From assembly GCA_028710885.1 (NCBI GenBank), contig JAQTTG010000005.1, positions 68,443 to 132,442 on the forward strand: DNA of 64,000 bases, given 5' to 3'. Both the position numbers and the translations under genes were made by a program. Source of the stretch: Sulfuricurvum sp. Lineage in GTDB: Bacteria > Campylobacterota > Campylobacteria > Campylobacterales > Sulfurimonadaceae. This document shows positions 1-64,000 of this stretch, piece by piece. Under the pieces are notes generated by a model. It ran no database searches. It saw only the letters and a list, made by a program, of their open reading frames with translations, and was not told where the DNA came from. Position 1 is the stretch's first letter. Each line of letters starts with the position of its first letter.

Positions 1-436
1 CATCAACGTCGCAGGAAGCGATCTTTTAGCCGATACCACTATCGACGCAAGTGTTGCGGCAACCGATGCTGCGGGTAACCCAGCTACGGGTTCTACCACC
101 CATGCACATACTACCGATATCGCAGCGTCTGCAACCATCACGGTCAATAACGTTACGGCAGACAACATCATCAACGCCGCGGAGGGTGCAAGTGCTGCGG
201 TTCCTGTCACCGGAACCGTCGGAGGCGATGCAAAAGCAGGCGATACCGTGACTCTCGTTGTTAACGGTCACACCTATACCGGAACCGTTGGCGCAGGACT
301 CACCTACAGCATCAACGTCGCAGGAAGCGATCTTTTAGCCGATACCACTATCGACGCAAGTGTTGCGGCAACCGATGCTGCGGGTAACCCAGCTACGGGT
401 TCTACCACCCATGCACATACTACCGATATCGCAGCG
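1..436 (+). repeat. Tandem 309-bp (103-residue) Ig-like repeat units of the adhesin
   Basis: Bases 1-127 are identical, as far as I can read, to bases 310-436, an offset of 309 bases or 103 codons. The window therefore opens inside one unit, shows the following complete period, and ends the array at 436, where the sequence diverges. The units are visibly richer in G and C than the adhesin sequence that follows. More copies probably lie upstream. Confidence 0.9.
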
Positions 437-3400
437 ACCATCGATATTCAAACCATTGCAGGTGAAAGTCAATCGCCAATTGGAATGGATGCAAATAATT
501 ACGCGACAATCAATGCATCAGATAAAATTTCTGGATTTAATGTCAGTGGTATTACGACTGGGGTTGAGGCAGGACAAGGTGTGATCGTACAAGTACTAAA
601 TAGCTCTAATGTGGTAGTTGCAACTCTTACTAATGCAATTATTGCAGCTGATGGAAGCTGGAATACAACAGTTCCTGCAAATGCTTCATGGATTATCGAT
701 GGAGCAAGCTATAGCTTTAAAGCAAGTGTAATGGATATTGCCGGAAATAATGCAACGGATACAGACAAGCTTAATGCATTAGCAATAATTAATGGTACAG
801 CGACAGGTTCAGTGGTCGAGGCTGGAGGCGTTAATAACGGGACGGCGGGGACACCGAGTGCGTCAGGTACATTAACAATAAGCGATGCGGACAGCGGACA
901 GTCAAGCTTCCAGACACCGGCGAGCTTAGCGGGGACGTACGGGACATTTACATTCAATAGCACCAGCGGGGCATGGACTTATACCTTAGATAACACAAAA
1001 TCTGCGACACAGGGGCTTACGGTAGGACAAGTAGTACACGATACACTTAGCGTTACCAGCTTGGACGGAACTGCGAGCCAGACGATCAACGTTACTGTGA
1101 CAGGAAGTAATGACAATGCGACAATCACTGGAACCGCTACGGGTTCAGTGACCGAAGATGTTGCCGTAACCTCTGGTAACCTAACAGCGAGCGGAACACT
1201 CAGCGTGAACGATGTGGACGTCGGACAGGCAGTATTCCAGACTCCGGCTACGTTGAACGGAACTTACGGGACGTTTATATTTAACACGACGAGCGGGGCA
1301 TGGACCTATTCGGCATCGAATTCTCAAAGCGCGATCCAGTCTTTGGGTGCGGGTCAAACACTTACCGATACGATCAGTGTAAAAAGTGCGGACGGAACGG
1401 CGACACAGGCGATTACCGTTACGATCAACGGAACGAACGACGCACCGACTGCTACAAATGATTCTATTATTACCATTTTGGAAGACTTAAATAATACTAC
1501 CAATGTTTATACGGTATCTATTAATGATTTTGGTACATATAGTGATGTTGAAAACAATCCACTTGTATTAGTACGGATTGATGCATTACCTACAAATGGT
1601 ATGTTCTATTTAAATGGCACAGCTATCACTGCAGGCACAGTAATTACAGCTGCAGATATTAGTAATGGTAAATTAACATTCGATCCTACAAATAATACTG
1701 ATGCAGATAGTTCGTTTACATTTAGTGTAAATGATGGTACAAATTGGAGTACGAGCACATATACAACATCTGTTGTTATCACTGCTGTCGCGGATATTCC
1801 GACAGTAAGCATCAATGGTAGTGCCTATGTAACACAAACCATCGATATTTCAAATGTAGCAACTACGACTAACGGTTTTACAATAACTGCATACAATGCA
1901 AGCGGTATAGCAGGAACAATTAGTACGCATTCAACATATCCAACAGGATTTGGGGTAGCAGGGGATGTGAATGGTGTAGCTAAAGGTGCAAATGCTAAAG
2001 GTGATTCTACTGAAATTCAATACGATACTACTCTTAATAAATCAGAATCTATAGATGTAAAATTCGACAATGCGGTATCCTCTATAGATGTCTCGTTTGC
2101 ATGGCAAAACTCATCCGAAACTGTTGAAGTGCAATTCTATAGCAATGGTGTATTGGTTGGAACAAGTACTTATTATGGTGGAACAGATCTTATAGATATT
2201 CCTAAAACATTAGCACCTACAAGTGGTTCATTATTTAATGAAGTTGTATTTAGTGCACCTGCCGTAGGAGATGATTATCTTATCCATTCAATATCATTTG
2301 AAAAACTATCAACTTCAACATCTACAGTTACTACAAATGATAACAGTACAGTTACCCTCAATGTAGCAGCTGCACTAACCGATAATATAGACGGATCTGA
2401 AACACTTGCTACACAAATCAGCGGAATTCCTGTAGGATATACGATTACAGATGGGGTACATAGCTTTACAGCAACGGCTGGTTCGACAACAGCTAATGTT
2501 ACTGGATGGACTTTGTCTGCATTGCAACTGGATGTACCTGCAAATGCTAGTGGTAGTGTGACATTGACTGCAACTGCAACGGCTACAGAGACGTCTAATG
2601 GTTCTAATGCTTCTGCATCGGCGACATTCAATATAGATGTTGTTCTTAGAAATGCAGCACCAACTACTGCTGATGTTAATACAACAGGTAATGAAGATAC
2701 CCTTATTCCAATTACGTTGAATGGATCGGATATTGATGGCACAGTTGCTAGTTTTGTAGTGACAACACTCCCTACCCACGGTCTTTTATATGCAGATGCG
2801 GCAATGACAGTATTTGTAACAGCAGGATCAACCATTACAGCAACCGGTAATAGTGTAACTCTCTATTTTCAACCAGATGCAAATTGGAATACCCCATACG
2901 GTGGTAATGTAACACCGTCATTTGATTATTATGCAGTTGATAATCAGGGTGCAATATCTTCAACAGCTACAGCAACTATTACTGTTGCATCTGTAAATGA
3001 TGGAGTTTCAATTGCGACTAATGATTCATTTTTTACGACAGTTAATACATCGATTACGATTACGGAAGCACAGTTATTGTCTAATGATACCTTAGTAGAC
3101 CATGCAGCTTTAACATCAGTTAATGTTACGGGTGTGACCAACGGTACATTGGTTGATAACGGAAATGGTACCTATACCTTTAATCCATCGTCTGTAGGTA
3201 CTGGTACATTTACTTATACATTGACAGATGATAATGGTGAAACATCAACAGCGACTGTAACACTGGGAACATATCCAGCAGGTACAGTTATTCAAAATGT
3301 ATATGAATCAGGTTTAGCGATAGGTTCAACTCCTGGTGATACATCGACTCCGATTATTCAAACAGGAACACTTGGTTCAATTACGCAAATCGTTGTAAAC

Positions 3401-6400
3401 GGTACTACCTATGCGTTAACTGCAAGTAATAGTACGATTACAACGCCGTATGGTCATTTGGTTATTAATAATACAGGTACTTATACATATACATTGGATC
3501 ATCCGGTTAATAACAGTACGCAAGCTGGTGCAACACCTACCGATTATGCGGAAATTTTTACAGCAACTAAAACGGCTGGTGGCACAACAACTCTTGATAT
3601 GATTATTCATGATGATACACCATCGGCAACACCGGGGACTGTAATTATCCCTGAAAGTACATTACCATCTTATAATATTGTCCTTACACTTGACTGTTCG
3701 GGTAGTATGTTAAATGCAGCCAACGGTGGTGAGGTAAAAGATGGAAATGGAAATTACAGTACACGTATGGAGATGGCACAAAACTCTTTAAAATCACTTG
3801 TAAGTGAGTATTTTTCTCAAACATCAAGTGTAGGTATTTCAATTGTACTTTTTGCGACAAATACCTATACGATGAATGGTGGTAATGCGTATACAACACT
3901 TAGTAGTGCTTTAGCTGCAATTGATAGTATTGCTAGTACAACAGTTACATCGACAGGGGCGACAAGTACAAATAATTTTTCTGCACAAACTGGTAATACC
4001 ACAAACTATGCGTCTGCATTAACGGCAACTGAGACTGCGATGGGATCGGGAACAAGCGGAAGTAAAAATATTATTTATTTTGTTTCCGATGGTGCTCCGA
4101 CAGCCGGTGATACATCAATGACCCCAGAGACAAATTATCAGACGTGGTTGTCTTTATCGACAAATGCCATTGATTCTTATGCGATTGGAATTGGTACCGG
4201 TATTACAAATACTACGTATTTGGATTTGATTCACAATGTCGATTCATTAGGAGATGGAGTGATTGATCCAGCTATTATGGTTCCGGAACTGAGTTCTCTT
4301 GAATCAACATTGCTCTCAACTGTTCCGCCGTCATTTGGTGGAAATTTATTGGAAGCATCAGGGCATCAAACGGTAACATTTGGTGCGGATGGCGGATATA
4401 TTTCGAAAATGACATTGTCCCTTGATAGTAACGGTGATGGAGTAGCAGATACGGATGTAACGTTTACTTATAATAAAACGGCAGGGACAATCACAAGCGA
4501 TCATAGCACGATTACAGGTTGGACTACATTAACAGCTTCTTCCATGACGCTTGGTAATACTAATGGATTTACGCATGGATCGGTTGTATTTAACTTTACA
4601 ACGGGTGACTATACCATTTATACACAGGGAACAGCGTCCGCCGGAACAACATTTAATCTAAATTTTGTTGTTACTGATAATGATACTGATACAACATCAA
4701 CGTATCAAACTATTGAAATCGTTAATGGAAAACCTATTGCAAATAATGATACCGATACCCTTTTTGCTAAAAATACTTCACTTTCTGGCAATGTAATAAC
4801 AGGTGAAGGTACCGATGGTGGATTAAGTCTTGGTAACCAAGTAACCCAGTTCGTATCACAAGGTAGTGGAGTGGATCATATTATCGATAATGCTGTGGTG
4901 ACATCGATGAGTTTCCATGGTGTCAGTTATACTCTCGGTTCATGGAGTGGCAGTACATTTACCGCAGCAAACAGCAGTGGTAGCGGAGCAGGTTATACCT
5001 ATACGATTACGAATGGTCAGCTAACATGGAATGCGACAAGCGGCGGACAACAATTGGTATTTAATACAGACGGTTATTATAAATACACACCACCAACAGT
5101 GGACGTTCCTACGCAAACATTATCCGCATTGACTGCTGTATCACTTACTACTGCCGCAAATGTTACTGCTGGTGGATTGACTTTAGAAGGCTTAACTGCA
5201 ACAGATACATCCGCAACGGTTACCTATAATAATACAATTACAACAACACAGTCATTTACGAATACAACGAATTATACTAATGCTACTACAGCAGGGGTAA
5301 CGTTATCGGCAAAAGATTATCTTGGTGGGACAGCTGCAATACTTTCTACCCCTCCTGCTACTGGTACTGGTACAGGTATTGGAATCGATTCTACTGGGAC
5401 GACGACAGATAATACATCACGTGTTGATAAAAATGAAACAATGACCATTAATTTTAGTACAGCTATGTTCCCAGTTGGTGTAACCAATCCGTCTATTACA
5501 TTGACAGTTAATACAGCAGGAAATATTGTATATAAAGTGTATGACACTGCAGGTGTGCAGTTAGGAAGTACAACAACAGTTGCAGCGAGTACAACACTTA
5601 ATTTATCTGGATATTCTAATGTTGGATCTGTTTCTATTCAAGCAACAACTGCTGCTGTTCAAGTTAAAAGTGTTACCTATAGTGAAATTGGTGCAGGAGT
5701 GTCAGGGGGAGTTGCAGGTGTCAATACTCTTGAATCTCTAGTAATAAACTTTAATCATGCTACCTATGCAGCTGGGGTAACAAATGTAACTTTAACTGCT
5801 TCTCGTGCTGATACATTTACCTATACGATTTATAGCATTGATGGAACATTATTGGGACAAACGAGTAGTGCAGGAAAAACTTTTACTACCGATCCATCGT
5901 ATACTAACATCGGTCAAATCGTCGTTACGGCAGCATCAGATACGACAACGAGTACGGTATTTAGTGGTGTAACATTCCAATCTGTTACTAATAATGCGAC
6001 GGCAACAGCTGTTGATGGAACGGATGTGACGTATACATTAACGGACAGTACGGGTGATCAATCATCAGCAATGCTACATCTCAATGTTGTATCGAATGAT
6101 TATGTCGGTACGAGCGGTAATGATACTATTACCGGAAGTACGGGTAATGATTCTATTTCGGGACTTGCCGGTGATGATACGATTCATGGTGGTACAGGAA
6201 ATGACATCATCAATGGCGGTGATGGAAATGATACTCTTTATGGTGATGCCGGTAACGATATTATTACTGGTGGTGCCGGTAATGATGTCATTTATGGTGG
6301 TGATGGCAATGATACGATTGATGGCGGTGCAGGTAGTGATGCATTGTATGGTGATGCCGGCAATGATAGAATTACGTATGATGCGGCTGATTCGATTATA

Positions 6401-6790
6401 GATGGGGGTATTGGTATCGATACTTTGATTCTTAACAGTGGAACGTCTATTGATTTCAGTGGTTTAAATAGTGCAAATGATACGTTGACAAATTTTGAGA
6501 TTATCGATCTTAAACCAAACGGTGATCATCATTTAACAAACCTTTCATTGCAAGATGTGATTGATATTACAGGTACAACAGCACCTACACATGATCTTGT
6601 TATTCTGGGAGATATGGGAGATCAAGTGACATTACAAACTAATGCTACCCATAGTGACTGGTATAAATCCGGCACAGCTACTGTTTTAGATAGTGATAAT
6701 ATTGCGCATGATGTTAATGTTTATCAAAATCATGTTGATCCTACGGTTACTGTGAAAATTGAACAAGTGATTGATCAACATCTTGTGTAA
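2..6790 (+). CDS. Giant RTX adhesin, LapA/BapA-like, C-terminal part (5' truncated by window edge)
   Basis: The reading frame is open from base 2 to the TAA at 6788-6790, giving 2,262 visible residues; the true start lies upstream. It is very rich in Thr, Ser, Ala, Asn and Gly and almost free of Cys and Lys. Visible modules in order are tandem Ig-like units (to about base 436), a divergent Ig-like unit (to about 780), two VCBS repeats (about 791-1450), cadherin-like or tandem-95-like units with NDAPTA and EDT motifs (about 1450-3270), a von Willebrand A domain (about 3671-4340), low-complexity beta-rich units, RTX nonapeptides (6107-6430) and a C-terminal tail of the type used as type I secretion signal. 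By family knowledge such proteins are exported by a LapBCE-type system and anchored at the surface to mediate attachment. The lapG- and lapD-like genes directly downstream support a LapA-type role. The N-terminal retention module and the LapG cleavage site would be outside the window. Confidence 0.9.
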   Translation: MNVAGSDLLADTTIDASVAATDAAGNPATGSTTHAHTTDIAASATITVNNVTADNIINAAEGASAAVPVTGTVGGDAKAGDTVTLVVNGHTYTGTVGAGLTYSINVAGSDLLADTTIDASVAATDAAGNPATGSTTHAHTTDIAATIDIQTIAGESQSPIGMDANNYATINASDKISGFNVSGITTGVEAGQGVIVQVLNSSNVVVATLTNAIIAADGSWNTTVPANASWIIDGASYSFKASVMDIAGNNATDTDKLNALAIINGTATGSVVEAGGVNNGTAGTPSASGTLTISDADSGQSSFQTPASLAGTYGTFTFNSTSGAWTYTLDNTKSATQGLTVGQVVHDTLSVTSLDGTASQTINVTVTGSNDNATITGTATGSVTEDVAVTSGNLTASGTLSVNDVDVGQAVFQTPATLNGTYGTFIFNTTSGAWTYSASNSQSAIQSLGAGQTLTDTISVKSADGTATQAITVTINGTNDAPTATNDSIITILEDLNNTTNVYTVSINDFGTYSDVENNPLVLVRIDALPTNGMFYLNGTAITAGTVITAADISNGKLTFDPTNNTDADSSFTFSVNDGTNWSTSTYTTSVVITAVADIPTVSINGSAYVTQTIDISNVATTTNGFTITAYNASGIAGTISTHSTYPTGFGVAGDVNGVAKGANAKGDSTEIQYDTTLNKSESIDVKFDNAVSSIDVSFAWQNSSETVEVQFYSNGVLVGTSTYYGGTDLIDIPKTLAPTSGSLFNEVVFSAPAVGDDYLIHSISFEKLSTSTSTVTTNDNSTVTLNVAAALTDNIDGSETLATQISGIPVGYTITDGVHSFTATAGSTTANVTGWTLSALQLDVPANASGSVTLTATATATETSNGSNASASATFNIDVVLRNAAPTTADVNTTGNEDTLIPITLNGSDIDGTVASFVVTTLPTHGLLYADAAMTVFVTAGSTITATGNSVTLYFQPDANWNTPYGGNVTPSFDYYAVDNQGAISSTATATITVASVNDGVSIATNDSFFTTVNTSITITEAQLLSNDTLVDHAALTSVNVTGVTNGTLVDNGNGTYTFNPSSVGTGTFTYTLTDDNGETSTATVTLGTYPAGTVIQNVYESGLAIGSTPGDTSTPIIQTGTLGSITQIVVNGTTYALTASNSTITTPYGHLVINNTGTYTYTLDHPVNNSTQAGATPTDYAEIFTATKTAGGTTTLDMIIHDDTPSATPGTVIIPESTLPSYNIVLTLDCSGSMLNAANGGEVKDGNGNYSTRMEMAQNSLKSLVSEYFSQTSSVGISIVLFATNTYTMNGGNAYTTLSSALAAIDSIASTTVTSTGATSTNNFSAQTGNTTNYASALTATETAMGSGTSGSKNIIYFVSDGAPTAGDTSMTPETNYQTWLSLSTNAIDSYAIGIGTGITNTTYLDLIHNVDSLGDGVIDPAIMVPELSSLESTLLSTVPPSFGGNLLEASGHQTVTFGADGGYISKMTLSLDSNGDGVADTDVTFTYNKTAGTITSDHSTITGWTTLTASSMTLGNTNGFTHGSVVFNFTTGDYTIYTQGTASAGTTFNLNFVVTDNDTDTTSTYQTIEIVNGKPIANNDTDTLFAKNTSLSGNVITGEGTDGGLSLGNQVTQFVSQGSGVDHIIDNAVVTSMSFHGVSYTLGSWSGSTFTAANSSGSGAGYTYTITNGQLTWNATSGGQQLVFNTDGYYKYTPPTVDVPTQTLSALTAVSLTTAANVTAGGLTLEGLTATDTSATVTYNNTITTTQSFTNTTNYTNATTAGVTLSAKDYLGGTAAILSTPPATGTGTGIGIDSTGTTTDNTSRVDKNETMTINFSTAMFPVGVTNPSITLTVNTAGNIVYKVYDTAGVQLGSTTTVAASTTLNLSGYSNVGSVSIQATTAAVQVKSVTYSEIGAGVSGGVAGVNTLESLVINFNHATYAAGVTNVTLTASRADTFTYTIYSIDGTLLGQTSSAGKTFTTDPSYTNIGQIVVTAASDTTTSTVFSGVTFQSVTNNATATAVDGTDVTYTLTDSTGDQSSAMLHLNVVSNDYVGTSGNDTITGSTGNDSISGLAGDDTIHGGTGNDIINGGDGNDTLYGDAGNDIITGGAGNDVIYGGDGNDTIDGGAGSDALYGDAGNDRITYDAADSIIDGGIGIDTLILNSGTSIDFSGLNSANDTLTNFEIIDLKPNGDHHLTNLSLQDVIDITGTTAPTHDLVILGDMGDQVTLQTNATHSDWYKSGTATVLDSDNIAHDVNVYQNHVDPTVTVKIEQVIDQHLV
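791..1450 (+). repeat. Two VCBS-type repeats in the adhesin
   Basis: Two units of about 110 residues share the order ATGSV, ASGTL, QTPA.L.GTYGTF.FN, SGAWTY and a closing TV.G.NDN or NDAP motif, which is the pattern of the VCBS repeat family. The first runs from about 791 to 1117 and the second from about 1118 to 1450. They are related but not identical, and are richer in G and C than the flanking modules. Confidence 0.8.
3671..4340 (+). other. von Willebrand factor A domain within the adhesin
   Basis: The segment starts with a hydrophobic strand followed by DCSGSM, which matches the DxSxS metal-ion-dependent adhesion site. It continues with amphipathic helices, the strand VGISIVLFA and the strand IIYFVSDGAPTAGD typical of a VWA fold, with a Thr/Ser region that could supply the third metal ligand. 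In this family the site binds a divalent metal ion and often a protein ligand. Domain limits are approximate. Confidence 0.8.
6107..6430 (+). repeat. RTX calcium-binding nonapeptide repeats
   Basis: About ten consecutive nine-residue units of the form GGxGxDxUx can be read (for example GGTGNDIIN, GGDGNDTLY, GGAGNDVIY), followed by two degenerate ones. Such repeats bind Ca2+ outside the cell and fold as a beta roll. They usually precede an uncleaved C-terminal signal for type I secretion, which fits the position about 120 residues before the stop codon. Confidence 0.95.
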
Positions 6791-6808
6791 ATATGTTATT
6801 ATTAGGGC

Positions 6809-7459
6809 ATGAAAAAATCGTTCACCCTTTTCTTCGTTATGGCGGCTATTGCCGCCATTCTCTTTAGTACTCCTGAATTTTCTATTTCTAAAGCTTTCCT
6901 GGACAAAATCGAACAAGAATATGGTGTCTTTGCTAAAAGACGTGCCTATGCATTGGTACAAATGATGAATGAAGCCAGAGATTTGGATGATATGGGAAAG
7001 ATGGAAATGGTAAATGATTTTTTTAATCAGACTCCGTATGCTTCAGATCAAGAGACGTGGGGAATAAGTGATTATTGGGCAACAAGGTATGAATTTATCG
7101 GTAAAGATAAAGCCGATTGTGAAGATTATGTTATAGCCAAATATTTTACTCTCAAAGACCTGGGTGTTCCAACCTCAAAGCTCTTTATGACTTACGCAAA
7201 ATCATTGAAATATAAATCGGCTCATATGGTACTGACCTACTATGCAACACCTAAATCAGTCCCGTTAGTATTGGATAATTACAATTATAAAATTCTTCCA
7301 GCTTCGCAACGTGATGATTTGGTTCCTATTTACAGTTTTAGTGGAGATGAACTTTTTAATGCGAAGCAGGCACAAATCGGGAAAATTGTTCCGGCTGCAA
7401 CTCGACAAACGCGTCCATGGGACGAATTAGTAATTACACGACAAAAGGATGATAAATGA
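6809..7459 (+). CDS. lapG: LapG-like periplasmic transglutaminase-type cysteine protease
   Basis: This 216-residue protein has an N-terminal hydrophobic signal or anchor (residues 4-20) and the DUF920 bacterial transglutaminase-like fold. The Cys-His-Asp triad is readable as C104 (in KADCEDYV), H139 (in KSAHMVL) and D156 (in LVLDNYN); the acidic residues beside C104 match the calcium site of LapG. In Pseudomonas, LapG cuts the N-terminal region of the adhesin LapA and releases it from the surface. The gene begins 18 bases after the adhesin stop and overlaps the next gene by four bases (ATGA), so adhesin, protease and receptor are probably co-expressed. The Shine-Dalgarno match (AGGG) is modest. 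Function is inferred from family and context. Confidence 0.88.
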   Translation: MKKSFTLFFVMAAIAAILFSTPEFSISKAFLDKIEQEYGVFAKRRAYALVQMMNEARDLDDMGKMEMVNDFFNQTPYASDQETWGISDYWATRYEFIGKDKADCEDYVIAKYFTLKDLGVPTSKLFMTYAKSLKYKSAHMVLTYYATPKSVPLVLDNYNYKILPASQRDDLVPIYSFSGDELFNAKQAQIGKIVPAATRQTRPWDELVITRQKDDK

Positions 7460-9414
7460 GTCTCTTTAAACAATTAGTAGTGATGTTAAGTCTGTTTCTA
7501 GGGGTAATTTTAGTATCAGTCATGATATTAAACTTTAAATCGGCAACGGAATTTGTGCAAAATCAACTTTACACGGATGCTAAAAATACGGCACATTCGC
7601 TTGGACTTTCACTATCAAAAGTTGCCGATACCTCTGATACTTCAAGTATGGAAGCGATGATAAATGCCATATATGACAGTGGATATTATGAGCGTATTGG
7701 ATTGATTGATATCGACGGGAAAGATGTTTACGTACGTGAAACAGATGTAAAAGTGAGTGATGTTCCAGCATGGTTCATAAAAATGGTTCCTATTCATAGC
7801 GTGAGTGCTAAGAGTGATATTATGATTGGTTGGAACCGTTTTGGAACTTTGGATGTTAGTGGTCATACCGGAAATGCGTATCGACAACTTTATTCTACCC
7901 TGATTGATTTAGTCAAAACATTTTTTATTATCGGTATTGTTGTTTTTACATTCTTATATTTACTCCTTTCTTTGAGTCTGAAATCGCTTAAACGAATTCG
8001 TGAACAAGCTAATGCAATTATTGATAACGAATTTATCATTGAAAATAAAATACCATTTACGACCGAATTTCGTTCCGTTACCGTTGCCATGAATGCAATG
8101 GTTGCAAAAGTAAAAGATATATTTGATCGAGAAAACGAAACATTACGTCGTTATCATGAGTTGCTGTATAAAGATTCTGAAACAGCTCTTCATAACCGTC
8201 GTTATCTCACAGCGAAATTGCCAGATTATCTTCAATCTGATGCGTCACTTTCATCCGGTGTATTTGTATTGGTAAGTTTGGATGAGATTGACCGATTTAA
8301 ACGTGAAAAAGGGTATGAACAATACAATATTTTAATATCATCAATAGCTAAAGAGATAAATGCAAAACTTGGTGCCTTTCCTAATGTATTAATTGCTCGT
8401 CTCAATGAGAGTGATTTTTTTATTGCCATTCCATCATCAGAACAAGCAGCAGTTATCCACCAAGTTGAAATTTTTATGATTCAAATACGTCAAGTGATGG
8501 ATAGAATGGATAAAGAGTTGACAGGGTATTTGATTGTAGGCTGTGGAATTGGTAATTACAGTGAAAGTGATACACTAAAATCACTTTTTTCTAGAGCAGA
8601 CCATGCCGTTACACAAGCAAAACTTTCTGGTAATTTCAAAATTGATATTAATGACAACAGTGATAATACTTTGGTATTGGGACGTGAAGAGTGGCGACAT
8701 GAATTACTTCAAAGTTTGGAAGAATCTCGGATCATTTTGGCATTTCAAAGTGTTGTAGAGCAACATTCAGATACTTTGAATGTTATTCATGAAGAGATTT
8801 TTCTACGTTTGTTGGATAAAGAAGGGACGATACATACGGCTGGTTATTTTATTCCTATTGCAACCAGTTTGGGGCTTATCGATACTTTGGATCGTTATAT
8901 GATTGAAAAAGTGCTTAGACATATCAGAGAACATAACCCAATAACCCCGCTTGCAATTAATTTAAGTGGTGATTTTGTCAAAAAATATGCCAATATTCAG
9001 TGGTTAAGAGTTCAACTAGAAGCATTTCATCGTCAAAATGATTTGGTGCTATGGTTTGAAGTGAGCAATACGATTGCTATTCATGAGCTAGAAGCTGTTT
9101 CTGCAATCAGCGCAATGGTTAAAATGTTCGGATATCATTTTGGAATCGATCATTTTACGATTCCGGAAACAGGTGCTTATTATTTGCAGGCAATCCGACC
9201 TGATTATGTTAAAGCTAACAGTGCTTATTTGCAAGATATGTTGTTTGATAAAGATACCGGAAAAAGCAGAGAAAGTTTTAATAATGTTATTCGCAGTCTA
9301 GGTATCTTTATTATTGCAATTAATATTGAAGATGCAAAAGATATCGATCATCTCAAAGCCCTGGGTATTGAACGTTTTCAAGGATCTCATATCGCCCCGG
9401 TAGCATTACTCTAA
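7456..9414 (+). CDS. lapD: LapD-like c-di-GMP receptor (periplasmic domain, HAMP, degenerate GGDEF and EAL)
   Basis: The 652-residue protein has TM1 at about 7-27, a periplasmic domain to about 150 with the LapD-type GW motif (W126), TM2 at about 152-174, a HAMP linker to about 228, then GGDEF and EAL domains. The GGDEF position reads LNESDF (about residue 315) and the EAL position reads EEIFLRL (about residue 445), so neither synthesis nor hydrolysis of c-di-GMP is expected. In Pseudomonas, LapD binds c-di-GMP through a degenerate EAL domain and sequesters LapG in the periplasm, protecting the adhesin. It overlaps lapG by four bases. It is the last gene of the locus; the next genes are on the other strand. 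Confidence 0.88.
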   Translation: MSLFKQLVVMLSLFLGVILVSVMILNFKSATEFVQNQLYTDAKNTAHSLGLSLSKVADTSDTSSMEAMINAIYDSGYYERIGLIDIDGKDVYVRETDVKVSDVPAWFIKMVPIHSVSAKSDIMIGWNRFGTLDVSGHTGNAYRQLYSTLIDLVKTFFIIGIVVFTFLYLLLSLSLKSLKRIREQANAIIDNEFIIENKIPFTTEFRSVTVAMNAMVAKVKDIFDRENETLRRYHELLYKDSETALHNRRYLTAKLPDYLQSDASLSSGVFVLVSLDEIDRFKREKGYEQYNILISSIAKEINAKLGAFPNVLIARLNESDFFIAIPSSEQAAVIHQVEIFMIQIRQVMDRMDKELTGYLIVGCGIGNYSESDTLKSLFSRADHAVTQAKLSGNFKIDINDNSDNTLVLGREEWRHELLQSLEESRIILAFQSVVEQHSDTLNVIHEEIFLRLLDKEGTIHTAGYFIPIATSLGLIDTLDRYMIEKVLRHIREHNPITPLAINLSGDFVKKYANIQWLRVQLEAFHRQNDLVLWFEVSNTIAIHELEAVSAISAMVKMFGYHFGIDHFTIPETGAYYLQAIRPDYVKANSAYLQDMLFDKDTGKSRESFNNVIRSLGIFIIAINIEDAKDIDHLKALGIERFQGSHIAPVALL

Positions 9415-9430
9415 CACGTTGCAAAAGGGG

Positions 9431-9523
9431 TTATTTTTTCTTTCGTGTCAAAATAAATCCAACGACTGCGAAAATGGCAACCAGCAATAAGATGTTGGTT
9501 CCACTATTATTTAGTTCTTCCAT
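9431..9523 (-). CDS. Predicted 30-residue single-pass membrane microprotein
   Basis: A short frame starts at an ATG (9521-9523) and stops at TAA (9431-9433). It reads MEELNNSGTN, a hydrophobic stretch of about 15 residues (ILLLVAIFAVVGFIL), then TRKKK, the layout of a one-helix inner-membrane protein with a positive cytoplasmic end. A good Shine-Dalgarno sequence (AGAGG) lies eight bases upstream, and the frame overlaps the last 13 bases of the upstream minus-strand gene, which suggests translational coupling. I do not recognise the family. The compositional layout and ribosome site support a real gene, but there is no homology evidence. Confidence 0.6.
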   Translation of the reverse strand: MEELNNSGTNILLLVAIFAVVGFILTRKKK

Positions 9524-10350
9524 GATTTTTCCTCTAATAATTTTTTCATGATTTCTATATGATAACTCTCTTGAAAATTTACAAATTCAAAGAAGCTAGA
9601 GAGCTTTTCATCTGTAATTAAAGCAGAAAGCTTACGACACTCTTCTTTTGCATTCTCTTCTTCTAGAATCCCATCACGAAGAAATTTTTCCATATTATCA
9701 ATTTTGTAAGTACGTTCATGAAGTACTCTAGGTAGAGCAAGAATGCCTAATTTTGCCATCATTTCACCGAAGGAGCGTAGATGAAAATGGGATTCATCAA
9801 TCAAATCCTGAAAATGGGTCACTTGTGCCGGTGTGGTAGCCTGAACTTGTTGATAAAAATAGACCATGATTAGCTCATACTCTTTGTAAAGTTCTTCAAA
9901 TAAGAAGAGGGTAAGGGCATCAAGCTCGATAGTATTTAAAAGTGCATCTGGCCAATTGCGAGAGCGGTTAAACGCATGTAGCGGCTCATCCAGAGAGAGC
10001 TTTTCCAAAAATGCATTGAGTGTGAGAAGCATATAGTTTTCATCATGCAACATGCGTGTACATAACGGATTAGCACTGTACAATAGGTGCAGTGTTTTTA
10101 TCTCATTAATCGTTATGTGGAGTAATGTAAAAAATGATTCACTTTCAATGCTAAAACGGCTATCTCGATCATAATCATATTCTGAATTATTTTCATACAA
10201 CGATTGAGCCAACCATTTGAGATGGCGAAATTCGATTTGAGAAAATTCATACAGACGATTTTTTACCCATGGATCATTTACGGCAAACGACATAAAAGCA
10301 ATTCTCAGCCATAGCTGATGTTTACGTCGAAAAAGTGTTAAATCAATCAT
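9511..10350 (-). CDS. Predicted helical, ferritin-like protein (unrecognised family)
   Basis: The 279-residue protein is predicted to be almost all alpha helix and cytoplasmic. It contains ExxH motifs at residues 40-43 (EFRH) and 261-264 (ESYH), and Glu/His-rich helices between them (DESHFHLRSF, LEEENAKEE). This spacing resembles the metal-binding four-helix bundle of ferritin-like diiron proteins, but I cannot assign a named family. It overlaps the upstream IscU-like gene by four bases (ATGA), so the pair is probably one operon. Iron storage, or a diiron enzyme supporting iron-sulfur assembly, would fit the context but is inference only. Confidence 0.5.
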   Translation of the reverse strand: MIDLTLFRRKHQLWLRIAFMSFAVNDPWVKNRLYEFSQIEFRHLKWLAQSLYENNSEYDYDRDSRFSIESESFFTLLHITINEIKTLHLLYSANPLCTRMLHDENYMLLTLNAFLEKLSLDEPLHAFNRSRNWPDALLNTIELDALTLFLFEELYKEYELIMVYFYQQVQATTPAQVTHFQDLIDESHFHLRSFGEMMAKLGILALPRVLHERTYKIDNMEKFLRDGILEEENAKEECRKLSALITDEKLSSFFEFVNFQESYHIEIMKKLLEEKSWKN

Positions 10351-10778
10351 TCGTCTACCTCACAATCCATGCCGATTTCGAGTGCATAAAGTTCTGCATC
10401 CACTCCATCGATTTTATTATTTATATGTATTTTTGCTGCTTCGAAAGCGGTGAGTACCATTTGAGCACACGCTTGCTGTTTGAGTGGACCAAGCGCTACT
10501 TTGTCATGGAGTTTAGTTGCCGCTTTTTGGGCATATTCAAGTGTTTCACCTTTGATCATTTCAGTGAACATTGATCCGAGGACAACGGTGTCCTGACAGC
10601 CATTTGTAGCATAGCCAACATTTTCCAGAGTGTCATTTTTTATTTGGAGATAAAAGATGACAAATTCACCGGTTTTTTCACTATGTCCAACACCAATTCC
10701 ATTTGGATTTTCGAGCGGACCGTAGTTGCGAGGGTGCATGAGATGCTCGATGATCTCTTGATTTAGATTGTTTTCCAT
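10347..10778 (-). CDS. IscU/NifU-N-like iron-sulfur scaffold lacking the first cluster cysteine
   Basis: The 143-residue protein shows the NifU N-terminal/IscU fold: HPRNYGPLENPNG near the start, GCQDTVVLGSMFTEMIKG (C61) in the middle and QQACAQMVLTAFEAAK (C104) later. In classical IscU three cysteines hold the nascent cluster; here the first one is missing and the aligned region reads GVGHSEKTGEF, with H32 as a possible replacement. Length is normal for the domain. It is the first gene of a minus-strand set with a ferritin-like gene and a microprotein. It may be an alternative scaffold or carrier rather than the main IscU; the family call is firm, the role is not. Confidence 0.75.
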   Translation of the reverse strand: MENNLNQEIIEHLMHPRNYGPLENPNGIGVGHSEKTGEFVIFYLQIKNDTLENVGYATNGCQDTVVLGSMFTEMIKGETLEYAQKAATKLHDKVALGPLKQQACAQMVLTAFEAAKIHINNKIDGVDAELYALEIGMDCEVDE

Positions 10779-10802
10779 GAAAATATTATAACGTAGGTTT
10801 TT

Positions 10803-10873
10803 GTCATTCCTGCGTATGCGAGAATCTAGCTTAGAAAAAAGATATGGATCATCAGATCAAGTCCGAGGATGAC
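10803..10873. repeat. MITE-like or palindromic dispersed repeat fragment
   Basis: The segment opens with GTCATTCCT, continues as GCGTATGCGAGAATCTAG, and closes with GATCAAGTCCGAGGATGAC. The ends form an imperfect inverted repeat. This resembles the GTCATTCC...GGAATGAC elements scattered between genes in many bacteria. It sits between the divergent IscU-like gene and ygiQ, next to the ygiQ promoter. Only one copy is in the window, so its repeat status comes from recalled similarity. Confidence 0.5.
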
Positions 10874-10883
10874 GACGTTGTGG

Positions 10884-10889
10884 TACAAT
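10884..10889 (+). promoter_or_regulatory. Candidate -10 box (TACAAT) for ygiQ
   Basis: TACAAT lies only six bases before the ATG at 10896, preceded by TTGTGG. If it is used, the ygiQ transcript would have almost no 5' leader. No Shine-Dalgarno sequence is visible ahead of the ATG, which is consistent with leaderless or weakly led translation. Confidence 0.4.
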
Positions 10890-10895
10890 CGCGTT

Positions 10896-12635
10896 ATGAA
10901 AACAATTACCCCTGAAAGTCTCCGTTATTTACCCACTACCCGTGCAGAAATGGACGCACGGGGATGGGATGTCTGTGATGTCATTTTGATCAGTGGCGAT
11001 GCGTATATCGATTCGCCTTTTATCGGGGTAGCGGTAGTAGGTCGTATACTGGAGAGAGAAGGGTATCGTATCGGGATCATCGGACAGCCTGATATTACTA
11101 ACGATGATGTGATGCGTTTAGGGGAACCCCGTCTTTTTTGGGGTGTAAGCGGCGGCAGTGTCGATTCGATGGTCTCCAATTACACGGCGACCAAAAAATT
11201 TCGCAACAGCGACGATTACACCCCCGGCGGTGTCAATAATGCCCGACCTGATCGTGCGACGCTGGTTTATACGAACTTGATCCGAAAGCATTTTAAAAAC
11301 ACGGTTCCAATCATCCTCGGCGGTATCGAGGCGAGTTTGCGCCGCGTGAGCCATTATGATTATTGGACGAACAAACTACGCAAACCGATTCTGTTTGATT
11401 CCAAAGCCGATTATCTGATCTACGGGATGGGGGAGGGTGCGATTGTCGCTTTGCCACGTGCGTTAGAGAGAGGTGAATCGCCGCAGGATATTAGAGGGGT
11501 ATGTTATATTGCCAAAGAGCCTCGTGAGGGGTATCTAACGTTGCCCTCTCATGCAGAGTGTTTGGATAACAAAGAGCGTTATATCGATCTGTTTGACAGC
11601 TTTTACAATCATAATGATCCTATTTCGGCAAAAGGGTTATGTCAGGAGGTTGACGGGCGCTACGCGATCCAAAATCCACCTGCCGATTATCTGGATGAAA
11701 GTGAGATGGATGCAGTATCGGCACTCCCCTTTACCCGTGAACTGCATCCCTACCACCGTCCCAAAGGTACGGTTAAATGTCTGGAGACGATCAAATTTTC
11801 CATCATGACCCATCAGGGGTGCTGGGGCGAGTGTAATTTTTGTGCCATCGGTGTCCATCAAGGACGTACCATCCGTACCCGTAGCGAGGAATCGATACTC
11901 AAAGAGGCGACACAGTTTACCGAGTATAAAGATTTCAAAGGGATTATTAGCGACGTCGGAGGGCCGACGGCAAACATGTATGGCTATGAGTGCGCTAAAA
12001 AGTTAAAACACGGTACCTGCGATCATCAGCGATGTGTCGATGATACTCATCTGTGTAAATCGATGAAGGTTGATCACACCCGTGTTATTAACCTCCTTCG
12101 TCGACTCCGTGAAGTGCGGGGAATCAAAAAAGCGTTTGTCGCTTCGGGTGTCCGTTATGATCTTATCAACGAGGACAAACGCAATGGATATGAATATCTC
12201 AAAGAGATGGTACGTCACCACATCTCAGGACAGATGAAAGTGGCACCCGAGCATACCTCTGAACATGTACTGCATCTGATGAATAAACCGGGGAAACAGA
12301 CCCTCGTCGATTTTAAAAAGCTCTATGACAAGCTCAACCGTGAAGAGGGGAAAAATCAGTTTCTCACCTATTATCTGATCGCCGCCCATCCGGGATGCAC
12401 CGAGAAAGATATGTACGATTTGAAGCGTTTTACAACTGAAGAGCTAAAGATGAATCCCGAACAGGCGCAAGTGTTTACCCCGACACCGGGAACGTATTCG
12501 GCAGTGATGTATTACACTGAGATGGATCCCCAAACACGTAAAAAAATCTTCGTTGAAAAAGATACCGCACGCAAAGAGAAACAAAAACAGATCGTGGTTG
12601 CTAAAGACAATTTTAAAAGTGGGTTTGGGAGTTAA
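10896..12635 (+). CDS. ygiQ: YgiQ family radical SAM protein
   Basis: The 579-residue protein matches the YgiQ (UPF0313) family along its length: an N-terminal cobalamin-binding-like region (residues 25-110, with ISGDAYIDSP), the radical SAM cluster motif CWGECNFC (C309, C313, C316) followed by AIGVHQGR, and the Cys-rich stretch CDHQRCVDDTHLC further on. These enzymes bind a [4Fe-4S] cluster and S-adenosylmethionine; the reaction is not known. I chose the ATG at 10896 rather than the in-frame ATG at 10869 because the latter lies in the intergenic repeat and upstream of the -10 box. Third-position G and C are higher than in the neighbours. Confidence 0.88.
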   Translation: MKTITPESLRYLPTTRAEMDARGWDVCDVILISGDAYIDSPFIGVAVVGRILEREGYRIGIIGQPDITNDDVMRLGEPRLFWGVSGGSVDSMVSNYTATKKFRNSDDYTPGGVNNARPDRATLVYTNLIRKHFKNTVPIILGGIEASLRRVSHYDYWTNKLRKPILFDSKADYLIYGMGEGAIVALPRALERGESPQDIRGVCYIAKEPREGYLTLPSHAECLDNKERYIDLFDSFYNHNDPISAKGLCQEVDGRYAIQNPPADYLDESEMDAVSALPFTRELHPYHRPKGTVKCLETIKFSIMTHQGCWGECNFCAIGVHQGRTIRTRSEESILKEATQFTEYKDFKGIISDVGGPTANMYGYECAKKLKHGTCDHQRCVDDTHLCKSMKVDHTRVINLLRRLREVRGIKKAFVASGVRYDLINEDKRNGYEYLKEMVRHHISGQMKVAPEHTSEHVLHLMNKPGKQTLVDFKKLYDKLNREEGKNQFLTYYLIAAHPGCTEKDMYDLKRFTTEELKMNPEQAQVFTPTPGTYSAVMYYTEMDPQTRKKIFVEKDTARKEKQKQIVVAKDNFKSGFGS

Positions 12636-12739
12636 ATCTTAGAATGGAAAATAGTGGAACAATTTTTGCGCTCTTACCTCTCTTTTAGTTTCAATAACCT
12701 ACAATAAACACTTCAAACTTAACATTACGGAACTTTTAT

Positions 12740-12988
12740 TTGCGAATCGATAAATTTTTAAATGCGGTCAATTTGACCAAACGCCGTGCCGTTGCTCAGG
12801 ATATGATCGGTGAGGGTGTTGTTTACATCAACGGCAAAGCGGTTAAACCTGCCAAGAACGTTGTTATAGGGGATATCATCACCCTTGTTTATCTCGAAAA
12901 AGAGATGAAATACGAAGTATTAGCCATTCCGACGATCAAATCCACACCAAAGTCTCAGCAGAATCTCTATGTAAAGGAACTTTCATGA
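12740..12988 (+). CDS. S4 domain RNA-binding protein (RqcP/Hsp15-like)
   Basis: The 82-residue protein begins with MRIDKFLNAVNLTKRR and continues with the S4 fold motif GVVYINGKAVKPAKNV, the layout of the stand-alone S4 proteins Hsp15 and RqcP that bind ribosomal RNA or the stalled 50S subunit. It starts at TTG (12740) with a weak GGAA ribosome site, which is the only start that keeps the conserved MRIDKFL. A TACAAT sequence at 12700-12705 could be its -10 box. It overlaps trpD by four bases. Whether it acts in ribosome-associated quality control cannot be told from sequence. Confidence 0.8.
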   Translation: MRIDKFLNAVNLTKRRAVAQDMIGEGVVYINGKAVKPAKNVVIGDIITLVYLEKEMKYEVLAIPTIKSTPKSQQNLYVKELS

Positions 12989-13965
12989 GCTTCATGAAGT
13001 CAGATTTTGAAGCCCTTTTTGAACACAGAATGTCTGATGAGCATATGAGAGAGTTTTTACTCTCACTTACCCTTAACGCCGATACATCTTCTTCCATGAT
13101 CGCTATGGCGGCTGAGGTAATGAAACGTCATGCACTCGCACTGAATGTTGCACCCGAGCTTAAATCCAAACTGATTGATGTCGTCGGGACGGGGGGAGAT
13201 AAGAGCGGAAGCTTTAATGTCAGTTCCACCGTCTCGATCCTTCTTGCCGCGTGCGGAGCGTATGTAGCCAAGCACGGGAATCGCTCCATCACCTCCAAAT
13301 CAGGAAGTGCCGATGTGTTGGAACATTTAGGGGTAAAACTTGATCTGAGTTTGGAGAAAAGTGCCCAATTGCTTGAAGAGACGGGATTTACCTTTTTATT
13401 TGCACAATACCACCATCCGGCGATGAAATTTATTATGCCGATACGCCGATCGATCCCTGAGAAAACTATTTTCAATATTTTAGGCCCCCTCACCAATCCG
13501 GTGGGACTTTCTAAAATCCTTCTCGGCGTGTTTGATGAGGTATTTGTCCCAAAAATGACCGAAGCGGCACGAGAACTCGGGATGAAATCGGCGATTGTGG
13601 TGAGTTCGCGCGAAAAGATGGATGAGATTAGCATCGGCGATATCACCTATGCGGGGCGATTACATAATGATGTCATTGAGTATTTCGAGATAGATCCTGA
13701 GCGTTATGGGATAAAAAAAGCGCCGTTTGAAGCGATTTTGGGCGGTGATGTCGAAAAAAACGGGATGATTTTCAGAGATGTTCTCAATAACCGTGCATCC
13801 GATCCTCAGCGGGATATGGTGCTTATCAATGCGGCGTACGCTTTGATCGCTGATGGGATGGCGAGAGACGTTCAAGAAGCATTAGAGATTGCACGAGAGG
13901 CTCTTTTAAGCGGCAAAGCGGCACAAAAATTGGATCAAATAGTATCGGTTTCGTCTACATTATGA
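12985..13965 (+). CDS. trpD: Anthranilate phosphoribosyltransferase
   Basis: This 326-residue enzyme joins anthranilate to phosphoribosyl pyrophosphate in tryptophan synthesis. The PRPP-binding motif VDVVGTGGDKSGSFN (GTGGD at 68-72), the KHGNRSITSKSGSADVLE motif (95-112), the GPLTNP motif and the C-terminal SREKMDEIS region are all present. Length is close to the family norm. It starts at an ATG overlapping the S4 gene by four bases and overlaps tsaE by four. No other trp gene is adjacent; trpB is elsewhere in the window on the other strand, so the pathway genes are dispersed. Confidence 0.95.
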   Translation: MSFMKSDFEALFEHRMSDEHMREFLLSLTLNADTSSSMIAMAAEVMKRHALALNVAPELKSKLIDVVGTGGDKSGSFNVSSTVSILLAACGAYVAKHGNRSITSKSGSADVLEHLGVKLDLSLEKSAQLLEETGFTFLFAQYHHPAMKFIMPIRRSIPEKTIFNILGPLTNPVGLSKILLGVFDEVFVPKMTEAARELGMKSAIVVSSREKMDEISIGDITYAGRLHNDVIEYFEIDPERYGIKKAPFEAILGGDVEKNGMIFRDVLNNRASDPQRDMVLINAAYALIADGMARDVQEALEIAREALLSGKAAQKLDQIVSVSSTL

Positions 13966-14372
13966 TGCAATTGGCTATTAACGAATTATCTCAGCTGTGT
14001 GGAACGATAGTAAACGAGCTTCCAGATGGTGGTATTATCGTTTTGCAAGGAGATTTAGCCAGTGGCAAAACAACGTTTACGCAAGCTTTTTCAAGCTATT
14101 TGGGTATGGAAGATTTGGTCACATCTCCCACTTTCTCACTTCAACAACATTATGGTGAGACGCTTTATCATTATGATTTATACAACTATGGTTTTGAAAA
14201 ATTCCTATCTTTGGGAATGATGGAAGAACTAGAACGAGAAGGGTATCACTTAGTAGAGTGGGGAGATGAATCTTTGATTGCATTGCTTAAGCGATGTGGA
14301 ATGAATTGTCTGATATTGAAAATTACAAAATGTGATGAACAATCGCGATGTTATGAGGTAGAACGTGCATGA
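13962..14372 (+). CDS. tsaE: tRNA threonylcarbamoyladenosine biosynthesis ATPase TsaE
   Basis: The 136-residue protein has the TsaE P-loop LQGDLASGKTTF, the conserved TSPTFSLQQHYG segment, YHYDLYNYG and the C-terminal LVEWGDE motif. TsaE is the ATPase that acts with TsaB and TsaD in making t6A37 of tRNAs reading ANN codons. The start is ATG at 13962 or 13965; both overlap the end of trpD. It overlaps lptB by eight bases. The order tsaE-lptB-rpoN is conserved in Helicobacter from memory. Confidence 0.93.
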   Translation: MMQLAINELSQLCGTIVNELPDGGIIVLQGDLASGKTTFTQAFSSYLGMEDLVTSPTFSLQQHYGETLYHYDLYNYGFEKFLSLGMMEELEREGYHLVEWGDESLIALLKRCGMNCLILKITKCDEQSRCYEVERA

Positions 14373-15087
14373 ACTAAAAGTGGATCATCTGATCAAAACA
14401 ATAAAAAATCATGAAATCGTGCGCGGTATCAGTATGGAATTGCGAACGGGAGAAGTTGTAGGGCTTTTGGGGCCTAATGGAGCCGGTAAAACGACAACGT
14501 TTTACATGATATGCGGGTTGATAGAAGCTACAGGGGGGAAAGTATTTATCGACGGGGAGGATGTTTCTGCTTTACCGCTGCATCAACGTTCACGTATGGG
14601 TATTGGATATTTGCCTCAAGAAGCTTCGATTTTTAAAGATCTTACTGTTGAGGAAAATCTTATCATTGCGGCACAAGCGGGAAAATTAACTAAAGAAATG
14701 GCAGAAAAAAGGATTGAGGAGCTGTTGGAAATGTTTAACATTGAACCGATTCGTAACCGTCGTGGTATTAATCTCAGTGGTGGTGAGCGCCGTCGTGCCG
14801 AAATTGCCAGAGCATTAGTAAACAAACCCCGTTTTTTACTCCTCGATGAGCCATTTGCTGGAGTTGATCCGATTGCGGTGATGGACATTCAAGGTGTTAT
14901 TTCTCAGCTGGTAGAGTATGGTATTGGTGTGTTGATCACCGACCATAACGTTCGTGAAACACTTGCGGTATGTGATCGTGCATACGTTATTAAAAGTGGC
15001 GAACTTCTTGCTTCGGGAACGAGTGATGAAATCGCCCATAATGCCGATGTCCGTCAACACTATCTCGGTGAATCGTTCAAGTTCTAG
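14365..15087 (+). CDS. lptB: LPS export ABC transporter ATPase LptB
   Basis: The 240-residue cytoplasmic ATPase has Walker A GPNGAGKTTTFY, the Q-loop region GIGYLPQEASIFKDL, the signature LSGGERRRAEIARAL, Walker B FLLLDEPFAGVDP and the switch histidine in LITDHNVRETL, all typical of LptB, which powers extraction of lipopolysaccharide from the inner membrane with LptFG. Translation starts at GTG 14365, because the nearby ATG is out of frame. It overlaps tsaE and ends one base into rpoN. Confidence 0.95.
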   Translation: MHELKVDHLIKTIKNHEIVRGISMELRTGEVVGLLGPNGAGKTTTFYMICGLIEATGGKVFIDGEDVSALPLHQRSRMGIGYLPQEASIFKDLTVEENLIIAAQAGKLTKEMAEKRIEELLEMFNIEPIRNRRGINLSGGERRRAEIARALVNKPRFLLLDEPFAGVDPIAVMDIQGVISQLVEYGIGVLITDHNVRETLAVCDRAYVIKSGELLASGTSDEIAHNADVRQHYLGESFKF

Positions 15088-16361
15088 TGGCCATGTTACG
15101 GGTAAAAACTTCCGTTGAGCTAAAAAATAAGCTTTCCAATACCTTACGTAATTGGTTGCCTATTCTTCAATCGAGTCTTAGTGATTTGGGTGAAGCGATG
15201 GCACCGTTTGTTGAGGGTAATCCACTTATCGATATTAAATCAGGATATGAAGAGTCTTTTGAAGCACGAATCCCCAAAAAAATACAATACGGTTATGTCC
15301 AAAACTCTCACAGTGAAGCGATAGAAGCACTCACAATTCAATATAAAAGCTTATATGAAGTGTTGGAAGAACAGATGTCTAGTTCATTGTTTCCAACCCC
15401 TATTTCACAGGTAATTGCCCGTCACGTTATCGAAAATCTTGATGAAGGTGGTTATTATGAAGGAGATACTGAATCGTTTTGTATAGCGCAGCAGATTGAA
15501 TATGAACAATTTGAAAAAATTCGTCTTCGTTTTATCCATATTGAGCCGGTAGGTATCGGTGCGCGGAATGTGAGTGAATCTTTTTTATTTCAATTGGAAT
15601 CTTCAACGATCAGTGATGAAGGATATACTCTTGCGAGAGAGATTATCACCCATTTGGATGAATTGGGACGTTATCGTAAGGAGGGCAGATTTGACGAGGC
15701 TATGAAAATAATCGGAAGTTTTAAAAATCCTCCTGCAATCGATTATTTGGAAGACTCACAGCAAGTTATACCTGATTTGATGATACATAATGATCCTGAA
15801 ACGGGGATTGAAGTAAAATTAAATGACCTCTATTATCCCAGTGTAACTATCGATTCGGCATATGGTGTTGATCATCCGTTTGTACGTGACAAACTAAAAG
15901 AGGCTAAAAGCCTTGTTGATGCATTAGAGATGCGTAAGGCGACATTGTATAAAGTAGGGCTCATGATTGTTGAATATCAGTATGATTTTTTTACTGGAGG
16001 AGCGATCAAACCACTCACCTTAAAAACATTGGCTGATGAATTTGGACATAACCCTTCTACAATTTCACGTGCGATCGCAAACAAATATATTGCTTGTGAT
16101 CGTGGAATGTATCCGATGAAAGATTTCTTTACGACTGCTATAGATGAGGATGTTTCTAATGCTGCAATTAAAGAGTATGTCGGTGAATTAGTTAAAAATG
16201 AGTCGCATAAAAAGCCACTGAGCGATATGAAACTCCTCGAAATGATTCAAGATAAATTTAAAATTACGATGGTACGTCGTACGATTGCAAAATATCGTAA
16301 ACAACTCAATATCGCAGGTTCCAGTGAACGCAAGCAATTATATTTATTAGGGCGTTTTTGA
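15087..16361 (+). CDS. rpoN: RNA polymerase sigma-54 factor RpoN
   Basis: The 424-residue protein has the Gln/Leu-rich region I (residues about 5-50), an acidic short region II, the core-binding domain (about 75-270), a helix-turn-helix (LADEFGHNPSTISRAI) and the C-terminal RpoN box, here VRRTIAKYRKQL, which contacts the -24 element. In Campylobacterota sigma-54 drives the middle and late flagellar genes, and it may also serve nif genes. The start is GTG 15087, overlapping the lptB stop, or ATG 15093 two codons later. It overlaps the next gene by four bases. Confidence 0.95.
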   Translation: MAMLRVKTSVELKNKLSNTLRNWLPILQSSLSDLGEAMAPFVEGNPLIDIKSGYEESFEARIPKKIQYGYVQNSHSEAIEALTIQYKSLYEVLEEQMSSSLFPTPISQVIARHVIENLDEGGYYEGDTESFCIAQQIEYEQFEKIRLRFIHIEPVGIGARNVSESFLFQLESSTISDEGYTLAREIITHLDELGRYRKEGRFDEAMKIIGSFKNPPAIDYLEDSQQVIPDLMIHNDPETGIEVKLNDLYYPSVTIDSAYGVDHPFVRDKLKEAKSLVDALEMRKATLYKVGLMIVEYQYDFFTGGAIKPLTLKTLADEFGHNPSTISRAIANKYIACDRGMYPMKDFFTTAIDEDVSNAAIKEYVGELVKNESHKKPLSDMKLLEMIQDKFKITMVRRTIAKYRKQLNIAGSSERKQLYLLGRF

Positions 16362-17101
16362 AAAAGATTAAAGCCTATCTCGATGCGGAAGTTCAAGCGC
16401 GCAATTGTATTGATGAGTTGTGTATTGAGCGTCCAGATCCACTTATGATAGCACGAAGCTCTATGGATGAGCATCATGCTTTGACCTGTGCATTATTCGC
16501 ATATGGAAATGTTAAAGCAATTGTTGCTTTTTTGTCAAAATTAGATTTTAATCTGTGCGATCAGAATGAAGAGACCTTGCGTAGTAGATTAGAAGGAAAA
16601 TATTATCGTTTTCAAAATACTGAGGATATTGTCCAGTGGTTTTGTACGTTACACTCTTTAAAAGCTATTGGTGGGGCAGAAAAAGTTTTTATGCAAGGAT
16701 ATACTTCAAATGGAGTATTGGAGGGTGTTACATCACTGATAAGTGTGTTGTATGATCTAAATCCTTACCGATCATCCGGATATGAATTTTTGATCGGCAA
16801 ACCGATCGTTTCAGTGCTAAAAGCTTCCGCAATGAAACGGTGGATGATGTATTTGCGATGGATGGTTCGTGATGATGCTCTTGATATGGGATTGTGGCAG
16901 GGTGTGAAGCGAAGTGATTTGATCATGCCTCTAGATACGCATACCTTTAATGTATCACATCGTTTAGGACTTTTAAAACGTCGTCAATGCGATATGAGGG
17001 CGGCAGTAGAATTGACCGAAGTATTCAAGCAATTTGATCCTGATGATCCACTAAAGTATGATTTTGCACTATACCGGATTGGGCAAGAAAAATTGCTTTA
17101 G
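16358..17101 (+). CDS. TIGR02757 family (DUF2400) protein of unknown function
   Basis: The 247-residue protein starts at TTG (16358), overlapping rpoN by four bases. It has the DUF2400 hallmarks: a D-P-L-x-x-A-R segment near the start, ALFAYGNVKAI, a Phe-Gln-rich centre (YYRFQNTEDI) and a conserved C-terminal stretch ending in RWMVRDDALDMGLW and MPLDTHTFNVSHRLGLL. The last part resembles the helix-hairpin and metal-loop region of DNA glycosylases of the endonuclease III kind, so a nucleic-acid role is possible but unproven. It converges with a minus-strand gene, overlapping it by four bases. Confidence 0.8.
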   Translation: MKKIKAYLDAEVQARNCIDELCIERPDPLMIARSSMDEHHALTCALFAYGNVKAIVAFLSKLDFNLCDQNEETLRSRLEGKYYRFQNTEDIVQWFCTLHSLKAIGGAEKVFMQGYTSNGVLEGVTSLISVLYDLNPYRSSGYEFLIGKPIVSVLKASAMKRWMMYLRWMVRDDALDMGLWQGVKRSDLIMPLDTHTFNVSHRLGLLKRRQCDMRAAVELTEVFKQFDPDDPLKYDFALYRIGQEKLL

Positions 17102-19053
17102 CTTGGTAGCGGTGCCGGTTTTCCTACGTAATAGCCTTGAGCATAATCAATTCCCATTGCTTTGATACGATTAAACAACTCTTCTGAACTGATAAATTCA
17201 GCAATAGTTTTAGCCCCCACTTTAGAAGCAAAATCAGCGATTGCTTCAACAACAACAGCATGTTTAGGATCGGTATTGATATTTTGAATAAGTGATCCGT
17301 CTATTTTGATGTAATCGACATCAAGTCTGAGAATATTTTCAAAACTGGAATATCCACTTCCAAAATCATCGATGGCAATTTTAGCACCCAATTTTTTCAT
17401 CCGTTTAATAAACTTTATAATCATTTCAAAATTTTCGATTCCTTCGGATTCTAAAATTTCGAAAACAATTTGTCTAGAAGTATTGGTTTGAACAATAGTC
17501 TCTTCAATAAATCTGATCGTATTTGCATCTTCAATATCCCGTATAGAGAGGTTGATCGAAAATTCTTCATTACGATCTTTAAACGCATTACATGCATTTT
17601 CGATAACTATTTTTGTAATTTGGGGATATAAACGGGTTCTTTTAGCTGTTTTTAGAAAATCAAGAGGTGGTATGATATTGGCTGATGTATCAATCATTCG
17701 CACTAATGTTTCATATTTTTCTATTCGTCCGGTTTGTGTTGAAATAATGGGTTGGTAATAACATATGATACGGCCGGCATTGAGCGCTTGATGGATGGTT
17801 GAAGCTAATGCAATATTGGTACGGTATTGATCTTCCACATGATTTTCACTGTCATAAAAAGCGATATGTTTACTGTTCTCTTTTGCTTGATGCAATGCAA
17901 TATCAGCGTGAGCCAATGAAATACTATTTCCTAAATCAACACCAATAGTGACATTGAGGGTAACGCTCTCTTCATGAACAATAAAAGGGTGATCATTAAG
18001 ACGATTTATAAGATGAGTCAGAAGTTGCTCTATATCGGAATGAGAATAGATTTTTTCATCGGATGAAATTAAAATAGCAAATTCATCTCCACTTAGACGG
18101 TAGGGATTAAAATTTAGATTTTTTAGCCAATGACCCATTTGCCGAAGTAAATCATCACCAGTGACAACACCAAAAAAATCATTAATCTCTTTAAAATTAT
18201 GAAGATTAATGATTATGAGCGCTTGATGACTTTTACGATCCATATCGTATTGTAATCGGTGACGGTTTGGGAGCCCGGTTAAAGAATCTTCAAAACTTTG
18301 TGAGATTAACTCTTTGGTTTTTTCTTCCACTTTAGTTTCAAGTATTTCATTTACTTCTCGAAGCTCATCAGTCGCAGAAATGACTTCATTGCGTAAACTA
18401 TTTGCTTTATTATGAAGTGCATTGCGATAGACAAATAGCAATGGTAAAGCACCTAAAAATATAATAAAGGAGGTAATGATTGAGTTAAATGCTGCAGCAT
18501 TTGAGAGCATATTGATCGAACCTACTTCAATATCAGCTCCAATAATATAACGATATCCTAATGGTGTGGTTGCGGGGACAAATACACTTCGAAATTTTCC
18601 CCACTGATCTGTTTGTTCTTTAGTATCCCAAACAATTGTATTAGTTTTAAGTGCTTTTATTATGTCTGCATTGCTATCATAAAGATCAAAAAAATGGGTT
18701 AGATTTTTGCCACTTACAATTTCATTCTCACGAGCACTGCTAGCGGTAAAATGAAGTTTTCCTTGATTGTCTGATACTATAGAATAAATGTATTCAACAC
18801 CTTGTGCATGAGCTAGAGTTGTAAGTTGTTTTATGGTGTCTGCATCTTCAACAACAGATGGATGATTTGTTAAAACGCGATCATGATATCGGTCTCCAAT
18901 GATTGTGCTGGCTGATTCAACAGCCCGTAACAGTGATCCATTAATATTCTGATTAATTATTTTTTCTTCAGAGCTAAAACGGTAGTAACCTAAAACGATT
19001 AATATGGCAATAAAGAAGAAAAATGCAAAAAAAAACTTTTTAGTATCCAGCAT
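17098..19053 (-). CDS. Membrane sensor with GGDEF and EAL domains
   Basis: The 651-residue protein has TM1 at about 7-24, a periplasmic sensor of about 160 residues (Cache-like; the segment GYRYIIGADIEVGS is typical), TM2 at about 190-210, then a GGDEF domain with SGDEF near residue 321 and an EAL domain with ETL near residue 448. The EAL domain retains DDFGSGYSSF and the conserved acidic residues around it, so phosphodiesterase activity is plausible; the GGDEF site is near canonical, so cyclase activity cannot be excluded. It would respond to a periplasmic ligand by changing c-di-GMP levels. Its divergent neighbour is the TrkA-like gene. The signal sensed is unknown. Confidence 0.85.
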   Translation of the reverse strand: MLDTKKFFFAFFFFIAILIVLGYYRFSSEEKIINQNINGSLLRAVESASTIIGDRYHDRVLTNHPSVVEDADTIKQLTTLAHAQGVEYIYSIVSDNQGKLHFTASSARENEIVSGKNLTHFFDLYDSNADIIKALKTNTIVWDTKEQTDQWGKFRSVFVPATTPLGYRYIIGADIEVGSINMLSNAAAFNSIITSFIIFLGALPLLFVYRNALHNKANSLRNEVISATDELREVNEILETKVEEKTKELISQSFEDSLTGLPNRHRLQYDMDRKSHQALIIINLHNFKEINDFFGVVTGDDLLRQMGHWLKNLNFNPYRLSGDEFAILISSDEKIYSHSDIEQLLTHLINRLNDHPFIVHEESVTLNVTIGVDLGNSISLAHADIALHQAKENSKHIAFYDSENHVEDQYRTNIALASTIHQALNAGRIICYYQPIISTQTGRIEKYETLVRMIDTSANIIPPLDFLKTAKRTRLYPQITKIVIENACNAFKDRNEEFSINLSIRDIEDANTIRFIEETIVQTNTSRQIVFEILESEGIENFEMIIKFIKRMKKLGAKIAIDDFGSGYSSFENILRLDVDYIKIDGSLIQNINTDPKHAVVVEAIADFASKVGAKTIAEFISSEELFNRIKAMGIDYAQGYYVGKPAPLPS

Positions 19054-19170
19054 TATCCATGCTCCTGTTACTAATATTGACGACGTTAAAGAAGTATATC
19101 ACGTGAAAATTGAAATAGGACAATTGAATAAATATATAAAGTTCAAAAAATAGGCAATTTTTAAATATGG

Positions 19171-19176
19171 TACAAT
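19171..19176 (+). promoter_or_regulatory. Candidate -10 box for the TrkA-like/aroB gene run
   Basis: TACAAT preceded by ATGG lies 38 bases before the ATG at 19215. The upstream stretch is T- and A-rich without a clear -35, as in many Campylobacterota promoters. It would drive the run from 19215 onward. Confidence 0.5.
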
Positions 19177-19214
19177 CATGCAAAAATTAGCCATTTATAA
19201 AGGCAATAGATATA

Positions 19215-20621
19215 ATGAAAAAAATTTTGATTGTAAGCGATGGAGCTATTGGCAGCCATTATATTGAACGTGTAATTGGTACTTATACCAGCGAAAATAT
19301 TTATTATATTGTTCAAACCGAAAACAAAATTTTTGAAGGATATAATCCAGCAAAATTCAAATTTTTTCAATTTGATCCTACCAGTTTTTATAAAATTTCA
19401 AATCTGCTGAAAATGGATTTTTGGCAAGTGGTATTGGTTATGGAAAATGTGACTGATCTGGAAAATACCATTAAAAATATTCGAATGTATAAACCCTCTA
19501 TCCGTATCATCGCAATGGATTTATGGAATGCATCAAGTCCTGAAGATGATATTGAATGGGTCAATATGCAAGAGCTTATTGCAGCTAACTTGATTGACTA
19601 TTTGCCGAATATTCCTGTATTGGCGAAAAATATAGGCTTAGGTTCGGGTGAAATCATGGAAGTTTTAGTTCCGTTTGGCAGCTCATTTGTTTATCGTCAT
19701 ATTGGTTCGATAGAACAAAAAAACTGGAAAATTGCTGCTATTTATCGAAATCGCTCATTAATCATCCCCAGTGATAATAAAATGATACAGCCAAATGATA
19801 CTTTGGTACTTGTAGGGGACCCAGGAGTATTGCGTTCTATCTATCGAGCGATCAAACGTGAATTAGGGCAGTTTCCTGCACCATTTGGAAGTAAACTTTA
19901 TCTTTATATTGATATGTCTATTGAGGATAAATCAACGATTATGGCTTTGGTAAGAAGGAGTATTTATATTCGTAAAAAGCTTCAAAAAACATTGATCATT
20001 AAAGTGCTAAATCCTGGAGATATAGATGTGCTCCGAATGGTTAAAGCCTCTGCACAAGTTAATGTTCTTATTGAAATTTGTTATGATGTAAAACCGGATG
20101 AAAAGATGATACTGATGGATATCAAAAAACATCATATAGGACTTTTTTTAGTGTCTCACAGTGCCTTTGCAATCAAAAATGTACGAAAAAAACTCTATGA
20201 AGGTAATGTTCCTGTTTTGAAACTGGCGGACTGTTCATTTTCATCCCTTAAAGAGTCTGTTGTCATTTTGAGTAACGAAGGGTATATAGAAAATATATCT
20301 ACTACTATTTTTGACGTATCTTCTCAATTTGGATTTAACCTTGAACTGATTGATTATGTCAATGAGGAGGGGAGTGGTAATGGTAAAGTTATTGAGCATT
20401 TTAACAATCTTGCGGCGATCTTTTCAAAATCGATTCATGTTAGCGAACAAGAGAATAATCCGATTCGTGAGCTTCGTGCAAAAGGGAATTTTCTCCATCT
20501 TCTCCCCTTTACCTCCAAAATGTTTATTAATCCTGTGAGTGCTTTCTTTTCTACTGATCCGGAAGTTTTGTATCGTAAACTTGATCACCATCATCAGCTT
20601 TTTATCCCTACTCAAATCTAA
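19215..20621 (+). CDS. TrkA-like potassium-channel-regulator protein (COG3400 type)
   Basis: The 468-residue cytoplasmic protein starts with a nucleotide-binding Rossmann-like segment (MKKILIVSDGAIGSHYIERV) and has a TrkA-C-like domain around residues 145-220, with the pattern IAAIYRNRSLIIPSDN and DTLVLVGDPGVLRSI. A second alpha/beta domain follows (about 225-330) with the ring of IEICYDVKPDEKM. I recall this architecture as COG3400. In Trk and Ktr systems such domains sense nucleotides and gate K+ transport, but no membrane subunit is adjacent, so the partner is unknown. The gene stands 77 bases before aroB in the same direction. Confidence 0.65.
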   Translation: MKKILIVSDGAIGSHYIERVIGTYTSENIYYIVQTENKIFEGYNPAKFKFFQFDPTSFYKISNLLKMDFWQVVLVMENVTDLENTIKNIRMYKPSIRIIAMDLWNASSPEDDIEWVNMQELIAANLIDYLPNIPVLAKNIGLGSGEIMEVLVPFGSSFVYRHIGSIEQKNWKIAAIYRNRSLIIPSDNKMIQPNDTLVLVGDPGVLRSIYRAIKRELGQFPAPFGSKLYLYIDMSIEDKSTIMALVRRSIYIRKKLQKTLIIKVLNPGDIDVLRMVKASAQVNVLIEICYDVKPDEKMILMDIKKHHIGLFLVSHSAFAIKNVRKKLYEGNVPVLKLADCSFSSLKESVVILSNEGYIENISTTIFDVSSQFGFNLELIDYVNEEGSGNGKVIEHFNNLAAIFSKSIHVSEQENNPIRELRAKGNFLHLLPFTSKMFINPVSAFFSTDPEVLYRKLDHHHQLFIPTQI

Positions 20622-20698
20622 GATACACAGAGGGTTTTAAGTCACATTTTAGTATTATTAATCTCATTACGCACAACTTAATACTATCAGGTTTTTCA

Positions 20699-21760
20699 AT
20701 GAACATTTCTATCAATCTTAAGCGCATTATCGATGATTCCTATTCTATTCATATCGGGGAATTACCTTTATTGGAATTTTCGGGTAAAGTAGCAATTCTG
20801 ACCAATCCGAAAGTTGCTGGCCTTCACTTAAAGACTCTTTTGTCTCGTATTAGTGCCAAAGAGGTATACATCATCACAATCCCTGATGGAGAACAATACA
20901 AAACTCTTGAAACCATCGAATTTATTACGGATCGAATGTTTGATCACCGATTGAATCGGAAATCTCATTTAATCGCTTTTGGTGGCGGTGTTATCGGTGA
21001 CATGGGGGGATTCGCCGCGAGTTTGTATAATCGTGGTATCGATTTTACTCAAATACCAACAACGCTACTTTCACAAGTAGATGCAAGTGTTGGAGGAAAA
21101 ACAGGGATCAATAACCGGTTCGGAAAAAACCTTATTGGTGCATTTCATCAGCCTCGAGCGGTATTTATTGATCCGTCATTTTTAGAAACACTGCCATCTC
21201 GTGAATTTGGTGCGGGGGTAGCAGAAATAGTCAAAATGGCAATTACCTTTAATCGGGATTTTTTTGAGTGGCTAGAAACCAATGATCTCCACGATAAAAC
21301 AAATCTTAGTGTTGCCATTCAAAAAGCGGTAGAGACAAAAGCTGCCGTTGTTGAAGAGGATGAAAAAGAGCAAGGTCTCCGTGCTGCACTGAATTATGGG
21401 CATACTTTCGGACATGTGATTGAAAATGAAACCAAATATGAAACCTATCTTCATGGAGAAAGCGTAGCTATTGGTATGATTATGGCCAATGAATTGGCAT
21501 GTGAGTGTGAACTGATGAGTCGTGAAGAAGCGATACGGGTGAAAGAGCTTTTGGCAAAGTATGCTCTACCTCTTTCGTATGAGATTGCTGATGTTGAAAA
21601 ATTTTATCAAGCTTTTTTCTTGGATAAAAAAAGTGCGGATAGTGCAATTACATTCATTCTTCCACGTGGAATTGGAAATGTCGAAATTACCGATGTGATT
21701 GAACCGACTACCGTTAAAAAGATTCTTTCAATTTTTCATAGTGTGAACCCGAATATATGA
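20699..21760 (+). CDS. aroB: 3-dehydroquinate synthase
   Basis: The 353-residue enzyme turns DAHP into 3-dehydroquinate, the second step of the shikimate pathway, using NAD+ and a divalent metal. Visible signatures are PDGEQYKTLE, the glycine motif AFGGGVIGDMGGFAAS, QIPTTLLSQVDASVGGKTGI, the metal ligands in AALNYGHTFGHVIE and the HGE of YLHGESVAIGM. Length fits the family. It overlaps the mscS-like gene by four bases and leads a gene string (aroB-mscS-mtaB-ftsH-like) that I recall in Helicobacter and Campylobacter. Confidence 0.96.
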   Translation: MNISINLKRIIDDSYSIHIGELPLLEFSGKVAILTNPKVAGLHLKTLLSRISAKEVYIITIPDGEQYKTLETIEFITDRMFDHRLNRKSHLIAFGGGVIGDMGGFAASLYNRGIDFTQIPTTLLSQVDASVGGKTGINNRFGKNLIGAFHQPRAVFIDPSFLETLPSREFGAGVAEIVKMAITFNRDFFEWLETNDLHDKTNLSVAIQKAVETKAAVVEEDEKEQGLRAALNYGHTFGHVIENETKYETYLHGESVAIGMIMANELACECELMSREEAIRVKELLAKYALPLSYEIADVEKFYQAFFLDKKSADSAITFILPRGIGNVEITDVIEPTTVKKILSIFHSVNPNI

Positions 21761-23379
21761 AAATATTATTAACTTTTTTACTTGTATTTTTAACCTCTAC
21801 GGCTGTACTGGCTAATACCAAAAAAGAGGAACGTGCACTTAAAGCGAAACAGGAAGCAGCACAAAAAGAGATTGAGATTCAAAATGCTCAAGAAGAGTTG
21901 AGCAATATTCAAAAAGAGCTCTCCAGAGGAAGTAGTGTCTGGCTTAAAAGTTATAATTCCTATATTGCTTATCAGGAATCTCGTAAAAATTTACGATCCG
22001 TTAAGCAGCGCATTGAGCAGTTGCAATACCGTTCATCGACAGTTGAACGTAAGCTTGAAATTGAAGCACTTCAAGCCAAAGAAAAAATTCTTACAGATCA
22101 GGTTGATTTACTCAAAGCACAGGGTACTTCCCCTTTTATCTCTTTGCTCAAACCGGATGAAGCTGGTAATTTACCAACCATTACCAACCCTTTTGAAATT
22201 TTGACAGGATTTTCATATGTTAAACGGTTAAACAGTCAATATAAAGATTACATTTTACGTGAAGAAGAGTTGCAAGAACTGATAGGATTATTGGAGCGAC
22301 AGGTTAATTTATACAAAGATTTAATGCGGCTCAATCCAAAAGGGGATTATGAAGTTGAACTGGAAACTTCTTTATTGCAGGTAGAAAAATTTAAATTAGC
22401 ACTTGATACACTTATCTCAACGGCAGCAGTTTATGAGAAGCGGATTGAATCGACTGAAGCAAAGATCAATCGAGAAATTAAAGATCAAGTATATAAGTTA
22501 TTCAATATTGGTCTTTTGCTCTTACTTTTATTTTCTTTTTCACTCCTTATAAAACGGATTGCAAAGCGCTATATTAGTGATCATGAACGACTGTATACGG
22601 CCAATAAAATCATAACCTTTATCAATGTATTACTGATCGGGCTAATTTTGATTTTCAGCTATATTGATAACGTTGGATATCTTGCTACTGTATTAGGATT
22701 TGCATCGGCAGGTCTTGCGATCGCAATGCGTGACTGGTTTATGAGTATTTTAGGATGGTTGGTTATTATCGTTGGGGGAGCTATCCATGTCGGAGATCGG
22801 ATACGGGTCGAAAAAGACGGGATGGTTTATCTTGGGGATGTATTGGACATCTCGTTACAACGTATGACTCTTCTAGAAGATGTTACTTTGACAACTGTTA
22901 TGCATAATCGACGGGGTGGACGTATTATTTTTGTACCTAATAACTATATTTTTACTTCATTGATTGCAAACTATACGCATGGTGCACTTAAAACAGTATG
23001 GGATGGTATTGATATTACCATCACTTTTGATTCTAACCATAAAAAAGCGTCGCATCTTGCTAAAGAGATTTGTCGAAAATATTCTAAAGGTTATACGGAT
23101 CTTACACGAAAGCAGCTCAACAAACTACGTGATCGCTATAGTCTGAAAAATGCGAATGTAGAACCGAGAATTTTGACTTTTATCGAGCCAAATGGAATTA
23201 AGGTTAGTTCATGGTATCTTACTAATGCTTATGCAACTTTAACGCTTCGTAGTACTATTTCAGTCGAAATTCTTGATGCTTTTAATGCAGAATCAGACAT
23301 TACTATTGCTTATCCTACACAAACATTGTACATGGGAACTGCTCCATCAAACACGCAACCAACGATGGATATCGTATGA
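21757..23379 (+). CDS. MscS family mechanosensitive channel with long periplasmic coiled coil
   Basis: The 540-residue protein has a signal peptide (MKILLTFLLVFLTSTAVLA), then about 220 residues of charged coiled coil, then membrane segments around 250-275, 285-305 and the pore helix region GFASAGLAIAMRDWFMSILG of the MscS fold, followed by the beta domain (HVGDRIRVEKDGMVYLGDV) and an alpha/beta C-terminal part with a long hydrophilic insertion. MscS channels open under membrane tension to release solutes. The periplasmic extension puts it with the large MscS-like proteins. It overlaps aroB and mtaB by four bases each. Confidence 0.88.
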   Translation: MKILLTFLLVFLTSTAVLANTKKEERALKAKQEAAQKEIEIQNAQEELSNIQKELSRGSSVWLKSYNSYIAYQESRKNLRSVKQRIEQLQYRSSTVERKLEIEALQAKEKILTDQVDLLKAQGTSPFISLLKPDEAGNLPTITNPFEILTGFSYVKRLNSQYKDYILREEELQELIGLLERQVNLYKDLMRLNPKGDYEVELETSLLQVEKFKLALDTLISTAAVYEKRIESTEAKINREIKDQVYKLFNIGLLLLLLFSFSLLIKRIAKRYISDHERLYTANKIITFINVLLIGLILIFSYIDNVGYLATVLGFASAGLAIAMRDWFMSILGWLVIIVGGAIHVGDRIRVEKDGMVYLGDVLDISLQRMTLLEDVTLTTVMHNRRGGRIIFVPNNYIFTSLIANYTHGALKTVWDGIDITITFDSNHKKASHLAKEICRKYSKGYTDLTRKQLNKLRDRYSLKNANVEPRILTFIEPNGIKVSSWYLTNAYATLTLRSTISVEILDAFNAESDITIAYPTQTLYMGTAPSNTQPTMDIV

Positions 23380-24623
23380 AGCCAAAAGTCTATTTTAAAA
23401 CATTTGGTTGTCGAACCAACGTATTTGATTCTCAAGTAATGATGAGTGCGTTATGTGATTATGAAGTGACTGAAAATGAGATTGACGCTGACATTGTCAT
23501 TGTCAATTCCTGTACAGTTACAAACGGAGCCGATGTAAGTGTTCGCGGTTATATTAATCAAATCGAGAAGCAGTCAAAAAAAGTATTTTTGACCGGATGT
23601 GGTGCTCATACCAAAGGGGAAAGTCTTTTTAGTGCTGGTAAAGTTCAAGGAGTTTTTGGGCAATCAGAAAAAATGAAGATCAATACATTGCTTTCTCAAG
23701 AGAATCGATTTTATGAGATTGGAGATTTGAACTACATTGATGATGCTATTGTGGATGAATTTATCGGCAAATCACGGGCATTTATCAAAATTCAAGAAGG
23801 GTGTAACTTTCGTTGCAGCTACTGCATTATCCCTTTTGTTCGCGGTGATGCGCGGAGTATGGATGAGACAAAAATACTCGAGCAGGTGAGCCGTCTTGCC
23901 TCCAACGGTTTTGGTGAATTTGTCCTTACCGGAACAAATGTTGGAAGCTATGGACAGGGAGAAGGGCGAAATATAGCCGGATTAATCCAAAAAATGGCAT
24001 TGATTCGAGGGGTGCGCCGTATCCGTGTAGGGTCTCTCGAACCGATTCAGATCAATGAACCATTTCGGGAAATTTTGGATGAACCATGGTTAGAGCGACA
24101 CCTTCACATTGCGATACAACATAGTTCTGATGCAATGCTTCGGATTATGAATCGGCGTAATCGGTTTGCCAATGATGTAGAATTATTTGGTATGCTTCAT
24201 GACAAGGGATTTGCACTTGGGACAGATTTTATCGTTGGTCATCCGGGTGAGAGTGACTTGATTTGGGAAGAAGCGATGCAAAATATCGGTGAACTTCATC
24301 TTACACATATTCATCCGTTTACTTACTCTAAACGTGACGGAACTCCAAGTGCTATAATGAAACCGGAAGTAAATGGAACTGTTTCAAGTCAAAGAATGGC
24401 TCAGCTTAATACAATTATTGAGGTAAATAATCACTCTTTTCGTAAAAAGATGTCTAATATCCCATTAGAGGTATTGATCGAATCAGGTGAGGGAAATACG
24501 TATAGCGGATTTGATCAGTTTTACAATAAAATAATGGTCGAATCCAATGAAGATCTTAGTGGTAATTGGATCACACTGGATCACTATGAGGTACACGATG
24601 AATATAACATGGCCAAATTTTAA
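23376..24623 (+). CDS. mtaB: tRNA t6A37 methylthiotransferase MtaB
   Basis: The 415-residue enzyme has the N-terminal UPF0004 domain with cysteines in KTFGCRTNVFDSQ, VNSCTVTNGAD and LTGCGAH, which hold the auxiliary cluster, and the radical SAM motif GCNFRCSYCIIPFVRG for the second cluster. CRTN together with VTNGAD is typical of MtaB rather than MiaB or RimO. It converts t6A37 to ms2t6A37 in tRNAs reading ANN codons. The C-terminal TRAM region is short. It overlaps the next gene by 26 bases. Confidence 0.9.
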   Translation: MKPKVYFKTFGCRTNVFDSQVMMSALCDYEVTENEIDADIVIVNSCTVTNGADVSVRGYINQIEKQSKKVFLTGCGAHTKGESLFSAGKVQGVFGQSEKMKINTLLSQENRFYEIGDLNYIDDAIVDEFIGKSRAFIKIQEGCNFRCSYCIIPFVRGDARSMDETKILEQVSRLASNGFGEFVLTGTNVGSYGQGEGRNIAGLIQKMALIRGVRRIRVGSLEPIQINEPFREILDEPWLERHLHIAIQHSSDAMLRIMNRRNRFANDVELFGMLHDKGFALGTDFIVGHPGESDLIWEEAMQNIGELHLTHIHPFTYSKRDGTPSAIMKPEVNGTVSSQRMAQLNTIIEVNNHSFRKKMSNIPLEVLIESGEGNTYSGFDQFYNKIMVESNEDLSGNWITLDHYEVHDEYNMAKF

Positions 24624-26256
24624 TCGCAATCAAATTATTTTGCTCGTATCAGGGGCGATTGTATTATTGCTTCTCCTCTATGCTTTATTGCGTGACAGCA
24701 CAAATACCGTTACGTTATTGGAAGCGTCAAATCTTATTGAGTCCAAACAAGTTGAAAAAGCTTTTGTGGATAATGGATATACCTATCTTGTTGTTAAAGA
24801 CAAAAGCGTTGTAAAAATACCGTCAGCTCAATTACCTCAAGACTTGTCTGCTAATTTGGTAATAGAGTCAAAAAGTGGAAGCGGTTGGGTATGGTTTTTC
24901 TTTTTCTTAGTTGCTATTGCCGGTGGTGGATACTGGGTTTGGAAAACGAAACTTGGATTTTACGATGATTTACCCACTGAACCTGCAGCTGCTAAAACTG
25001 CCGAACCTGAATTACCATCAACTAATGTGTTACCAGTGAAGTCAAGTGTTCGCTTCAGCGATATTGGTGGTATTGGTGACGTAAAAGAAGAACTTGAAGA
25101 GATTATTGACTTTTTGCGTAATCCAAAACGTTATTATAATTTTGGTGCTCGAATGCCACGCGGTGTATTATTAGTTGGCCCTCCGGGTGTTGGGAAAACG
25201 ATGATTGCAAAAGCGGTTGCAGCAGAAGCGGATGTACCGTTTTTTTATCAAAGTGGCGCGTCATTTGTGCAGATTTATGTCGGAATGGGGGCAAAACGGG
25301 TAAGTGAGCTTTTTTCTGCTGCCAAAAAAAATGCACCTGCGATCATTTTTATCGATGAGATCGATGCAGTTGGTAAAAAGAGAGAGGGTGGACGAAATGA
25401 TGAGCGGGAGGGAACTCTTAATCAGCTTTTGACCGAGATGGACGGATTTGAAGAGACGAGCGGTATTGTCGTTATCGCCGCAACCAATAATATCGATGTT
25501 ATGGATGCTGCATTGCTCCGTGCCGGACGATTTGACCGTCGTATTTTTGTTGAATTACCAACTGCTTCAGAACGAGAAGCAATTTTACAAAAATATCTTC
25601 GTCATATCCCTCATGATCTTTCAATTTCAGAAATTGCGAAAATGACAGTTGGTTTCAATGGGGCATCGTTGGCAGCTTTGGTTAATGAAGCGGCATTGTT
25701 ATGCATGCGTCAAAATGAGATACAAGTCAGAACAGAACATTTTCTGGCAGTTAAAGATAAAGTTATGTTTGGCAAGAAGAAAATTGCAATGCTTAGTGAT
25801 GAACAAAGACGTTATCAAGTCCGATATCAAGCCGGAAAAGTATTTGCCGCGACGTGGTTTGATTTACCCTATGAAAAAATTACTTTAAGTAATGATTCTA
25901 TTACACCTCCGACAGCAGAACCGCAATTACGGCATGAGATTGAAGCGCATATACGTGTTCATTTGGCGGGGATTGCATCTTCTCATTTACGCTTTGGTGA
26001 ACATGCTAGTAATGCTTCTCATGATCTTACTATTGCTAAAGATTTGGTCCATTCAATGGTATATGAATATGGTATGGGAACTACAATTCAACCAAGTGCA
26101 GAAGATGTAGAAAAACTTACAGATCGCCTTTATCATGAGATCAGTAGCTTATTGGAGCGTCATGAAAAAATTCTTGGTAAATTTGAAGCAATTTTAGATG
26201 AGTATGAACATATTTCAAAAGCGCTCGCGAAAGCAACAATGAATGAGATTTTATAG
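24598..26256 (+). CDS. FtsH-like membrane AAA protein without the HEXXH protease site
   Basis: I start it at ATG 24598 ([12 protein letters not shown]), giving 552 residues; an ATG at 24547 in frame lies deep inside mtaB and adds no conserved sequence. It has TM1 (about 10-30), a short periplasmic FtsH extracellular domain, TM2 (about 98-118) and an AAA domain with [21 protein letters not shown] and [10 protein letters not shown]. In the C-terminal M41-like domain, the place of the zinc motif HEAGH reads YQAGK (residues 410-414), so the two His ligands and the catalytic Glu are replaced; the Asp of the third ligand remains (D476 in SHDLTIAK). It is likely a proteolytically dead AAA unfoldase or chaperone. 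A Helicobacter homologue in the same gene order is annotated as ftsH. Confidence 0.85.
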
Positions 26257-26755
26257 CGGCTTTTCTCTCGTAAATGATCAGGTATTTTTTGAAAACTATC
26301 TAAACCATAGTGAGTATACGGTTGCTGGATTTAGTTATGGTGCAATCAAAGCAGCACAGTATGCCGCAGAGGCGTATGAACGAATTGATACCTTACAACT
26401 TTTTTCACCAGCTTTTTTCCAAACCAAAAAAGAGTCGTTTCGCCGTCTTCAGATGGGTGGATACAGTAAAGATTCTGCCCGTTATTTGGATGGTTTCTTA
26501 ACTAGTTGCTTCGCGCCACTTCCTGTTACTCCGATTACATTAGGAAGCAGTGATGCGGAATCGTTGCATCAGCTTCTTTATTTTGAGTGGACGTCTGAAT
26601 TGATGGAAAGTATCCGTGATAAGGGAACAAGAATCGAAGTTTATTTAGGGATGCAAGATCAAGTCATCGATGTTGTTGGAGCGCGGGAGTTTTTTCTCCC
26701 CTATGCTACCGTCACCTCGATCAAAAAAGCCAACCATTTTTTACAGGAGAATTAA
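26243..26755 (+). CDS. bioV: Pimeloyl-ACP methyl ester esterase BioV
   Basis: The 170-residue alpha/beta hydrolase starts [12 protein letters not shown] and has the nucleophile elbow GFSYGA (S31), a probable acid in GMQDQVID and the catalytic His in KKANHFLQEN. This compact form matches BioV of Helicobacter, which hydrolyses the methyl ester of pimeloyl-ACP to end the BioC-dependent synthesis of the biotin pimelate moiety. It overlaps the FtsH-like gene by 14 bases. No other bio gene is next to it; the following gene is mogA. Confidence comes from the N-terminal pattern and size. Confidence 0.82.
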   Translation: MRFYSGFSLVNDQVFFENYLNHSEYTVAGFSYGAIKAAQYAAEAYERIDTLQLFSPAFFQTKKESFRRLQMGGYSKDSARYLDGFLTSCFAPLPVTPITLGSSDAESLHQLLYFEWTSELMESIRDKGTRIEVYLGMQDQVIDVVGAREFFLPYATVTSIKKANHFLQEN

Positions 26756-26757
26756 TA

Positions 26758-27285
26758 ATGATTAAAATAGGGGTTATAACGGCATCGGATCGTGCGAGTG
26801 CAGGGATTTACGAAGACATTTCAGGTGTTGCGATCCAAGAGACGATGAGGGATTATTTGAAATCGGAACATGAAATCGTCTATAGATGTATCCCCGACAA
26901 TCAAGATACGATTGAAGAGACAATGATGGAACTGTGTGACCGCGAGGGGTGTTGCTTGGTGGTGACGACGGGGGGAACTGGTCCTGCAAAGCGTGATGTA
27001 ACCCCTGAAGCAACGGAGAATGTGTGTGAGAAGATGATGCCAGGGTTTGGTGAGTTGATGCGCTCTGTGAGCCTTAAATACGTCCCTACGGCGATCCTTT
27101 CTCGTCAGAGTGCAGGAATACGCGGTAAGTCATTGATTATCAATCTTCCGGGAAAACCAAAATCGATCCGTGAATGTTTGGATGCGGTCTTTCCTGCAGT
27201 TCCATATTGCATCGATTTGATTGAAGGGCCATATTTGGAGTGTAATGAAGAGGTTATCAAGGCGTTTAGACCAAAACAGTCATAA
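26758..27285 (+). CDS. mogA: Molybdopterin adenylyltransferase
   Basis: The 175-residue protein matches MogA: ITASDRASAGIYEDISG near the start, CIPDNQDTIEETM, the TTGGTGPAKRDVTPEAT substrate-binding motif and SRQSAGIRGKSLIINLPG. It adenylates molybdopterin before molybdenum insertion. It begins two bases after bioV and is followed by a ribosome site and the deaminase gene. Its presence shows molybdenum cofactor synthesis in this organism, in line with the molybdenum-linked genes near 53 kb. Confidence 0.93.
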   Translation: MIKIGVITASDRASAGIYEDISGVAIQETMRDYLKSEHEIVYRCIPDNQDTIEETMMELCDREGCCLVVTTGGTGPAKRDVTPEATENVCEKMMPGFGELMRSVSLKYVPTAILSRQSAGIRGKSLIINLPGKPKSIRECLDAVFPAVPYCIDLIEGPYLECNEEVIKAFRPKQS

Positions 27286-27298
27286 AAGGAGCATCATC

Positions 27299-27736
27299 AT
27301 GGATATATTTATGCAAGAAGCGATTCGTGAAGCCGAAAAAGGGCTTGCAGAGGGAGGAATTCCTATTGGTTCAGTATTGGTATATGATGGGAAAGTTATT
27401 GGAAGAGGACATAACCGCCGTATCCAAAATGAGAGTGTGATTTTACATGGCGAAATGGATGCTCTTGAAAATGCGGGGCGGCTTAGTGCGTCCGTTTATC
27501 AACAATGTACTCTTTATACAACTCTTTCACCATGTCCTATGTGTTCAGGTGCGATAGCCCTTTATGGTATTCCCCATGTAATAGTTGGTGAAAATGAAAA
27601 CTTTACAGGAGAAGAGGAACTATTGCGATCGCGCGGTGTTACAGTCGATGTTCTAAATGATGAACACTGTACACATATGATGCAAAAATTTATCGCTGAA
27701 AATTCGATTTTATGGAATGAAGATATAGGGGAATAA
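27299..27736 (+). CDS. Cytosine deaminase, yeast Fcy1-like (zinc CDA fold)
   Basis: The 145-residue protein starts at ATG 27299 behind AAAAGGAG. Zinc ligands and catalytic Glu are readable as HGE (H50, E52) and PCPMC (C79, C82). Beyond these, GRGHNRRIQ, LHGEMDALENAGRL, TLYTTLSPCPMCSGAI, LYGIPHVIVGENENF and the ending WNEDIGE match yeast cytosine deaminase (Fcy1) closely by memory, much more than bacterial TadA or guanine deaminase. I therefore predict deamination of cytosine to uracil in the cytoplasm. It is the last gene before a terminator and is 13 bases from mogA. A related nucleobase substrate remains possible. Confidence 0.82.
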   Translation: MDIFMQEAIREAEKGLAEGGIPIGSVLVYDGKVIGRGHNRRIQNESVILHGEMDALENAGRLSASVYQQCTLYTTLSPCPMCSGAIALYGIPHVIVGENENFTGEEELLRSRGVTVDVLNDEHCTHMMQKFIAENSILWNEDIGE

Positions 27737-27752
27737 TATATGGATAAAAAAG

Positions 27753-27782
27753 AAAAAAAGGAGAGTATTTTCTCCCTTTTTA
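27753..27782. terminator. Bidirectional hairpin terminator
   Basis: An A-rich run leads to GGAGA, a loop, and TCTCC followed by a T run, giving a stem that extends through A-T pairs with one bulge. It lies between the converging deaminase and fumarate reductase operons and could serve both strands. Confidence 0.7.
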
Positions 27783-27788
27783 TATGAT

Positions 27789-28670
27789 TTATATGAAATT
27801 TACTTTCGTAACATGGTGTTTAAGACCGAGTTCATCCGGTGTGCATCCGAGCGCAAGACCAACCATTTGTTGCATGTGAAGAACCGGGAGTGAAACTTCA
27901 CGACCGATAGCAACAGATGCATGATGTGTTTGTGTATCGAGTTTAAGGTGACAAAGAGGACACGGTGTTACCATCCAGTCTGCATTTGCATCCATCGCTC
28001 CGGCTACGGCGTTACCTGTTAAGATTGCTGCAGTGCGAGGAGCTTGAAGTTCGGCATGGAAACCGCAACATTTATTTTTCTCTTCATAATCGACACTTGC
28101 CCCGCCACAGGCTACGATAAGATCATCAAGCGATGTAGGTCTATACGCGCTTTCAGGGTTTTTATGTGTCTCATTTTGAAGCTCTGAAGGGCGGATATTA
28201 TGACAACCATAAAACGGTGCAATGTTGAATTGGCTCAACGGTTTTACAATCATTTCTTTGAGTTTATCTAAACCAAAATCATCAATGATAGCGTATAAGA
28301 AATGGGTAATTTGCGACGTCCCTTTATACTCTAATCCCACTTCGGAGAGTTTTGCATTCACTTTTGCTTTTAGTTCTGCATTGTGATCAAGACGGTGTTT
28401 GGTCATCGCTGTATTGAGTTGACATGTATTACAGATAGTCACCATAGTCAGACCATGTTTTTCAGCATAAGCAATGTTACGTGCATTTAAAACTAAAGAT
28501 AAAAAGTCATCGTAATCTTGTAGATGTGAAGCACCGCAGCATGACGCTTCGGTAAGTTCTACTAACTCAATTCCTAATTTTTTTGCGACTGCCAATGTCG
28601 ACATCATTTGTTCCGGTGTACTCTCTTTTGCCGTACAACCGGTAAAAAGTGCGTATTTTAATTTTTCCAT
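27789..28670 (-). CDS. sdhE: Fumarate reductase/succinate dehydrogenase subunit E, heterodisulfide reductase B-like
   Basis: The 293-residue protein has two CCG domains of the heterodisulfide reductase B type: cysteines in LFTGCTAK, ASCCGASHL, ICNTCQLN and, in the second half, FYGCHNIRP, KNKCCGFHAEL and TPCPLCHLKLD. In SdhABE-type complexes this subunit replaces the haem membrane anchor and takes part in electron transfer. It ends a three-gene minus-strand operon, ten bases after frdB, and stops just before the terminator. It could equally be called MfrE. Confidence 0.85.
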   Translation of the reverse strand: MEKLKYALFTGCTAKESTPEQMMSTLAVAKKLGIELVELTEASCCGASHLQDYDDFLSLVLNARNIAYAEKHGLTMVTICNTCQLNTAMTKHRLDHNAELKAKVNAKLSEVGLEYKGTSQITHFLYAIIDDFGLDKLKEMIVKPLSQFNIAPFYGCHNIRPSELQNETHKNPESAYRPTSLDDLIVACGGASVDYEEKNKCCGFHAELQAPRTAAILTGNAVAGAMDANADWMVTPCPLCHLKLDTQTHHASVAIGREVSLPVLHMQQMVGLALGCTPDELGLKHHVTKVNFI

Positions 28671-28680
28671 TGAGTACTCC

Positions 28681-29658
28681 CTAAAACTTTACTGTTGATG
28701 AAGATTTGACAAGTTTTTTGATCTCATCTAATTTATCGGCTTTTGGCATATTCCATGGTAATACAATTTTACCTTTAGCAAACATTTTAATAGCGACAGG
28801 AACATGTTTTAGGACACCAATATTACCTTCAGAATAACGTACTAGTTCGCCTTCATCTAGGAGTCCATGTTTAGCGATAGAGTGTGCAAATCCTACTGCA
28901 TGGCGCGTTGCAACGTTGTTTTTTGCGATACCTGCTTCGAATACCATGTTATGAAGCTTGGTGATTTTTTCGATTGGATTAACTTCTTTTGGACATACTT
29001 CTGCACATTCCATACATTTGACACAATCCCAAACGCCTTGAGCTTCTGCATTAACAACGTGTAAGCGATCTAATGATGCTTCATCGCGTACATCTGCACT
29101 AAATCGATAAGCTGCTGCAAATGCGGCTGGTCCAATATACTCATCATTGATTTCAAGTGCCGGACATGAATAATGGCATGCTCCACATTGGATACAGTAA
29201 TCTGCTTCAAGCAGTTTTTCTGCATCATGTGGGCTAACAAGATGCTCAGATGCAGGTGTTTCTTCGATATCACTTACTAGATATGGGTTAACTTGTGCAT
29301 GTTTATCCCAGAAATCTTTTTTATCAATAATAAGGTCTTTAATTGCTCGTTTTGTACTGAGTGGCTCAAGAGTGATTTCACTACCAAATGTCTCAATCAA
29401 ATCAAATAAACGTGTTTTACACGCCAAGATAGCTTTTCCATTTGCTTTAATCGAACATACTCCACAGATGCCGTGACGGCAACTTCGACGATATGAGAGA
29501 CTTCCGTCGTGATCCCATTTAATACGGTTTAAGATATCGAGGACAACTTCTTCGTGAGTGACATCCAAAATGTAGGTATTATAGTAAGGAAGGTAATCGG
29601 TTTCTTCATTGAAACGAAAAACTTTAAATGTTACTTGTTGCGATTTTATCGACTCCAT
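28681..29658 (-). CDS. frdB: Fumarate reductase/succinate dehydrogenase iron-sulfur subunit
   Basis: I choose the ATG at 29658, behind AAGGGAG and ten bases after frdA, giving 325 residues; an ATG at 29694 would overlap frdA and adds a non-conserved tail. The [2Fe-2S] motif CRHGICGVC with a later Cys in LACKTRL is followed by CIQCGACHYSCP and CVKCMECAEVCPKE for the two further clusters. It is about 80 residues longer than E. coli FrdB, as is usual for the subunit paired with a heterodisulfide-reductase-like partner. It carries electrons between the flavin in FrdA and subunit E. Confidence 0.93.
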   Translation of the reverse strand: MESIKSQQVTFKVFRFNEETDYLPYYNTYILDVTHEEVVLDILNRIKWDHDGSLSYRRSCRHGICGVCSIKANGKAILACKTRLFDLIETFGSEITLEPLSTKRAIKDLIIDKKDFWDKHAQVNPYLVSDIEETPASEHLVSPHDAEKLLEADYCIQCGACHYSCPALEINDEYIGPAAFAAAYRFSADVRDEASLDRLHVVNAEAQGVWDCVKCMECAEVCPKEVNPIEKITKLHNMVFEAGIAKNNVATRHAVGFAHSIAKHGLLDEGELVRYSEGNIGVLKHVPVAIKMFAKGKIVLPWNMPKADKLDEIKKLVKSSSTVKF

Positions 29659-29668
29659 AGTTTCTCCC

Positions 29669-31381
29669 TTAATATGATCGTGCTTTGAGTTCATGGCGAC
29701 CTAAAGTTACATCCATGTAGTCAAGCGTGACATTACCATTCTCATCCATATAAGCCATGGTATGTTTTAAGAATTTTTCATCATCGCGGGTCGGGAAATC
29801 TTCGCGGAAGTGTGCACCTCGGCTCTCTTGACGATTCAACGCACTGGCAACAATAAAGATTGAATAATCGAGCATATGACCCAACTCAATCGCTTCTTGA
29901 AGTTCTGTGTTAAAAATTTTTGATTGATCAGCAATACGGATATGTTGATAACGATTGCGTAAATCTTTTAATATTTCCATTTGTGCCAATAACGTTTCAG
30001 CTGTTCTGAATACACCGGCATTATCTGTCATCGACTGTTGAAGCTCATTCCGTAATACAGAAACTGATTCTTGCCCATTATTGGTAAGTACCCAGTTTAT
30101 TTCATTAATCATACGTGTTGCATCGGCTTGTGTTGCACGATGTAAAGAGATAGTGTCGACTTCGTCTACCATTGTTTTACCGACGAAACGGCCAAATAAC
30201 AACGCTTCAAGTACTGAGTTGGCACCGAGGCGGTTAGCACCATGTACAGATGAACATGAACACTCGCCTGCCGCATAAAATCCTTCAACGAACTCAGAGT
30301 TATTTTTACGGACATGGCCATCTTTATCCATTGGTATACCACCCATAGAATAGTGAGCAGTTGCCGAGATCAAAATCGGCTCTTTTATCATATCAAGCCC
30401 GAGGAATGTAATCGCGAGATCGCGAAGTTCAGGAAGGCGCTCCATGATTTTTTCTTTTCCGAGGTGAACCAAATCGATATAAACGGCGTCTTTACGAGGG
30501 CCGACACCGCGTCCTTCGCGAATTTCTTGGATAATAGCACGGGCAACAACGTCACGAGATGCGAGTTCCATAGCGTTAGGTGCGTATTTTTCCATAAAAC
30601 GCTCACCGAGTGAGTTGAGAAGTTTCCCGCCCTCACCGCGAGCTGCTTCAGAGATCAAAACACCGTTGCCTGAAAGCCCTGATGGATGAAATTGGACAAA
30701 CTCCATATCTTCGAGTGGAAGACCGTGACGAGCTACGAGTGATAGACCATCACCCGTGTTTGCATGAGCGTTAGAATTGATTTTAAATGCGCGTGCATAT
30801 CCGCCCGTAGCAAACATGACCGTTTTGGCATTAAAAATCGCTTTTTCACTGTTACGGATATTGTATGCAGCAACACCGTACACTTTGCCTTCATTGTAAA
30901 GAAGATCGGCTACATACCACTCATCCCAAAACTCTACACCTTCGCGGAATGCTTGTTCGTAAATGGTTTGGAGCAGAGTAAGCCCTGTGCGGTCTTTTGC
31001 AAAACAAGCACGAGGAGACGATTGTCCACCGAATGGACGTTGTGCAATCGTACCGTCTTCGTTACGACTGAATGCTGCACCCATGCGCTCTACCCAGCGG
31101 ATTGTTTCAGGCGCTTTTTCGCACATAAACTGTACGACATCCTGGTCTGCAAGGTAATCAGAACCTTTTACCGTATCGAACTCATGAAGTTCAACGCTAT
31201 CTGCATCACTGAATGCAGCATTAATTCCACCTTGAGCAGCACCGGAGTGACTGCGTAACGGGTGTAATTTTGTGACTACGGCTACTTTTTTACCTGCTTT
31301 TTGCAACTCGCGAGCTGCTGCACATCCGGCTAGTCCTGCTCCGACAATCACCGCATCATAAGTATAAATGGGAATACTCAT
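29669..31381 (-). CDS. frdA: Fumarate reductase/succinate dehydrogenase flavoprotein subunit
   Basis: The 570-residue protein starts with the FAD dinucleotide fold AVIVGAGLAGCAAA and has the flavin-linking segment LRSHSGAAQGGI, the active-site region EFVQFHPSGL, and GANRLGANSVLEALLFGR near the C-terminal part of the domain. It reduces fumarate or oxidises succinate. No twin-arginine signal is visible, unlike periplasmic methylmenaquinol:fumarate reductase, so it is probably cytoplasmic. In chemolithoautotrophic Campylobacterota this form serves the reductive TCA cycle; that role here is inferred. Ribosome site AAGGAAGG precedes the ATG. Confidence 0.94.
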   Translation of the reverse strand: MSIPIYTYDAVIVGAGLAGCAAARELQKAGKKVAVVTKLHPLRSHSGAAQGGINAAFSDADSVELHEFDTVKGSDYLADQDVVQFMCEKAPETIRWVERMGAAFSRNEDGTIAQRPFGGQSSPRACFAKDRTGLTLLQTIYEQAFREGVEFWDEWYVADLLYNEGKVYGVAAYNIRNSEKAIFNAKTVMFATGGYARAFKINSNAHANTGDGLSLVARHGLPLEDMEFVQFHPSGLSGNGVLISEAARGEGGKLLNSLGERFMEKYAPNAMELASRDVVARAIIQEIREGRGVGPRKDAVYIDLVHLGKEKIMERLPELRDLAITFLGLDMIKEPILISATAHYSMGGIPMDKDGHVRKNNSEFVEGFYAAGECSCSSVHGANRLGANSVLEALLFGRFVGKTMVDEVDTISLHRATQADATRMINEINWVLTNNGQESVSVLRNELQQSMTDNAGVFRTAETLLAQMEILKDLRNRYQHIRIADQSKIFNTELQEAIELGHMLDYSIFIVASALNRQESRGAHFREDFPTRDDEKFLKHTMAYMDENGNVTLDYMDVTLGRHELKARSY

Positions 31382-31413
31382 ACGCCTTCCTTGTTGAATA
31401 AAATCTGTGGAAG

Positions 31414-31419
31414 ATTATA
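31414..31419 (-). promoter_or_regulatory. Candidate -10 box of the fumarate reductase operon
   Basis: On the minus strand TATAAT lies 33 bases before the frdA ATG, with TGTTGC about 16 bases upstream as a possible -35. It is the best promoter-like sequence in the 178-base gap before frdA. Confidence 0.55.
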
Positions 31420-31560
31420 TCGCGCCACTCCTTGAGCAACATTAAAAAGAGTTATGAAGGGCTACAGATGGGTAAAGAAGAACATGTTGTCCTGAATAGT
31501 AACAATTTTAAAGTACTATTCATTTGATATGAGTTAAAAAGTTACATAATTAGAGTGATA

Positions 31561-32751
31561 TTATCGATAAGAATCTGCATGATCTCGTAATTGAGCGATT
31601 CTATTTCCACCATTTTCTTTAGCTTTTTGGACTAATCTTGTAGCTTCTTCTATTGTATCTTCAATAGATTTTGAAGGAATTTTAAGGAGAAAAGCTCCAC
31701 TTAGTGTGATTTTAATAGGTCCTTGTTCCGTTATAAAGCTGGATTCTTGCACTGATTGAATAATTTGTTCTGAATCTTGTAATGCAGCTTGTTTAGTGTT
31801 TCGAGACATCAGAAAGACAATAGTATCATTTTCTAAATGAGCGATAATATCAAGTGCTTGTTCGTACATGGAAATCATGTCTCCCAATTTTTTATATATA
31901 GCACCTATATCTTCTTTAGATAGAGTATTTACAAGAGAACTGTAGTGATCTATCTCAAATAAAGTCATGAAAATTGTATTCCCTGATCTTGCCGATTTTT
32001 TGTTACTGAAAGCGGTTGCTAAACCTTTTTCATTGTTTAGACCGCTAAGAGGATTAATGAGATTTGGATGTGATGATTGTTGAGAAGATTTGCGAATCAA
32101 ACGTTTTAAAATAAAATCAATTTCTTGTGTTAGAACCTCTTTTTTTATGCCATCAATATCAACAGAACATGCTTGATCGATATCACGGTAAATTTGATTT
32201 AAGCGGTGACGATAGAATATAAAGACAATTCCTCCCGTAATAAAAAGCAATAAGGCGGTCATGTTGGCTGTAGCAATGGACTCATTCAAAATGTGAATCT
32301 GATAATCAAACATTCGGTCAATATCCAATAAATAGGGAGCACGAGCATTCAACATTTGAGAATGTTCAATGTCTGATGCTGTTGGTGCTTTTGACCAAGA
32401 AAGTGCATTATCAGAAAATGTTTTAGATGATAAATCCAATGAGCGTAAAAGAGATGCTTGCTCTTCGTTTGAAGTAATAAAAGAATCTAAAAATGTTTCT
32501 CGTCCTGAGAGTTTTACAGACAGTGATATTTCTGATACGGCACCGTGGATAAGGATAGATGCCATTTTAGGATCAGTTAAATCTGTGTTTATGATTTTTT
32601 CAATGAGTAGATGTTGATTTTTTAATGCACTTAGTCGTTCGCTGTATTGTGATATATGCATGAGTTGAATGCATAAAATGGTTATACCGATTCCGAGTAA
32701 AAGTAAGGCAGTTTTAAAGTTAAAAAAAACTTTTCGTATGGATATTAACAT
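31561..32751 (-). CDS. Membrane protein with degenerate GGDEF domain
   Basis: The 396-residue protein has TM1 at about 14-32, a periplasmic helical domain to about 163, TM2 at about 165-182 and a C-terminal GGDEF fold (about 230-390). The signature position reads LENDTIVFL, so the Gly-Gly and metal-binding Glu of GGDEF are gone and no cyclase activity is expected. The surrounding fold remains (NPLSGLNNEKGL at the start, ITLSGAFLLKIPS late, KAKENGGNRIA at the end). It might bind c-di-GMP or act as a sensor without catalysis. It stands alone on its strand behind its own AGGAGAAAAAA ribosome site. Confidence 0.75.
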   Translation of the reverse strand: MLISIRKVFFNFKTALLLLGIGITILCIQLMHISQYSERLSALKNQHLLIEKIINTDLTDPKMASILIHGAVSEISLSVKLSGRETFLDSFITSNEEQASLLRSLDLSSKTFSDNALSWSKAPTASDIEHSQMLNARAPYLLDIDRMFDYQIHILNESIATANMTALLLFITGGIVFIFYRHRLNQIYRDIDQACSVDIDGIKKEVLTQEIDFILKRLIRKSSQQSSHPNLINPLSGLNNEKGLATAFSNKKSARSGNTIFMTLFEIDHYSSLVNTLSKEDIGAIYKKLGDMISMYEQALDIIAHLENDTIVFLMSRNTKQAALQDSEQIIQSVQESSFITEQGPIKITLSGAFLLKIPSKSIEDTIEEATRLVQKAKENGGNRIAQLRDHADSYR

Positions 32752-32856
32752 GCTGTTTTTTCTCCTGTTGTTTTTGAATATTAAAATTAATTAAACATAT
32801 TCTATCACAAAATTTTAAATATATTTCCTTTAACAGATACATAATCCGATTTTGTT

Positions 32857-32862
32857 TATAAT
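32857..32862 (+). promoter_or_regulatory. Candidate -10 box for thiL-truD-psd
   Basis: TATAAT, preceded by TTTGTT, lies 32 bases before the GTG start of thiL in an A/T-rich gap. It is the likely promoter of the three-gene run. Confidence 0.55.
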
Positions 32863-32894
32863 AGTAAACCAATAATTAAAGATGGACAAGCGGT

Positions 32895-33719
32895 GTGAAC
32901 GGAGAAAATTATTTTATCAATGCTTTTCGCTCACAAGGTGCTCGAATCGGTGATGACGGTGCATGCGTCGGAAAGTGGATTTATAGCAAAGATATTTTTT
33001 TTGAAAATGTCCATTTTAAACGGAAATGGCTGAGTCTTTATCAAATAGGATATAAGGCAATGATCGTCAATATTTCAGATGCCATTGCTATGAATGGAAT
33101 TCCAAAATATGCTTTGCTCGGGGTAGCTATGCCAAAATCGATGACTTTTCATCAGATGGATGAGCTGGCACTTGGATTGAAAGCGGGAGCTTTTGAACAT
33201 GGGGTCGAAATTATTGGTGGGGATACCATATCAAATGCTAAATTGGATCTTTCAATAACCATTGTTTCTGAAGCTACTTTTCCGCTATTACGCAAAGGGT
33301 TAAAGACAGGTGATCTCATCGCCTATACGGGAACCATCGGAGAATCCTCTAAACAGCTTCGTTATCTCTTGGCTGGTGGAAAAGTCCACGCTAAAAATAG
33401 ATTTGTAACTCCTATTTTACGGCAAAAATTTATCACTAAATCGCGTCGCTATTTACGATGTGGGATGGACATTTCAGATGGTCTTTTTAGTGATATTGAA
33501 AAATTAAGCAATGTAAACCGTATTGGTATACGATTTAATAAAAAAATTGCCAAACGAATCGGATGCAGCGGTGAAGAGTATGAGATGTTAATCGCATTTT
33601 CACCGCGTCATATTCATGCACTTCGTCGTATTGCTGCCTTGACGAGAACACCCATTAATATCATTGGCAAGGTACAACGGGGAAAATTTACCAATCGCTG
33701 TAAGCGTCATCATTTTTAG
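32895..33719 (+). CDS. thiL: Thiamine-monophosphate kinase
   Basis: The 274-residue protein starts at GTG and has the ThiL/PurM-like motifs RIGDDGACVG, MIVNISDAIAMNG, EIIGGDTISN, YTGTIGESSK and MDISDGLFSDI. ThiL phosphorylates thiamine monophosphate to the active diphosphate. It is somewhat shorter than E. coli ThiL (about 325 residues), mostly by loss of loops, and its C-terminal end is basic. It is followed after seven bases by truD. Confidence 0.88.
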   Translation: MNGENYFINAFRSQGARIGDDGACVGKWIYSKDIFFENVHFKRKWLSLYQIGYKAMIVNISDAIAMNGIPKYALLGVAMPKSMTFHQMDELALGLKAGAFEHGVEIIGGDTISNAKLDLSITIVSEATFPLLRKGLKTGDLIAYTGTIGESSKQLRYLLAGGKVHAKNRFVTPILRQKFITKSRRYLRCGMDISDGLFSDIEKLSNVNRIGIRFNKKIAKRIGCSGEEYEMLIAFSPRHIHALRRIAALTRTPINIIGKVQRGKFTNRCKRHHF

Positions 33720-33726
33720 GAGTTTC

Positions 33727-34818
33727 ATGGAACGTCAATATTATCTTCCCCATAGCCCAATCGAATTTCATTTTCGCCAATCTGCTAGAGATTTCGTAGT
33801 TGATGAGATCCCTTTATACCCTTTTAGCGGTGATGGTGAACATCTGGTTCTTCATGTCCGGAAGAAAAATCTCTCAACATGGCAAATGATTGATATTTTT
33901 AGTAACCACTTGGGAATCAAGGGCCGTGATATTGGTTATGCCGGATTAAAAGATAAAAATGCTCAAACAAAGCAATATATTTCTTTGCCTCGAAAATTTG
34001 AGAGTGTATTGGAAAATTTTGAACATGAAGGGATTAAGATCCTCGAAAAAAGTTATCATAATAATAAAATTCGGATTGGGCATTTGAAGGGAAACCGCTT
34101 TTTTATCCGACTCAAGAAAGTCAATCCGACATCTGCAATGAAAATTCAACAAGCACTCAAAGCGATCAAAAAGCAGGGGATGCCGAACTATTTTGGATTT
34201 CAACGTTTTGGCTTGGACGGTCAAAATTATAAAAAAGGCAAAGCAATTTTAGAAGGTTCTCTCAAAGAACGGAATAAAAAATTGTCTCAATTTTATATTA
34301 ATGCCTATCAGAGTTATCTTTTTAACGGTTGGCTGAGTCGACGAATTGAAATATCTAAACTTGTTGAAGGGTTCGGAATAGATGAATTGAGCAAAATTCT
34401 CCCTTTTGACAAAGATGAGATAGTATCGATGAAAGCTCAACCACACCCTTTTAAATTAATTCATGGTGATGTTATGATGCATTATCCTTATGGCAGGATA
34501 TTTCATTATGAGAGTGCTGAAGAAGTTGAACGTTTTAATAAACGTGATATTTCAGTCAGTGGATTACTCAGTGGCAAACGTGCAACACGTTCTGAGGCGG
34601 CAGCATTTGAAATTGAAAAAGAGTTTGATTCCATTACAAACGGGATTGATGGTGCTCGTCGATATGGGTGGATTTTTCCAGAAGAGATTGAGGGTGAGTA
34701 TAAAGAGGAGGAAGCATGGTTTGAACTCCATTTTACCCTTCCAAAAGGGTGTTATGCCACTGTTTTGATTGAAGAGATTGCAAAACGTGAAATTCAAAGT
34801 GATGAGGAACAAGATTGA
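33727..34818 (+). CDS. truD: tRNA pseudouridine(13) synthase
   Basis: The 363-residue enzyme starts at ATG 33727 behind TTTTAGGAG; an in-frame ATG at 33664 lies inside thiL. The catalytic Asp is D76 in YAGLKDKNAQTKQ. NYFGFQRFGLDGQNYKKG, the ISVSGLLSGK region and the FELHFTLPKGCYATVLIEE ending (GSYAT-like in the family) are all diagnostic of TruD, which makes pseudouridine at position 13 of some tRNAs. It touches psd by one base. Confidence 0.94.
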   Translation: MERQYYLPHSPIEFHFRQSARDFVVDEIPLYPFSGDGEHLVLHVRKKNLSTWQMIDIFSNHLGIKGRDIGYAGLKDKNAQTKQYISLPRKFESVLENFEHEGIKILEKSYHNNKIRIGHLKGNRFFIRLKKVNPTSAMKIQQALKAIKKQGMPNYFGFQRFGLDGQNYKKGKAILEGSLKERNKKLSQFYINAYQSYLFNGWLSRRIEISKLVEGFGIDELSKILPFDKDEIVSMKAQPHPFKLIHGDVMMHYPYGRIFHYESAEEVERFNKRDISVSGLLSGKRATRSEAAAFEIEKEFDSITNGIDGARRYGWIFPEEIEGEYKEEEAWFELHFTLPKGCYATVLIEEIAKREIQSDEEQD

Positions 34819-35636
34819 TGAATAAACAGCACATAACTTCTGCGCTATCTCAAATATTTGGAAGATTTGCCTCCAAACCCCATTCTCGTAAAGTTCAAAA
34901 TGTTATTAACCGTGGTTATGTTCAAGTTATGGGATTGGATATGAGTGATTTTGAATCTCCGGAATCGTATGCAACACTGAATGCGCTCTTTACGCGAAAA
35001 CTACGTGAGAAACGATCATTTTCATCAGATTCTCAAGATGTTATCAGTCCATGTGATTCTTTGATTACTGAAAGTGGCAAGATTGAAGAAAATTTAGCAT
35101 TGCAGATAAAAGGGATGAGTTACAGTGTTGATGCTTTTTTAGGCGGACATATTAGTGAGTCTTACAAAAAAAGTATTCACAATGGAGCATTTGTTAATTT
35201 TTATCTTTCTCCAAAAGATTATCATCGCTTTCATGCACCGATGGATATGCAAGTTCTGGGGGCAGTTCATATCCCTGGTAAACTTTATCCGGTTAATATT
35301 CCGACATTAAAGAAAAAAGTAAATCTTTTTATAGAAAATGAGCGTGTTGTACTAGAGTGTTTAAGTGTCACAAAAAAAAGATTCTTTTTAATTTTAGTGG
35401 GTGCACTCAACGTCGGGAAAATGGAAGTGGCTTTTGAACCGCGTATTCAGACAAATACAACTTTGAAAGAGTCGTTGTTTTCATATAATAATCTCCATCT
35501 GGCTAAAGGGGAAGATTTTGGATGTTTTCAAATGGGATCAACGATTGTAATGTTATGTGAAAAAGATATGATGGAAATTGGAATTTCCAGTGGGCATAAT
35601 GTCAAATTTGCCCAAACAATTGGGCGTTTGAACTAA
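34818..35636 (+). CDS. psd: Phosphatidylserine decarboxylase proenzyme
   Basis: I start it at ATG 34818 (overlapping the truD TGA by one base); a TTG three bases earlier is also in frame. The 272-residue protein shows SPCDSLITESG, the His in YLSPKDYHRFHAP and, near the C-terminus, the self-cleavage site MGST in FQMGSTIVM, where the Ser becomes the pyruvoyl group. The enzyme makes phosphatidylethanolamine at the inner membrane. Family motif is usually LGST; Met replaces Leu here. It converges with the next minus-strand gene with no gap. Confidence 0.93.
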   Translation: MNKQHITSALSQIFGRFASKPHSRKVQNVINRGYVQVMGLDMSDFESPESYATLNALFTRKLREKRSFSSDSQDVISPCDSLITESGKIEENLALQIKGMSYSVDAFLGGHISESYKKSIHNGAFVNFYLSPKDYHRFHAPMDMQVLGAVHIPGKLYPVNIPTLKKKVNLFIENERVVLECLSVTKKRFFLILVGALNVGKMEVAFEPRIQTNTTLKESLFSYNNLHLAKGEDFGCFQMGSTIVMLCEKDMMEIGISSGHNVKFAQTIGRLN

Positions 35637-36236
35637 TTATGATTTAATTTTTAGTTTAATATTGAGATGAGCGTTTTCTTCAAAAATATCTAGGCTGCTT
35701 TCCATAGGCGGATGCAATTTGGATAATGAACCTTGGATTGAGTGAAATACATGAAAGAAAGTCGGGAGCATTGGTGCGGTAATATGCTCAATATGCCCTT
35801 TGTGTATTATCTGAGCCAAAGTTCCGATACCACTGTAATAAGCTGTTTTATTGAGAGTGCGTTGAATTTGATATGATCGTAGTATGGTAATATTATTGAT
35901 TAATACTTGGCGTTCTTCTTCACATAATAATTTATTTTCTCGTGCATGTTCGATTTCAGAATCAAGCTCAGTTTCACGCGTAAGTTGCCATGTTTGAATC
36001 TCTTTATCGAGCATTGGATCGTATTGCCGTAATAGCTCATAGATAACGTCTGAACTAAGTGGCTCACGTCCAGTCAGACAAGTGTAGCGTTTGTCTTCAA
36101 TATAATCGTGGTCGAGTGCTTTAATAAGCTCAGCTACGATGTTAAGATAAACAAACTTATCTTCTTTATTATGGTCAAATTCAATTCCATGAGCAGAAAT
36201 AAGTGGCTTTGGTCCTGCGTACTTGAGCATAACCAT
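35637..36236 (-). CDS. Conserved protein of unknown function downstream of ychF
   Basis: I place the start at ATG 36236 (MVMLKYAGPKPLISAHGIEF), 19 bases after ychF and behind AGGAG, giving 199 residues; a longer frame running back into ychF has no ribosome site. The protein is soluble, mostly helical, with FDHNKEDKFVYL, an acidic-aromatic centre (DHDYIEDKRYT) and a Glu-rich helix. I do not recognise a named family, although I believe similar proteins follow ychF in other Campylobacterota. No catalytic motif can be pointed out. Confidence 0.7.
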   Translation of the reverse strand: MVMLKYAGPKPLISAHGIEFDHNKEDKFVYLNIVAELIKALDHDYIEDKRYTCLTGREPLSSDVIYELLRQYDPMLDKEIQTWQLTRETELDSEIEHARENKLLCEEERQVLINNITILRSYQIQRTLNKTAYYSGIGTLAQIIHKGHIEHITAPMLPTFFHVFHSIQGSLSKLHPPMESSLDIFEENAHLNIKLKIKS

Positions 36237-36255
36237 AATGAGTCTCCTATAGTAA

Positions 36256-37356
36256 TTATACGTTGAATCTGAAGTGCATGATATCACCATCTTGCACAAT
36301 ATATTCTTTACCTTCCAAACGCATTTTCCCTGCTTCTTTTGATTTAGCCTCACCGCCGCACTCAACGAAGTCTTTGTACCCGATAACTTCAGCGCGAATA
36401 AACCCTTTTTCAAAGTCGTTATGGATAACAGCCGCTGCTTTCGGCGCGGTCGTATTTTTGCGGATCGTCCATGCGCGAACCTCTTTGACTCCGGCGGTAA
36501 AATAGCTCATAAGTCCAAGTTTATCGAACCCTTTACGAATGATTTGTTCTAGCCCTGATTCTTCAACACCCATATCACGTAAAAACTCATTTCGCTCATC
36601 TTCATCGAGTCCGACGAGCTCTTCTTCGATTTTAGCGCAGAGTTTGACTACTTCGCATCCATTTTTTGCCGCATGGGCTACGAGGGCTTTAACGTGATCA
36701 TTGTCCTCCGTGAGACCGTCTTCATCAACGTTGGCACCATACATGATCTCTTTTGCACTCAAAAGACGCACTTCAGAGTTTAGTTTTTCAAACATCTCTG
36801 TGTCGGCTTTTGGGAAATTACGAGCGAGATTTCCCTCCGCTAAAAACTCTGCCAACTCTTCGGCAAACTCTGCCATAACGGCAGAGTCTTTATCGTTTTT
36901 CGCCTGTTTTTTGAGACGCTCTATTCGGTTGGTGAGTACTTCGATATCGGCAAAAATCAACTCGTTTTCGATAATCTCGACATCATCGAGAGGATTGATA
37001 CGACCCTCTGTATGGACGATATTTTCATCTTCAAAACAACGGACGATTTGCAAAATAACTTCGGTTTCACGGATGTTGGAGAGGAATTTGTTCCCCAACC
37101 CTTCACCTTTGCTCGCACCCTTAACCAGACCTGCGATGTCTACGAAATCGAGAGTCGAGTGCTGGACACGCTCAGGGTTGACGATTTTTGACAATGCATC
37201 CAGACGGATATCGGGAACGGGAACGGTTGCTTTGTTCGGTTCGATCGTACAGAATGGATAGTTTGCCGCTTCGGCGTTTTGTGCTTTGGTGAGTGCGTTA
37301 AAAGTGGTTGATTTTCCGACGTTTGGTAGTCCTACGAGTCCGATTGATAAGCCCAT
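36256..37356 (-). CDS. ychF: Redox-responsive ATPase YchF (Obg family)
   Basis: The start at ATG 37356 (MGLSIGLVGLPNVGKST) gives 366 residues, the normal length; the frame extends 15 codons upstream without a good ribosome site. It has G1 GLPNVGKST, G2 with ANYPFCTIEPN, G3 DIAGLVKGASKGEGLGNKFL and a C-terminal TGS-like domain (EVRAWTIRKNTTAPKAAAVIH). YchF binds the ribosome and hydrolyses ATP rather than GTP; it is linked to stress responses. Third-position G and C are higher than average, as for pepA next to it. Confidence 0.95.
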   Translation of the reverse strand: MGLSIGLVGLPNVGKSTTFNALTKAQNAEAANYPFCTIEPNKATVPVPDIRLDALSKIVNPERVQHSTLDFVDIAGLVKGASKGEGLGNKFLSNIRETEVILQIVRCFEDENIVHTEGRINPLDDVEIIENELIFADIEVLTNRIERLKKQAKNDKDSAVMAEFAEELAEFLAEGNLARNFPKADTEMFEKLNSEVRLLSAKEIMYGANVDEDGLTEDNDHVKALVAHAAKNGCEVVKLCAKIEEELVGLDEDERNEFLRDMGVEESGLEQIIRKGFDKLGLMSYFTAGVKEVRAWTIRKNTTAPKAAAVIHNDFEKGFIRAEVIGYKDFVECGGEAKSKEAGKMRLEGKEYIVQDGDIMHFRFNV

Positions 37357-37471
37357 TGAGTGTTTCCTTGGTGTATTACAGTGCGTAAAGTATTGGCGCA
37401 ATTATACCGCAGGGTTGTTGAGTGGGGACTGAGGGGGATACCATTCTCGATAAGGTTCGAGAATAGTGGTG

Positions 37472-38908
37472 TTATCGGCAATGCTCCATCAACCAATTCA
37501 GTGTCATACGAACACCTGCACCCGTACCGCCGTAAGTGTGGACATCCCATGCACTTTCAGTATACGCAGAGCCTGCGATGTCGAAATGTACCCATTTGTC
37601 TTTCACATCTTCATCGATGAAGTTATCGAGAAACAAAGCGGCCGTGATCGCCCCGCCATAGGGCTTGGATGAGACGTTGCAGACATCGGCGAGATCGCTT
37701 TTGATCAGTTTTTTGAGATGGCGGTTAAACGGCAACATACCGCAGTATTCGCCCGCAGAAGCACCTGCTTGGATAAACGAGTGTTTGAGATCTTCGTTAT
37801 GCCCCATAACGCCTGTGGTGTATGGCCCAAGAGCCACCATACACGCACCGGTTAGGGTTGCGTAATCGAAGAGATAGTCTGCTTTAACATTTTCCTGAGC
37901 GTAGCCGAGGACGTCTGCGAGGACAAGTCGCCCTTCGGCATCAGTGTTGCGCACCTCGATCGTTTTGCCGTTTTTGGCACGGAGGACGTCATCGGGTTTG
38001 TAGGCGTTGCCGCTGATCATATTTTCAACGGCTCCGACAAACGCGTGTACTTCGATATCAAGTTCCAGTTCGCTGATCGCTTTAATCATCCCCATGACGG
38101 CACAGCCGCCGGCTTTGTCCATTTTCATCGTTACCATCGATGTTGCCGCTTTGAGACTGAGTCCGCCGCTATCGTACGTGAGCCCTTTTCCGACAAGGGT
38201 GATGACCTTTTTCGGATTTTCAGGTTTGTAGGCGAGGTGAATCAGGCGGGGAGGGTGGGCCGAGCCTCGTCCGACGGAGAGCATCGCAAACATTTTTTCG
38301 TATTCAAGTCCGTTGACATCCAAAATAGTACATTCAAGGTTGTTACTGGTTGCGAGAGCATCCGCAGTAACGGCCATCTGCTGAGGTGTCATATCATCGG
38401 GAGTTTGATTGACCAGATTACGGACGTAATTAGTCGCTTTTGCGATGATGAGGGTTTGGTTTAAAACGGTTTCCAATGCATCAAAATCGTTCGATGAACC
38501 GTCATTGTTTTCATGTGAGAAGATAACTTCGGTCAATTTTGAAGGTTTAGGTTCTGATTTATAGCTTTCAAATTTATAGCTTCCTAAAACGACCCCTTCG
38601 ATTAATACGCGGAAACGCTCAAGAGTGTATTGAGAACATTTGAGAGAGGTGTAAGCGTAGCTCATTGCCGCTTTGATCGCTGTTGCCATTGCCGATCGAT
38701 ACAACTCATCGCTTTTTTCTTTGTCAATGCCGCATACGAGAAGACGGTGTTCATGCAATGCACAAAGTTGCTCTTGTTCAGCTTTGAATCCGGCTTGGGA
38801 TAATAGCTCTTTATAAGGATGAAATTCTAATTGTTCAGAAGTTACAAATTCCAGTGTCAGATCAGCACTGATCAGATCAAGAGGTTGGTTATACAGTTTG
38901 ACGTTCAC
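37472..38908 (-). CDS. pepA: Leucyl aminopeptidase (M17)
   Basis: I choose the GTG at 38908 behind GGAGAA, giving 478 residues (MNVKLYNQPLDL); it overlaps dedA by 20 bases. The M17 signature NTDAEGRLVLADVL is present, and the metal ligands lie in VGKGLTYDSGGLSLK and MKMDKAGGCAVMG. The enzyme releases N-terminal amino acids from peptides as a hexamer with two metal ions per subunit. A gap of 115 bases with no clear terminator separates it from ychF. Confidence 0.95.
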   Translation of the reverse strand: MNVKLYNQPLDLISADLTLEFVTSEQLEFHPYKELLSQAGFKAEQEQLCALHEHRLLVCGIDKEKSDELYRSAMATAIKAAMSYAYTSLKCSQYTLERFRVLIEGVVLGSYKFESYKSEPKPSKLTEVIFSHENNDGSSNDFDALETVLNQTLIIAKATNYVRNLVNQTPDDMTPQQMAVTADALATSNNLECTILDVNGLEYEKMFAMLSVGRGSAHPPRLIHLAYKPENPKKVITLVGKGLTYDSGGLSLKAATSMVTMKMDKAGGCAVMGMIKAISELELDIEVHAFVGAVENMISGNAYKPDDVLRAKNGKTIEVRNTDAEGRLVLADVLGYAQENVKADYLFDYATLTGACMVALGPYTTGVMGHNEDLKHSFIQAGASAGEYCGMLPFNRHLKKLIKSDLADVCNVSSKPYGGAITAALFLDNFIDEDVKDKWVHFDIAGSAYTESAWDVHTYGGTGAGVRMTLNWLMEHCR

Positions 38909-39482
38909 GGCGTTTCTCCAATAATTTTTTTTCAAGACGGTTCATGTTGTATATGATTCCCCATGCTATAGAAGCAATTAAGGGGATAGCGATATAAAAG
39001 TGGCATTTTACCCATTTTAAAATCTCTAAAATCTCTGCACCATAATAATAAGCGGGGATGATGGTCATACTCGCCCAAAAAATGGCACTCACAAAATTGA
39101 TAAGGGCAAATTGGCGACTCGAATATTGGGTCAAACCGATTGCCATAGGGATAACAGTACGCATACCGTACATATAGCGTTGGACAAAAATAACCGGCCA
39201 GCCATATTTTTTTAGAAGTAAATGTGCGATGGCAAATTTACGCCGTTGCGAGCGTAGCTTGTTATGAATATAACGTTTATTAAACCGTCCGATATAAAAA
39301 TAGATTTGATCCCCAATAAATCCACCGAATCCACCGACGAGAATAGATACAGGGAGGGACATATCTCCCATATGAGAAAAAATACCGGCCATAATCAGCC
39401 CCATTTCTCCTTCTAAAATACTCCAAAAAAAGAGGACGATGTAGCCATATTCTTTAAGCCATCCGATTAGCAGTTGTTCCAC
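38889..39482 (-). CDS. DedA family membrane protein
   Basis: The 197-residue protein has about five hydrophobic segments and the DedA/SNARE-associated pattern: FWSILEGEMGLIMAG near the start, VGGFGGFIGDQIYFYIGR, a basic loop, FVQRYMYGMRTVIPMAIG and a C-terminal FWASMTIIPAYYYG segment. Proteins of this family keep the membrane potential and translocate lipid carriers such as undecaprenyl phosphate. The gene lies eight bases after trpB and overlaps pepA. Confidence 0.88.
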   Translation of the reverse strand: MEQLLIGWLKEYGYIVLFFWSILEGEMGLIMAGIFSHMGDMSLPVSILVGGFGGFIGDQIYFYIGRFNKRYIHNKLRSQRRKFAIAHLLLKKYGWPVIFVQRYMYGMRTVIPMAIGLTQYSSRQFALINFVSAIFWASMTIIPAYYYGAEILEILKWVKCHFYIAIPLIASIAWGIIYNMNRLEKKLLEKRRERQTV

Positions 39483-39490
39483 AAATCCCC

Positions 39491-40690
39491 TTAGTTATCG
39501 AAATTCAAAATTTGTTTTGCCTGCATCATGTCTTTGTCTCCTCGACCAGAGAGGTTGACAATGATGAGTTTGTCTTTGATGTCGGCCATTTTCTTCAAAT
39601 AGGCAACGGCATGGGCACTTTCAAATGCAGGGATAATTCCCTCAGCGCGGCTGAGCCACACAAATGCATCGAGTGCTTCTGTATCGGTGATATTGTCATA
39701 GCCGACGTTATCATTATCTTTATGAAAGGAATGTTCCGGTCCGATACCCGGATAATCTAATCCCGCAGAGATAGAGTGGGCTTCGAGGATTTGACCATCA
39801 TCGTCTTGGAGAAGGTAACTCATTTGACCGTGGAGAACGCCCGGACGCCCTTTGAGGAGAGAACAACCGTGTTTGTCGGTGTCGACACCAAGCCCTCCAG
39901 CTTCGATTCCAATGCAACGCACCTCTTTGTCTTCCAAAAAGTGCTGAAAAGTTCCGATAGCATTGCTTCCTCCGCCGATACAGGCGATAACGTAATCGGG
40001 AAGGCGATTCTCTTTTTCCAAAATCTGTGCACGGGCTTCGCAGCCGATGATCGCCTGAAAATCACGTACCATCATCGGATACGGATGAGGTCCCGCAACG
40101 GTTCCGATAATATAGAACGTATCGCGCGCATGAGTGACCCAGTGGCGGATTGCATCATTCATCGCGTCTTTTAGTGTTTTAGAACCGCTCTCAACTGCAT
40201 GTACTTTGGCTCCGAGGAGTTTCATCCGAAAGACATTGAGTTCCTGACGGGCTACGTCTTTTGCTCCCATGAAAATCTCACATTCGAGTCCGAGTAAAGC
40301 GGCAATAGTCGCAGTAGCGACACCGTGCTGTCCTGCACCTGTTTCGGCAATAACCTTCTTTTTACCCAAACGTTTTGCCATAAGCCCTTGTGCGATGACG
40401 TTATTTACTTTGTGTGCACCTGTATGGTTCAAATCTTCTCGTTTGAGATAGATTTTAGCCCCTAGCTCTTCGGAAAGATTTGCAGCATAATAGAGTGGAC
40501 TTGGACGGCCGACATAATCACGCAGATAACCGTCTACTTCGCTCCAAAATTTTTCATCAAAACGGATCTCTTTGTAGGCTTCCTCTAGTTCCAATAAAGC
40601 AGGCATAAGTGTTTCAGGGACATAACGTCCTCCAAAAATACCAAAATGTCCATCTACTGGATCAAATTTTGAGGGGGATGGGATGTACAT
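39491..40690 (-). CDS. trpB: Tryptophan synthase beta chain
   Basis: The 399-residue PLP enzyme shows [17 protein letters not shown] with the Schiff-base Lys, [34 protein letters not shown] and the C-terminal NLSGRGDKD. It condenses indole with serine. It belongs to the TrpB1 kind with normal length. It is inserted between apt and dedA in the lepB/folD gene run, overlaps apt by one base, and has no trpA partner in the window, so alpha and beta genes are apparently split in this genome. Confidence 0.96.
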
Positions 40691-41241
40691 TAATCGACTC
40701 CAATTACAGTATAAACTTCAACAATATCTCGCAGTTTGGATTGACCGCTTAAAAAATCCAATCCCATAATAAAACAGGCCTCGACACACTCTGCTCCTAC
40801 TTTGGTAATAAGGTTTGCAGCAGCATAAGCGGTTCCTCCCGTAGCAATCAAATCATCGATCAAAAGAACACGAGGCGTATCAACTCCAGAAAAAGCATCA
40901 ATATGAATTTCAACTTCATCAACACCGTATTCGAGAGAATATTTTTCAGAGACAGTGGTATATGGGAGTTTCCCTTTTTTACGAATAGGGACAAAACCTA
41001 CCCCTAACATTTGGGCAAGCGCCGCACCAAAAATAAATCCGCGAGCATCGATTCCGGCAATGTGAGTTAGATTATAAGAGTGGTAGCGTTCATGTAAATG
41101 GCGCATTAAAAGAGAAAATGCGTCTTTATCAGAGAGGAGGGTTGTTATGTCTTTAAAAACAATTCCAGGTTTTGGAAAATCGGGAATATCACGGATCGCA
41201 TTGATTAAAACGGCTTTATCGCTAATAGTTAGACTCATCAT
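40690..41241 (-). CDS. apt: Adenine phosphoribosyltransferase
   Basis: The 183-residue enzyme has the PRPP-binding motif [17 protein letters not shown], the [18 protein letters not shown] start typical of Apt, and [15 protein letters not shown]. It salvages adenine to AMP. Two ATG codons stand together at the start behind AAAAGGAATT. It lies eight bases after the coiled-coil gene and touches trpB. Confidence 0.95.
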
Positions 41242-41249
41242 AATTCCTT

Positions 41250-41582
41250 TTAAATAAGTGCATCGATACGAGATTCGAGCTCTTTAATTTTGTTTTGCAG
41301 ACGGTCCGTTTCAGAGCGGTGTTTTGTATTACGTTGTTTGAGTGATTTGAGTTCATTACGAAGATTATTAAGTTCTTCACTCAAAATATCAACATTACCA
41401 AGTGCCCGCTGAAGCTGAATTTGATATTTTCGGATCAGTACTTCTGCCTCTTTGAGAGTGAGTTTCATCATCTCGCTGGTGCGTTGTTCTTTGACCGTTA
41501 TACTGCGGAAATAGAACATTTTTACCAAAAAGAACATCGCACCCAGTGTAACGACGGTGAGCATTGACCACTCTAAAAACAT
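41250..41582 (-). CDS. Small membrane-anchored coiled-coil protein of unknown function
   Basis: The 110-residue protein has an N-terminal transmembrane segment ([19 protein letters not shown] region, residues about 6-25) followed by one long charged heptad-rich coil to the end ([33 protein letters not shown]). I do not recognise a function. It sits between rpiB and apt with gaps of 3 and 8 bases, in the same place as a small hypothetical gene in the Helicobacter gene order I recall. Structural or partner-tethering roles are possible. Confidence 0.75.
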
Positions 41583-41585
41583 TCT

Positions 41586-42023
41586 TTATCCTTTGATTGC
41601 CTCTATTTTATCAACTCGGCCGCAATGACGGCCTCCTTCAAATTCCCCTGCAATCCAAGCGTCGAGGATGGATTCTGCAACCCCTTGACCAACAATTCGC
41701 TCACCAAAACAAAGGACATTTGCGTCATTGTGAGCACGTGCAACGGTAGCAGTATAAGCATCATGACATAATGCTGCTCGAATACCGTGAAAACGGTTTG
41801 CCGCAATAGACATACCAATCCCTGAACCGCAAATCAAAATTCCCTGTGAACTGCTATCGGCGAGGACATTTTCACATACTTTGACAGCATAATCGGGATA
41901 ATCAACTCTATCTTTTGAAAAAGGTCCTAAGTCGATCACTTCATGACCTTTTTCACGAAGTAATTTAACGGTAAAGTCTTTTAAATCAATACCGGCATGA
42001 TCAGTAGCAACATAAAATTTCAT
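41586..42023 (-). CDS. rpiB: Ribose-5-phosphate isomerase B
   Basis: The 145-residue enzyme has the RpiB/LacAB motifs YVATDHAGIDLKDF, DYPDYAVKVCENV and ILICGSGIGMSIAANRF with the catalytic Cys, then RAALCHDAYTATVARAHND. It interconverts ribose 5-phosphate and ribulose 5-phosphate in the pentose phosphate pathway. It lies eight bases downstream of the M50 protease gene and three bases upstream of the coiled-coil gene. Confidence 0.94.
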   Translation of the reverse strand: MKFYVATDHAGIDLKDFTVKLLREKGHEVIDLGPFSKDRVDYPDYAVKVCENVLADSSSQGILICGSGIGMSIAANRFHGIRAALCHDAYTATVARAHNDANVLCFGERIVGQGVAESILDAWIAGEFEGGRHCGRVDKIEAIKG

Positions 42024-42031
42024 AGGTTTCC

Positions 42032-42709
42032 TTAGTTTAGCAACAAATGTAAGAGGGAATTAATTGGCCACATTACCAATGGCGTTTTCAACGGAGTAAC
42101 CAATATGATGATGATAACAATCATTCCATAAGGTTCGGCTTTGATGAAAAACTCGGCAACTGAATTTATTTTGTATTTTAGTGTCAGATACATGATGAAA
42201 TGAGCTCCATCAAATCCTGGAATCGGAAGAAGATTGAAGACGGCTAATATGACATTTATTAGCATAAGTTTCATGACAAATAAATACCAAAATAAGTAGG
42301 CAATACCATCTGCTTCTGTAGGTGTTGTAAGAGATACTAAGAGAATGGAAGAGAGTGTTGCCAGTAAAAGATTGTAAACAATTCCCGCCAGTGAGACTTG
42401 CATCGCAGCGTTGTATCCGCCATTACGGATAACAGTACTGATATTAACCGGAACAGGTTTTGCCCATCCAAATAAAAAACCATTTGATGCTCCAAGGAGC
42501 AATGGAACAAAATAGGTCATTAATGGAACAAGAATTGATCCGAATGGATCAATGTGGATAAGTGGGTTTATGCTTAAACGGCCTTGGTTTTTGGCCGTAT
42601 GGTCACCGTATTTATAGGCAACCCAGCCATGCATAATTTCATGCCCGATTATGGCAATTAAGAGGGCGATAATTGCAGCAGGAACTTCTAAAAGATTAAT
42701 AGAGTTCAT
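42032..42709 (-). CDS. Site-2 protease-like M50 membrane metalloprotease
   Basis: The 225-residue protein is hydrophobic with about six membrane segments. The zinc motif HEIMH (H23, E24, H27) lies in the first segment, and the third ligand region NLLPIPGFDGAH is in a later one. This is the short M50B/YwhC-like form without a PDZ domain. Such enzymes cut peptides inside the membrane; the substrate is unknown. The first 14 bases overlap the end of lepB, which suggests coupled expression with signal peptidase. Confidence 0.88.
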   Translation of the reverse strand: MNSINLLEVPAAIIALLIAIIGHEIMHGWVAYKYGDHTAKNQGRLSINPLIHIDPFGSILVPLMTYFVPLLLGASNGFLFGWAKPVPVNISTVIRNGGYNAAMQVSLAGIVYNLLLATLSSILLVSLTTPTEADGIAYLFWYLFVMKLMLINVILAVFNLLPIPGFDGAHFIMYLTLKYKINSVAEFFIKAEPYGMIVIIIILVTPLKTPLVMWPINSLLHLLLN

Positions 42710-43532
42710 ACGTTTTTGCGTCTTCGCGTATTCTTTCGGCTACTGCACGGCTTAATGGATCTTTTTGTTCCAAATCACTTGGAGTTTTTCCAATACGATC
42801 CCAACGCACTTCATAATTGTCATCCAAACTAAAATAGACAAACCACGGTGTTCCTTCTATCAGACCATAAGGGACGGCTCCCCAAAAGCGGCTGTCATTT
42901 GAGTGGTCACGATTGTCACCCATCATAAAATATTGACCTTGCGGAACAACAATCGGAGGAAAATTGAAAATGTATTCGCCATCTTTTATCATTGCAATAT
43001 CAGGATCATCATGGTTAATATGTTCATCATGATGGATTCCCGGATGTTCTTTAGTATACGGGTCTTTTACCCATACTTTTCCATCAAGAGTAATTAGCTC
43101 ATAACCAGGAAAAGCTTTTGCAGCGTAAGCATCGCCCTCCCGCGGATGAAGATAGAGTATTTTATTTTCTACAAACAATTCATCTCCGGCTAGTGCAACA
43201 CATCGTTTGACATAGTGAAGCTGTTGATTGTTAGGATATCGGAAGATAACGATGTCTCCTCGTTTAGGTTCTGCACCATTTAGAATATGCCCGTCTGTCC
43301 CTGGAATAAGAGGTATTTCAAGAAAAGGGATATGGGGAGTCGAAATTCCATATGCAAATTTTTTGGCGAATAAATGATCACCTACAAGAAGTGAATCTTT
43401 CATTGATCCACTAGGTATTCGGAAAGCTTGAGCGACAAAGAAAATGACGAATAAGACGATAATAATCGTTCCTGTCCATGTATTGGAAAAACGGTAAGCG
43501 CTATGGGCGGCGTTGAATATTTTTTTCTTCAA
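42696..43532 (-). CDS. lepB: Signal peptidase I
   Basis: The 278-residue enzyme has one clear transmembrane segment (about 20-37), the catalytic Ser S43 in RIPSGSMKDSL, the Lys K109 in HYVKRCVALAGDEL and the box FMMGDNRDHSNDSRFWG. It removes signal peptides from exported proteins at the periplasmic face of the inner membrane. It starts three bases after the folD stop and overlaps the M50 gene. Confidence 0.95.
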   Translation of the reverse strand: MKKKIFNAAHSAYRFSNTWTGTIIIVLFVIFFVAQAFRIPSGSMKDSLLVGDHLFAKKFAYGISTPHIPFLEIPLIPGTDGHILNGAEPKRGDIVIFRYPNNQQLHYVKRCVALAGDELFVENKILYLHPREGDAYAAKAFPGYELITLDGKVWVKDPYTKEHPGIHHDEHINHDDPDIAMIKDGEYIFNFPPIVVPQGQYFMMGDNRDHSNDSRFWGAVPYGLIEGTPWFVYFSLDDNYEVRWDRIGKTPSDLEQKDPLSRAVAERIREDAKTYELY

Positions 43533-43535
43533 AGG

Positions 43536-44393
43536 TTATTTCTCTTCTTGTGCATGAATTTGTGCGGCTTTAAGGGTGTTACTGAGTAACATGGCGATGG
43601 TCATAGGACCTACACCGCCTGGTACAGGGGTAATATAAGCTGTTTTAGGTGCAACAGCATCGTAATCGACATCTCCGACGAGGCGACCATCGGATGCACG
43701 ATTTATACCGATATCGATAATGATGGCACCATCACGCACCATATCTTCTTTTATCAAGTTGATTACCCCTGCTCCAACGAGTACAATGTCAGCGGCAAGT
43801 GTGTGTTTTTTGAGATCATCTGTAAAGATATGACAGACTTCAACGGTTGCATTTGCATTTAGGAGTAGTGCGGCCATTGGTTTGCCAACGATGTTGGAAG
43901 CACCCACGACAACGCAGTTTTTTCCTTTTGGATCGATGTTATATTCTGCTAAAAGTTCCATGACACCTAAAGGGGTACACGGAACAAATCCATCTAATCC
44001 TGTGGCAAGACGTCCAACGTTATAGGGGTGGAATCCATCAACATCTTTTGATGGTGATACGATTTCAAGAATTTTGGTAGTATCAATATGTTTCGGGAGT
44101 GGAAGCTGAATTAAAATACCATCAATATTGGGATTTAAATTCATCATTTCAATGGTTTTGACGATGGCATCTTGGGAAATATCATCAGGCATTTCATGGG
44201 TGACAGAGTAAAATCCGGCACGGTCACATGCCTTTTTTTTCATCCCGACGTATGCTTGACTCGCTGGGTCATGTCCAACTAAAATTACAGCCAGACCAGG
44301 GACTCTACCGGTAAGGTTTTTTAGTTCTTTTGCTCCGGAGGAGACCTTTTCTTCGATTTTTTGTGCGAGTGCTTTACCATCGAGTATTTGCAT
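43536..44393 (-). CDS. folD: Bifunctional methylenetetrahydrofolate dehydrogenase/cyclohydrolase
   Basis: The 285-residue protein shows VGHDPASQAYVGMKKKAC with the catalytic Lys, GILIQLPLPKHID, the NADP-binding VVGASNIVGKPMAALL and the ending TPVPGGVGPMTIAMLL. It interconverts one-carbon forms of tetrahydrofolate in the cytoplasm. It is the first gene of the long minus-strand housekeeping run that ends at 35637. Confidence 0.96.
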   Translation of the reverse strand: MQILDGKALAQKIEEKVSSGAKELKNLTGRVPGLAVILVGHDPASQAYVGMKKKACDRAGFYSVTHEMPDDISQDAIVKTIEMMNLNPNIDGILIQLPLPKHIDTTKILEIVSPSKDVDGFHPYNVGRLATGLDGFVPCTPLGVMELLAEYNIDPKGKNCVVVGASNIVGKPMAALLLNANATVEVCHIFTDDLKKHTLAADIVLVGAGVINLIKEDMVRDGAIIIDIGINRASDGRLVGDVDYDAVAPKTAYITPVPGGVGPMTIAMLLSNTLKAAQIHAQEEK

Positions 44394-44436
44394 TTAATCA
44401 CCGTCAAATTGTTTTTGGGTATGATACCGATAAAAG

Positions 44437-44442
44437 TATAAT
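44437..44442 (+). promoter_or_regulatory. Candidate -10 box for the cytochrome c gene
   Basis: TATAAT preceded by AAAG lies 20 bases before the GTG start of the small cytochrome, in the 69-base gap to the divergent folD. Ribosome site AAAGGATATCAG follows it. Confidence 0.45.
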
Positions 44443-44462
44443 AAACGGTTAAAGGATATCAG

Positions 44463-44825
44463 GTGCGAGGGGTTTTTGTTCTATTCTTGGCATTGAGTCT
44501 ATCGTATGCAGATTCGTTTATTACGAAAGAAGAGTATGCCAGTGGTCTATATCACAATCCCAGAGGTATAGGGTGTCAACTGTGTCATGGTGAGAGTGGA
44601 GAGGGAAAACTTATCGCCCGCTACAAAGATAAAGGTGAAATGAAAATTTTTGCCGGAGCACCGATCAAAAAACTTTCGTTTAAAGATTTTGATGAAAAGG
44701 TGAATAGCCGCATTGTCGGGATGCCGCGTTATTATTTAACCGACAGTGAAATTCAAATTCTCTATTATTATCTTCATCGTGAGGAGTTTGCCCGTGCTGC
44801 TCAAAAACATCGAAAAACTCCATGA
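44463..44825 (+). CDS. Small periplasmic monohaem cytochrome c
   Basis: The 120-residue protein starts at GTG and has a signal peptide (VFVLFLALSLSYA, cleavage near residue 16) and one haem-binding motif CQLCH (C38, C41, H42). A methionine in IVGMPRYYLT is a possible sixth ligand. The context GIGCQLCHGESGEGK is typical of class I cytochromes. It probably carries electrons in the periplasm; the partner is unknown. The next gene overlaps its last 32 bases. Confidence 0.85.
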   Translation: MRGVFVLFLALSLSYADSFITKEEYASGLYHNPRGIGCQLCHGESGEGKLIARYKDKGEMKIFAGAPIKKLSFKDFDEKVNSRIVGMPRYYLTDSEIQILYYYLHREEFARAAQKHRKTP

Positions 44826-45726
44826 ACTTGTTGCTGCCAAAGACCTAGAAGCGCTTCGTGCTTTGGCCATTCCTAACCCAAGAGAACAAAATCATTCGAA
44901 CTCTTTTCGCTCTGCCATGATGATCTCTGCGCATAACGTTAAGCATCTTTATAAAATACCGATGCTTGAGGCTGAATGTTTGATGCTGAACCTCGAAGAC
45001 GGAGTGAGTGCAGAGCAAAAGCCTTTTGCTCTACATTTATGCGCAATCGCTCTGGCAAGTTTTCCAAAAATAGAGAAAAAAATGGTTGTTCGTATAAATC
45101 CATTGGATGAGGGAGGGATAGAAGAGATTATTTATCTTAATTCTTTTATGCCGGATGCTATCCGTATTCCGAAAATCCGATCTGTTGAAGAAGTACGTCA
45201 ACTCCTTACATTGGTAAATGATGGGATAGAAATCCATTTATCGATTGAAACCAAAGAAGCATGGTTAGCACTTAAAGAGTTTGCCTTAGAATCTCGTATT
45301 ACTACCTATTATCTTGGGATGCTTGATCTTTTCGCCGATTTGGGACTTTCTCAATCGCTTCTTTTAAGTGATAATCCTACCGTTCAAACTATACTGGCTC
45401 ATTTTTTATTGACATGTCGTGCATGTGGTATTAAACCGGTTTCATTTGTATATCAAGACTATAAAAATAGTGATGGATTACGTAATTGGCTGGAAATGGA
45501 AAAAATGATGGGATTTGATGCCAAAGGGTGTATTGCTCCTGATCAAGTGAAATTAATTCATGAAATTTTTGGACATTCAGAAGCAGAAATTTTAAGATGC
45601 CGCGAAATTGTAAAATTATTTGAAGATCATTCAGCACTAGGAATTAGCGGATTTGTTGATGATCGGTATGGTTTTATCGATGAGCCGATTTATAAGGGTG
45701 CGTTGGCAGTTTTAAATTCACGATAA
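44794..45726 (+). CDS. CitE-like HpcH/HpaI family CoA-ester lyase or aldolase
   Basis: I start it at GTG 44794 behind GAGGAG, giving 310 residues; the longer in-frame start at 44746 would place a spurious hydrophobic stretch in front. Family motifs are LMLNLEDGVSAEQK, VVRINPLDEGG, EIHLSIETKEAWLAL and, late, FDAKGCIAPDQVKLIHEIF, as in citrate lyase beta-like and malyl-CoA lyase-like enzymes that use Mg2+ and an acyl-CoA. No citrate lyase alpha or gamma gene is beside it, so it is probably a stand-alone lyase. The substrate cannot be deduced. Confidence 0.8.
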   Translation: MLLKNIEKLHELVAAKDLEALRALAIPNPREQNHSNSFRSAMMISAHNVKHLYKIPMLEAECLMLNLEDGVSAEQKPFALHLCAIALASFPKIEKKMVVRINPLDEGGIEEIIYLNSFMPDAIRIPKIRSVEEVRQLLTLVNDGIEIHLSIETKEAWLALKEFALESRITTYYLGMLDLFADLGLSQSLLLSDNPTVQTILAHFLLTCRACGIKPVSFVYQDYKNSDGLRNWLEMEKMMGFDAKGCIAPDQVKLIHEIFGHSEAEILRCREIVKLFEDHSALGISGFVDDRYGFIDEPIYKGALAVLNSR

Positions 45727-45770
45727 CCTTTCATTTTGTCATCTTCTCTCACACTTTTTCATAAATTTTG

Positions 45771-45776
45771 TATAAT
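45771..45776 (+). promoter_or_regulatory. Candidate -10 box in front of the accessory insert
   Basis: TATAAT preceded by TTTG lies in the gap after the CitE-like gene. It could start transcription across the orphan gene end and the zinc-ribbon gene at 45900. No -35 is clear. Confidence 0.4.
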
Positions 45777-45792
45777 TAACTCGATTTTTATT

Positions 45793-45903
45793 AAGGATTT
45801 TAAATTCGACACCGAATGGGTGGCACATTTATTTGAGTTGAATCGCACGTTGACGAGTTTGGTGGGGGAAGATGAAAAAAAAGCTAAGAGAAAAAAATTA
45901 TGA
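45793..45903 (+). pseudogene. Orphan 3' end of a coding frame, without a start codon
   Basis: From AAG at 45793 the frame stays open for 36 codons to TGA (45901-45903), reading for example FDTEWVAHLFELNRTLTSL and then GEDEKKAKRKKL. Composition and the basic tail look like the C-terminus of a real protein. No ATG or GTG stands near the 5' end, apart from an internal GTG and TTG codons, and the frame drifts back into A/T-rich intergenic sequence. The stop overlaps the next start as ATGA, the pattern of coupled genes. I read it as the surviving end of a lost upstream partner. A short peptide with a non-standard start cannot be excluded. The parent family is not recognised. Confidence 0.4.
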
Positions 45904-46850
45904 GTAAAAAGTGCCTAGTTTGTAATTACATAGACAATGATAATGAAATCAGTACTGATTTTGGTGATGTTACTATTTGTAATTGCCCCAAATGTGGAAA
46001 ATATAAAATAAGTGGTACTGCTCAAGCTGTTATAGAATATAAAGCACCAAATTCAAAATTATCGAGTTGGATTAGTGAACAACATAAAGTATTTAAAGAA
46101 GATATCCCATATATTGATTCTACAAAACTTGATGCTATTCTGAATCAAAGAGGCAAGACAATCCGAGAAAAATTTGAATGTTTTATGCGGACTATGCTAT
46201 ATATCAACGATATGAATTTAAAAGCAGATATGTTTAATCATTGCTATATAAAAGATAAAAATGAACTCGAACAGTTAATTGAAAAAGCTATTAAAGAAAA
46301 TTATTTTAAAGCACCGCCTAAAACACCAGAAAAATTGGCTGCACACTTTCCTTTTCCATCTTCATATAATTTTTATGGTTTAACTTTTGAAGGTCGAGAG
46401 TATATTGAATCATTGAATGAGCCAAATAAGAACTCGAATAAGATATTTATAGCGTTTTGGTTTAATGATGACATGAAAAAAGTTTTTGATGATGTTGTTA
46501 TTCCAAGAATAAATGAAACAGAATTTAGAGCAGAAAGAGTAAGCTCAAAAACAACATCTCATGATCAATATATTTCAGATGATATTATTGGAAAGATAAA
46601 ATCTTCTCGCGCAGTTGTTGCTGATTGCACTGGTAACCGAACGGCAGTTTACTATGAAGCTGGTTTTGCTATGGGCATGAAGATTCCTGTTTTTTGGACA
46701 TGTAAAGAAGGGATTGACCCTGATGAATCTTCAAATAAAACACACATGGAACAACGCTGTTTTGATATAAATCAGTACCCGTGTATTGTATGGAAAGATG
46801 CTGAAGATTTATCAAGACAATTAATTGAACGACTAAGAAGAGATTTGTAA
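45900..46850 (+). CDS. Zinc-ribbon protein with C-terminal nucleoside deoxyribosyltransferase/TIR-like domain
   Basis: The 316-residue protein starts with a four-cysteine zinc ribbon (C5-x2-C8 and C29-x2-C32), has a helical middle (about 50-170) and ends with an alpha/beta domain from about 180: KIFIAFWFNDDMKKVF, a helix, IGKIKSSRAVVADCTG and TAVYYEAGFAMGM, with E253 placed like the catalytic Glu of nucleoside 2-deoxyribosyltransferases and related NAD-cleaving domains. Such domains serve as effectors in several antiphage systems. The gene is A/T-rich compared with its neighbours and follows a gene remnant, which suggests horizontal origin. The defence role is inference; a nucleotide-processing enzyme is the safe description. 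Confidence 0.6.
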   Translation: MSKKCLVCNYIDNDNEISTDFGDVTICNCPKCGKYKISGTAQAVIEYKAPNSKLSSWISEQHKVFKEDIPYIDSTKLDAILNQRGKTIREKFECFMRTMLYINDMNLKADMFNHCYIKDKNELEQLIEKAIKENYFKAPPKTPEKLAAHFPFPSSYNFYGLTFEGREYIESLNEPNKNSNKIFIAFWFNDDMKKVFDDVVIPRINETEFRAERVSSKTTSHDQYISDDIIGKIKSSRAVVADCTGNRTAVYYEAGFAMGMKIPVFWTCKEGIDPDESSNKTHMEQRCFDINQYPCIVWKDAEDLSRQLIERLRRDL

Positions 46851-46925
46851 AAACTTTTCACCCTGCAATATTTTCCCCCATTTTCGAGCGACGCGGTAGA
46901 ATGAAGAAAAACATGAGGAGTTCCG

Positions 46926-47744
46926 ATGGATAAGCCATCATTAGCCGTATTTGAGAGCAAACAGATACGACGTAGCTACGATGAAAATAGTGAAACATGG
47001 TATTTTTCCATCGTTGATGTCGTCGCAATTTTGACTGATTCGGCTAACCCAACAGATTACCTGAAAAAAATCCGTAAACGTGATAGTGAACTTGGAAGCT
47101 ACCTAGGGACAAATTGTCCCCAGATAGATATGATGACATCTACAGGGAAAAAACGCAAAACATTGGCTGGAACAGTAAAAGATATTTTACGCCTGATCCA
47201 ATCCATTCCATCTCCCAAAGCCGAACCGTTTAAAATTTGGTTGGCGAAAGTGGGGCATGAACGCCTTCAGGATATGTCTGATCCTGCTCAAAGCGTAGAT
47301 CGTGCTCGTGAATACTGGCAACAGCAGGGGCGTAGTGAGAAGTGGATACAACAGCGAATGATGGGGCAGGAAACCCGAAACAAGCTCACTGACTACTGGA
47401 AAGAAAACGGTGTTGAAAAAGGTGACGAATTCGCAATGCTAACAAATATCATCCATCAAGAATGGAGTGGGATAAGTGTCAAAGAGCATAAAAATATCAA
47501 AGGGCTTAAGTCTCAAAATCTCAGAGATCATATGAATGAAGCGGAACTGATTTTTACGGCATTAGCCGAACTCTCAACACGTCAGATTGCAGAATCGGAC
47601 GAAGCGAAAGGGGTAATCGAAAATGCTAAAGCAAGTAAAAAAGGTGGAGCCATTGCTAAAAAAGCGCGTCTTGAGCTCGAAGATAAAACAGGCAAAAGTG
47701 TTGTAACTGGTGAAAATTTTTTACCGCCTAAAAAGAAGGAATAA
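46926..47744 (+). CDS. BRO-N domain protein (phage antirepressor or DinD-like)
   Basis: The 272-residue protein has a BRO-N type start: residues 1-100 include VFESKQIRRSYDENSETWYF, FSIVDVVAILTDS and a segment WLAKVGHERLQDM that closes the domain. The rest is helical and basic, ending in a Lys-rich tail (FLPPKKKE). BRO-N domains bind DNA in phage antirepressors, and similar chromosomal proteins include damage-inducible DinD. It has its own -10-like TAGAAT (46897-46902) and GAGGAG ribosome site, so it is not strictly coupled to the upstream gene. It supports the view that this is a mobile or accessory insert. Confidence 0.75.
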   Translation: MDKPSLAVFESKQIRRSYDENSETWYFSIVDVVAILTDSANPTDYLKKIRKRDSELGSYLGTNCPQIDMMTSTGKKRKTLAGTVKDILRLIQSIPSPKAEPFKIWLAKVGHERLQDMSDPAQSVDRAREYWQQQGRSEKWIQQRMMGQETRNKLTDYWKENGVEKGDEFAMLTNIIHQEWSGISVKEHKNIKGLKSQNLRDHMNEAELIFTALAELSTRQIAESDEAKGVIENAKASKKGGAIAKKARLELEDKTGKSVVTGENFLPPKKKE

Positions 47745-47871
47745 ATACAATGTATTTTATCATTTTCGAGCTATGGAGTACATTGAAAAAAAACTAAAAG
47801 CACTTTAAGGTTTCAATAACACATTTTGTATTACGCTGATAATATCCCTCTATTAAAAGTGAGCATACCGA

Positions 47872-48957
47872 ATGACGAATAATACTGTAGCCTTGCAATC
47901 GAATCGTCTGATCCGTTTTGAATCGTTCGAGAAGTATTTTGGAAATCGGATATTTAAAAACTTTCTTCTTTTCAGTTATATCGGTCTTTTTTTGGCCGTT
48001 ATCTATATACCTTTTGATTATCGCTCTTATGGCGCCACACAAGAGTTTTTGTATGTTTTAGGGGGGAGGCTTACCGCTGTATTTTTTGCCGTAATGGTCA
48101 TCATTGCAGTCGTTCATTCCTATTTTGAAAATCGCCGTATCGAAGCGATTACGACGTTTGGGACGATGGGATTTAGTGCGGTCGCACTTACTTATTTATT
48201 ATTTGGAAACCCTGTTCATTTCGTGGGGTACTCATGGATGTTTTATCTCACCGCAACCATGATGCTCACTCCTTTAGTGACTAAAAAAATCTATCTCATT
48301 ATGGAGAGCTTTCAGATTTTGTTTGTCTTGTTTGTTATGGCATGGGTTGGTAAAAGTTCAGAGGAGATTGCCACGTACATCTTTTTTTCCTTGCCGCTTG
48401 CAGGATATGTGTTTGCAGTTATTATCCTGAATCGCCGCAACGGTATCGAAGCGTACCGAAATGCGTATGATAATCATATATTGATGTCATTGGACGGGCT
48501 ATCCAATCTCCTCAATCGCCGAACATGGTATGAAGTGTCGCGTCGTCATTGGGATGATGATAAGGGGATATCTTTTATCATGCTAGATATCGATCATTTC
48601 AAGCGAGTCAACGATACCTATGGGCACGAATGCGGTGATCGTGTAATCGAAACTATCTCTACTGTACTGCTGGATCAAACGAGAGAACAAGATGTTGTAG
48701 GTCGATTGGGAGGAGAGGAATTTGGGGTGATATTACCTCAAACCGATCTGCATGAAGCCAAAACGATTGCGGAACGGATTCGCAAAAAAATCGAAGATAC
48801 ACCAATACCCTATAATGATGAAACGATTCGGGTCACTGCCAGTATCGGAATTATCGAGAACAGCGAGCATATTGATGATTTTAATACCCTCGTTACGATG
48901 GGGGATAAAAATTTGTATTGTGCCAAAGAGCAGGGGCGAAACCGAATTTGTTATTAG
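47872..48957 (+). CDS. Membrane diguanylate cyclase
   Basis: The 361-residue protein has six hydrophobic segments between about 30 and 195 without a large periplasmic domain, then a GGDEF domain. The active site reads GGEEF and an RxxD inhibition site (REQD) stands five residues before it, so it should make c-di-GMP from GTP and be subject to product inhibition. The domain start DGLSNLLNRRTW and the ending KNLYCAKEQGRNRI are canonical. It starts at ATG after a GATAAT sequence (47838-47843). Confidence 0.9.
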   Translation: MTNNTVALQSNRLIRFESFEKYFGNRIFKNFLLFSYIGLFLAVIYIPFDYRSYGATQEFLYVLGGRLTAVFFAVMVIIAVVHSYFENRRIEAITTFGTMGFSAVALTYLLFGNPVHFVGYSWMFYLTATMMLTPLVTKKIYLIMESFQILFVLFVMAWVGKSSEEIATYIFFSLPLAGYVFAVIILNRRNGIEAYRNAYDNHILMSLDGLSNLLNRRTWYEVSRRHWDDDKGISFIMLDIDHFKRVNDTYGHECGDRVIETISTVLLDQTREQDVVGRLGGEEFGVILPQTDLHEAKTIAERIRKKIEDTPIPYNDETIRVTASIGIIENSEHIDDFNTLVTMGDKNLYCAKEQGRNRICY

Positions 48958-48964
48958 TAGGGCT

Positions 48965-49666
48965 TTATTTTACGAGTATCCATACCCGTATTCGAATTAG
49001 CGTAGTTTGTTTTGGTCTTGGATACTGAGAGTGGGCTGATTCTATTGTTCCAAGTGTCAGTTCATCTAACAATGATTCTCCTTTGTCCTCTAATAATGTC
49101 AGTTGTGAAATCGTACCGTCAGGGTGGAGATAAAATTCGACAGTATTGTTTTCTTTACTATCGATGTCATCATTGTATTTGTTTTGGAGCAGTCGGTTGC
49201 CGACGAGATCATTAATTCGTCGGATTTTTTGCAAATTATTGAGAAGATAACGTTGTTGGGTAACGGAGAGGTCAAAAAAATCATCCCCATAATGACGTTG
49301 TATTGAGCGTGGTAAATTAGCAATTTCATCGGGTGTTAATGGTTTGTCTTCTCCTGTTTGTGAGGATGAAGTATTATTTTCTGTATTCGTTTTCGAAGAG
49401 AATGTAAGTGTATGTGGTTTTGATATGAGAGGTATTAGTGATTTTTTGGCAGGTTGGATTGCGTTTATAAGTGCAGGAGATACTGGGGAAACAACAGAAA
49501 TTTTTTTGGAAAGCAAAATGCCGAAATTGTGCATAGGTTTTGGATGAATGGGATCGATTTTATGAGTGTAACGTCCAAATAAATAGAGAGATATAATAAG
49601 TAGTAAATGGATAAAAAGAGCTATTATTAATGCAAAACGAAAATGAGATTTAGAGTGTTTTAACAC
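48965..49666 (-). CDS. TonB-like protein (second of a tandem pair)
   Basis: The 233-residue protein starts at GTG, one base after the stop of the upstream TonB-like gene. It has a single N-terminal transmembrane helix (about 10-30), a Ser/Thr/Pro-containing periplasmic linker and a C-terminal TonB-like domain with VEFYLHPDGTISQLTLLED and a C-terminal strand. TonB proteins pass energy from ExbBD to outer-membrane receptors; ExbB and ExbD are not in the window. It may serve the receptor at 56.9 kb or uptake of Mo or Fe for the genes beside it; that is inference. Confidence 0.72.
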   Translation of the reverse strand: MLKHSKSHFRFALIIALFIHLLLIISLYLFGRYTHKIDPIHPKPMHNFGILLSKKISVVSPVSPALINAIQPAKKSLIPLISKPHTLTFSSKTNTENNTSSSQTGEDKPLTPDEIANLPRSIQRHYGDDFFDLSVTQQRYLLNNLQKIRRINDLVGNRLLQNKYNDDIDSKENNTVEFYLHPDGTISQLTLLEDKGESLLDELTLGTIESAHSQYPRPKQTTLIRIRVWILVK

Positions 49667-50524
49667 TTAATACCTTCTAAGATCGTAATAAACACGGTAA
49701 CGAATAAGGGTTTTTTGTTGAGGTCTTGGATATTTGGAATAAGCAAGCTCTATGGTTTCTTTTGTTGTATCGTCAATGATAGAGAGCTGACTGTTTTTTA
49801 GAAAATGAAGATTTGAAATACTTCCATCCGGATAGAGATAGAATTCGATGGTATTAGTATCATTAATAGCGATATTATCCGGTATCCGAGAAGCTGCATA
49901 TCGATCTAATACCCCTTGTGTTATACGTCGCATGACTTCTTGATTATCAATTATATATTTTTGTTCTCCCTCGGAAAGGTCATTGAATTTGTCCCCATAA
50001 AGGCGTTGAATACTGTCATTTATTTTAGTGGAATTTTTGGTTGAAACAGTAGAAGCAGAGCTATCAGGCTTGGAAAGGGCATCATGTAAGCTGAACTCTT
50101 TAGGTGACATACTCTCTCGTTCAATGGTAGCAACCGTTTTTGCAACATGGCGTTCAAAAGCCTTTTTTGGTTCTGTGGAAGGTTCTGTTGAGGGTGCTGG
50201 AGGTTGAACCGATGGAGTAGGTGTTTTTTCTGCTTGTATCGGTTTAGGGATCGGTTGCGTTTGTTTGATCATTTGCTCACCGCGTGGGATTGGGAGTTTT
50301 GTCGGTGGTTTTGGAATATTATTTTTGATAATTGCTTCTTTTTTAATGGTGGGGCGGTCTTTGAGTGAGAGTTTAAAGCGCTCTTCTTTTCGTTCAGCAG
50401 GTTTAGTTGGGAAGGGTGTTTTAGGTTTTAGCTGATCTAATAATATAAGCAGTAATATAATAATGAAATGGAGTAAAAAAGCGATCAACAATGCGTATAA
50501 AGAGTAAGATTGTGTTCGCTTCAT
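49667..50524 (-). CDS. TonB-like protein (first of a tandem pair)
   Basis: The 285-residue protein has one N-terminal transmembrane helix (about 9-30), a long Pro/Lys/Glu-rich linker (residues about 35-140, with KPPTKLPIPRGE and TPTPSVQPPAPS) typical of TonB spanning the periplasm, and a C-terminal domain with IEFYLYPDGSISNLHFLKN and AYSKYPRPQQKTLIRYRVYY. It is related to its downstream neighbour, from which it differs in the longer linker, so the pair looks like a duplication. No ExbBD gene is nearby. Confidence 0.78.
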   Translation of the reverse strand: MKRTQSYSLYALLIAFLLHFIIILLLILLDQLKPKTPFPTKPAERKEERFKLSLKDRPTIKKEAIIKNNIPKPPTKLPIPRGEQMIKQTQPIPKPIQAEKTPTPSVQPPAPSTEPSTEPKKAFERHVAKTVATIERESMSPKEFSLHDALSKPDSSASTVSTKNSTKINDSIQRLYGDKFNDLSEGEQKYIIDNQEVMRRITQGVLDRYAASRIPDNIAINDTNTIEFYLYPDGSISNLHFLKNSQLSIIDDTTKETIELAYSKYPRPQQKTLIRYRVYYDLRRY

Positions 50525-50594
50525 GGTCTCAAAAAGTATTTAGATGTGCAATGTTGGGAATTGTACCTAGTATTTCCTAATGAATGAAGTGGAT

Positions 50595-50825
50595 TTATGA
50601 AAAATGGTCAGTGTAGTCGCATGCAGAATCAATTTCAGGTGATTCGCGTAACTCGGTGCGCAGATCATTGATATAGGTTAATAGAACTTCAGATGAGATA
50701 GAACAAGATTCTGCAATTTGAGCTATTTTATCATTACTGATCTTTGGATCCCGAAGATGTTTAAAATCTTCCGGAGTAATTTCAATTTGAACCGTTTCAT
50801 TCAAAGAGAAAAGAGAGAGAATCAT
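50595..50825 (-). CDS. Small acidic protein of unknown function (nif-region)
   Basis: The 76-residue protein is acidic (many Asp and Glu, ending SACDYTDHFS) with two predicted helices (DFKHLRDPKISNDKI and SSEVLLTYINDLRTEL). It overlaps the upstream gene by four bases and is the last of five minus-strand genes led by a NifX-like gene. I do not recognise it. Size and acidity would suit a small partner or adaptor protein. Confidence 0.6.
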   Translation of the reverse strand: MILSLFSLNETVQIEITPEDFKHLRDPKISNDKIAQIAESCSISSEVLLTYINDLRTELRESPEIDSACDYTDHFS

Positions 50826-51307
50826 GCGTCTAAACTTTTAAGTGCTTCATTGATTTGTACTAATGCCAATGATTTTGCGTTTTCAATCTCTTTGTTATCC
50901 CACCAATATTCAATAATAGCATGTTCAATCTGTTCGATTTGTTCCATTCGGAGATTGGCAAATACTTCATATGAACTAATTTCATCCTTGCTGAGGCCTT
51001 TGGAAGCGGCAAGTTTATCGAGTGTTTCAATAATGCTTTCTTCGAGGGGCTTAGGACTTACTTCCAAGCGTGCATGATCAATCCATGCACGAATTTCTTC
51101 TTCTAAATAGTCATGTCCCCAAACTTGATAGCACAATAGTCGATTAGGACTATAAACAATTTTTTCTTCTTCACTCAATACGTCGGATGTTTTGATGGCA
51201 CCGTCATACAGATAGACTTCAATTCTTTCGTTTTCTCGTAATGTACATGCCCGCTCGAAAGCTGCACGTGCTTGTTTTAGAATATCGCTTCGTAGGTTTT
51301 CATTCAT
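50822..51307 (-). CDS. Protein of unknown function, helical (nif-region)
   Basis: The 161-residue soluble protein is predicted to be helical, with a central beta-like part containing IEVYLYDGAIKTSD, LLCYQVWGHDYLEEEI and a long C-terminal helix ending KSLDA. It is acidic. No domain is recognised. It starts behind AAGGAGT, 16 bases after the 199-residue gene, and overlaps the 76-residue gene by four bases. Its co-transcription with a NifX-like gene suggests a nitrogenase or molybdenum-linked role. Confidence 0.65.
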   Translation of the reverse strand: MNENLRSDILKQARAAFERACTLRENERIEVYLYDGAIKTSDVLSEEEKIVYSPNRLLCYQVWGHDYLEEEIRAWIDHARLEVSPKPLEESIIETLDKLAASKGLSKDEISSYEVFANLRMEQIEQIEHAIIEYWWDNKEIENAKSLALVQINEALKSLDA

Positions 51308-51323
51308 AATTGACTCCTTGGGT

Positions 51324-51923
51324 TTAGTTCATATAAGGTATATCGAGATTGGAATCCCGGTCACTCGCTTCATAGTCGAAAGTAATGACTTCGTGTATTG
51401 AAGCAATTTTTTTCTCCAAAACTATCCTTTGCAATGGATGGAGGAGTGATTTATTAATTGCATTTTTAAGCATACCCCGATAATACATTGTGATAATCGG
51501 ATGCCATTGGTACTGATTTTCATTTAGCCGATCAATAAAGCTATTTAGAACATCACGTTCATCGTTCTCTATGCGAGGAAGTTTACGCATGACATTACGG
51601 ACGAATTGTTTCGTAAAATAAGGTTCACCTATCTTTAAAAGCTCTGATGCCGCATCAATATCAGCAATATTTTCACTGTAGCTGTATGCATAACGAAAAT
51701 GTTCACATACTGCTTCAATGTATTTTGGATAGTGGCGTAACACCATAGCCAAATGGGTTAAATCCTGATCAATCAGAACTTGAAATAGTGTAATGGTATT
51801 TTTCCCCATACTCGCCCAATGCGGTTCACCGCTTTTGAGTGGTTCGCTTTCCAATATCCGTTTATATTGTTCGATCTCGGTAATATCGTTCAATAGACGT
51901 GCGGAATCGGAAAAACTACTCAT
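51324..51923 (-). CDS. Protein of unknown function, all-helical (nif-region)
   Basis: The 199-residue protein has no signal peptide or transmembrane helix and looks all alpha helical, with a repeat-like feel (LTHLAMVLRHYPKYIEAV, then SELLKIGEPYFTKQFVRNV). It ends in an acidic tail (DYEASDRDSNLDIPYMN). No catalytic motif or cysteine cluster stands out. It starts by ATGA overlap with the 75-residue gene. I do not recognise a family. Confidence 0.65.
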   Translation of the reverse strand: MSSFSDSARLLNDITEIEQYKRILESEPLKSGEPHWASMGKNTITLFQVLIDQDLTHLAMVLRHYPKYIEAVCEHFRYAYSYSENIADIDAASELLKIGEPYFTKQFVRNVMRKLPRIENDERDVLNSFIDRLNENQYQWHPIITMYYRGMLKNAINKSLLHPLQRIVLEKKIASIHEVITFDYEASDRDSNLDIPYMN

Positions 51924-52147
51924 GAAGCTATTGTTTTACCATTGTGATAATCCCACAACCTTTTGTAATGGCTATCCAATGCAGAGAGAGTGGAATCAAT
52001 AGTAATAAGCTCATTTGCACGAGTGAATCGTTTGGAATTACTCTCATACCATTGTTGCATTTCTATTTTAAGCGCATTTCGTTTGGCAACAGTTTCAACA
52101 ATTAAACGGCGTATCTCATGCATTTCGGAGGTAAGTATTTCATTCAT
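51920..52147 (-). CDS. Small helical protein of unknown function (nif-region)
   Basis: I start it at ATG 52147 (MNEILTSEMHEIRR), giving 75 residues; an in-frame ATG six codons earlier lies further inside the upstream gene. The protein forms two charged amphipathic helices joined by a short loop. In size and helix layout it recalls the small NifX-associated DUF683 proteins, but the sequence match I can see is too weak to claim. It overlaps both neighbours (eight and four bases). Confidence 0.6.
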   Translation of the reverse strand: MNEILTSEMHEIRRLIVETVAKRNALKIEMQQWYESNSKRFTRANELITIDSTLSALDSHYKRLWDYHNGKTIAS

Positions 52148-52535
52148 GAGTACACCCGCATTCACATGCTCCGGCAGCTGTACCCGGATCTAAATAGAGG
52201 TTAGCATTTTCAGGAGTTACCTGTAATAAACTCTCCGATAATGCGGCGCTAATAGCAGCATCTAAACTCATAGTCTCTTTGCCGAGCCAATAAATCTCCA
52301 TACCCCCACGAACCATAACATGAAAGGGCCCGTCTCCTAAAAATCCATAAAGAGCACTGGATGCACCTTGCTCCAACAAATAGTTGGCAGTTTTGATACC
52401 GTTGCCACACCCTTCGTTTGGAATAATCGTGTGACTTTTACTCTTTGGATCAACCAATGCGAAAAACTTAGCATTACCAAAGAGTTTGGTGCTCATAGTC
52501 TTACCTATATCCGATTCTACAGGTATAGCAATCAT
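52140..52535 (-). CDS. NifX/NifB C-terminal-like dinitrogenase cofactor-binding protein
   Basis: The 131-residue protein has the fold pattern of dinitrogenase iron-molybdenum cofactor proteins (NifX, NafY, NifB C-terminus): MIAIPVESDIG, KLFGNAKFFALVD, EGCGNGIKTANYLLEQGA with a conserved Cys, and a Cys-rich end ACECGCTHE. Such proteins bind NifB-co or the VK cluster while the nitrogenase cofactor is assembled. It heads a set of five minus-strand genes that overlap or nearly overlap, divergent from the NFU-fusion gene. The Cys-rich tail is unusual for NifX and may bind metal. Confidence 0.78.
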   Translation of the reverse strand: MIAIPVESDIGKTMSTKLFGNAKFFALVDPKSKSHTIIPNEGCGNGIKTANYLLEQGASSALYGFLGDGPFHVMVRGGMEIYWLGKETMSLDAAISAALSESLLQVTPENANLYLDPGTAAGACECGCTHE

Positions 52536-52626
52536 TGTATCTCCTTTGCGTGATTTAAACGATTATGCATATTTTGTTCATCGCTTTTAGAATAACAATT
52601 GCATTTGATTACTAAAAAGAGTTGTC

Positions 52627-53517
52627 ATGGAAGAGTTGCGTACCCATTATCACTATTTTAGTAATGAAGAGGGGGATGGCTATGAGATATATAGCTGTGA
52701 TATTCCCGATTTAAAAGGGTATGGGGAAACCTATGATGAAGCTATGGATGATTTACGCAAAAACTTAAAACGTCACGAGGAGAAGGGTATGGAAGCACAA
52801 TCACTGATGGAGAACGCGATCGCAGCATATGATCGTAAAGATTATGGTGTTGCACGATCAATTTGGGAACCTCTTAGCGCTACCAATACGGATGCAATGG
52901 TAAATTTGGGAACGATGTACGTTAAAGGTTTCGGCGTAGCGAGAAATATCTCTGTGGCGTTTACACTTTTTGAACGTGCAGCAGCATACGGTCATGAGAC
53001 AGCCGCTTTTTATATGGGTGGAATGTATGAAAATGGGATTGGAGTCAGCGCAGATAAAGCGGAATCAATCCGTTACTACACGATTGCAGCCAATGCAAAT
53101 ATGCCGACCGCTCAACTCAAACTGGGGACGCTGCTTCGTGATGAAGATGCTTTGGGAGCTATGACGTGGATGATCCGTGCCGCTCATGCAGGGGAAGAAA
53201 AAGCACATGCACTTATTACTTATGTAAGCAATATGTCACATGCAACCGACATAAATGTCGCATTTCGAATGATGGATGAATCCTCTCAACGTGCTAAAGT
53301 CGAGATGGTGATCGCCGAAACCCTCACACCTACGCTCGCGAGTGACGGCGGCGGGATAGAACTTGTCAATTATATCGGTGGTGACACCCCAGAAATTTGG
53401 TTGCGTTATTTGGGGGCCTGTTCAGGGTGTAACCTCGGACCGACTTCGACAGCGGGGATGATTTTAGAGCAGTTTGAAAAAGTTATTGATAAAAAGATTG
53501 TGATTTATCTCTGGTAG
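52627..53517 (+). CDS. Fusion protein: HicB-like N-terminus, Sel1-like repeats, NifU C-terminal (NFU) domain
   Basis: The 296-residue protein has three parts. Residues 1-52 resemble the HicB-like fold (YHYFSNEEGDGYEIYSCDIP, then GYGETYDEAMDDLRKNL). Residues about 55-215 are Sel1-like repeats with pairs such as AMVNLGTMYVKGFGVARN and AFYMGGMYENGIGVSAD. Residues about 225-296 are an NFU domain with LTPTLASDGGGIELV and a CSGC motif (C265, C268) in ACSGCNLGPTST, where NifU normally has CxxC for cluster handover. It is probably an iron-sulfur carrier joined to a protein-protein interaction module. It opens the plus-strand nif-related gene run. I do not know this architecture from the literature. 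Confidence 0.72.
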   Translation: MEELRTHYHYFSNEEGDGYEIYSCDIPDLKGYGETYDEAMDDLRKNLKRHEEKGMEAQSLMENAIAAYDRKDYGVARSIWEPLSATNTDAMVNLGTMYVKGFGVARNISVAFTLFERAAAYGHETAAFYMGGMYENGIGVSADKAESIRYYTIAANANMPTAQLKLGTLLRDEDALGAMTWMIRAAHAGEEKAHALITYVSNMSHATDINVAFRMMDESSQRAKVEMVIAETLTPTLASDGGGIELVNYIGGDTPEIWLRYLGACSGCNLGPTSTAGMILEQFEKVIDKKIVIYLW

Positions 53518-53527
53518 GAGGTTTGCG

Positions 53528-53974
53528 GTGAATACCTTTAGTGCAAAAGTCGAAGATATCAAAAGTGACCCGTTCTTTAGTTGCATTACGGTGCGTGCCA
53601 ATGATATGGACCTTAAACTTCTTAAAACGGAAGTACCCAAATGGCTCCATATCGGTGATGAGGTTGAATGTCGTGTTCAAGAAGCCGCTATTGCAATTTG
53701 TAAAGGTGCTAAAGAGGGAAGTGTGTCGATCGAAAATCACCTCTCTGGAGAATTGCAACATTTTCGTAAGGGGATTGTTCTAAGTGAAGTGAGTGTTGAT
53801 ACACCCTGTGGAAAGCTCAATTCTTTAATTACGACTGATGCATTCGAGAGGATGGAGCTTTGTGAAGGGTGTAATGTGACATTGTTATTAAAAGCAGTGG
53901 ATATTAAACTCTCTCCGCTTATCGATTCAATCTCGTATGAAAAATGCAAAGAAAATTTATATCAAGCCAACTAA
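53528..53974 (+). CDS. Di-TOBE/Mop molybdate-binding protein
   Basis: The 148-residue protein holds two beta-barrel units of about 65 residues that resemble TOBE/Mop domains: NTFSAKVEDIKSDPFFSCIT to VQEAAIAICK, and GELQHFRKGIVLSEVSVDT to LLKAVDIKLSP. The endings EAAIAI and KAVDIKLS are the usual strand that lines the oxyanion site. Di-Mop proteins bind molybdate or tungstate for storage or sensing. It starts at GTG, 10 bases after the fusion gene, and precedes a ferredoxin gene by 10 bases. Cysteines in EGCN and PCGK are not part of a known site. Confidence 0.72.
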   Translation: MNTFSAKVEDIKSDPFFSCITVRANDMDLKLLKTEVPKWLHIGDEVECRVQEAAIAICKGAKEGSVSIENHLSGELQHFRKGIVLSEVSVDTPCGKLNSLITTDAFERMELCEGCNVTLLLKAVDIKLSPLIDSISYEKCKENLYQAN

Positions 53975-53984
53975 GGAGTAAATT

Positions 53985-54359
53985 ATGGCTGTATTAATAA
54001 CTGATTCTTGTATTAACTGTGACGCATGCGTCGAAGTATGTCCTGTAGGGGCGATTGCTAGTGAAGGTGATTCACCTCGTGATGATTGGGAATATACGTA
54101 TGTAAAACCGGAAAAATGTATTGAGTGTGTCGGTCATGCTGAAGTACCTGCATGTGCTGCTGAATGTCCAACTGAGGGATGTATCGTATGGGATATGCCA
54201 TATACGGCTGATTACAATGATTATTATGTCAATAGCTCAGAGTATGTTATCGGTTCTAGCAAAAAACGCGGTGTTTTGACTCCGGAAGTTTCTCCACAAA
54301 CATTTCGTGATGATATCTCAATTGCTGCGCGCGAAGCGCGTGAAGCGGTAGCGGTCTAA
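53985..54359 (+). CDS. Nif-type 2[4Fe-4S] ferredoxin (first copy)
   Basis: The 124-residue protein has C9-x2-C12-x2-C15-x3-C19 (CINCDACVEVCP) and a second cluster set CIECVGHAEVPACAAECP with a long insertion between the second and third Cys, the layout of FdxN/FdxB-like ferredoxins linked to nitrogenase and NifB. A C-terminal extension of about 50 residues follows. It probably donates electrons to nitrogenase or cofactor synthesis. It lies 10 bases before nifX and is clearly related to the second ferredoxin at 54830. Confidence 0.85.
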   Translation: MAVLITDSCINCDACVEVCPVGAIASEGDSPRDDWEYTYVKPEKCIECVGHAEVPACAAECPTEGCIVWDMPYTADYNDYYVNSSEYVIGSSKKRGVLTPEVSPQTFRDDISIAAREAREAVAV

Positions 54360-54369
54360 AGGATAGGTC

Positions 54370-54753
54370 ATGCTTATCGCGTTTGCTTCATCGGACGGTG
54401 TAACAGTCAATCAGCATTTTGGATGGTCGAAGAGTTTTGAACTTTATCGTATTACTGAAGATAATGCAGAGTTTATTAAAACGCTTGACAGTTCGCAAGA
54501 TGCGATTGAAGATGAACACGAAAAACTTGCCTATAAAATCAGTACGGTCAAAGAAGCAGACATTATGTACTGCTCTCAAATCGGACCGACAGCATCAAAA
54601 ATGGTGCTGGCTTCTAAAATATATCCGATGCGCTCAGGGGAAAATGATCGAATCGATGAAACGATCGTAAAACTTCAAGAGCTTTTGCTTGGCAATCCGC
54701 CGCCGTGGTTGCAGCGTATTGTTCATACGTCTAAAGATAATAACGCTATCTGA
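54370..54753 (+). CDS. nifX: Nitrogenase cofactor carrier NifX
   Basis: The 127-residue protein has the NifX/NifB-C pattern: MLIAFASSDGVTVNQHFG, ELYRITEDNAEFIKTL, and later ADIMYCSQIGPTASKMVL with IYPMRSGENDRIDE. NifX holds cofactor precursors between NifB and NifEN. It lies between two ferredoxin genes, with a pair of stem-loops overlapping and following its stop codon. Compared with the NifX-like protein at 52140 it has the classical HFG start and no Cys-rich tail. Confidence 0.85.
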   Translation: MLIAFASSDGVTVNQHFGWSKSFELYRITEDNAEFIKTLDSSQDAIEDEHEKLAYKISTVKEADIMYCSQIGPTASKMVLASKIYPMRSGENDRIDETIVKLQELLLGNPPPWLQRIVHTSKDNNAI

Positions 54754-54811
54754 ATATATCCAGATAGCTACGCTTGCCGCTAAGGCACTAAAGCTTGCCC
54801 CTTTGGGGCAA
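54745..54811 (+). other. Two stem-loops between nifX and the second ferredoxin gene
   Basis: GCTATCTG (54745-54752) pairs with CAGATAGC (54761-54768), and TTGCCCC (54795-54801) pairs with GGGGCAA (54805-54811) over a three-base loop. The first overlaps the nifX stop codon. Neither is followed by a T run, so they look like processing or stability hairpins that set transcript ratios, rather than a full terminator. The ribosome site AAGGAG follows the second. Confidence 0.6.
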
Positions 54812-54829
54812 ATTTGCTAAGGAGATAAA

Positions 54830-55228
54830 ATGTCTGTAATTATCAATGATACCTGTATCACATGTGATGCGTGTTTACAACAATGTCCCGTTAATGCGAT
54901 TATGGATGATATTTCGAATCCTACGGGTAAAAAACAGTACTATGTTCAACCGGAAAAATGTGTTGAATGTGTCGGTATTTATGACGATCCGCAATGTGCT
55001 GCTATTTGCCCTAGTATCGGATGTATCACTTGGGATATGCCTTTTACTGCAGAGTTTGATCAATACTTCCGAAATGAAGAGGTTTACAAGCTCGGAGTGA
55101 ATAAATCGGGTACTCTTCGTTCTCCTGCATATAAAGAAAAAAGCTATCGTAAAGATATTTTAATCGAAGAACGGGGAATCGGTAAACTCGTCCAAGAAGA
55201 GCCTGAAAATCTTGAAGAAGTTGGATGA
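54830..55228 (+). CDS. Nif-type 2[4Fe-4S] ferredoxin (second copy)
   Basis: The 132-residue protein has CITCDACLQQCP and CVECVGIYDDPQCAAICP, the same two-cluster layout with insertion as the first copy, and shares the downstream CITWDMPFTAEFDQYF segment with that copy's CIVWDMPYTADYNDYY. The C-terminal 40 residues differ and are charged. A duplication of one ancestral gene around nifX is the simplest reading. It starts behind AAGGAG and overlaps the next gene by four bases. Confidence 0.85.
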   Translation: MSVIINDTCITCDACLQQCPVNAIMDDISNPTGKKQYYVQPEKCVECVGIYDDPQCAAICPSIGCITWDMPFTAEFDQYFRNEEVYKLGVNKSGTLRSPAYKEKSYRKDILIEERGIGKLVQEEPENLEEVG

Positions 55229-55575
55229 GGATGTCTTCGATTGCTAAGGTTGCCGGAAGCTTAGATGTATTTAGTCGAGATTGTGCGGTAACGGTAGCAT
55301 TGAAAATAACTGATGATTCATGTAAAATGGATGAGGAACAGCGCTCAATATTTATGGCTCTCTATGATGCATTGCCATCATATAAAAGTGAAATCTTTGA
55401 TGAGGAAGTTTACGCTTTGATTTCTCAAGCGCGTGATTTTCCGAGTGCCTCTTTGTTTGCTCGTATTAAAAAAGAGCGTGAAATGGCCATGGCCATTATC
55501 ACTCAAGAGAAAATGAAATCTTTTAAAGCCTCTGTTCGGGCTTCTTTGTTGATCGCTCAGCTAATACAAGAGTGA
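55225..55575 (+). CDS. Protein of unknown function at the end of the nif-type gene run
   Basis: The 116-residue protein overlaps the second ferredoxin gene by four bases. It starts MRMSSIAKVAGSLDVFSRDC and is mostly helical after residue 35, ending AFKASVRASLLIAQLIQE-like with a basic-hydrophobic helix. Two Cys (C20 and one near C33) are present but do not form a known motif. No family is recognised. Operon position suggests a role with the ferredoxin or cofactor assembly. Confidence 0.6.
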   Translation: MRMSSIAKVAGSLDVFSRDCAVTVALKITDDSCKMDEEQRSIFMALYDALPSYKSEIFDEEVYALISQARDFPSASLFARIKKEREMAMAIITQEKMKSFKASVRASLLIAQLIQE

Positions 55576-55616
55576 CAATGAGTTTTAGATAAGTAATGTG
55601 TTTAAAAAACTGGGGG

Positions 55617-56051
55617 TTAATTCAATTCCACCGTGCAATCATCAGTTTTTGGTTTATATTGAGACATATAAAGCTTTATTTTCATATCTTCATTGATGAT
55701 ATGATCGATCAATGCTTTTTTAATGATAAATTTCAATTTTGTTTGGATCATTGCAAGAGTCGGAGAGTTTGATACTGTAGTGTTGACAAACTCAATGATT
55801 TCATGATGAAGCTCTTTATGATATCCATATTCTGGGAAACCGATACTACGCATGTATATCTCTTCGTCATGAAAATGTTCACGCATATAGTTGCTTAGCT
55901 CTTTTAGTATATGTCGTAAATCTTCTTTTGTTGAGCTTGCTGCATCAAGTACTGCAATTCGTCCTACGATTTCAAAAAGTTTTTGATGTTGAATATCAAT
56001 CCCTTCGATTCCTAAGCGATAAAACTCATCCCATTCTAATCCTGTAGCCAT
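55617..56051 (-). CDS. Bacteriohemerythrin
   Basis: The 144-residue protein has the hemerythrin ligands in DIQHQKLFE (HxxxE), EHFHDEEIYM, YHKELHHEII (HxxxH) and IDHIINEDMK (HxxxxD), which hold a diiron site that binds oxygen. The start with LEWDEFYRLGIEGID is typical of single-domain bacterial forms. It may store, deliver or sense oxygen, which would suit protection of nitrogenase in a microaerophile; that link is inference. It is a single gene with a ribosome site AAAGG. Confidence 0.9.
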   Translation of the reverse strand: MATGLEWDEFYRLGIEGIDIQHQKLFEIVGRIAVLDAASSTKEDLRHILKELSNYMREHFHDEEIYMRSIGFPEYGYHKELHHEIIEFVNTTVSNSPTLAMIQTKLKFIIKKALIDHIINEDMKIKLYMSQYKPKTDDCTVELN

Positions 56052-56336
56052 AAATCTATACCTTTACATTTAAAATTAAAAATTCTTATTTGTTTACTAA
56101 TCTATTGCATACTTCTTGTATCCAATGACAGTAGCACGTCAAAAAGATTTTATTCTCTCACTCCTTAAGTTTAGCTCTTTCTTTAGTCGTCGATTGAAAG
56201 AGTGTTTTAGTCCCATTCATCCATTTATTTTCTATACTCACGTTGTGCTTTGAAATGACTCCCTAAACATAGAGACTTTTTGGAGGAAAAAATATTTAGT
56301 ATTGTTTTAGAAGGGATAGAACTCTTTGGTGATTTA
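56052..56336. other. Intergenic stretch of 285 bases without a recognised gene
   Basis: The gap lies between the start of the hemerythrin gene and the end of nikR, both on minus. A 42-codon plus-strand frame from ATG 56125 is present but has no ribosome site and no recognisable content. The part next to the hemerythrin gene is A/T-rich and probably holds its promoter. I see no hairpin with a T run that would end nikR transcription. Confidence 0.5.
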
Positions 56337-56750
56337 TTAGAAAGATGCAGTTTTTGTTAGTTTGGAAAAATTGATCCCTTTTAAACCGCTGATTTTACTC
56401 GATACTTCTTCCACTTGGGCAGGGGTCCCTTTTATCATAATGGTTTCAAGGCAGTTATGATGATCAATATGGACATGGGTATTGCAAAGTATTTGTGCAT
56501 CAGTATCGTGTTGGGCATCGGTCATTCGTTGTAGCAAATCACGCTGATGATGATCATAAATCAGAGTCAATACGCCGATGACGATTTCATCACTGCTATT
56601 CCAACGATCTTCTATTAATTGTTCACGAATCAAATCACGTACAAACTCAGAACGCGAAACATAGCCTTGGTTAATAATTTGATGATCAAGCGACTCAAGA
56701 AGCTCTTCTGGAAGTGAAATACTAAAACGGATGATTGCATCATTGGCCAT
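56337..56750 (-). CDS. nikR: Nickel-responsive transcriptional regulator NikR
   Basis: The 137-residue protein has an N-terminal ribbon-helix-helix ([19 protein letters not shown], then [19 protein letters not shown]) and a C-terminal ACT-like domain with the nickel ligands in [12 protein letters not shown] (two His and one Cys, with another His upstream in the AQHDTDAQ region). NikR binds Ni2+ and then represses or activates nickel uptake and enzyme genes. It is divergent from a TonB-dependent receptor with a matching candidate operator, so control of that receptor is likely. Confidence 0.94.
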
Positions 56751-56878
56751 TGAATTACTCCTGTAATGATTTATCGTATAAAAGCTGCATTATTTTATCT
56801 AAATTATTACCTCTAAATCGATGATTATATAAATGAACAATCATTCAAGTTAAGGATGAATTAATTGTAAAAGATAAA

Positions 56879-56903
56879 TAATACTAAAATAAAAAAAATA
56901 ATA
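56879..56903 (+). promoter_or_regulatory. Candidate NikR operator upstream of the TonB-dependent receptor
   Basis: TAATA (56879-56883), 15 bases, then TAATA (56899-56903) fits the TRWYA-N15-TRWYA pattern that I recall for Helicobacter NikR. A TATAAT lies at 56906-56911, just before the receptor's GTG at 56926. The region is very A/T-rich, so a chance match is possible; the divergent nikR gene is the reason for giving it weight. Confidence 0.4.
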
Positions 56904-56925
56904 TTTATAATGAAAAGGAAAAGCG

Positions 56926-58965
56926 GTGAAATATCGTATGATTAATTTTGTAGCGATTAGTTGGATAATATCTACGTCATTATTCGCTGGTGGTGAACAA
57001 AACATCAAAGATATTTCTCTTTCGTTGATTTCTATTGAAGAAGAATCTTCCACCTTGGATACTACTAATGCAGCAACAGAAGGGACAATCTTAGCGCGCC
57101 AATTAGCTGAGCGTCCTATTCTTCGTCCAGCCGAAGTACTGGAAACTGTTCCTGGAGTGATTGTTACTCAGCATAGCGGTGACGGAAAAGCAAATCAGTA
57201 TTTTTTACGCGGGTTCAGTCTCGATCACGGTACCGATTTTTTTACTACAGTGGAGGGTATGCCCAATAATCTCCCAACTCATGCGCATGGACAAGGATAT
57301 AACGATCTTAATTATTTGATTCCTGAATTGATATCAGACATCGTGTATAAAAAAGGTCCATATTACTCTACGGAGGGAGATTTTGCTTCAACGGGAAGTG
57401 CTCATATCCATTATGCAGATAGTTTGTCGGAGGGGATTGCCAGTATAACGATGGGAAGTTTTGGGCAAAAACGGGTATTGAACGCCAACTCTTTTGATGT
57501 AAAAGGGGGGAAACTGCTATATGCAATGGAATATTTTCATAATGACGGGCCTTGGGAACATCCAGAGGGGTATCAACGACTAAATGGTGTAGTAAGTTAT
57601 GCTAAAGAGGAAGGAAAAAATAATTACAAGTTTACTGCGATGGGATATCATGGAAATTGGGATGCAACAAATCATGTCCCTCTACGTGCTATTGATAGTA
57701 GAATTATCGGTACATACGGTTCTTTAGATCCAAGTGATGGGGGAAATACCCATCGTTATAGTCTCTCGGGTGAATATACACATCATGATAATACCGGAAC
57801 AACAAGTGCCAATGCCTATATCATTGATTATGGTCTAGATCTTTTTTCTAATTTTACGTATTATCTGAATGATCCTGTACGGGGAGATCAATTTGAACAG
57901 CGAGATGCACGTACAATTATTGGAGGAAATATTGGGCGTGTTGATGTTGGAACGATGGTAGGATTAAATTCGGTGCAAGCGTATGGATTTCAACTGCGTA
58001 ACGATCTAATCAGAAATGTTGCTCTTTATAATACTCAAAATCGCGAGAGATTTAATACGATTACTTCTGATAAGGTCAGTATCAATAATGCCGCTTTGTA
58101 TTATCAAAATGAGCTGTCTCTGAGTGAAAAAGTTCGCTTAATTGCCGGAATTCGTGAGGATTTATATCGATTTGATGTGACTAGTGAAGTTGATCCGGCA
58201 AATTCAGCTGCTAAAACTGCAGCGATAACCAGTCCAAAACTCAGTTTTATATTTGGACCATGGGTTGATACCGAATTCTTTTTTAATGCCGGATATGGTT
58301 TTCATAGTAATGATGCACGCGGAGTTACGAAAGCGATTAATCCAGCAACGCCCTTAGTACGAACCAAGGGGGGAGAGGTTGGAATTCGGACACGTGCAGT
58401 GGAACATTTGCAAACCTCATTGGCTTTGTGGATGATGGATAGTGATTCTGAACTCGTCTTTGCTGGTGATACTGGAGGGACAGAGCCTACAGGCCCTGCA
58501 CGTCGTAAAGGAATAGAATGGGCAAATTATTGGACGCCAACATCATGGTTTATTCTCGATGCCGATGTTGCACTTTCTCGTGCTCGATATAAAGATCCTG
58601 CATCATCAGGTGGAGCGTATGTTCCTGAAGCAATTGAGCAAACTGTTTCTATAGGTGCTGCGGTGACAGAGTATGAGAATTTTTTCGGAGGATTACGATT
58701 ACGTTATTTTGGCAGTCGAGCACTGATCGAAGATAACTCGATTCGTTCCAAACCATCTACTTTGGTAAATTTTAAAGTTGGGCGGCATATTAGTAAAAAT
58801 CTTGATTTTAGTCTTGATATTTACAATCTTTTTAATCGTGATACGTACGATATCGAATATTACTATGAGTCAAAGTTAGCTACGGAGAGTACGCCTATTG
58901 CAGATCATATGGTACATCCGGGTGAACCACGTTCTGCACGGTTCACATTGACGTATCGATATTAG
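56926..58965 (+). CDS. TonB-dependent outer-membrane receptor, possibly for nickel
   Basis: The 679-residue protein starts at GTG behind AAGGAAAAG, has a signal peptide (about 1-22), a plug domain (about 45-150 with PAEVLETVPGVIVTQHSGDG, RGFSLDHGTDFFTTVEGMP and THAHGQGYNDLNYLIPE) and a 22-strand type barrel that ends with a C-terminal aromatic residue (RFTLTYRY). The His-rich THAHGQGY loop is a family feature and may bind metal. Next to nikR with a candidate operator, nickel or a nickel chelate is the likely cargo, but this is inference; the closest families include receptors of unknown substrate. No TonB box is obvious. Confidence 0.85.
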   Translation: MKYRMINFVAISWIISTSLFAGGEQNIKDISLSLISIEEESSTLDTTNAATEGTILARQLAERPILRPAEVLETVPGVIVTQHSGDGKANQYFLRGFSLDHGTDFFTTVEGMPNNLPTHAHGQGYNDLNYLIPELISDIVYKKGPYYSTEGDFASTGSAHIHYADSLSEGIASITMGSFGQKRVLNANSFDVKGGKLLYAMEYFHNDGPWEHPEGYQRLNGVVSYAKEEGKNNYKFTAMGYHGNWDATNHVPLRAIDSRIIGTYGSLDPSDGGNTHRYSLSGEYTHHDNTGTTSANAYIIDYGLDLFSNFTYYLNDPVRGDQFEQRDARTIIGGNIGRVDVGTMVGLNSVQAYGFQLRNDLIRNVALYNTQNRERFNTITSDKVSINNAALYYQNELSLSEKVRLIAGIREDLYRFDVTSEVDPANSAAKTAAITSPKLSFIFGPWVDTEFFFNAGYGFHSNDARGVTKAINPATPLVRTKGGEVGIRTRAVEHLQTSLALWMMDSDSELVFAGDTGGTEPTGPARRKGIEWANYWTPTSWFILDADVALSRARYKDPASSGGAYVPEAIEQTVSIGAAVTEYENFFGGLRLRYFGSRALIEDNSIRSKPSTLVNFKVGRHISKNLDFSLDIYNLFNRDTYDIEYYYESKLATESTPIADHMVHPGEPRSARFTLTYRY

Positions 58966-59600
58966 ATAGATTGTCTAAATTCAAATAATGCATTAAAAGT
59001 ATATTTTTGTTCAAGCTTGATTCGATCGTGGGTATAGCGTATCAATTGTTTTTGTGTAAGCTTTATCTCATTATTGTGGATTTTAGCATAGATTTTTTCT
59101 ACCTTTTCACCTATGAGACTCTTTAGATTGAGTGTATTTATCATATTATCAAATCCTTCCAACCCCTCTTTTGGGATAGGGAGATCACAATAATAATCAC
59201 CAATATCGTTGATTCCCCAAAACATAAAGCCTAAAGCGATATAAAAATCGAGTGCATCTGGCACGGAGCAAAAGTTGATACGTCGAACATGCTTGGAGAG
59301 AGCCCGTTGAATAATTAATCTTAGTAGCTCATGGGCATAGCCATTACGTTGTTGTGATAATGGAGTAAAAAGATTGTAAACACTCAAGTATTGGCCATAT
59401 TGATCAGTTTTTGAAAAGATATAGCATAGATGACTCTCATCTTCGCCAACTAAAACATCACATGCTTGTGCTTTCCAGCTAAAATGACGATCCCACCATG
59501 CAAGTGATTGATTGGCAAAACGACGGCTTTCAGAATCGGAAATAGAGTTAATGGATGTGATGTATTCATCACGTGTAAGTTGAGAAATATGGGTGTGCAT
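58962..59600 (-). CDS. GNAT-like N-acetyltransferase
   Basis: The 212-residue protein has a GNAT fold over residues about 40-145: DVLVGEDESHLCYIF, then the acetyl-CoA loop in QQRNGYAHELLRLIIQRA and DALDFYIALGFMFWG, which is the usual last helix and strand. The C-terminal 60 residues are a basic helical extension. The substrate cannot be told. The 3' end overlaps the receptor stop codon by four bases on the opposite strand. Confidence 0.65.
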   Translation of the reverse strand: MHTHISQLTRDEYITSINSISDSESRRFANQSLAWWDRHFSWKAQACDVLVGEDESHLCYIFSKTDQYGQYLSVYNLFTPLSQQRNGYAHELLRLIIQRALSKHVRRINFCSVPDALDFYIALGFMFWGINDIGDYYCDLPIPKEGLEGFDNMINTLNLKSLIGEKVEKIYAKIHNNEIKLTQKQLIRYTHDRIKLEQKYTFNALFEFRQSI

Positions 59601-59782
59601 AGGAACCTTTTAGTCGTGTATCGAACTAAAATGATCCTTTTTATGAATCGTATTAATGAAATACTAATTTGTTATTTTCATTATAATGATTTGTATTACC
59701 TTTTATTGTCATTGAGTGTATTAAATTTAATCATCTGACAGTAAAAAGTAAAAATATTAGTCGGGTATTATGAGAATAGTCT

Positions 59783-60256
59783 TTATATGACTTTGCTATC
59801 TCGAAATTTGGAAGAGTGAGCAAAAATGATAAGTCCGAAAAAGAGAGCTGAAATCATCCCTAAAATCAATAAAAGCCATGTTTCATTGGGATCGACTTCC
59901 AACAAGATTAACTTTCTAATAATAACAACAAATCCGATCTCAAGCAGGGTAAGTGCATAGAGATACCCGTTGCGAATAAAGAGTGTTCGGACGATAGCCA
60001 GTACGATTAGAGTAAAGAGAGCATCTGTCAAGATATTTTTCATACTAACAAAGTCAAGTACTCCATGTGCAAGGGTAAAATCAATCAATTTACTGGAGAG
60101 GCCTATTAAACAGGAAAAAAGGTAAAGAATCATGATAGCAATGAAAAAAAGGCGTAAAACTTGAATGCTTCCTTGCATCATTGTTTCAATTTTATGTTCC
60201 CAAGCAGCGGCAGATTTCGCAGAAGTTTCACTTTTGGTTAGGTGATCCATAGTCAT
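59783..60256 (-). CDS. PsiE-like membrane protein
   Basis: The 157-residue protein has four hydrophobic segments (about 33-52, 78-95, 104-122 and 130-150) and resembles the phosphate-starvation-inducible PsiE family in length and layout, with the LLEIGFVVIIRKLILLEVD segment that is characteristic. Its biochemical role is unknown. A hydrophilic N-terminal tail of about 25 residues precedes the first helix. No pho-box search was possible here. Confidence 0.7.
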   Translation of the reverse strand: MTMDHLTKSETSAKSAAAWEHKIETMMQGSIQVLRLFFIAIMILYLFSCLIGLSSKLIDFTLAHGVLDFVSMKNILTDALFTLIVLAIVRTLFIRNGYLYALTLLEIGFVVIIRKLILLEVDPNETWLLLILGMISALFFGLIIFAHSSKFRDSKVI

Positions 60257-60390
60257 TCTCTTTATGTATTTAGATTTTAAGACGATTATATTGCGTAGAT
60301 ACTTTAAAAAGATTAAGAGTATCCAATCGTTTAAAATTATTGGATATTATCACTTATTACGATTTTAAATAATAAAAAGGGGATATTAAT

Positions 60391-60642
60391 ATGCAACGTA
60401 TTGGTTATATAATTGTTATTGCTTTTATCGTTTTATTGTTTAAAGCCTTTTATCTCGATGATTATTTGGCAAATAGAGTGAAAGATCATAACCGTACTGT
60501 TATGGTAAATTCCGTTGACTCGAATACAGAGATACCGCAAAGTAACAATAAAATTTCGGAGAGTTCAGAAGAAAAACAATACGATACACCTGTGGACCGT
60601 TTGTTTAATGCAATAGGTGACAAACTTCAAAAAAAATTGTAA
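60391..60642 (+). CDS. Small membrane-anchored protein of unknown function
   Basis: The 83-residue protein has an N-terminal hydrophobic helix (RIGYIIVIAFIVLLFKAF) followed by a charged and Ser/Asn-rich segment and a C-terminal amphipathic helix (VDRLFNAIGDKLQKKL). It starts behind AAAGGGGAT. The layout is of a one-pass protein with a short periplasmic domain. I do not recognise a family. It converges with the EamA gene four bases away. Confidence 0.65.
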   Translation: MQRIGYIIVIAFIVLLFKAFYLDDYLANRVKDHNRTVMVNSVDSNTEIPQSNNKISESSEEKQYDTPVDRLFNAIGDKLQKKL

Positions 60643-60646
60643 AGTA

Positions 60647-61528
60647 TTATTTTGTTCGTGAAAGAATAATTCCGCTTAGAATGATGAATAATCCTCCTAG
60701 TATCATGAGCGGGGACGGGAAAATATCTCCTAATATCAATCCAAAAAGAGTTGCGAATAATACGACCGTGTAACTGACGGTACTAATAATTCCCGCTTTT
60801 GCATAGAAGTAGGCACGTGTCATATACATTTGACCACATGCAGCTGCCCCTCCCATTAAAATAATCCAGAGCCAATCGATCGAATGCGGCATGACAAAGG
60901 TATTTAATGCAAATGCAAAAAGATCAGAACTTAGATAGGGTGCAGTAAACATTAATGCTGCGGGGATTAAAGCACCTGAAATCATAAATGAGAGGACAAC
61001 GGTTCTTTCGTCATAGTAAGCTTTTAAACTACGCACACTGGTATATGCTAATGCGGATAGAAATCCTGTTAATATTCCCATGATATGCAAATAGCTAAAA
61101 TGGATTCCACTGAGTAGCAAAACACCGGAAAAACCGATAAAAATTGCCAAAATTGCATTTCCTTTTAACTTTTCTCCCAATAAAAAAAATGCAAGAATTG
61201 CGGTAAAAATCGGTTCTGTTTTTGCATAAATAATCGCATGAGAGAGTGTTGTTGCACTAATAGTGTAAAAAAAAGTGAGAAGAGCAACCGTTCCTATAAT
61301 ACCTCTAAAAATAAGAGTAAAAGGTTTGCCACCAAGATTGTGGATTGGTTTGCGAAGCACCAATAATCCGATTACAAACAAACCGATCGCATTGCGCCAA
61401 AATGTTACCTCTACTGAACCCATAGAAGTTGATAAAAGTTTGGCAAATAACATCGTTAGTGCAAACATAAAAGATGCAATAAGCATATAGATTATGCCTC
61501 GGCGGGTATCAGCGGGATGTAGATTCAT
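60647..61528 (-). CDS. EamA/DMT family transporter
   Basis: The 293-residue protein has ten hydrophobic segments arranged as two repeats of five (EamA). The start DTRRGIIYMLIASFMFALTML and FWRNAIGLFVIGLLVLR are typical for RhaT/YdcZ-like exporters of metabolites or amino acids. The first repeat ends about residue 140 and the second starts near MGILTGFLSALAYTSVRSLK. The substrate is unknown. It is a single gene, divergent from the SulP gene. Confidence 0.85.
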   Translation of the reverse strand: MNLHPADTRRGIIYMLIASFMFALTMLFAKLLSTSMGSVEVTFWRNAIGLFVIGLLVLRKPIHNLGGKPFTLIFRGIIGTVALLTFFYTISATTLSHAIIYAKTEPIFTAILAFFLLGEKLKGNAILAIFIGFSGVLLLSGIHFSYLHIMGILTGFLSALAYTSVRSLKAYYDERTVVLSFMISGALIPAALMFTAPYLSSDLFAFALNTFVMPHSIDWLWIILMGGAAACGQMYMTRAYFYAKAGIISTVSYTVVLFATLFGLILGDIFPSPLMILGGLFIILSGIILSRTK

Positions 61529-61584
61529 GGATGCGATTGTAGCATGATATTTGTAGAGGTGTGCAAAGAAAATCCTATTTTAGA

Positions 61585-61590
61585 TACAAT
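61585..61590 (+). promoter_or_regulatory. Candidate -10 box of the SulP transporter gene
   Basis: TACAAT preceded by TTTAGA lies 40 bases before the ATG at 61631, in the gap with the divergent EamA gene. Confidence 0.45.
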
Positions 61591-61630
61591 AAAATTCTTT
61601 GATAATTTTTGTGCATTATGGGATTAAATA

Positions 61631-63826
61631 ATGGTTAAAACAGCTAATTTTACAGGTGATTTTTGGGGTGGTACGGCAGCAATGTTGGTTGCTATGCCTG
61701 CCGCTATCGCTTTTGGGGTGACTATCTTTGCAACAATCGGCGGACATTATGCTGCATATGGTGCGATAGCAGGTATTTTAGGAATTGTTGGGGTAGGGAT
61801 TACGGCTTCGCTTCTTGGAGGGACAAATCGGTTGATATCTGCCCCAAGCGCTCCTGCCGCAGCTGTCTTATCAGCTTTTGCATTGGAATACATATCTAAA
61901 AACATTAGTCCGGATATGATATTTTTGATGCTGATGGTGGTTGCATTTTTTGCCGGCGTATTTCAAATTATCTTTGGCGCGATTGGATTGGGCAAACTTA
62001 TCAAATATATGCCTTTTCCTGTTGTCAGCGGATATTTGAGTGGAGTAGGGCTTTACATTGTCGCATCACAAACCCCAATATTTTTGGGGCTTCCACAAGG
62101 TATCCATTTTTGGGATACGTTTCATCTTATCAGTGCATGGCAATGGCAGAGTATTATCGTAGGTGCAGTAACCATCCTGACAATGCTTTTTGCCAATAGA
62201 TTTTTACGAATTATTCCTGCTGTTATTATTGCTTTATGTATCGGTATTGTGGTCTATTTTAGTTTAGCCCTTATTGATCCTGCTTTATTACAACCTAATA
62301 ATCGATTTTTGATTGGTGAACTGGGGGGACGTGAGGGGGTTGATTTTATTCAGATATTTTTAGGACATTTTGAAATGGTTACCCATCTTTCGTGGGAAGA
62401 TATTTCAATTCTGATATTTCCGGCATTGACATTAGCGGCTTTGCTATCGATTGATACTCTTAAAACTTGTATCGTTGTCGATTCAATAACCCACTCTTTT
62501 CACAACCCTAATAAAGAGCTGATTGCTCAAGGTACTGGAAATATTATATCTTCATTGATTGGTGGTATGCCCGGTTCTGGGACTATGGGCCCGACTATGG
62601 TCAATATTACCAGTGGGGGAACAACTCGTATATCCGGTTTAGTCGAAGGGATAATGGCCATTTTTGCTTTTGTGTTGCTTGGTACGTATATCGCATGGAT
62701 TCCGGTAGCCGCTTTAGCCGGAATCATGATTGTGATCGGCTTGAGGATGATTGATAAGCGGAGTCTTGAACTACTACAGACACGTAAAACGACACTTGAT
62801 TTTTTGATTATTGTGGCTGTTGCACTGACTGCGATCACGGTGAGTTTGATTGCAGCATCGGGAATAGGATTATTTTTAGCAATAGCGCTCTATGTCGCTC
62901 AGCAGATTGGTATTTCAGTCGTTTATCGTCATATGGACGGAACAGAGATAAAAAGTAAAATTGTCCGCAGTCGCGAAGAGACTGCTCTTTTACGGGATAA
63001 TGGGGATAAATTTTCGGTATATGAGTTACATGGAAGTTTGTTTTTTGGAACAGCTAATCAACTGTACTCAATTCTTCAGGATGATTTGCAAGATAAACAA
63101 TACATTATTTTAGATATGAAACGTGTCCAGACGGTAGATTTGACTGCGGCACATATATTGTTGCAGATTAAAGATATTTTGCATGATAAAAATGGGTATT
63201 TACTGGTCTGTCGATTGCCACATAAGCTTCCAACAGGTGATGATCTAGAAAGCTATTTTAATCATGTCGGATTGCTTAAACACTTGAGTCCAATTATGGT
63301 TTTTGATGATTTGGATGATGCGCTTGAGTGGGTTGAGGATAAAATTATTAAGACCGATATGATTGAAGAAAAAAAAGAAAAACTTCTGGAATTGGGTGAT
63401 TTTGATCTTTTCAAAGATCGCAATCTCGACACTCTGGAAGAGATACAAAGTTTGGTTGTGAGTCAAACGGTCAAAAAAGGTGAGGTGATTTATTCAGAAG
63501 GGAACTCAAGCGGGGAGATATTTTTGATTCGTCGGGGGCTTGTTCGGATCATGCTTCCCATTTCGGGACGCAAAGATATTCATCTCAGTACTCTAGGGCA
63601 GAATAATTTTTTCGGTGAGTTCTCTTTTTTAGAGGGAAGTCCTCATTATACCGATGCCATTGCAGGAAGTGATACGGATCTTTATGCAATAACACGTGAA
63701 TCTTTTGATCTGTTTTCGATACATCATAAAAAAGCATCGTTTCATTTTATGGAAAGTCTTGCCATGGTTTTAGCGGAACGGCTTCGTGTAACCCGATCAG
63801 AACTCGGAGAAGAATACGATGTTTAA
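61631..63826 (+). CDS. SulP anion transporter with STAS and cyclic-nucleotide-binding-like domains
   Basis: The 731-residue protein has an SLC26/SulP membrane part with about 12-14 segments (residues 10-435, including AMPAAIAFGVTIF at the start and GGMPGSGTMGPTMVNITSG in the middle), a STAS domain (about 460-560 with YIILDMKRVQTVDLTAAHIL) and a C-terminal cyclic-nucleotide-like domain (about 600-725 with GEVIYSEGNSSGEIFLIRRG and NNFFGEFSFLEGSPHYTDA). In SulP proteins the cargo is sulfate, bicarbonate or another anion. The CAP-like domain lacks the Arg that normally binds the phosphate in the cassette, so true cAMP binding is doubtful. It may sense another ligand or only be structural. The start is ATG behind GGGAT. 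Confidence 0.88.
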   Translation: MVKTANFTGDFWGGTAAMLVAMPAAIAFGVTIFATIGGHYAAYGAIAGILGIVGVGITASLLGGTNRLISAPSAPAAAVLSAFALEYISKNISPDMIFLMLMVVAFFAGVFQIIFGAIGLGKLIKYMPFPVVSGYLSGVGLYIVASQTPIFLGLPQGIHFWDTFHLISAWQWQSIIVGAVTILTMLFANRFLRIIPAVIIALCIGIVVYFSLALIDPALLQPNNRFLIGELGGREGVDFIQIFLGHFEMVTHLSWEDISILIFPALTLAALLSIDTLKTCIVVDSITHSFHNPNKELIAQGTGNIISSLIGGMPGSGTMGPTMVNITSGGTTRISGLVEGIMAIFAFVLLGTYIAWIPVAALAGIMIVIGLRMIDKRSLELLQTRKTTLDFLIIVAVALTAITVSLIAASGIGLFLAIALYVAQQIGISVVYRHMDGTEIKSKIVRSREETALLRDNGDKFSVYELHGSLFFGTANQLYSILQDDLQDKQYIILDMKRVQTVDLTAAHILLQIKDILHDKNGYLLVCRLPHKLPTGDDLESYFNHVGLLKHLSPIMVFDDLDDALEWVEDKIIKTDMIEEKKEKLLELGDFDLFKDRNLDTLEEIQSLVVSQTVKKGEVIYSEGNSSGEIFLIRRGLVRIMLPISGRKDIHLSTLGQNNFFGEFSFLEGSPHYTDAIAGSDTDLYAITRESFDLFSIHHKKASFHFMESLAMVLAERLRVTRSELGEEYDV

Positions 63827-64000
63827 ATAAAAGTTTCATCTCTCAATAACAATCGCATAAATATCCTCTTTGTGTCTTGTGTGCCAATCGTAGTATTCCG
63901 ATATAAATAGTTTCTTCTTATTTATATTTAGAATAAAATTATGCTAAAATTAACAAATTAAACATCAACATAGATAACATAACTCAATTCAAAAGGGGTT
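63827..64000 (+). other. Gene-free end of the window with a candidate promoter for a gene beyond it
   Basis: No frame of note is seen. TAAAAT at 63945-63950, preceded by TATGC as an extended -10, stands in a very A/T-rich stretch, and the window ends with AAAAGGGG, a likely ribosome site. A plus-strand gene probably starts just outside. No terminator-like hairpin for the SulP gene is visible. Confidence 0.4.

Follow-up and report, generated by a model that had tools for sequence, protein, structure and literature searches.

The window, the whole stretch of 64 000 nucleotides that was analysed, carries on its forward strand a gene for a 296 aa protein in which a HicB-like N-domain, Sel1 repeats and a C-terminal NFU domain are joined (the Sel1-NFU gene). 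The ORF and its coordinates were correct. The gene, its parts and its neighbours are listed in order of position.

50822-51307, 51324-51923 and 51920-52165, − strand: three genes recurring beside the Sel1-NFU gene in Sulfuricurvum/Sulfurimonas-type loci
52140..52535, − strand: NafY/NifX-like (Nitro_FeMo-Co) protein, divergent (PF02579, 29.9 bits); neighbour in 31 of 49 loci
52536-52626: divergent intergenic region
52627-53517, + strand: Sel1-NFU gene ORF, 296 aa
52627..52788, + strand: HicB-like N-domain, residues 1–54, confined to the predicted long form
52777..52791, + strand: internal Shine–Dalgarno (SD) sequence GAGGAGAAGGGT and in-frame ATG (codon 55, M55, nt 52789-52791), kept in HicB-bearing relatives
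52810..53226, + strand: Sel1 repeat region, about residues 62–200
53299..53490, + strand: NFU domain, residues 225–288, with the CxxC motif C265/C268 at nt 53419-53430
53528..53974, + strand: Mop/TOBE (molybdate-binding) protein, the next gene after 10 bp (PF03459, 31 bits; TIGR00638, E 4.5e-10)
53985..54359, + strand: FdxN-like 2[4Fe-4S] ferredoxin (Fer4 families)
54370..54753, + strand: NifX (TIGR02663, 110.8 bits, cut-off 112; PF02579, 59.3 bits)
54830..55228, + strand: second FdxN-like ferredoxin, in the same sequence cluster as the first
55225-55575, + strand: 116 aa gene with a 4 bp overlap with the second ferredoxin, without a family match; conserved at the operon end in about 30 loci

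In a Pfam search with the whole protein, the Sel1 and NFU parts exceeded their cut-offs (PF08238, 57.1 bits against 30.7; PF01106, 39.5 bits against 27). Two Sel1 repeats lay above the Pfam cut-off and about four helical hairpins were present in the AlphaFold2 model; Sel1 structures, with their helical repeat fold, were the top fold matches for this part. The model had a pLDDT of 89.9 for the whole protein, and the CxxC loop was its region of lowest confidence (pLDDT 63–74). All three parts were under purifying selection (dN/dS 0.056 for the HicB part, 0.098 for Sel1 and 0.036 for NFU), with the NFU domain evolving slowest.

The HicB-like part gave no Pfam match over the cut-off in the whole-protein search of the ORF, although PF15919 (HicB) matched below threshold at the correct position (10.7 bits here and 12.2 bits in a relative; cut-off 27). 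When a profile built from 22 N-domains was compared with PDB sequences, the best matches were HicB antitoxins (E 2.9e-4 and 3.3e-4), and two further HicB matches were found at E 0.014–0.025 amid unrelated weak matches. Modelled alone with AlphaFold2, the N-domain was predicted to adopt a β-β-β-α topology (pLDDT 88.6). Foldseek placed HicB N-domains on top (probability as high as 1.00, though with a weak E of 0.16), and a structural aligner ranked the B. pseudomallei HicB 6g1c first (Z 7.4, 1.2 Å over 54 residues, 30 % identity). Other folds, including dsRBDs, trailed HicB by no more than about one Z unit, so that the fold of the N-domain alone was not specific; the predicted HicB identity is singled out by the sequence profile and not by the fold. 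The earlier note had named HicB-like, Sel1 and NFU parts within one protein and called for a check with HMMs. That composition was confirmed, with Pfam sufficing for Sel1 and NFU; the HicB-like part fell under the Pfam threshold and was recovered by the N-domain profile and the predicted structure.

The N-domain shares the N-terminal fold of HicB antitoxins, but the protein differs from them in having neither a DNA-binding C-domain nor a HicA partner. No match to the HicA toxin family (PF07927) was found anywhere in the genome at E up to 1, and an antitoxin function for the N-domain was rejected on this ground. A HicB-type antitoxin or RNA-binding regulator that incidentally carries Sel1 and NFU domains would account for the fold of the N-domain and for the dsRBD-like folds scoring shortly below HicB. 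We nevertheless give this explanation almost no credence in view of the missing HicA, the strict nif linkage described below and the absence of the HicB part from 48 of 94 relatives.

Within the NFU domain, the CxxC motif that had been read as retained (C265 and C268) was invariant in 45 aligned relatives, and all relatives retained it along with the Nfu-carrier motif DGG. The sequence that follows, NLGPTST, had been considered unusual, which held only in part. The corresponding stretch is CNGCASSSTGT in one NifU protein of the same genome and CMSCSMNTTTT in a second, both with threonines at the same +5/+7 spacing; in contrast to this T-x-T of NifU, the stand-alone Nfu of the same genome reads CIGCSSSGNTLK. 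Judged by sequence, the CxxC-x4-T-x-T form occurs in Campylobacterota NifU too and NLGPTST is not odd in itself.

The protein thus resembles the C-terminal (Nfu) domain of nitrogenase NifU (PF01106) in its CxxC, its DGG, the T-x-T spacing of Campylobacterota NifU and its nif context, but it has neither the NifU_N scaffold nor the central [2Fe-2S] domain and carries Sel1 and HicB-like parts instead. It is not NifU proper, as the full NifU model TIGR02000 gave 23.6 bits against a cut-off of 273.3 with the match limited to residues 214–282, and in a tree of NFU domains, read with long-branch caveats, the Sel1-fused family formed one group separate from NifU. Like NfuA and stand-alone Nfu carriers, it places a C-terminal carrier domain behind a different N-terminal module; that module is a degenerate A-type N-domain in NfuA, however, and the score of 24.6 bits to TIGR03341 (cut-off 269.35) indicates that the protein is not NfuA either.

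A survey of public genomes showed that the family recurs and is not a one-off: it was found in 53 of 397 genomes of the class, comprising 52 strong matches (E below 1e-25) and one shorter, divergent copy in genome G134 that was confirmed by profile search. All 53 genomes were among the 77 positive for the nifD family (the match in G368 being under the curated cut-off) and none among the other 320 (Fisher p 1.6e-47, which overstates the independent evidence as the genomes are related). The fusion was absent from 24 nifD-positive genomes, about half of them from one genus, and the gene is therefore not essential to nitrogenase in general. A search for a hidden fusion in the nifD-positive genomes without the family yielded only separate Sel1 proteins and NifU-length proteins, the exception being G134, already counted. 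Scanning one genome per species with a single motif pattern, a search that is not exhaustive and could miss divergent relatives elsewhere, gave 71 relatives; every record with a named lineage belonged to Campylobacterota, and a few were titled only ‘bacterium’. On plasmids, the best matches listed were annotated as Sel1/TPR or other proteins, and an NFU part was seen in none of them. Within these searches, the family was confined to Campylobacterota and to genomes with nitrogenase genes. The literature search returned no description of the HicB-Sel1-NFU architecture, in agreement with the earlier note, which knew of no characterised protein with this domain order.

The Sel1-NFU gene sits in a FeMo-co module. 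NifX was encoded within 4 kb in 43 of the 49 loci, and in 44 the next gene encoded NifX (24), TOBE (13) or FdxN (7). The stop codon of the Sel1-NFU gene overlaps the nifX start by 4 bp in most Arcobacter-type genomes, where the series often runs onward through NifX, a flavodiiron-like protein, NifB and NifV (names without an HMM run were assigned by sequence reading). Genes for nifB and nifD lie about 62–69 kb downstream of the Sel1-NFU gene on the same contig. In nitrogenase maturation, NifU gives [4Fe-4S] clusters to NifB, NifX takes NifB-co to NifEN, NafY is a FeMo-co carrier and FdxN/NafV aids NifB-co formation (PMC10865832, PMC13128457).

With NifX as the tightest and most constant neighbour, the 4 bp overlap in many genomes and a NafY-like gene divergent from the Sel1-NFU gene, the protein might instead be a scaffold or chaperone of NifX/NafY cofactor trafficking, in which Sel1 would hold NifX or NifEN and the NFU domain would mainly dimerise or sense cluster status rather than act as a donor. 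The retention of the CxxC and of the Nfu-carrier DGG in all relatives and the slow evolution of the NFU domain argue for a donor, and we consider the scaffold unlikely. More improbable still is a redox, iron or oxygen sensor that would regulate nif maturation through loss of the NFU-bound cluster; an Fe-S domain fused to two interaction modules and the nearby flavodiiron-like gene of Arcobacter-type loci would suit such a role, but the protein has no DNA-binding or signalling domain and its operon neighbours are assembly proteins.

Several minor features were seen around the gene. The NafY/NifX-like protein (52140-52535, − strand) ends in a tail rich in Cys, CECGC here and CSCGC in relatives, which is a possible extra metal site. 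The products of the three genes at 50822-51307, 51324-51923 and 51920-52165 had no Pfam or NCBIfam match, and these genes are candidate nif accessory genes. A block ATGCATnTTnnnTTC..TTAGAACGGCAATTGCA in the divergent intergenic region was conserved in relatives; as a nif-regulon motif it was dropped, its loose matches being scattered near unrelated genes and not clearly repeated at other nif genes. The same region held no match to a sigma-54 −24/−12 promoter, and window-wide matches equalled chance.

HicB was present in 46 and absent in 48 of the 94 distinct relatives. Its presence changes 13 times on the tree of the Sel1-NFU part, at least six of these changes being forced by well-supported branches, on a tree that cannot itself tell gain from loss. 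The HicB-less proteins start at a matching Met (MEAxSLM in Sulfuricurvum, M(K/S)HxEAL in Arcobacter-like and MTTxF in Sulfurovum genes), at the position of the internal start, which is their only one. In L094, the sister of a HicB-bearing gene, exactly the HicB stretch is absent and AGGAGAAGGGT-ATG is retained. The comparison indicates that the HicB domain is dispensable and that the constant core consists of the Sel1 end and NFU. No separate HicB-like ORF was found near the short-form genes; the sole non-fused HicB-like match was a split copy in a MAG (L134).

Every intact HicB-bearing copy examined possessed an in-frame internal start with an SD exactly at the HicB/Sel1 junction. Here, the internal site GAGGAGAAGGGT-ATG (ATG at 52789) pairs with the anti-SD at −8.9 kcal/mol, compared with −2.4 kcal/mol at the first ATG. 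Pairing at the internal site reached −5.7 kcal/mol or better in each of the 26 HicB-bearing genes tested; as a control, only 1–10 % of 3505 internal ATGs in neighbouring genes were as strong as the junction site. When the upstream codons were recoded synonymously with local codon usage, SD strength exceeded the amino-acid requirement in Sulfuricurvum (p 4.5e-5) and Sulfurimonas-like genes (p 0.007) but not in Arcobacter-like genes (p 0.40), the genes within the test being related and not fully independent. The synonymous sites are close to saturated, since mean dS within Sulfuricurvum was about 1.5–1.7. Encoded residues alone yield an SD in the Arcobacter-like genes. Across the genes of the recoding test, 269 further internal ATGs served as a control, which was flat.

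These observations could also be explained by a single product, with an internal start that goes unused in HicB-bearing species and arises by chance from a Glu/Lys-rich or Glu-Gly linker, the short homologues having begun at the nearest usable ATG after loss of the N-domain. The SD is often encoded by linker residues alone, the recoding tests are weak for single genes and the Arcobacter-like group shows no excess, and we regard this account as doubtful while giving it appreciable weight. It does not readily explain the SD excess seen in two groups when the control was flat, the agreement in position across three clades or the conservation of AGGAG although the encoded residue varies between E, K and Q. 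The same applies to L115, in which Val replaces Met at the internal start, yet the codon is GTG, still a start codon, and AAGGAG is retained. The gene probably makes a second, shorter, HicB-less product from the internal start; the earlier note had noticed neither this nor the absence of HicB from about half of the relatives. Where the HicB part is present, it evolves under strong purifying selection (dN/dS 0.056), and the first start is therefore presumably used as well.

We lean towards reading the protein as a nitrogenase-dedicated Fe-S cluster carrier that is translated from two in-frame starts into a long and a short form. The dedicated carrier role is well supported by context, the genetic context being its strongest support. 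The earlier note had proposed a carrier guided to a client such as NifB or a ferredoxin; dedication to nitrogenase is now favoured by context (the 53 of 53 nifD-positive genomes, the co-operonic nifX and FdxN-like genes and, in some genomes, a close nifB), and any specific client can be named only provisionally. In other Nfu proteins two NFU domains pair and a [4Fe-4S] cluster is held between their CxxC motifs. The same pairing would be expected here, with the Sel1 region docking the carrier on a partner in FeMo-co assembly (NifB, NifX, NifEN or the FdxN ferredoxins), where it would hand its cluster to nitrogenase maturation. A comparable arrangement is known in NafY of Azotobacter vinelandii, a carrier directed to its nitrogenase client by a helical domain of its own (PMC13128457 and its reference 19), but NafY holds FeMo-co on a NifX-like domain and is targeted by a sterile-alpha-motif domain.

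With two starts in use, the HicB-like domain would be present in the long form and absent from the short Sel1-NFU form, and it may be an optional adaptor or regulatory module of the long product rather than an antitoxin. More tentatively, and as a proposal that we rate plausible though short of probable, long and short forms might pair in NFU dimers bearing none, one or two HicB adaptors, the isoform ratio steering or regulating cluster delivery to FeMo-co assembly. In-frame internal starts between domains occur in SpaO, AerR, Cas11b and endolysins (PMC13059759, PMC6199135, PMC11899642, PMC9430671), but neither Fe-S carriers nor nif proteins are among them. With a conserved internal start, the present protein would be an unusual case of an Fe-S carrier with two isoforms, and their ratio is directly testable. 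A key step in assembling nitrogenase, and in attempts to transplant it, is to bring simple [4Fe-4S] clusters to NifB, NifEN and their ferredoxins; a nif-only Campylobacterota carrier with a built-in docking platform is a concrete candidate for this step.

Short proteins of 105–110 aa ending in APACxxCxDxxxCFxC (L121:3952-4284 and similar), with the look of a shortened NifQ by eye only, were often encoded close to the Sel1-NFU/NifX pair in other genomes.
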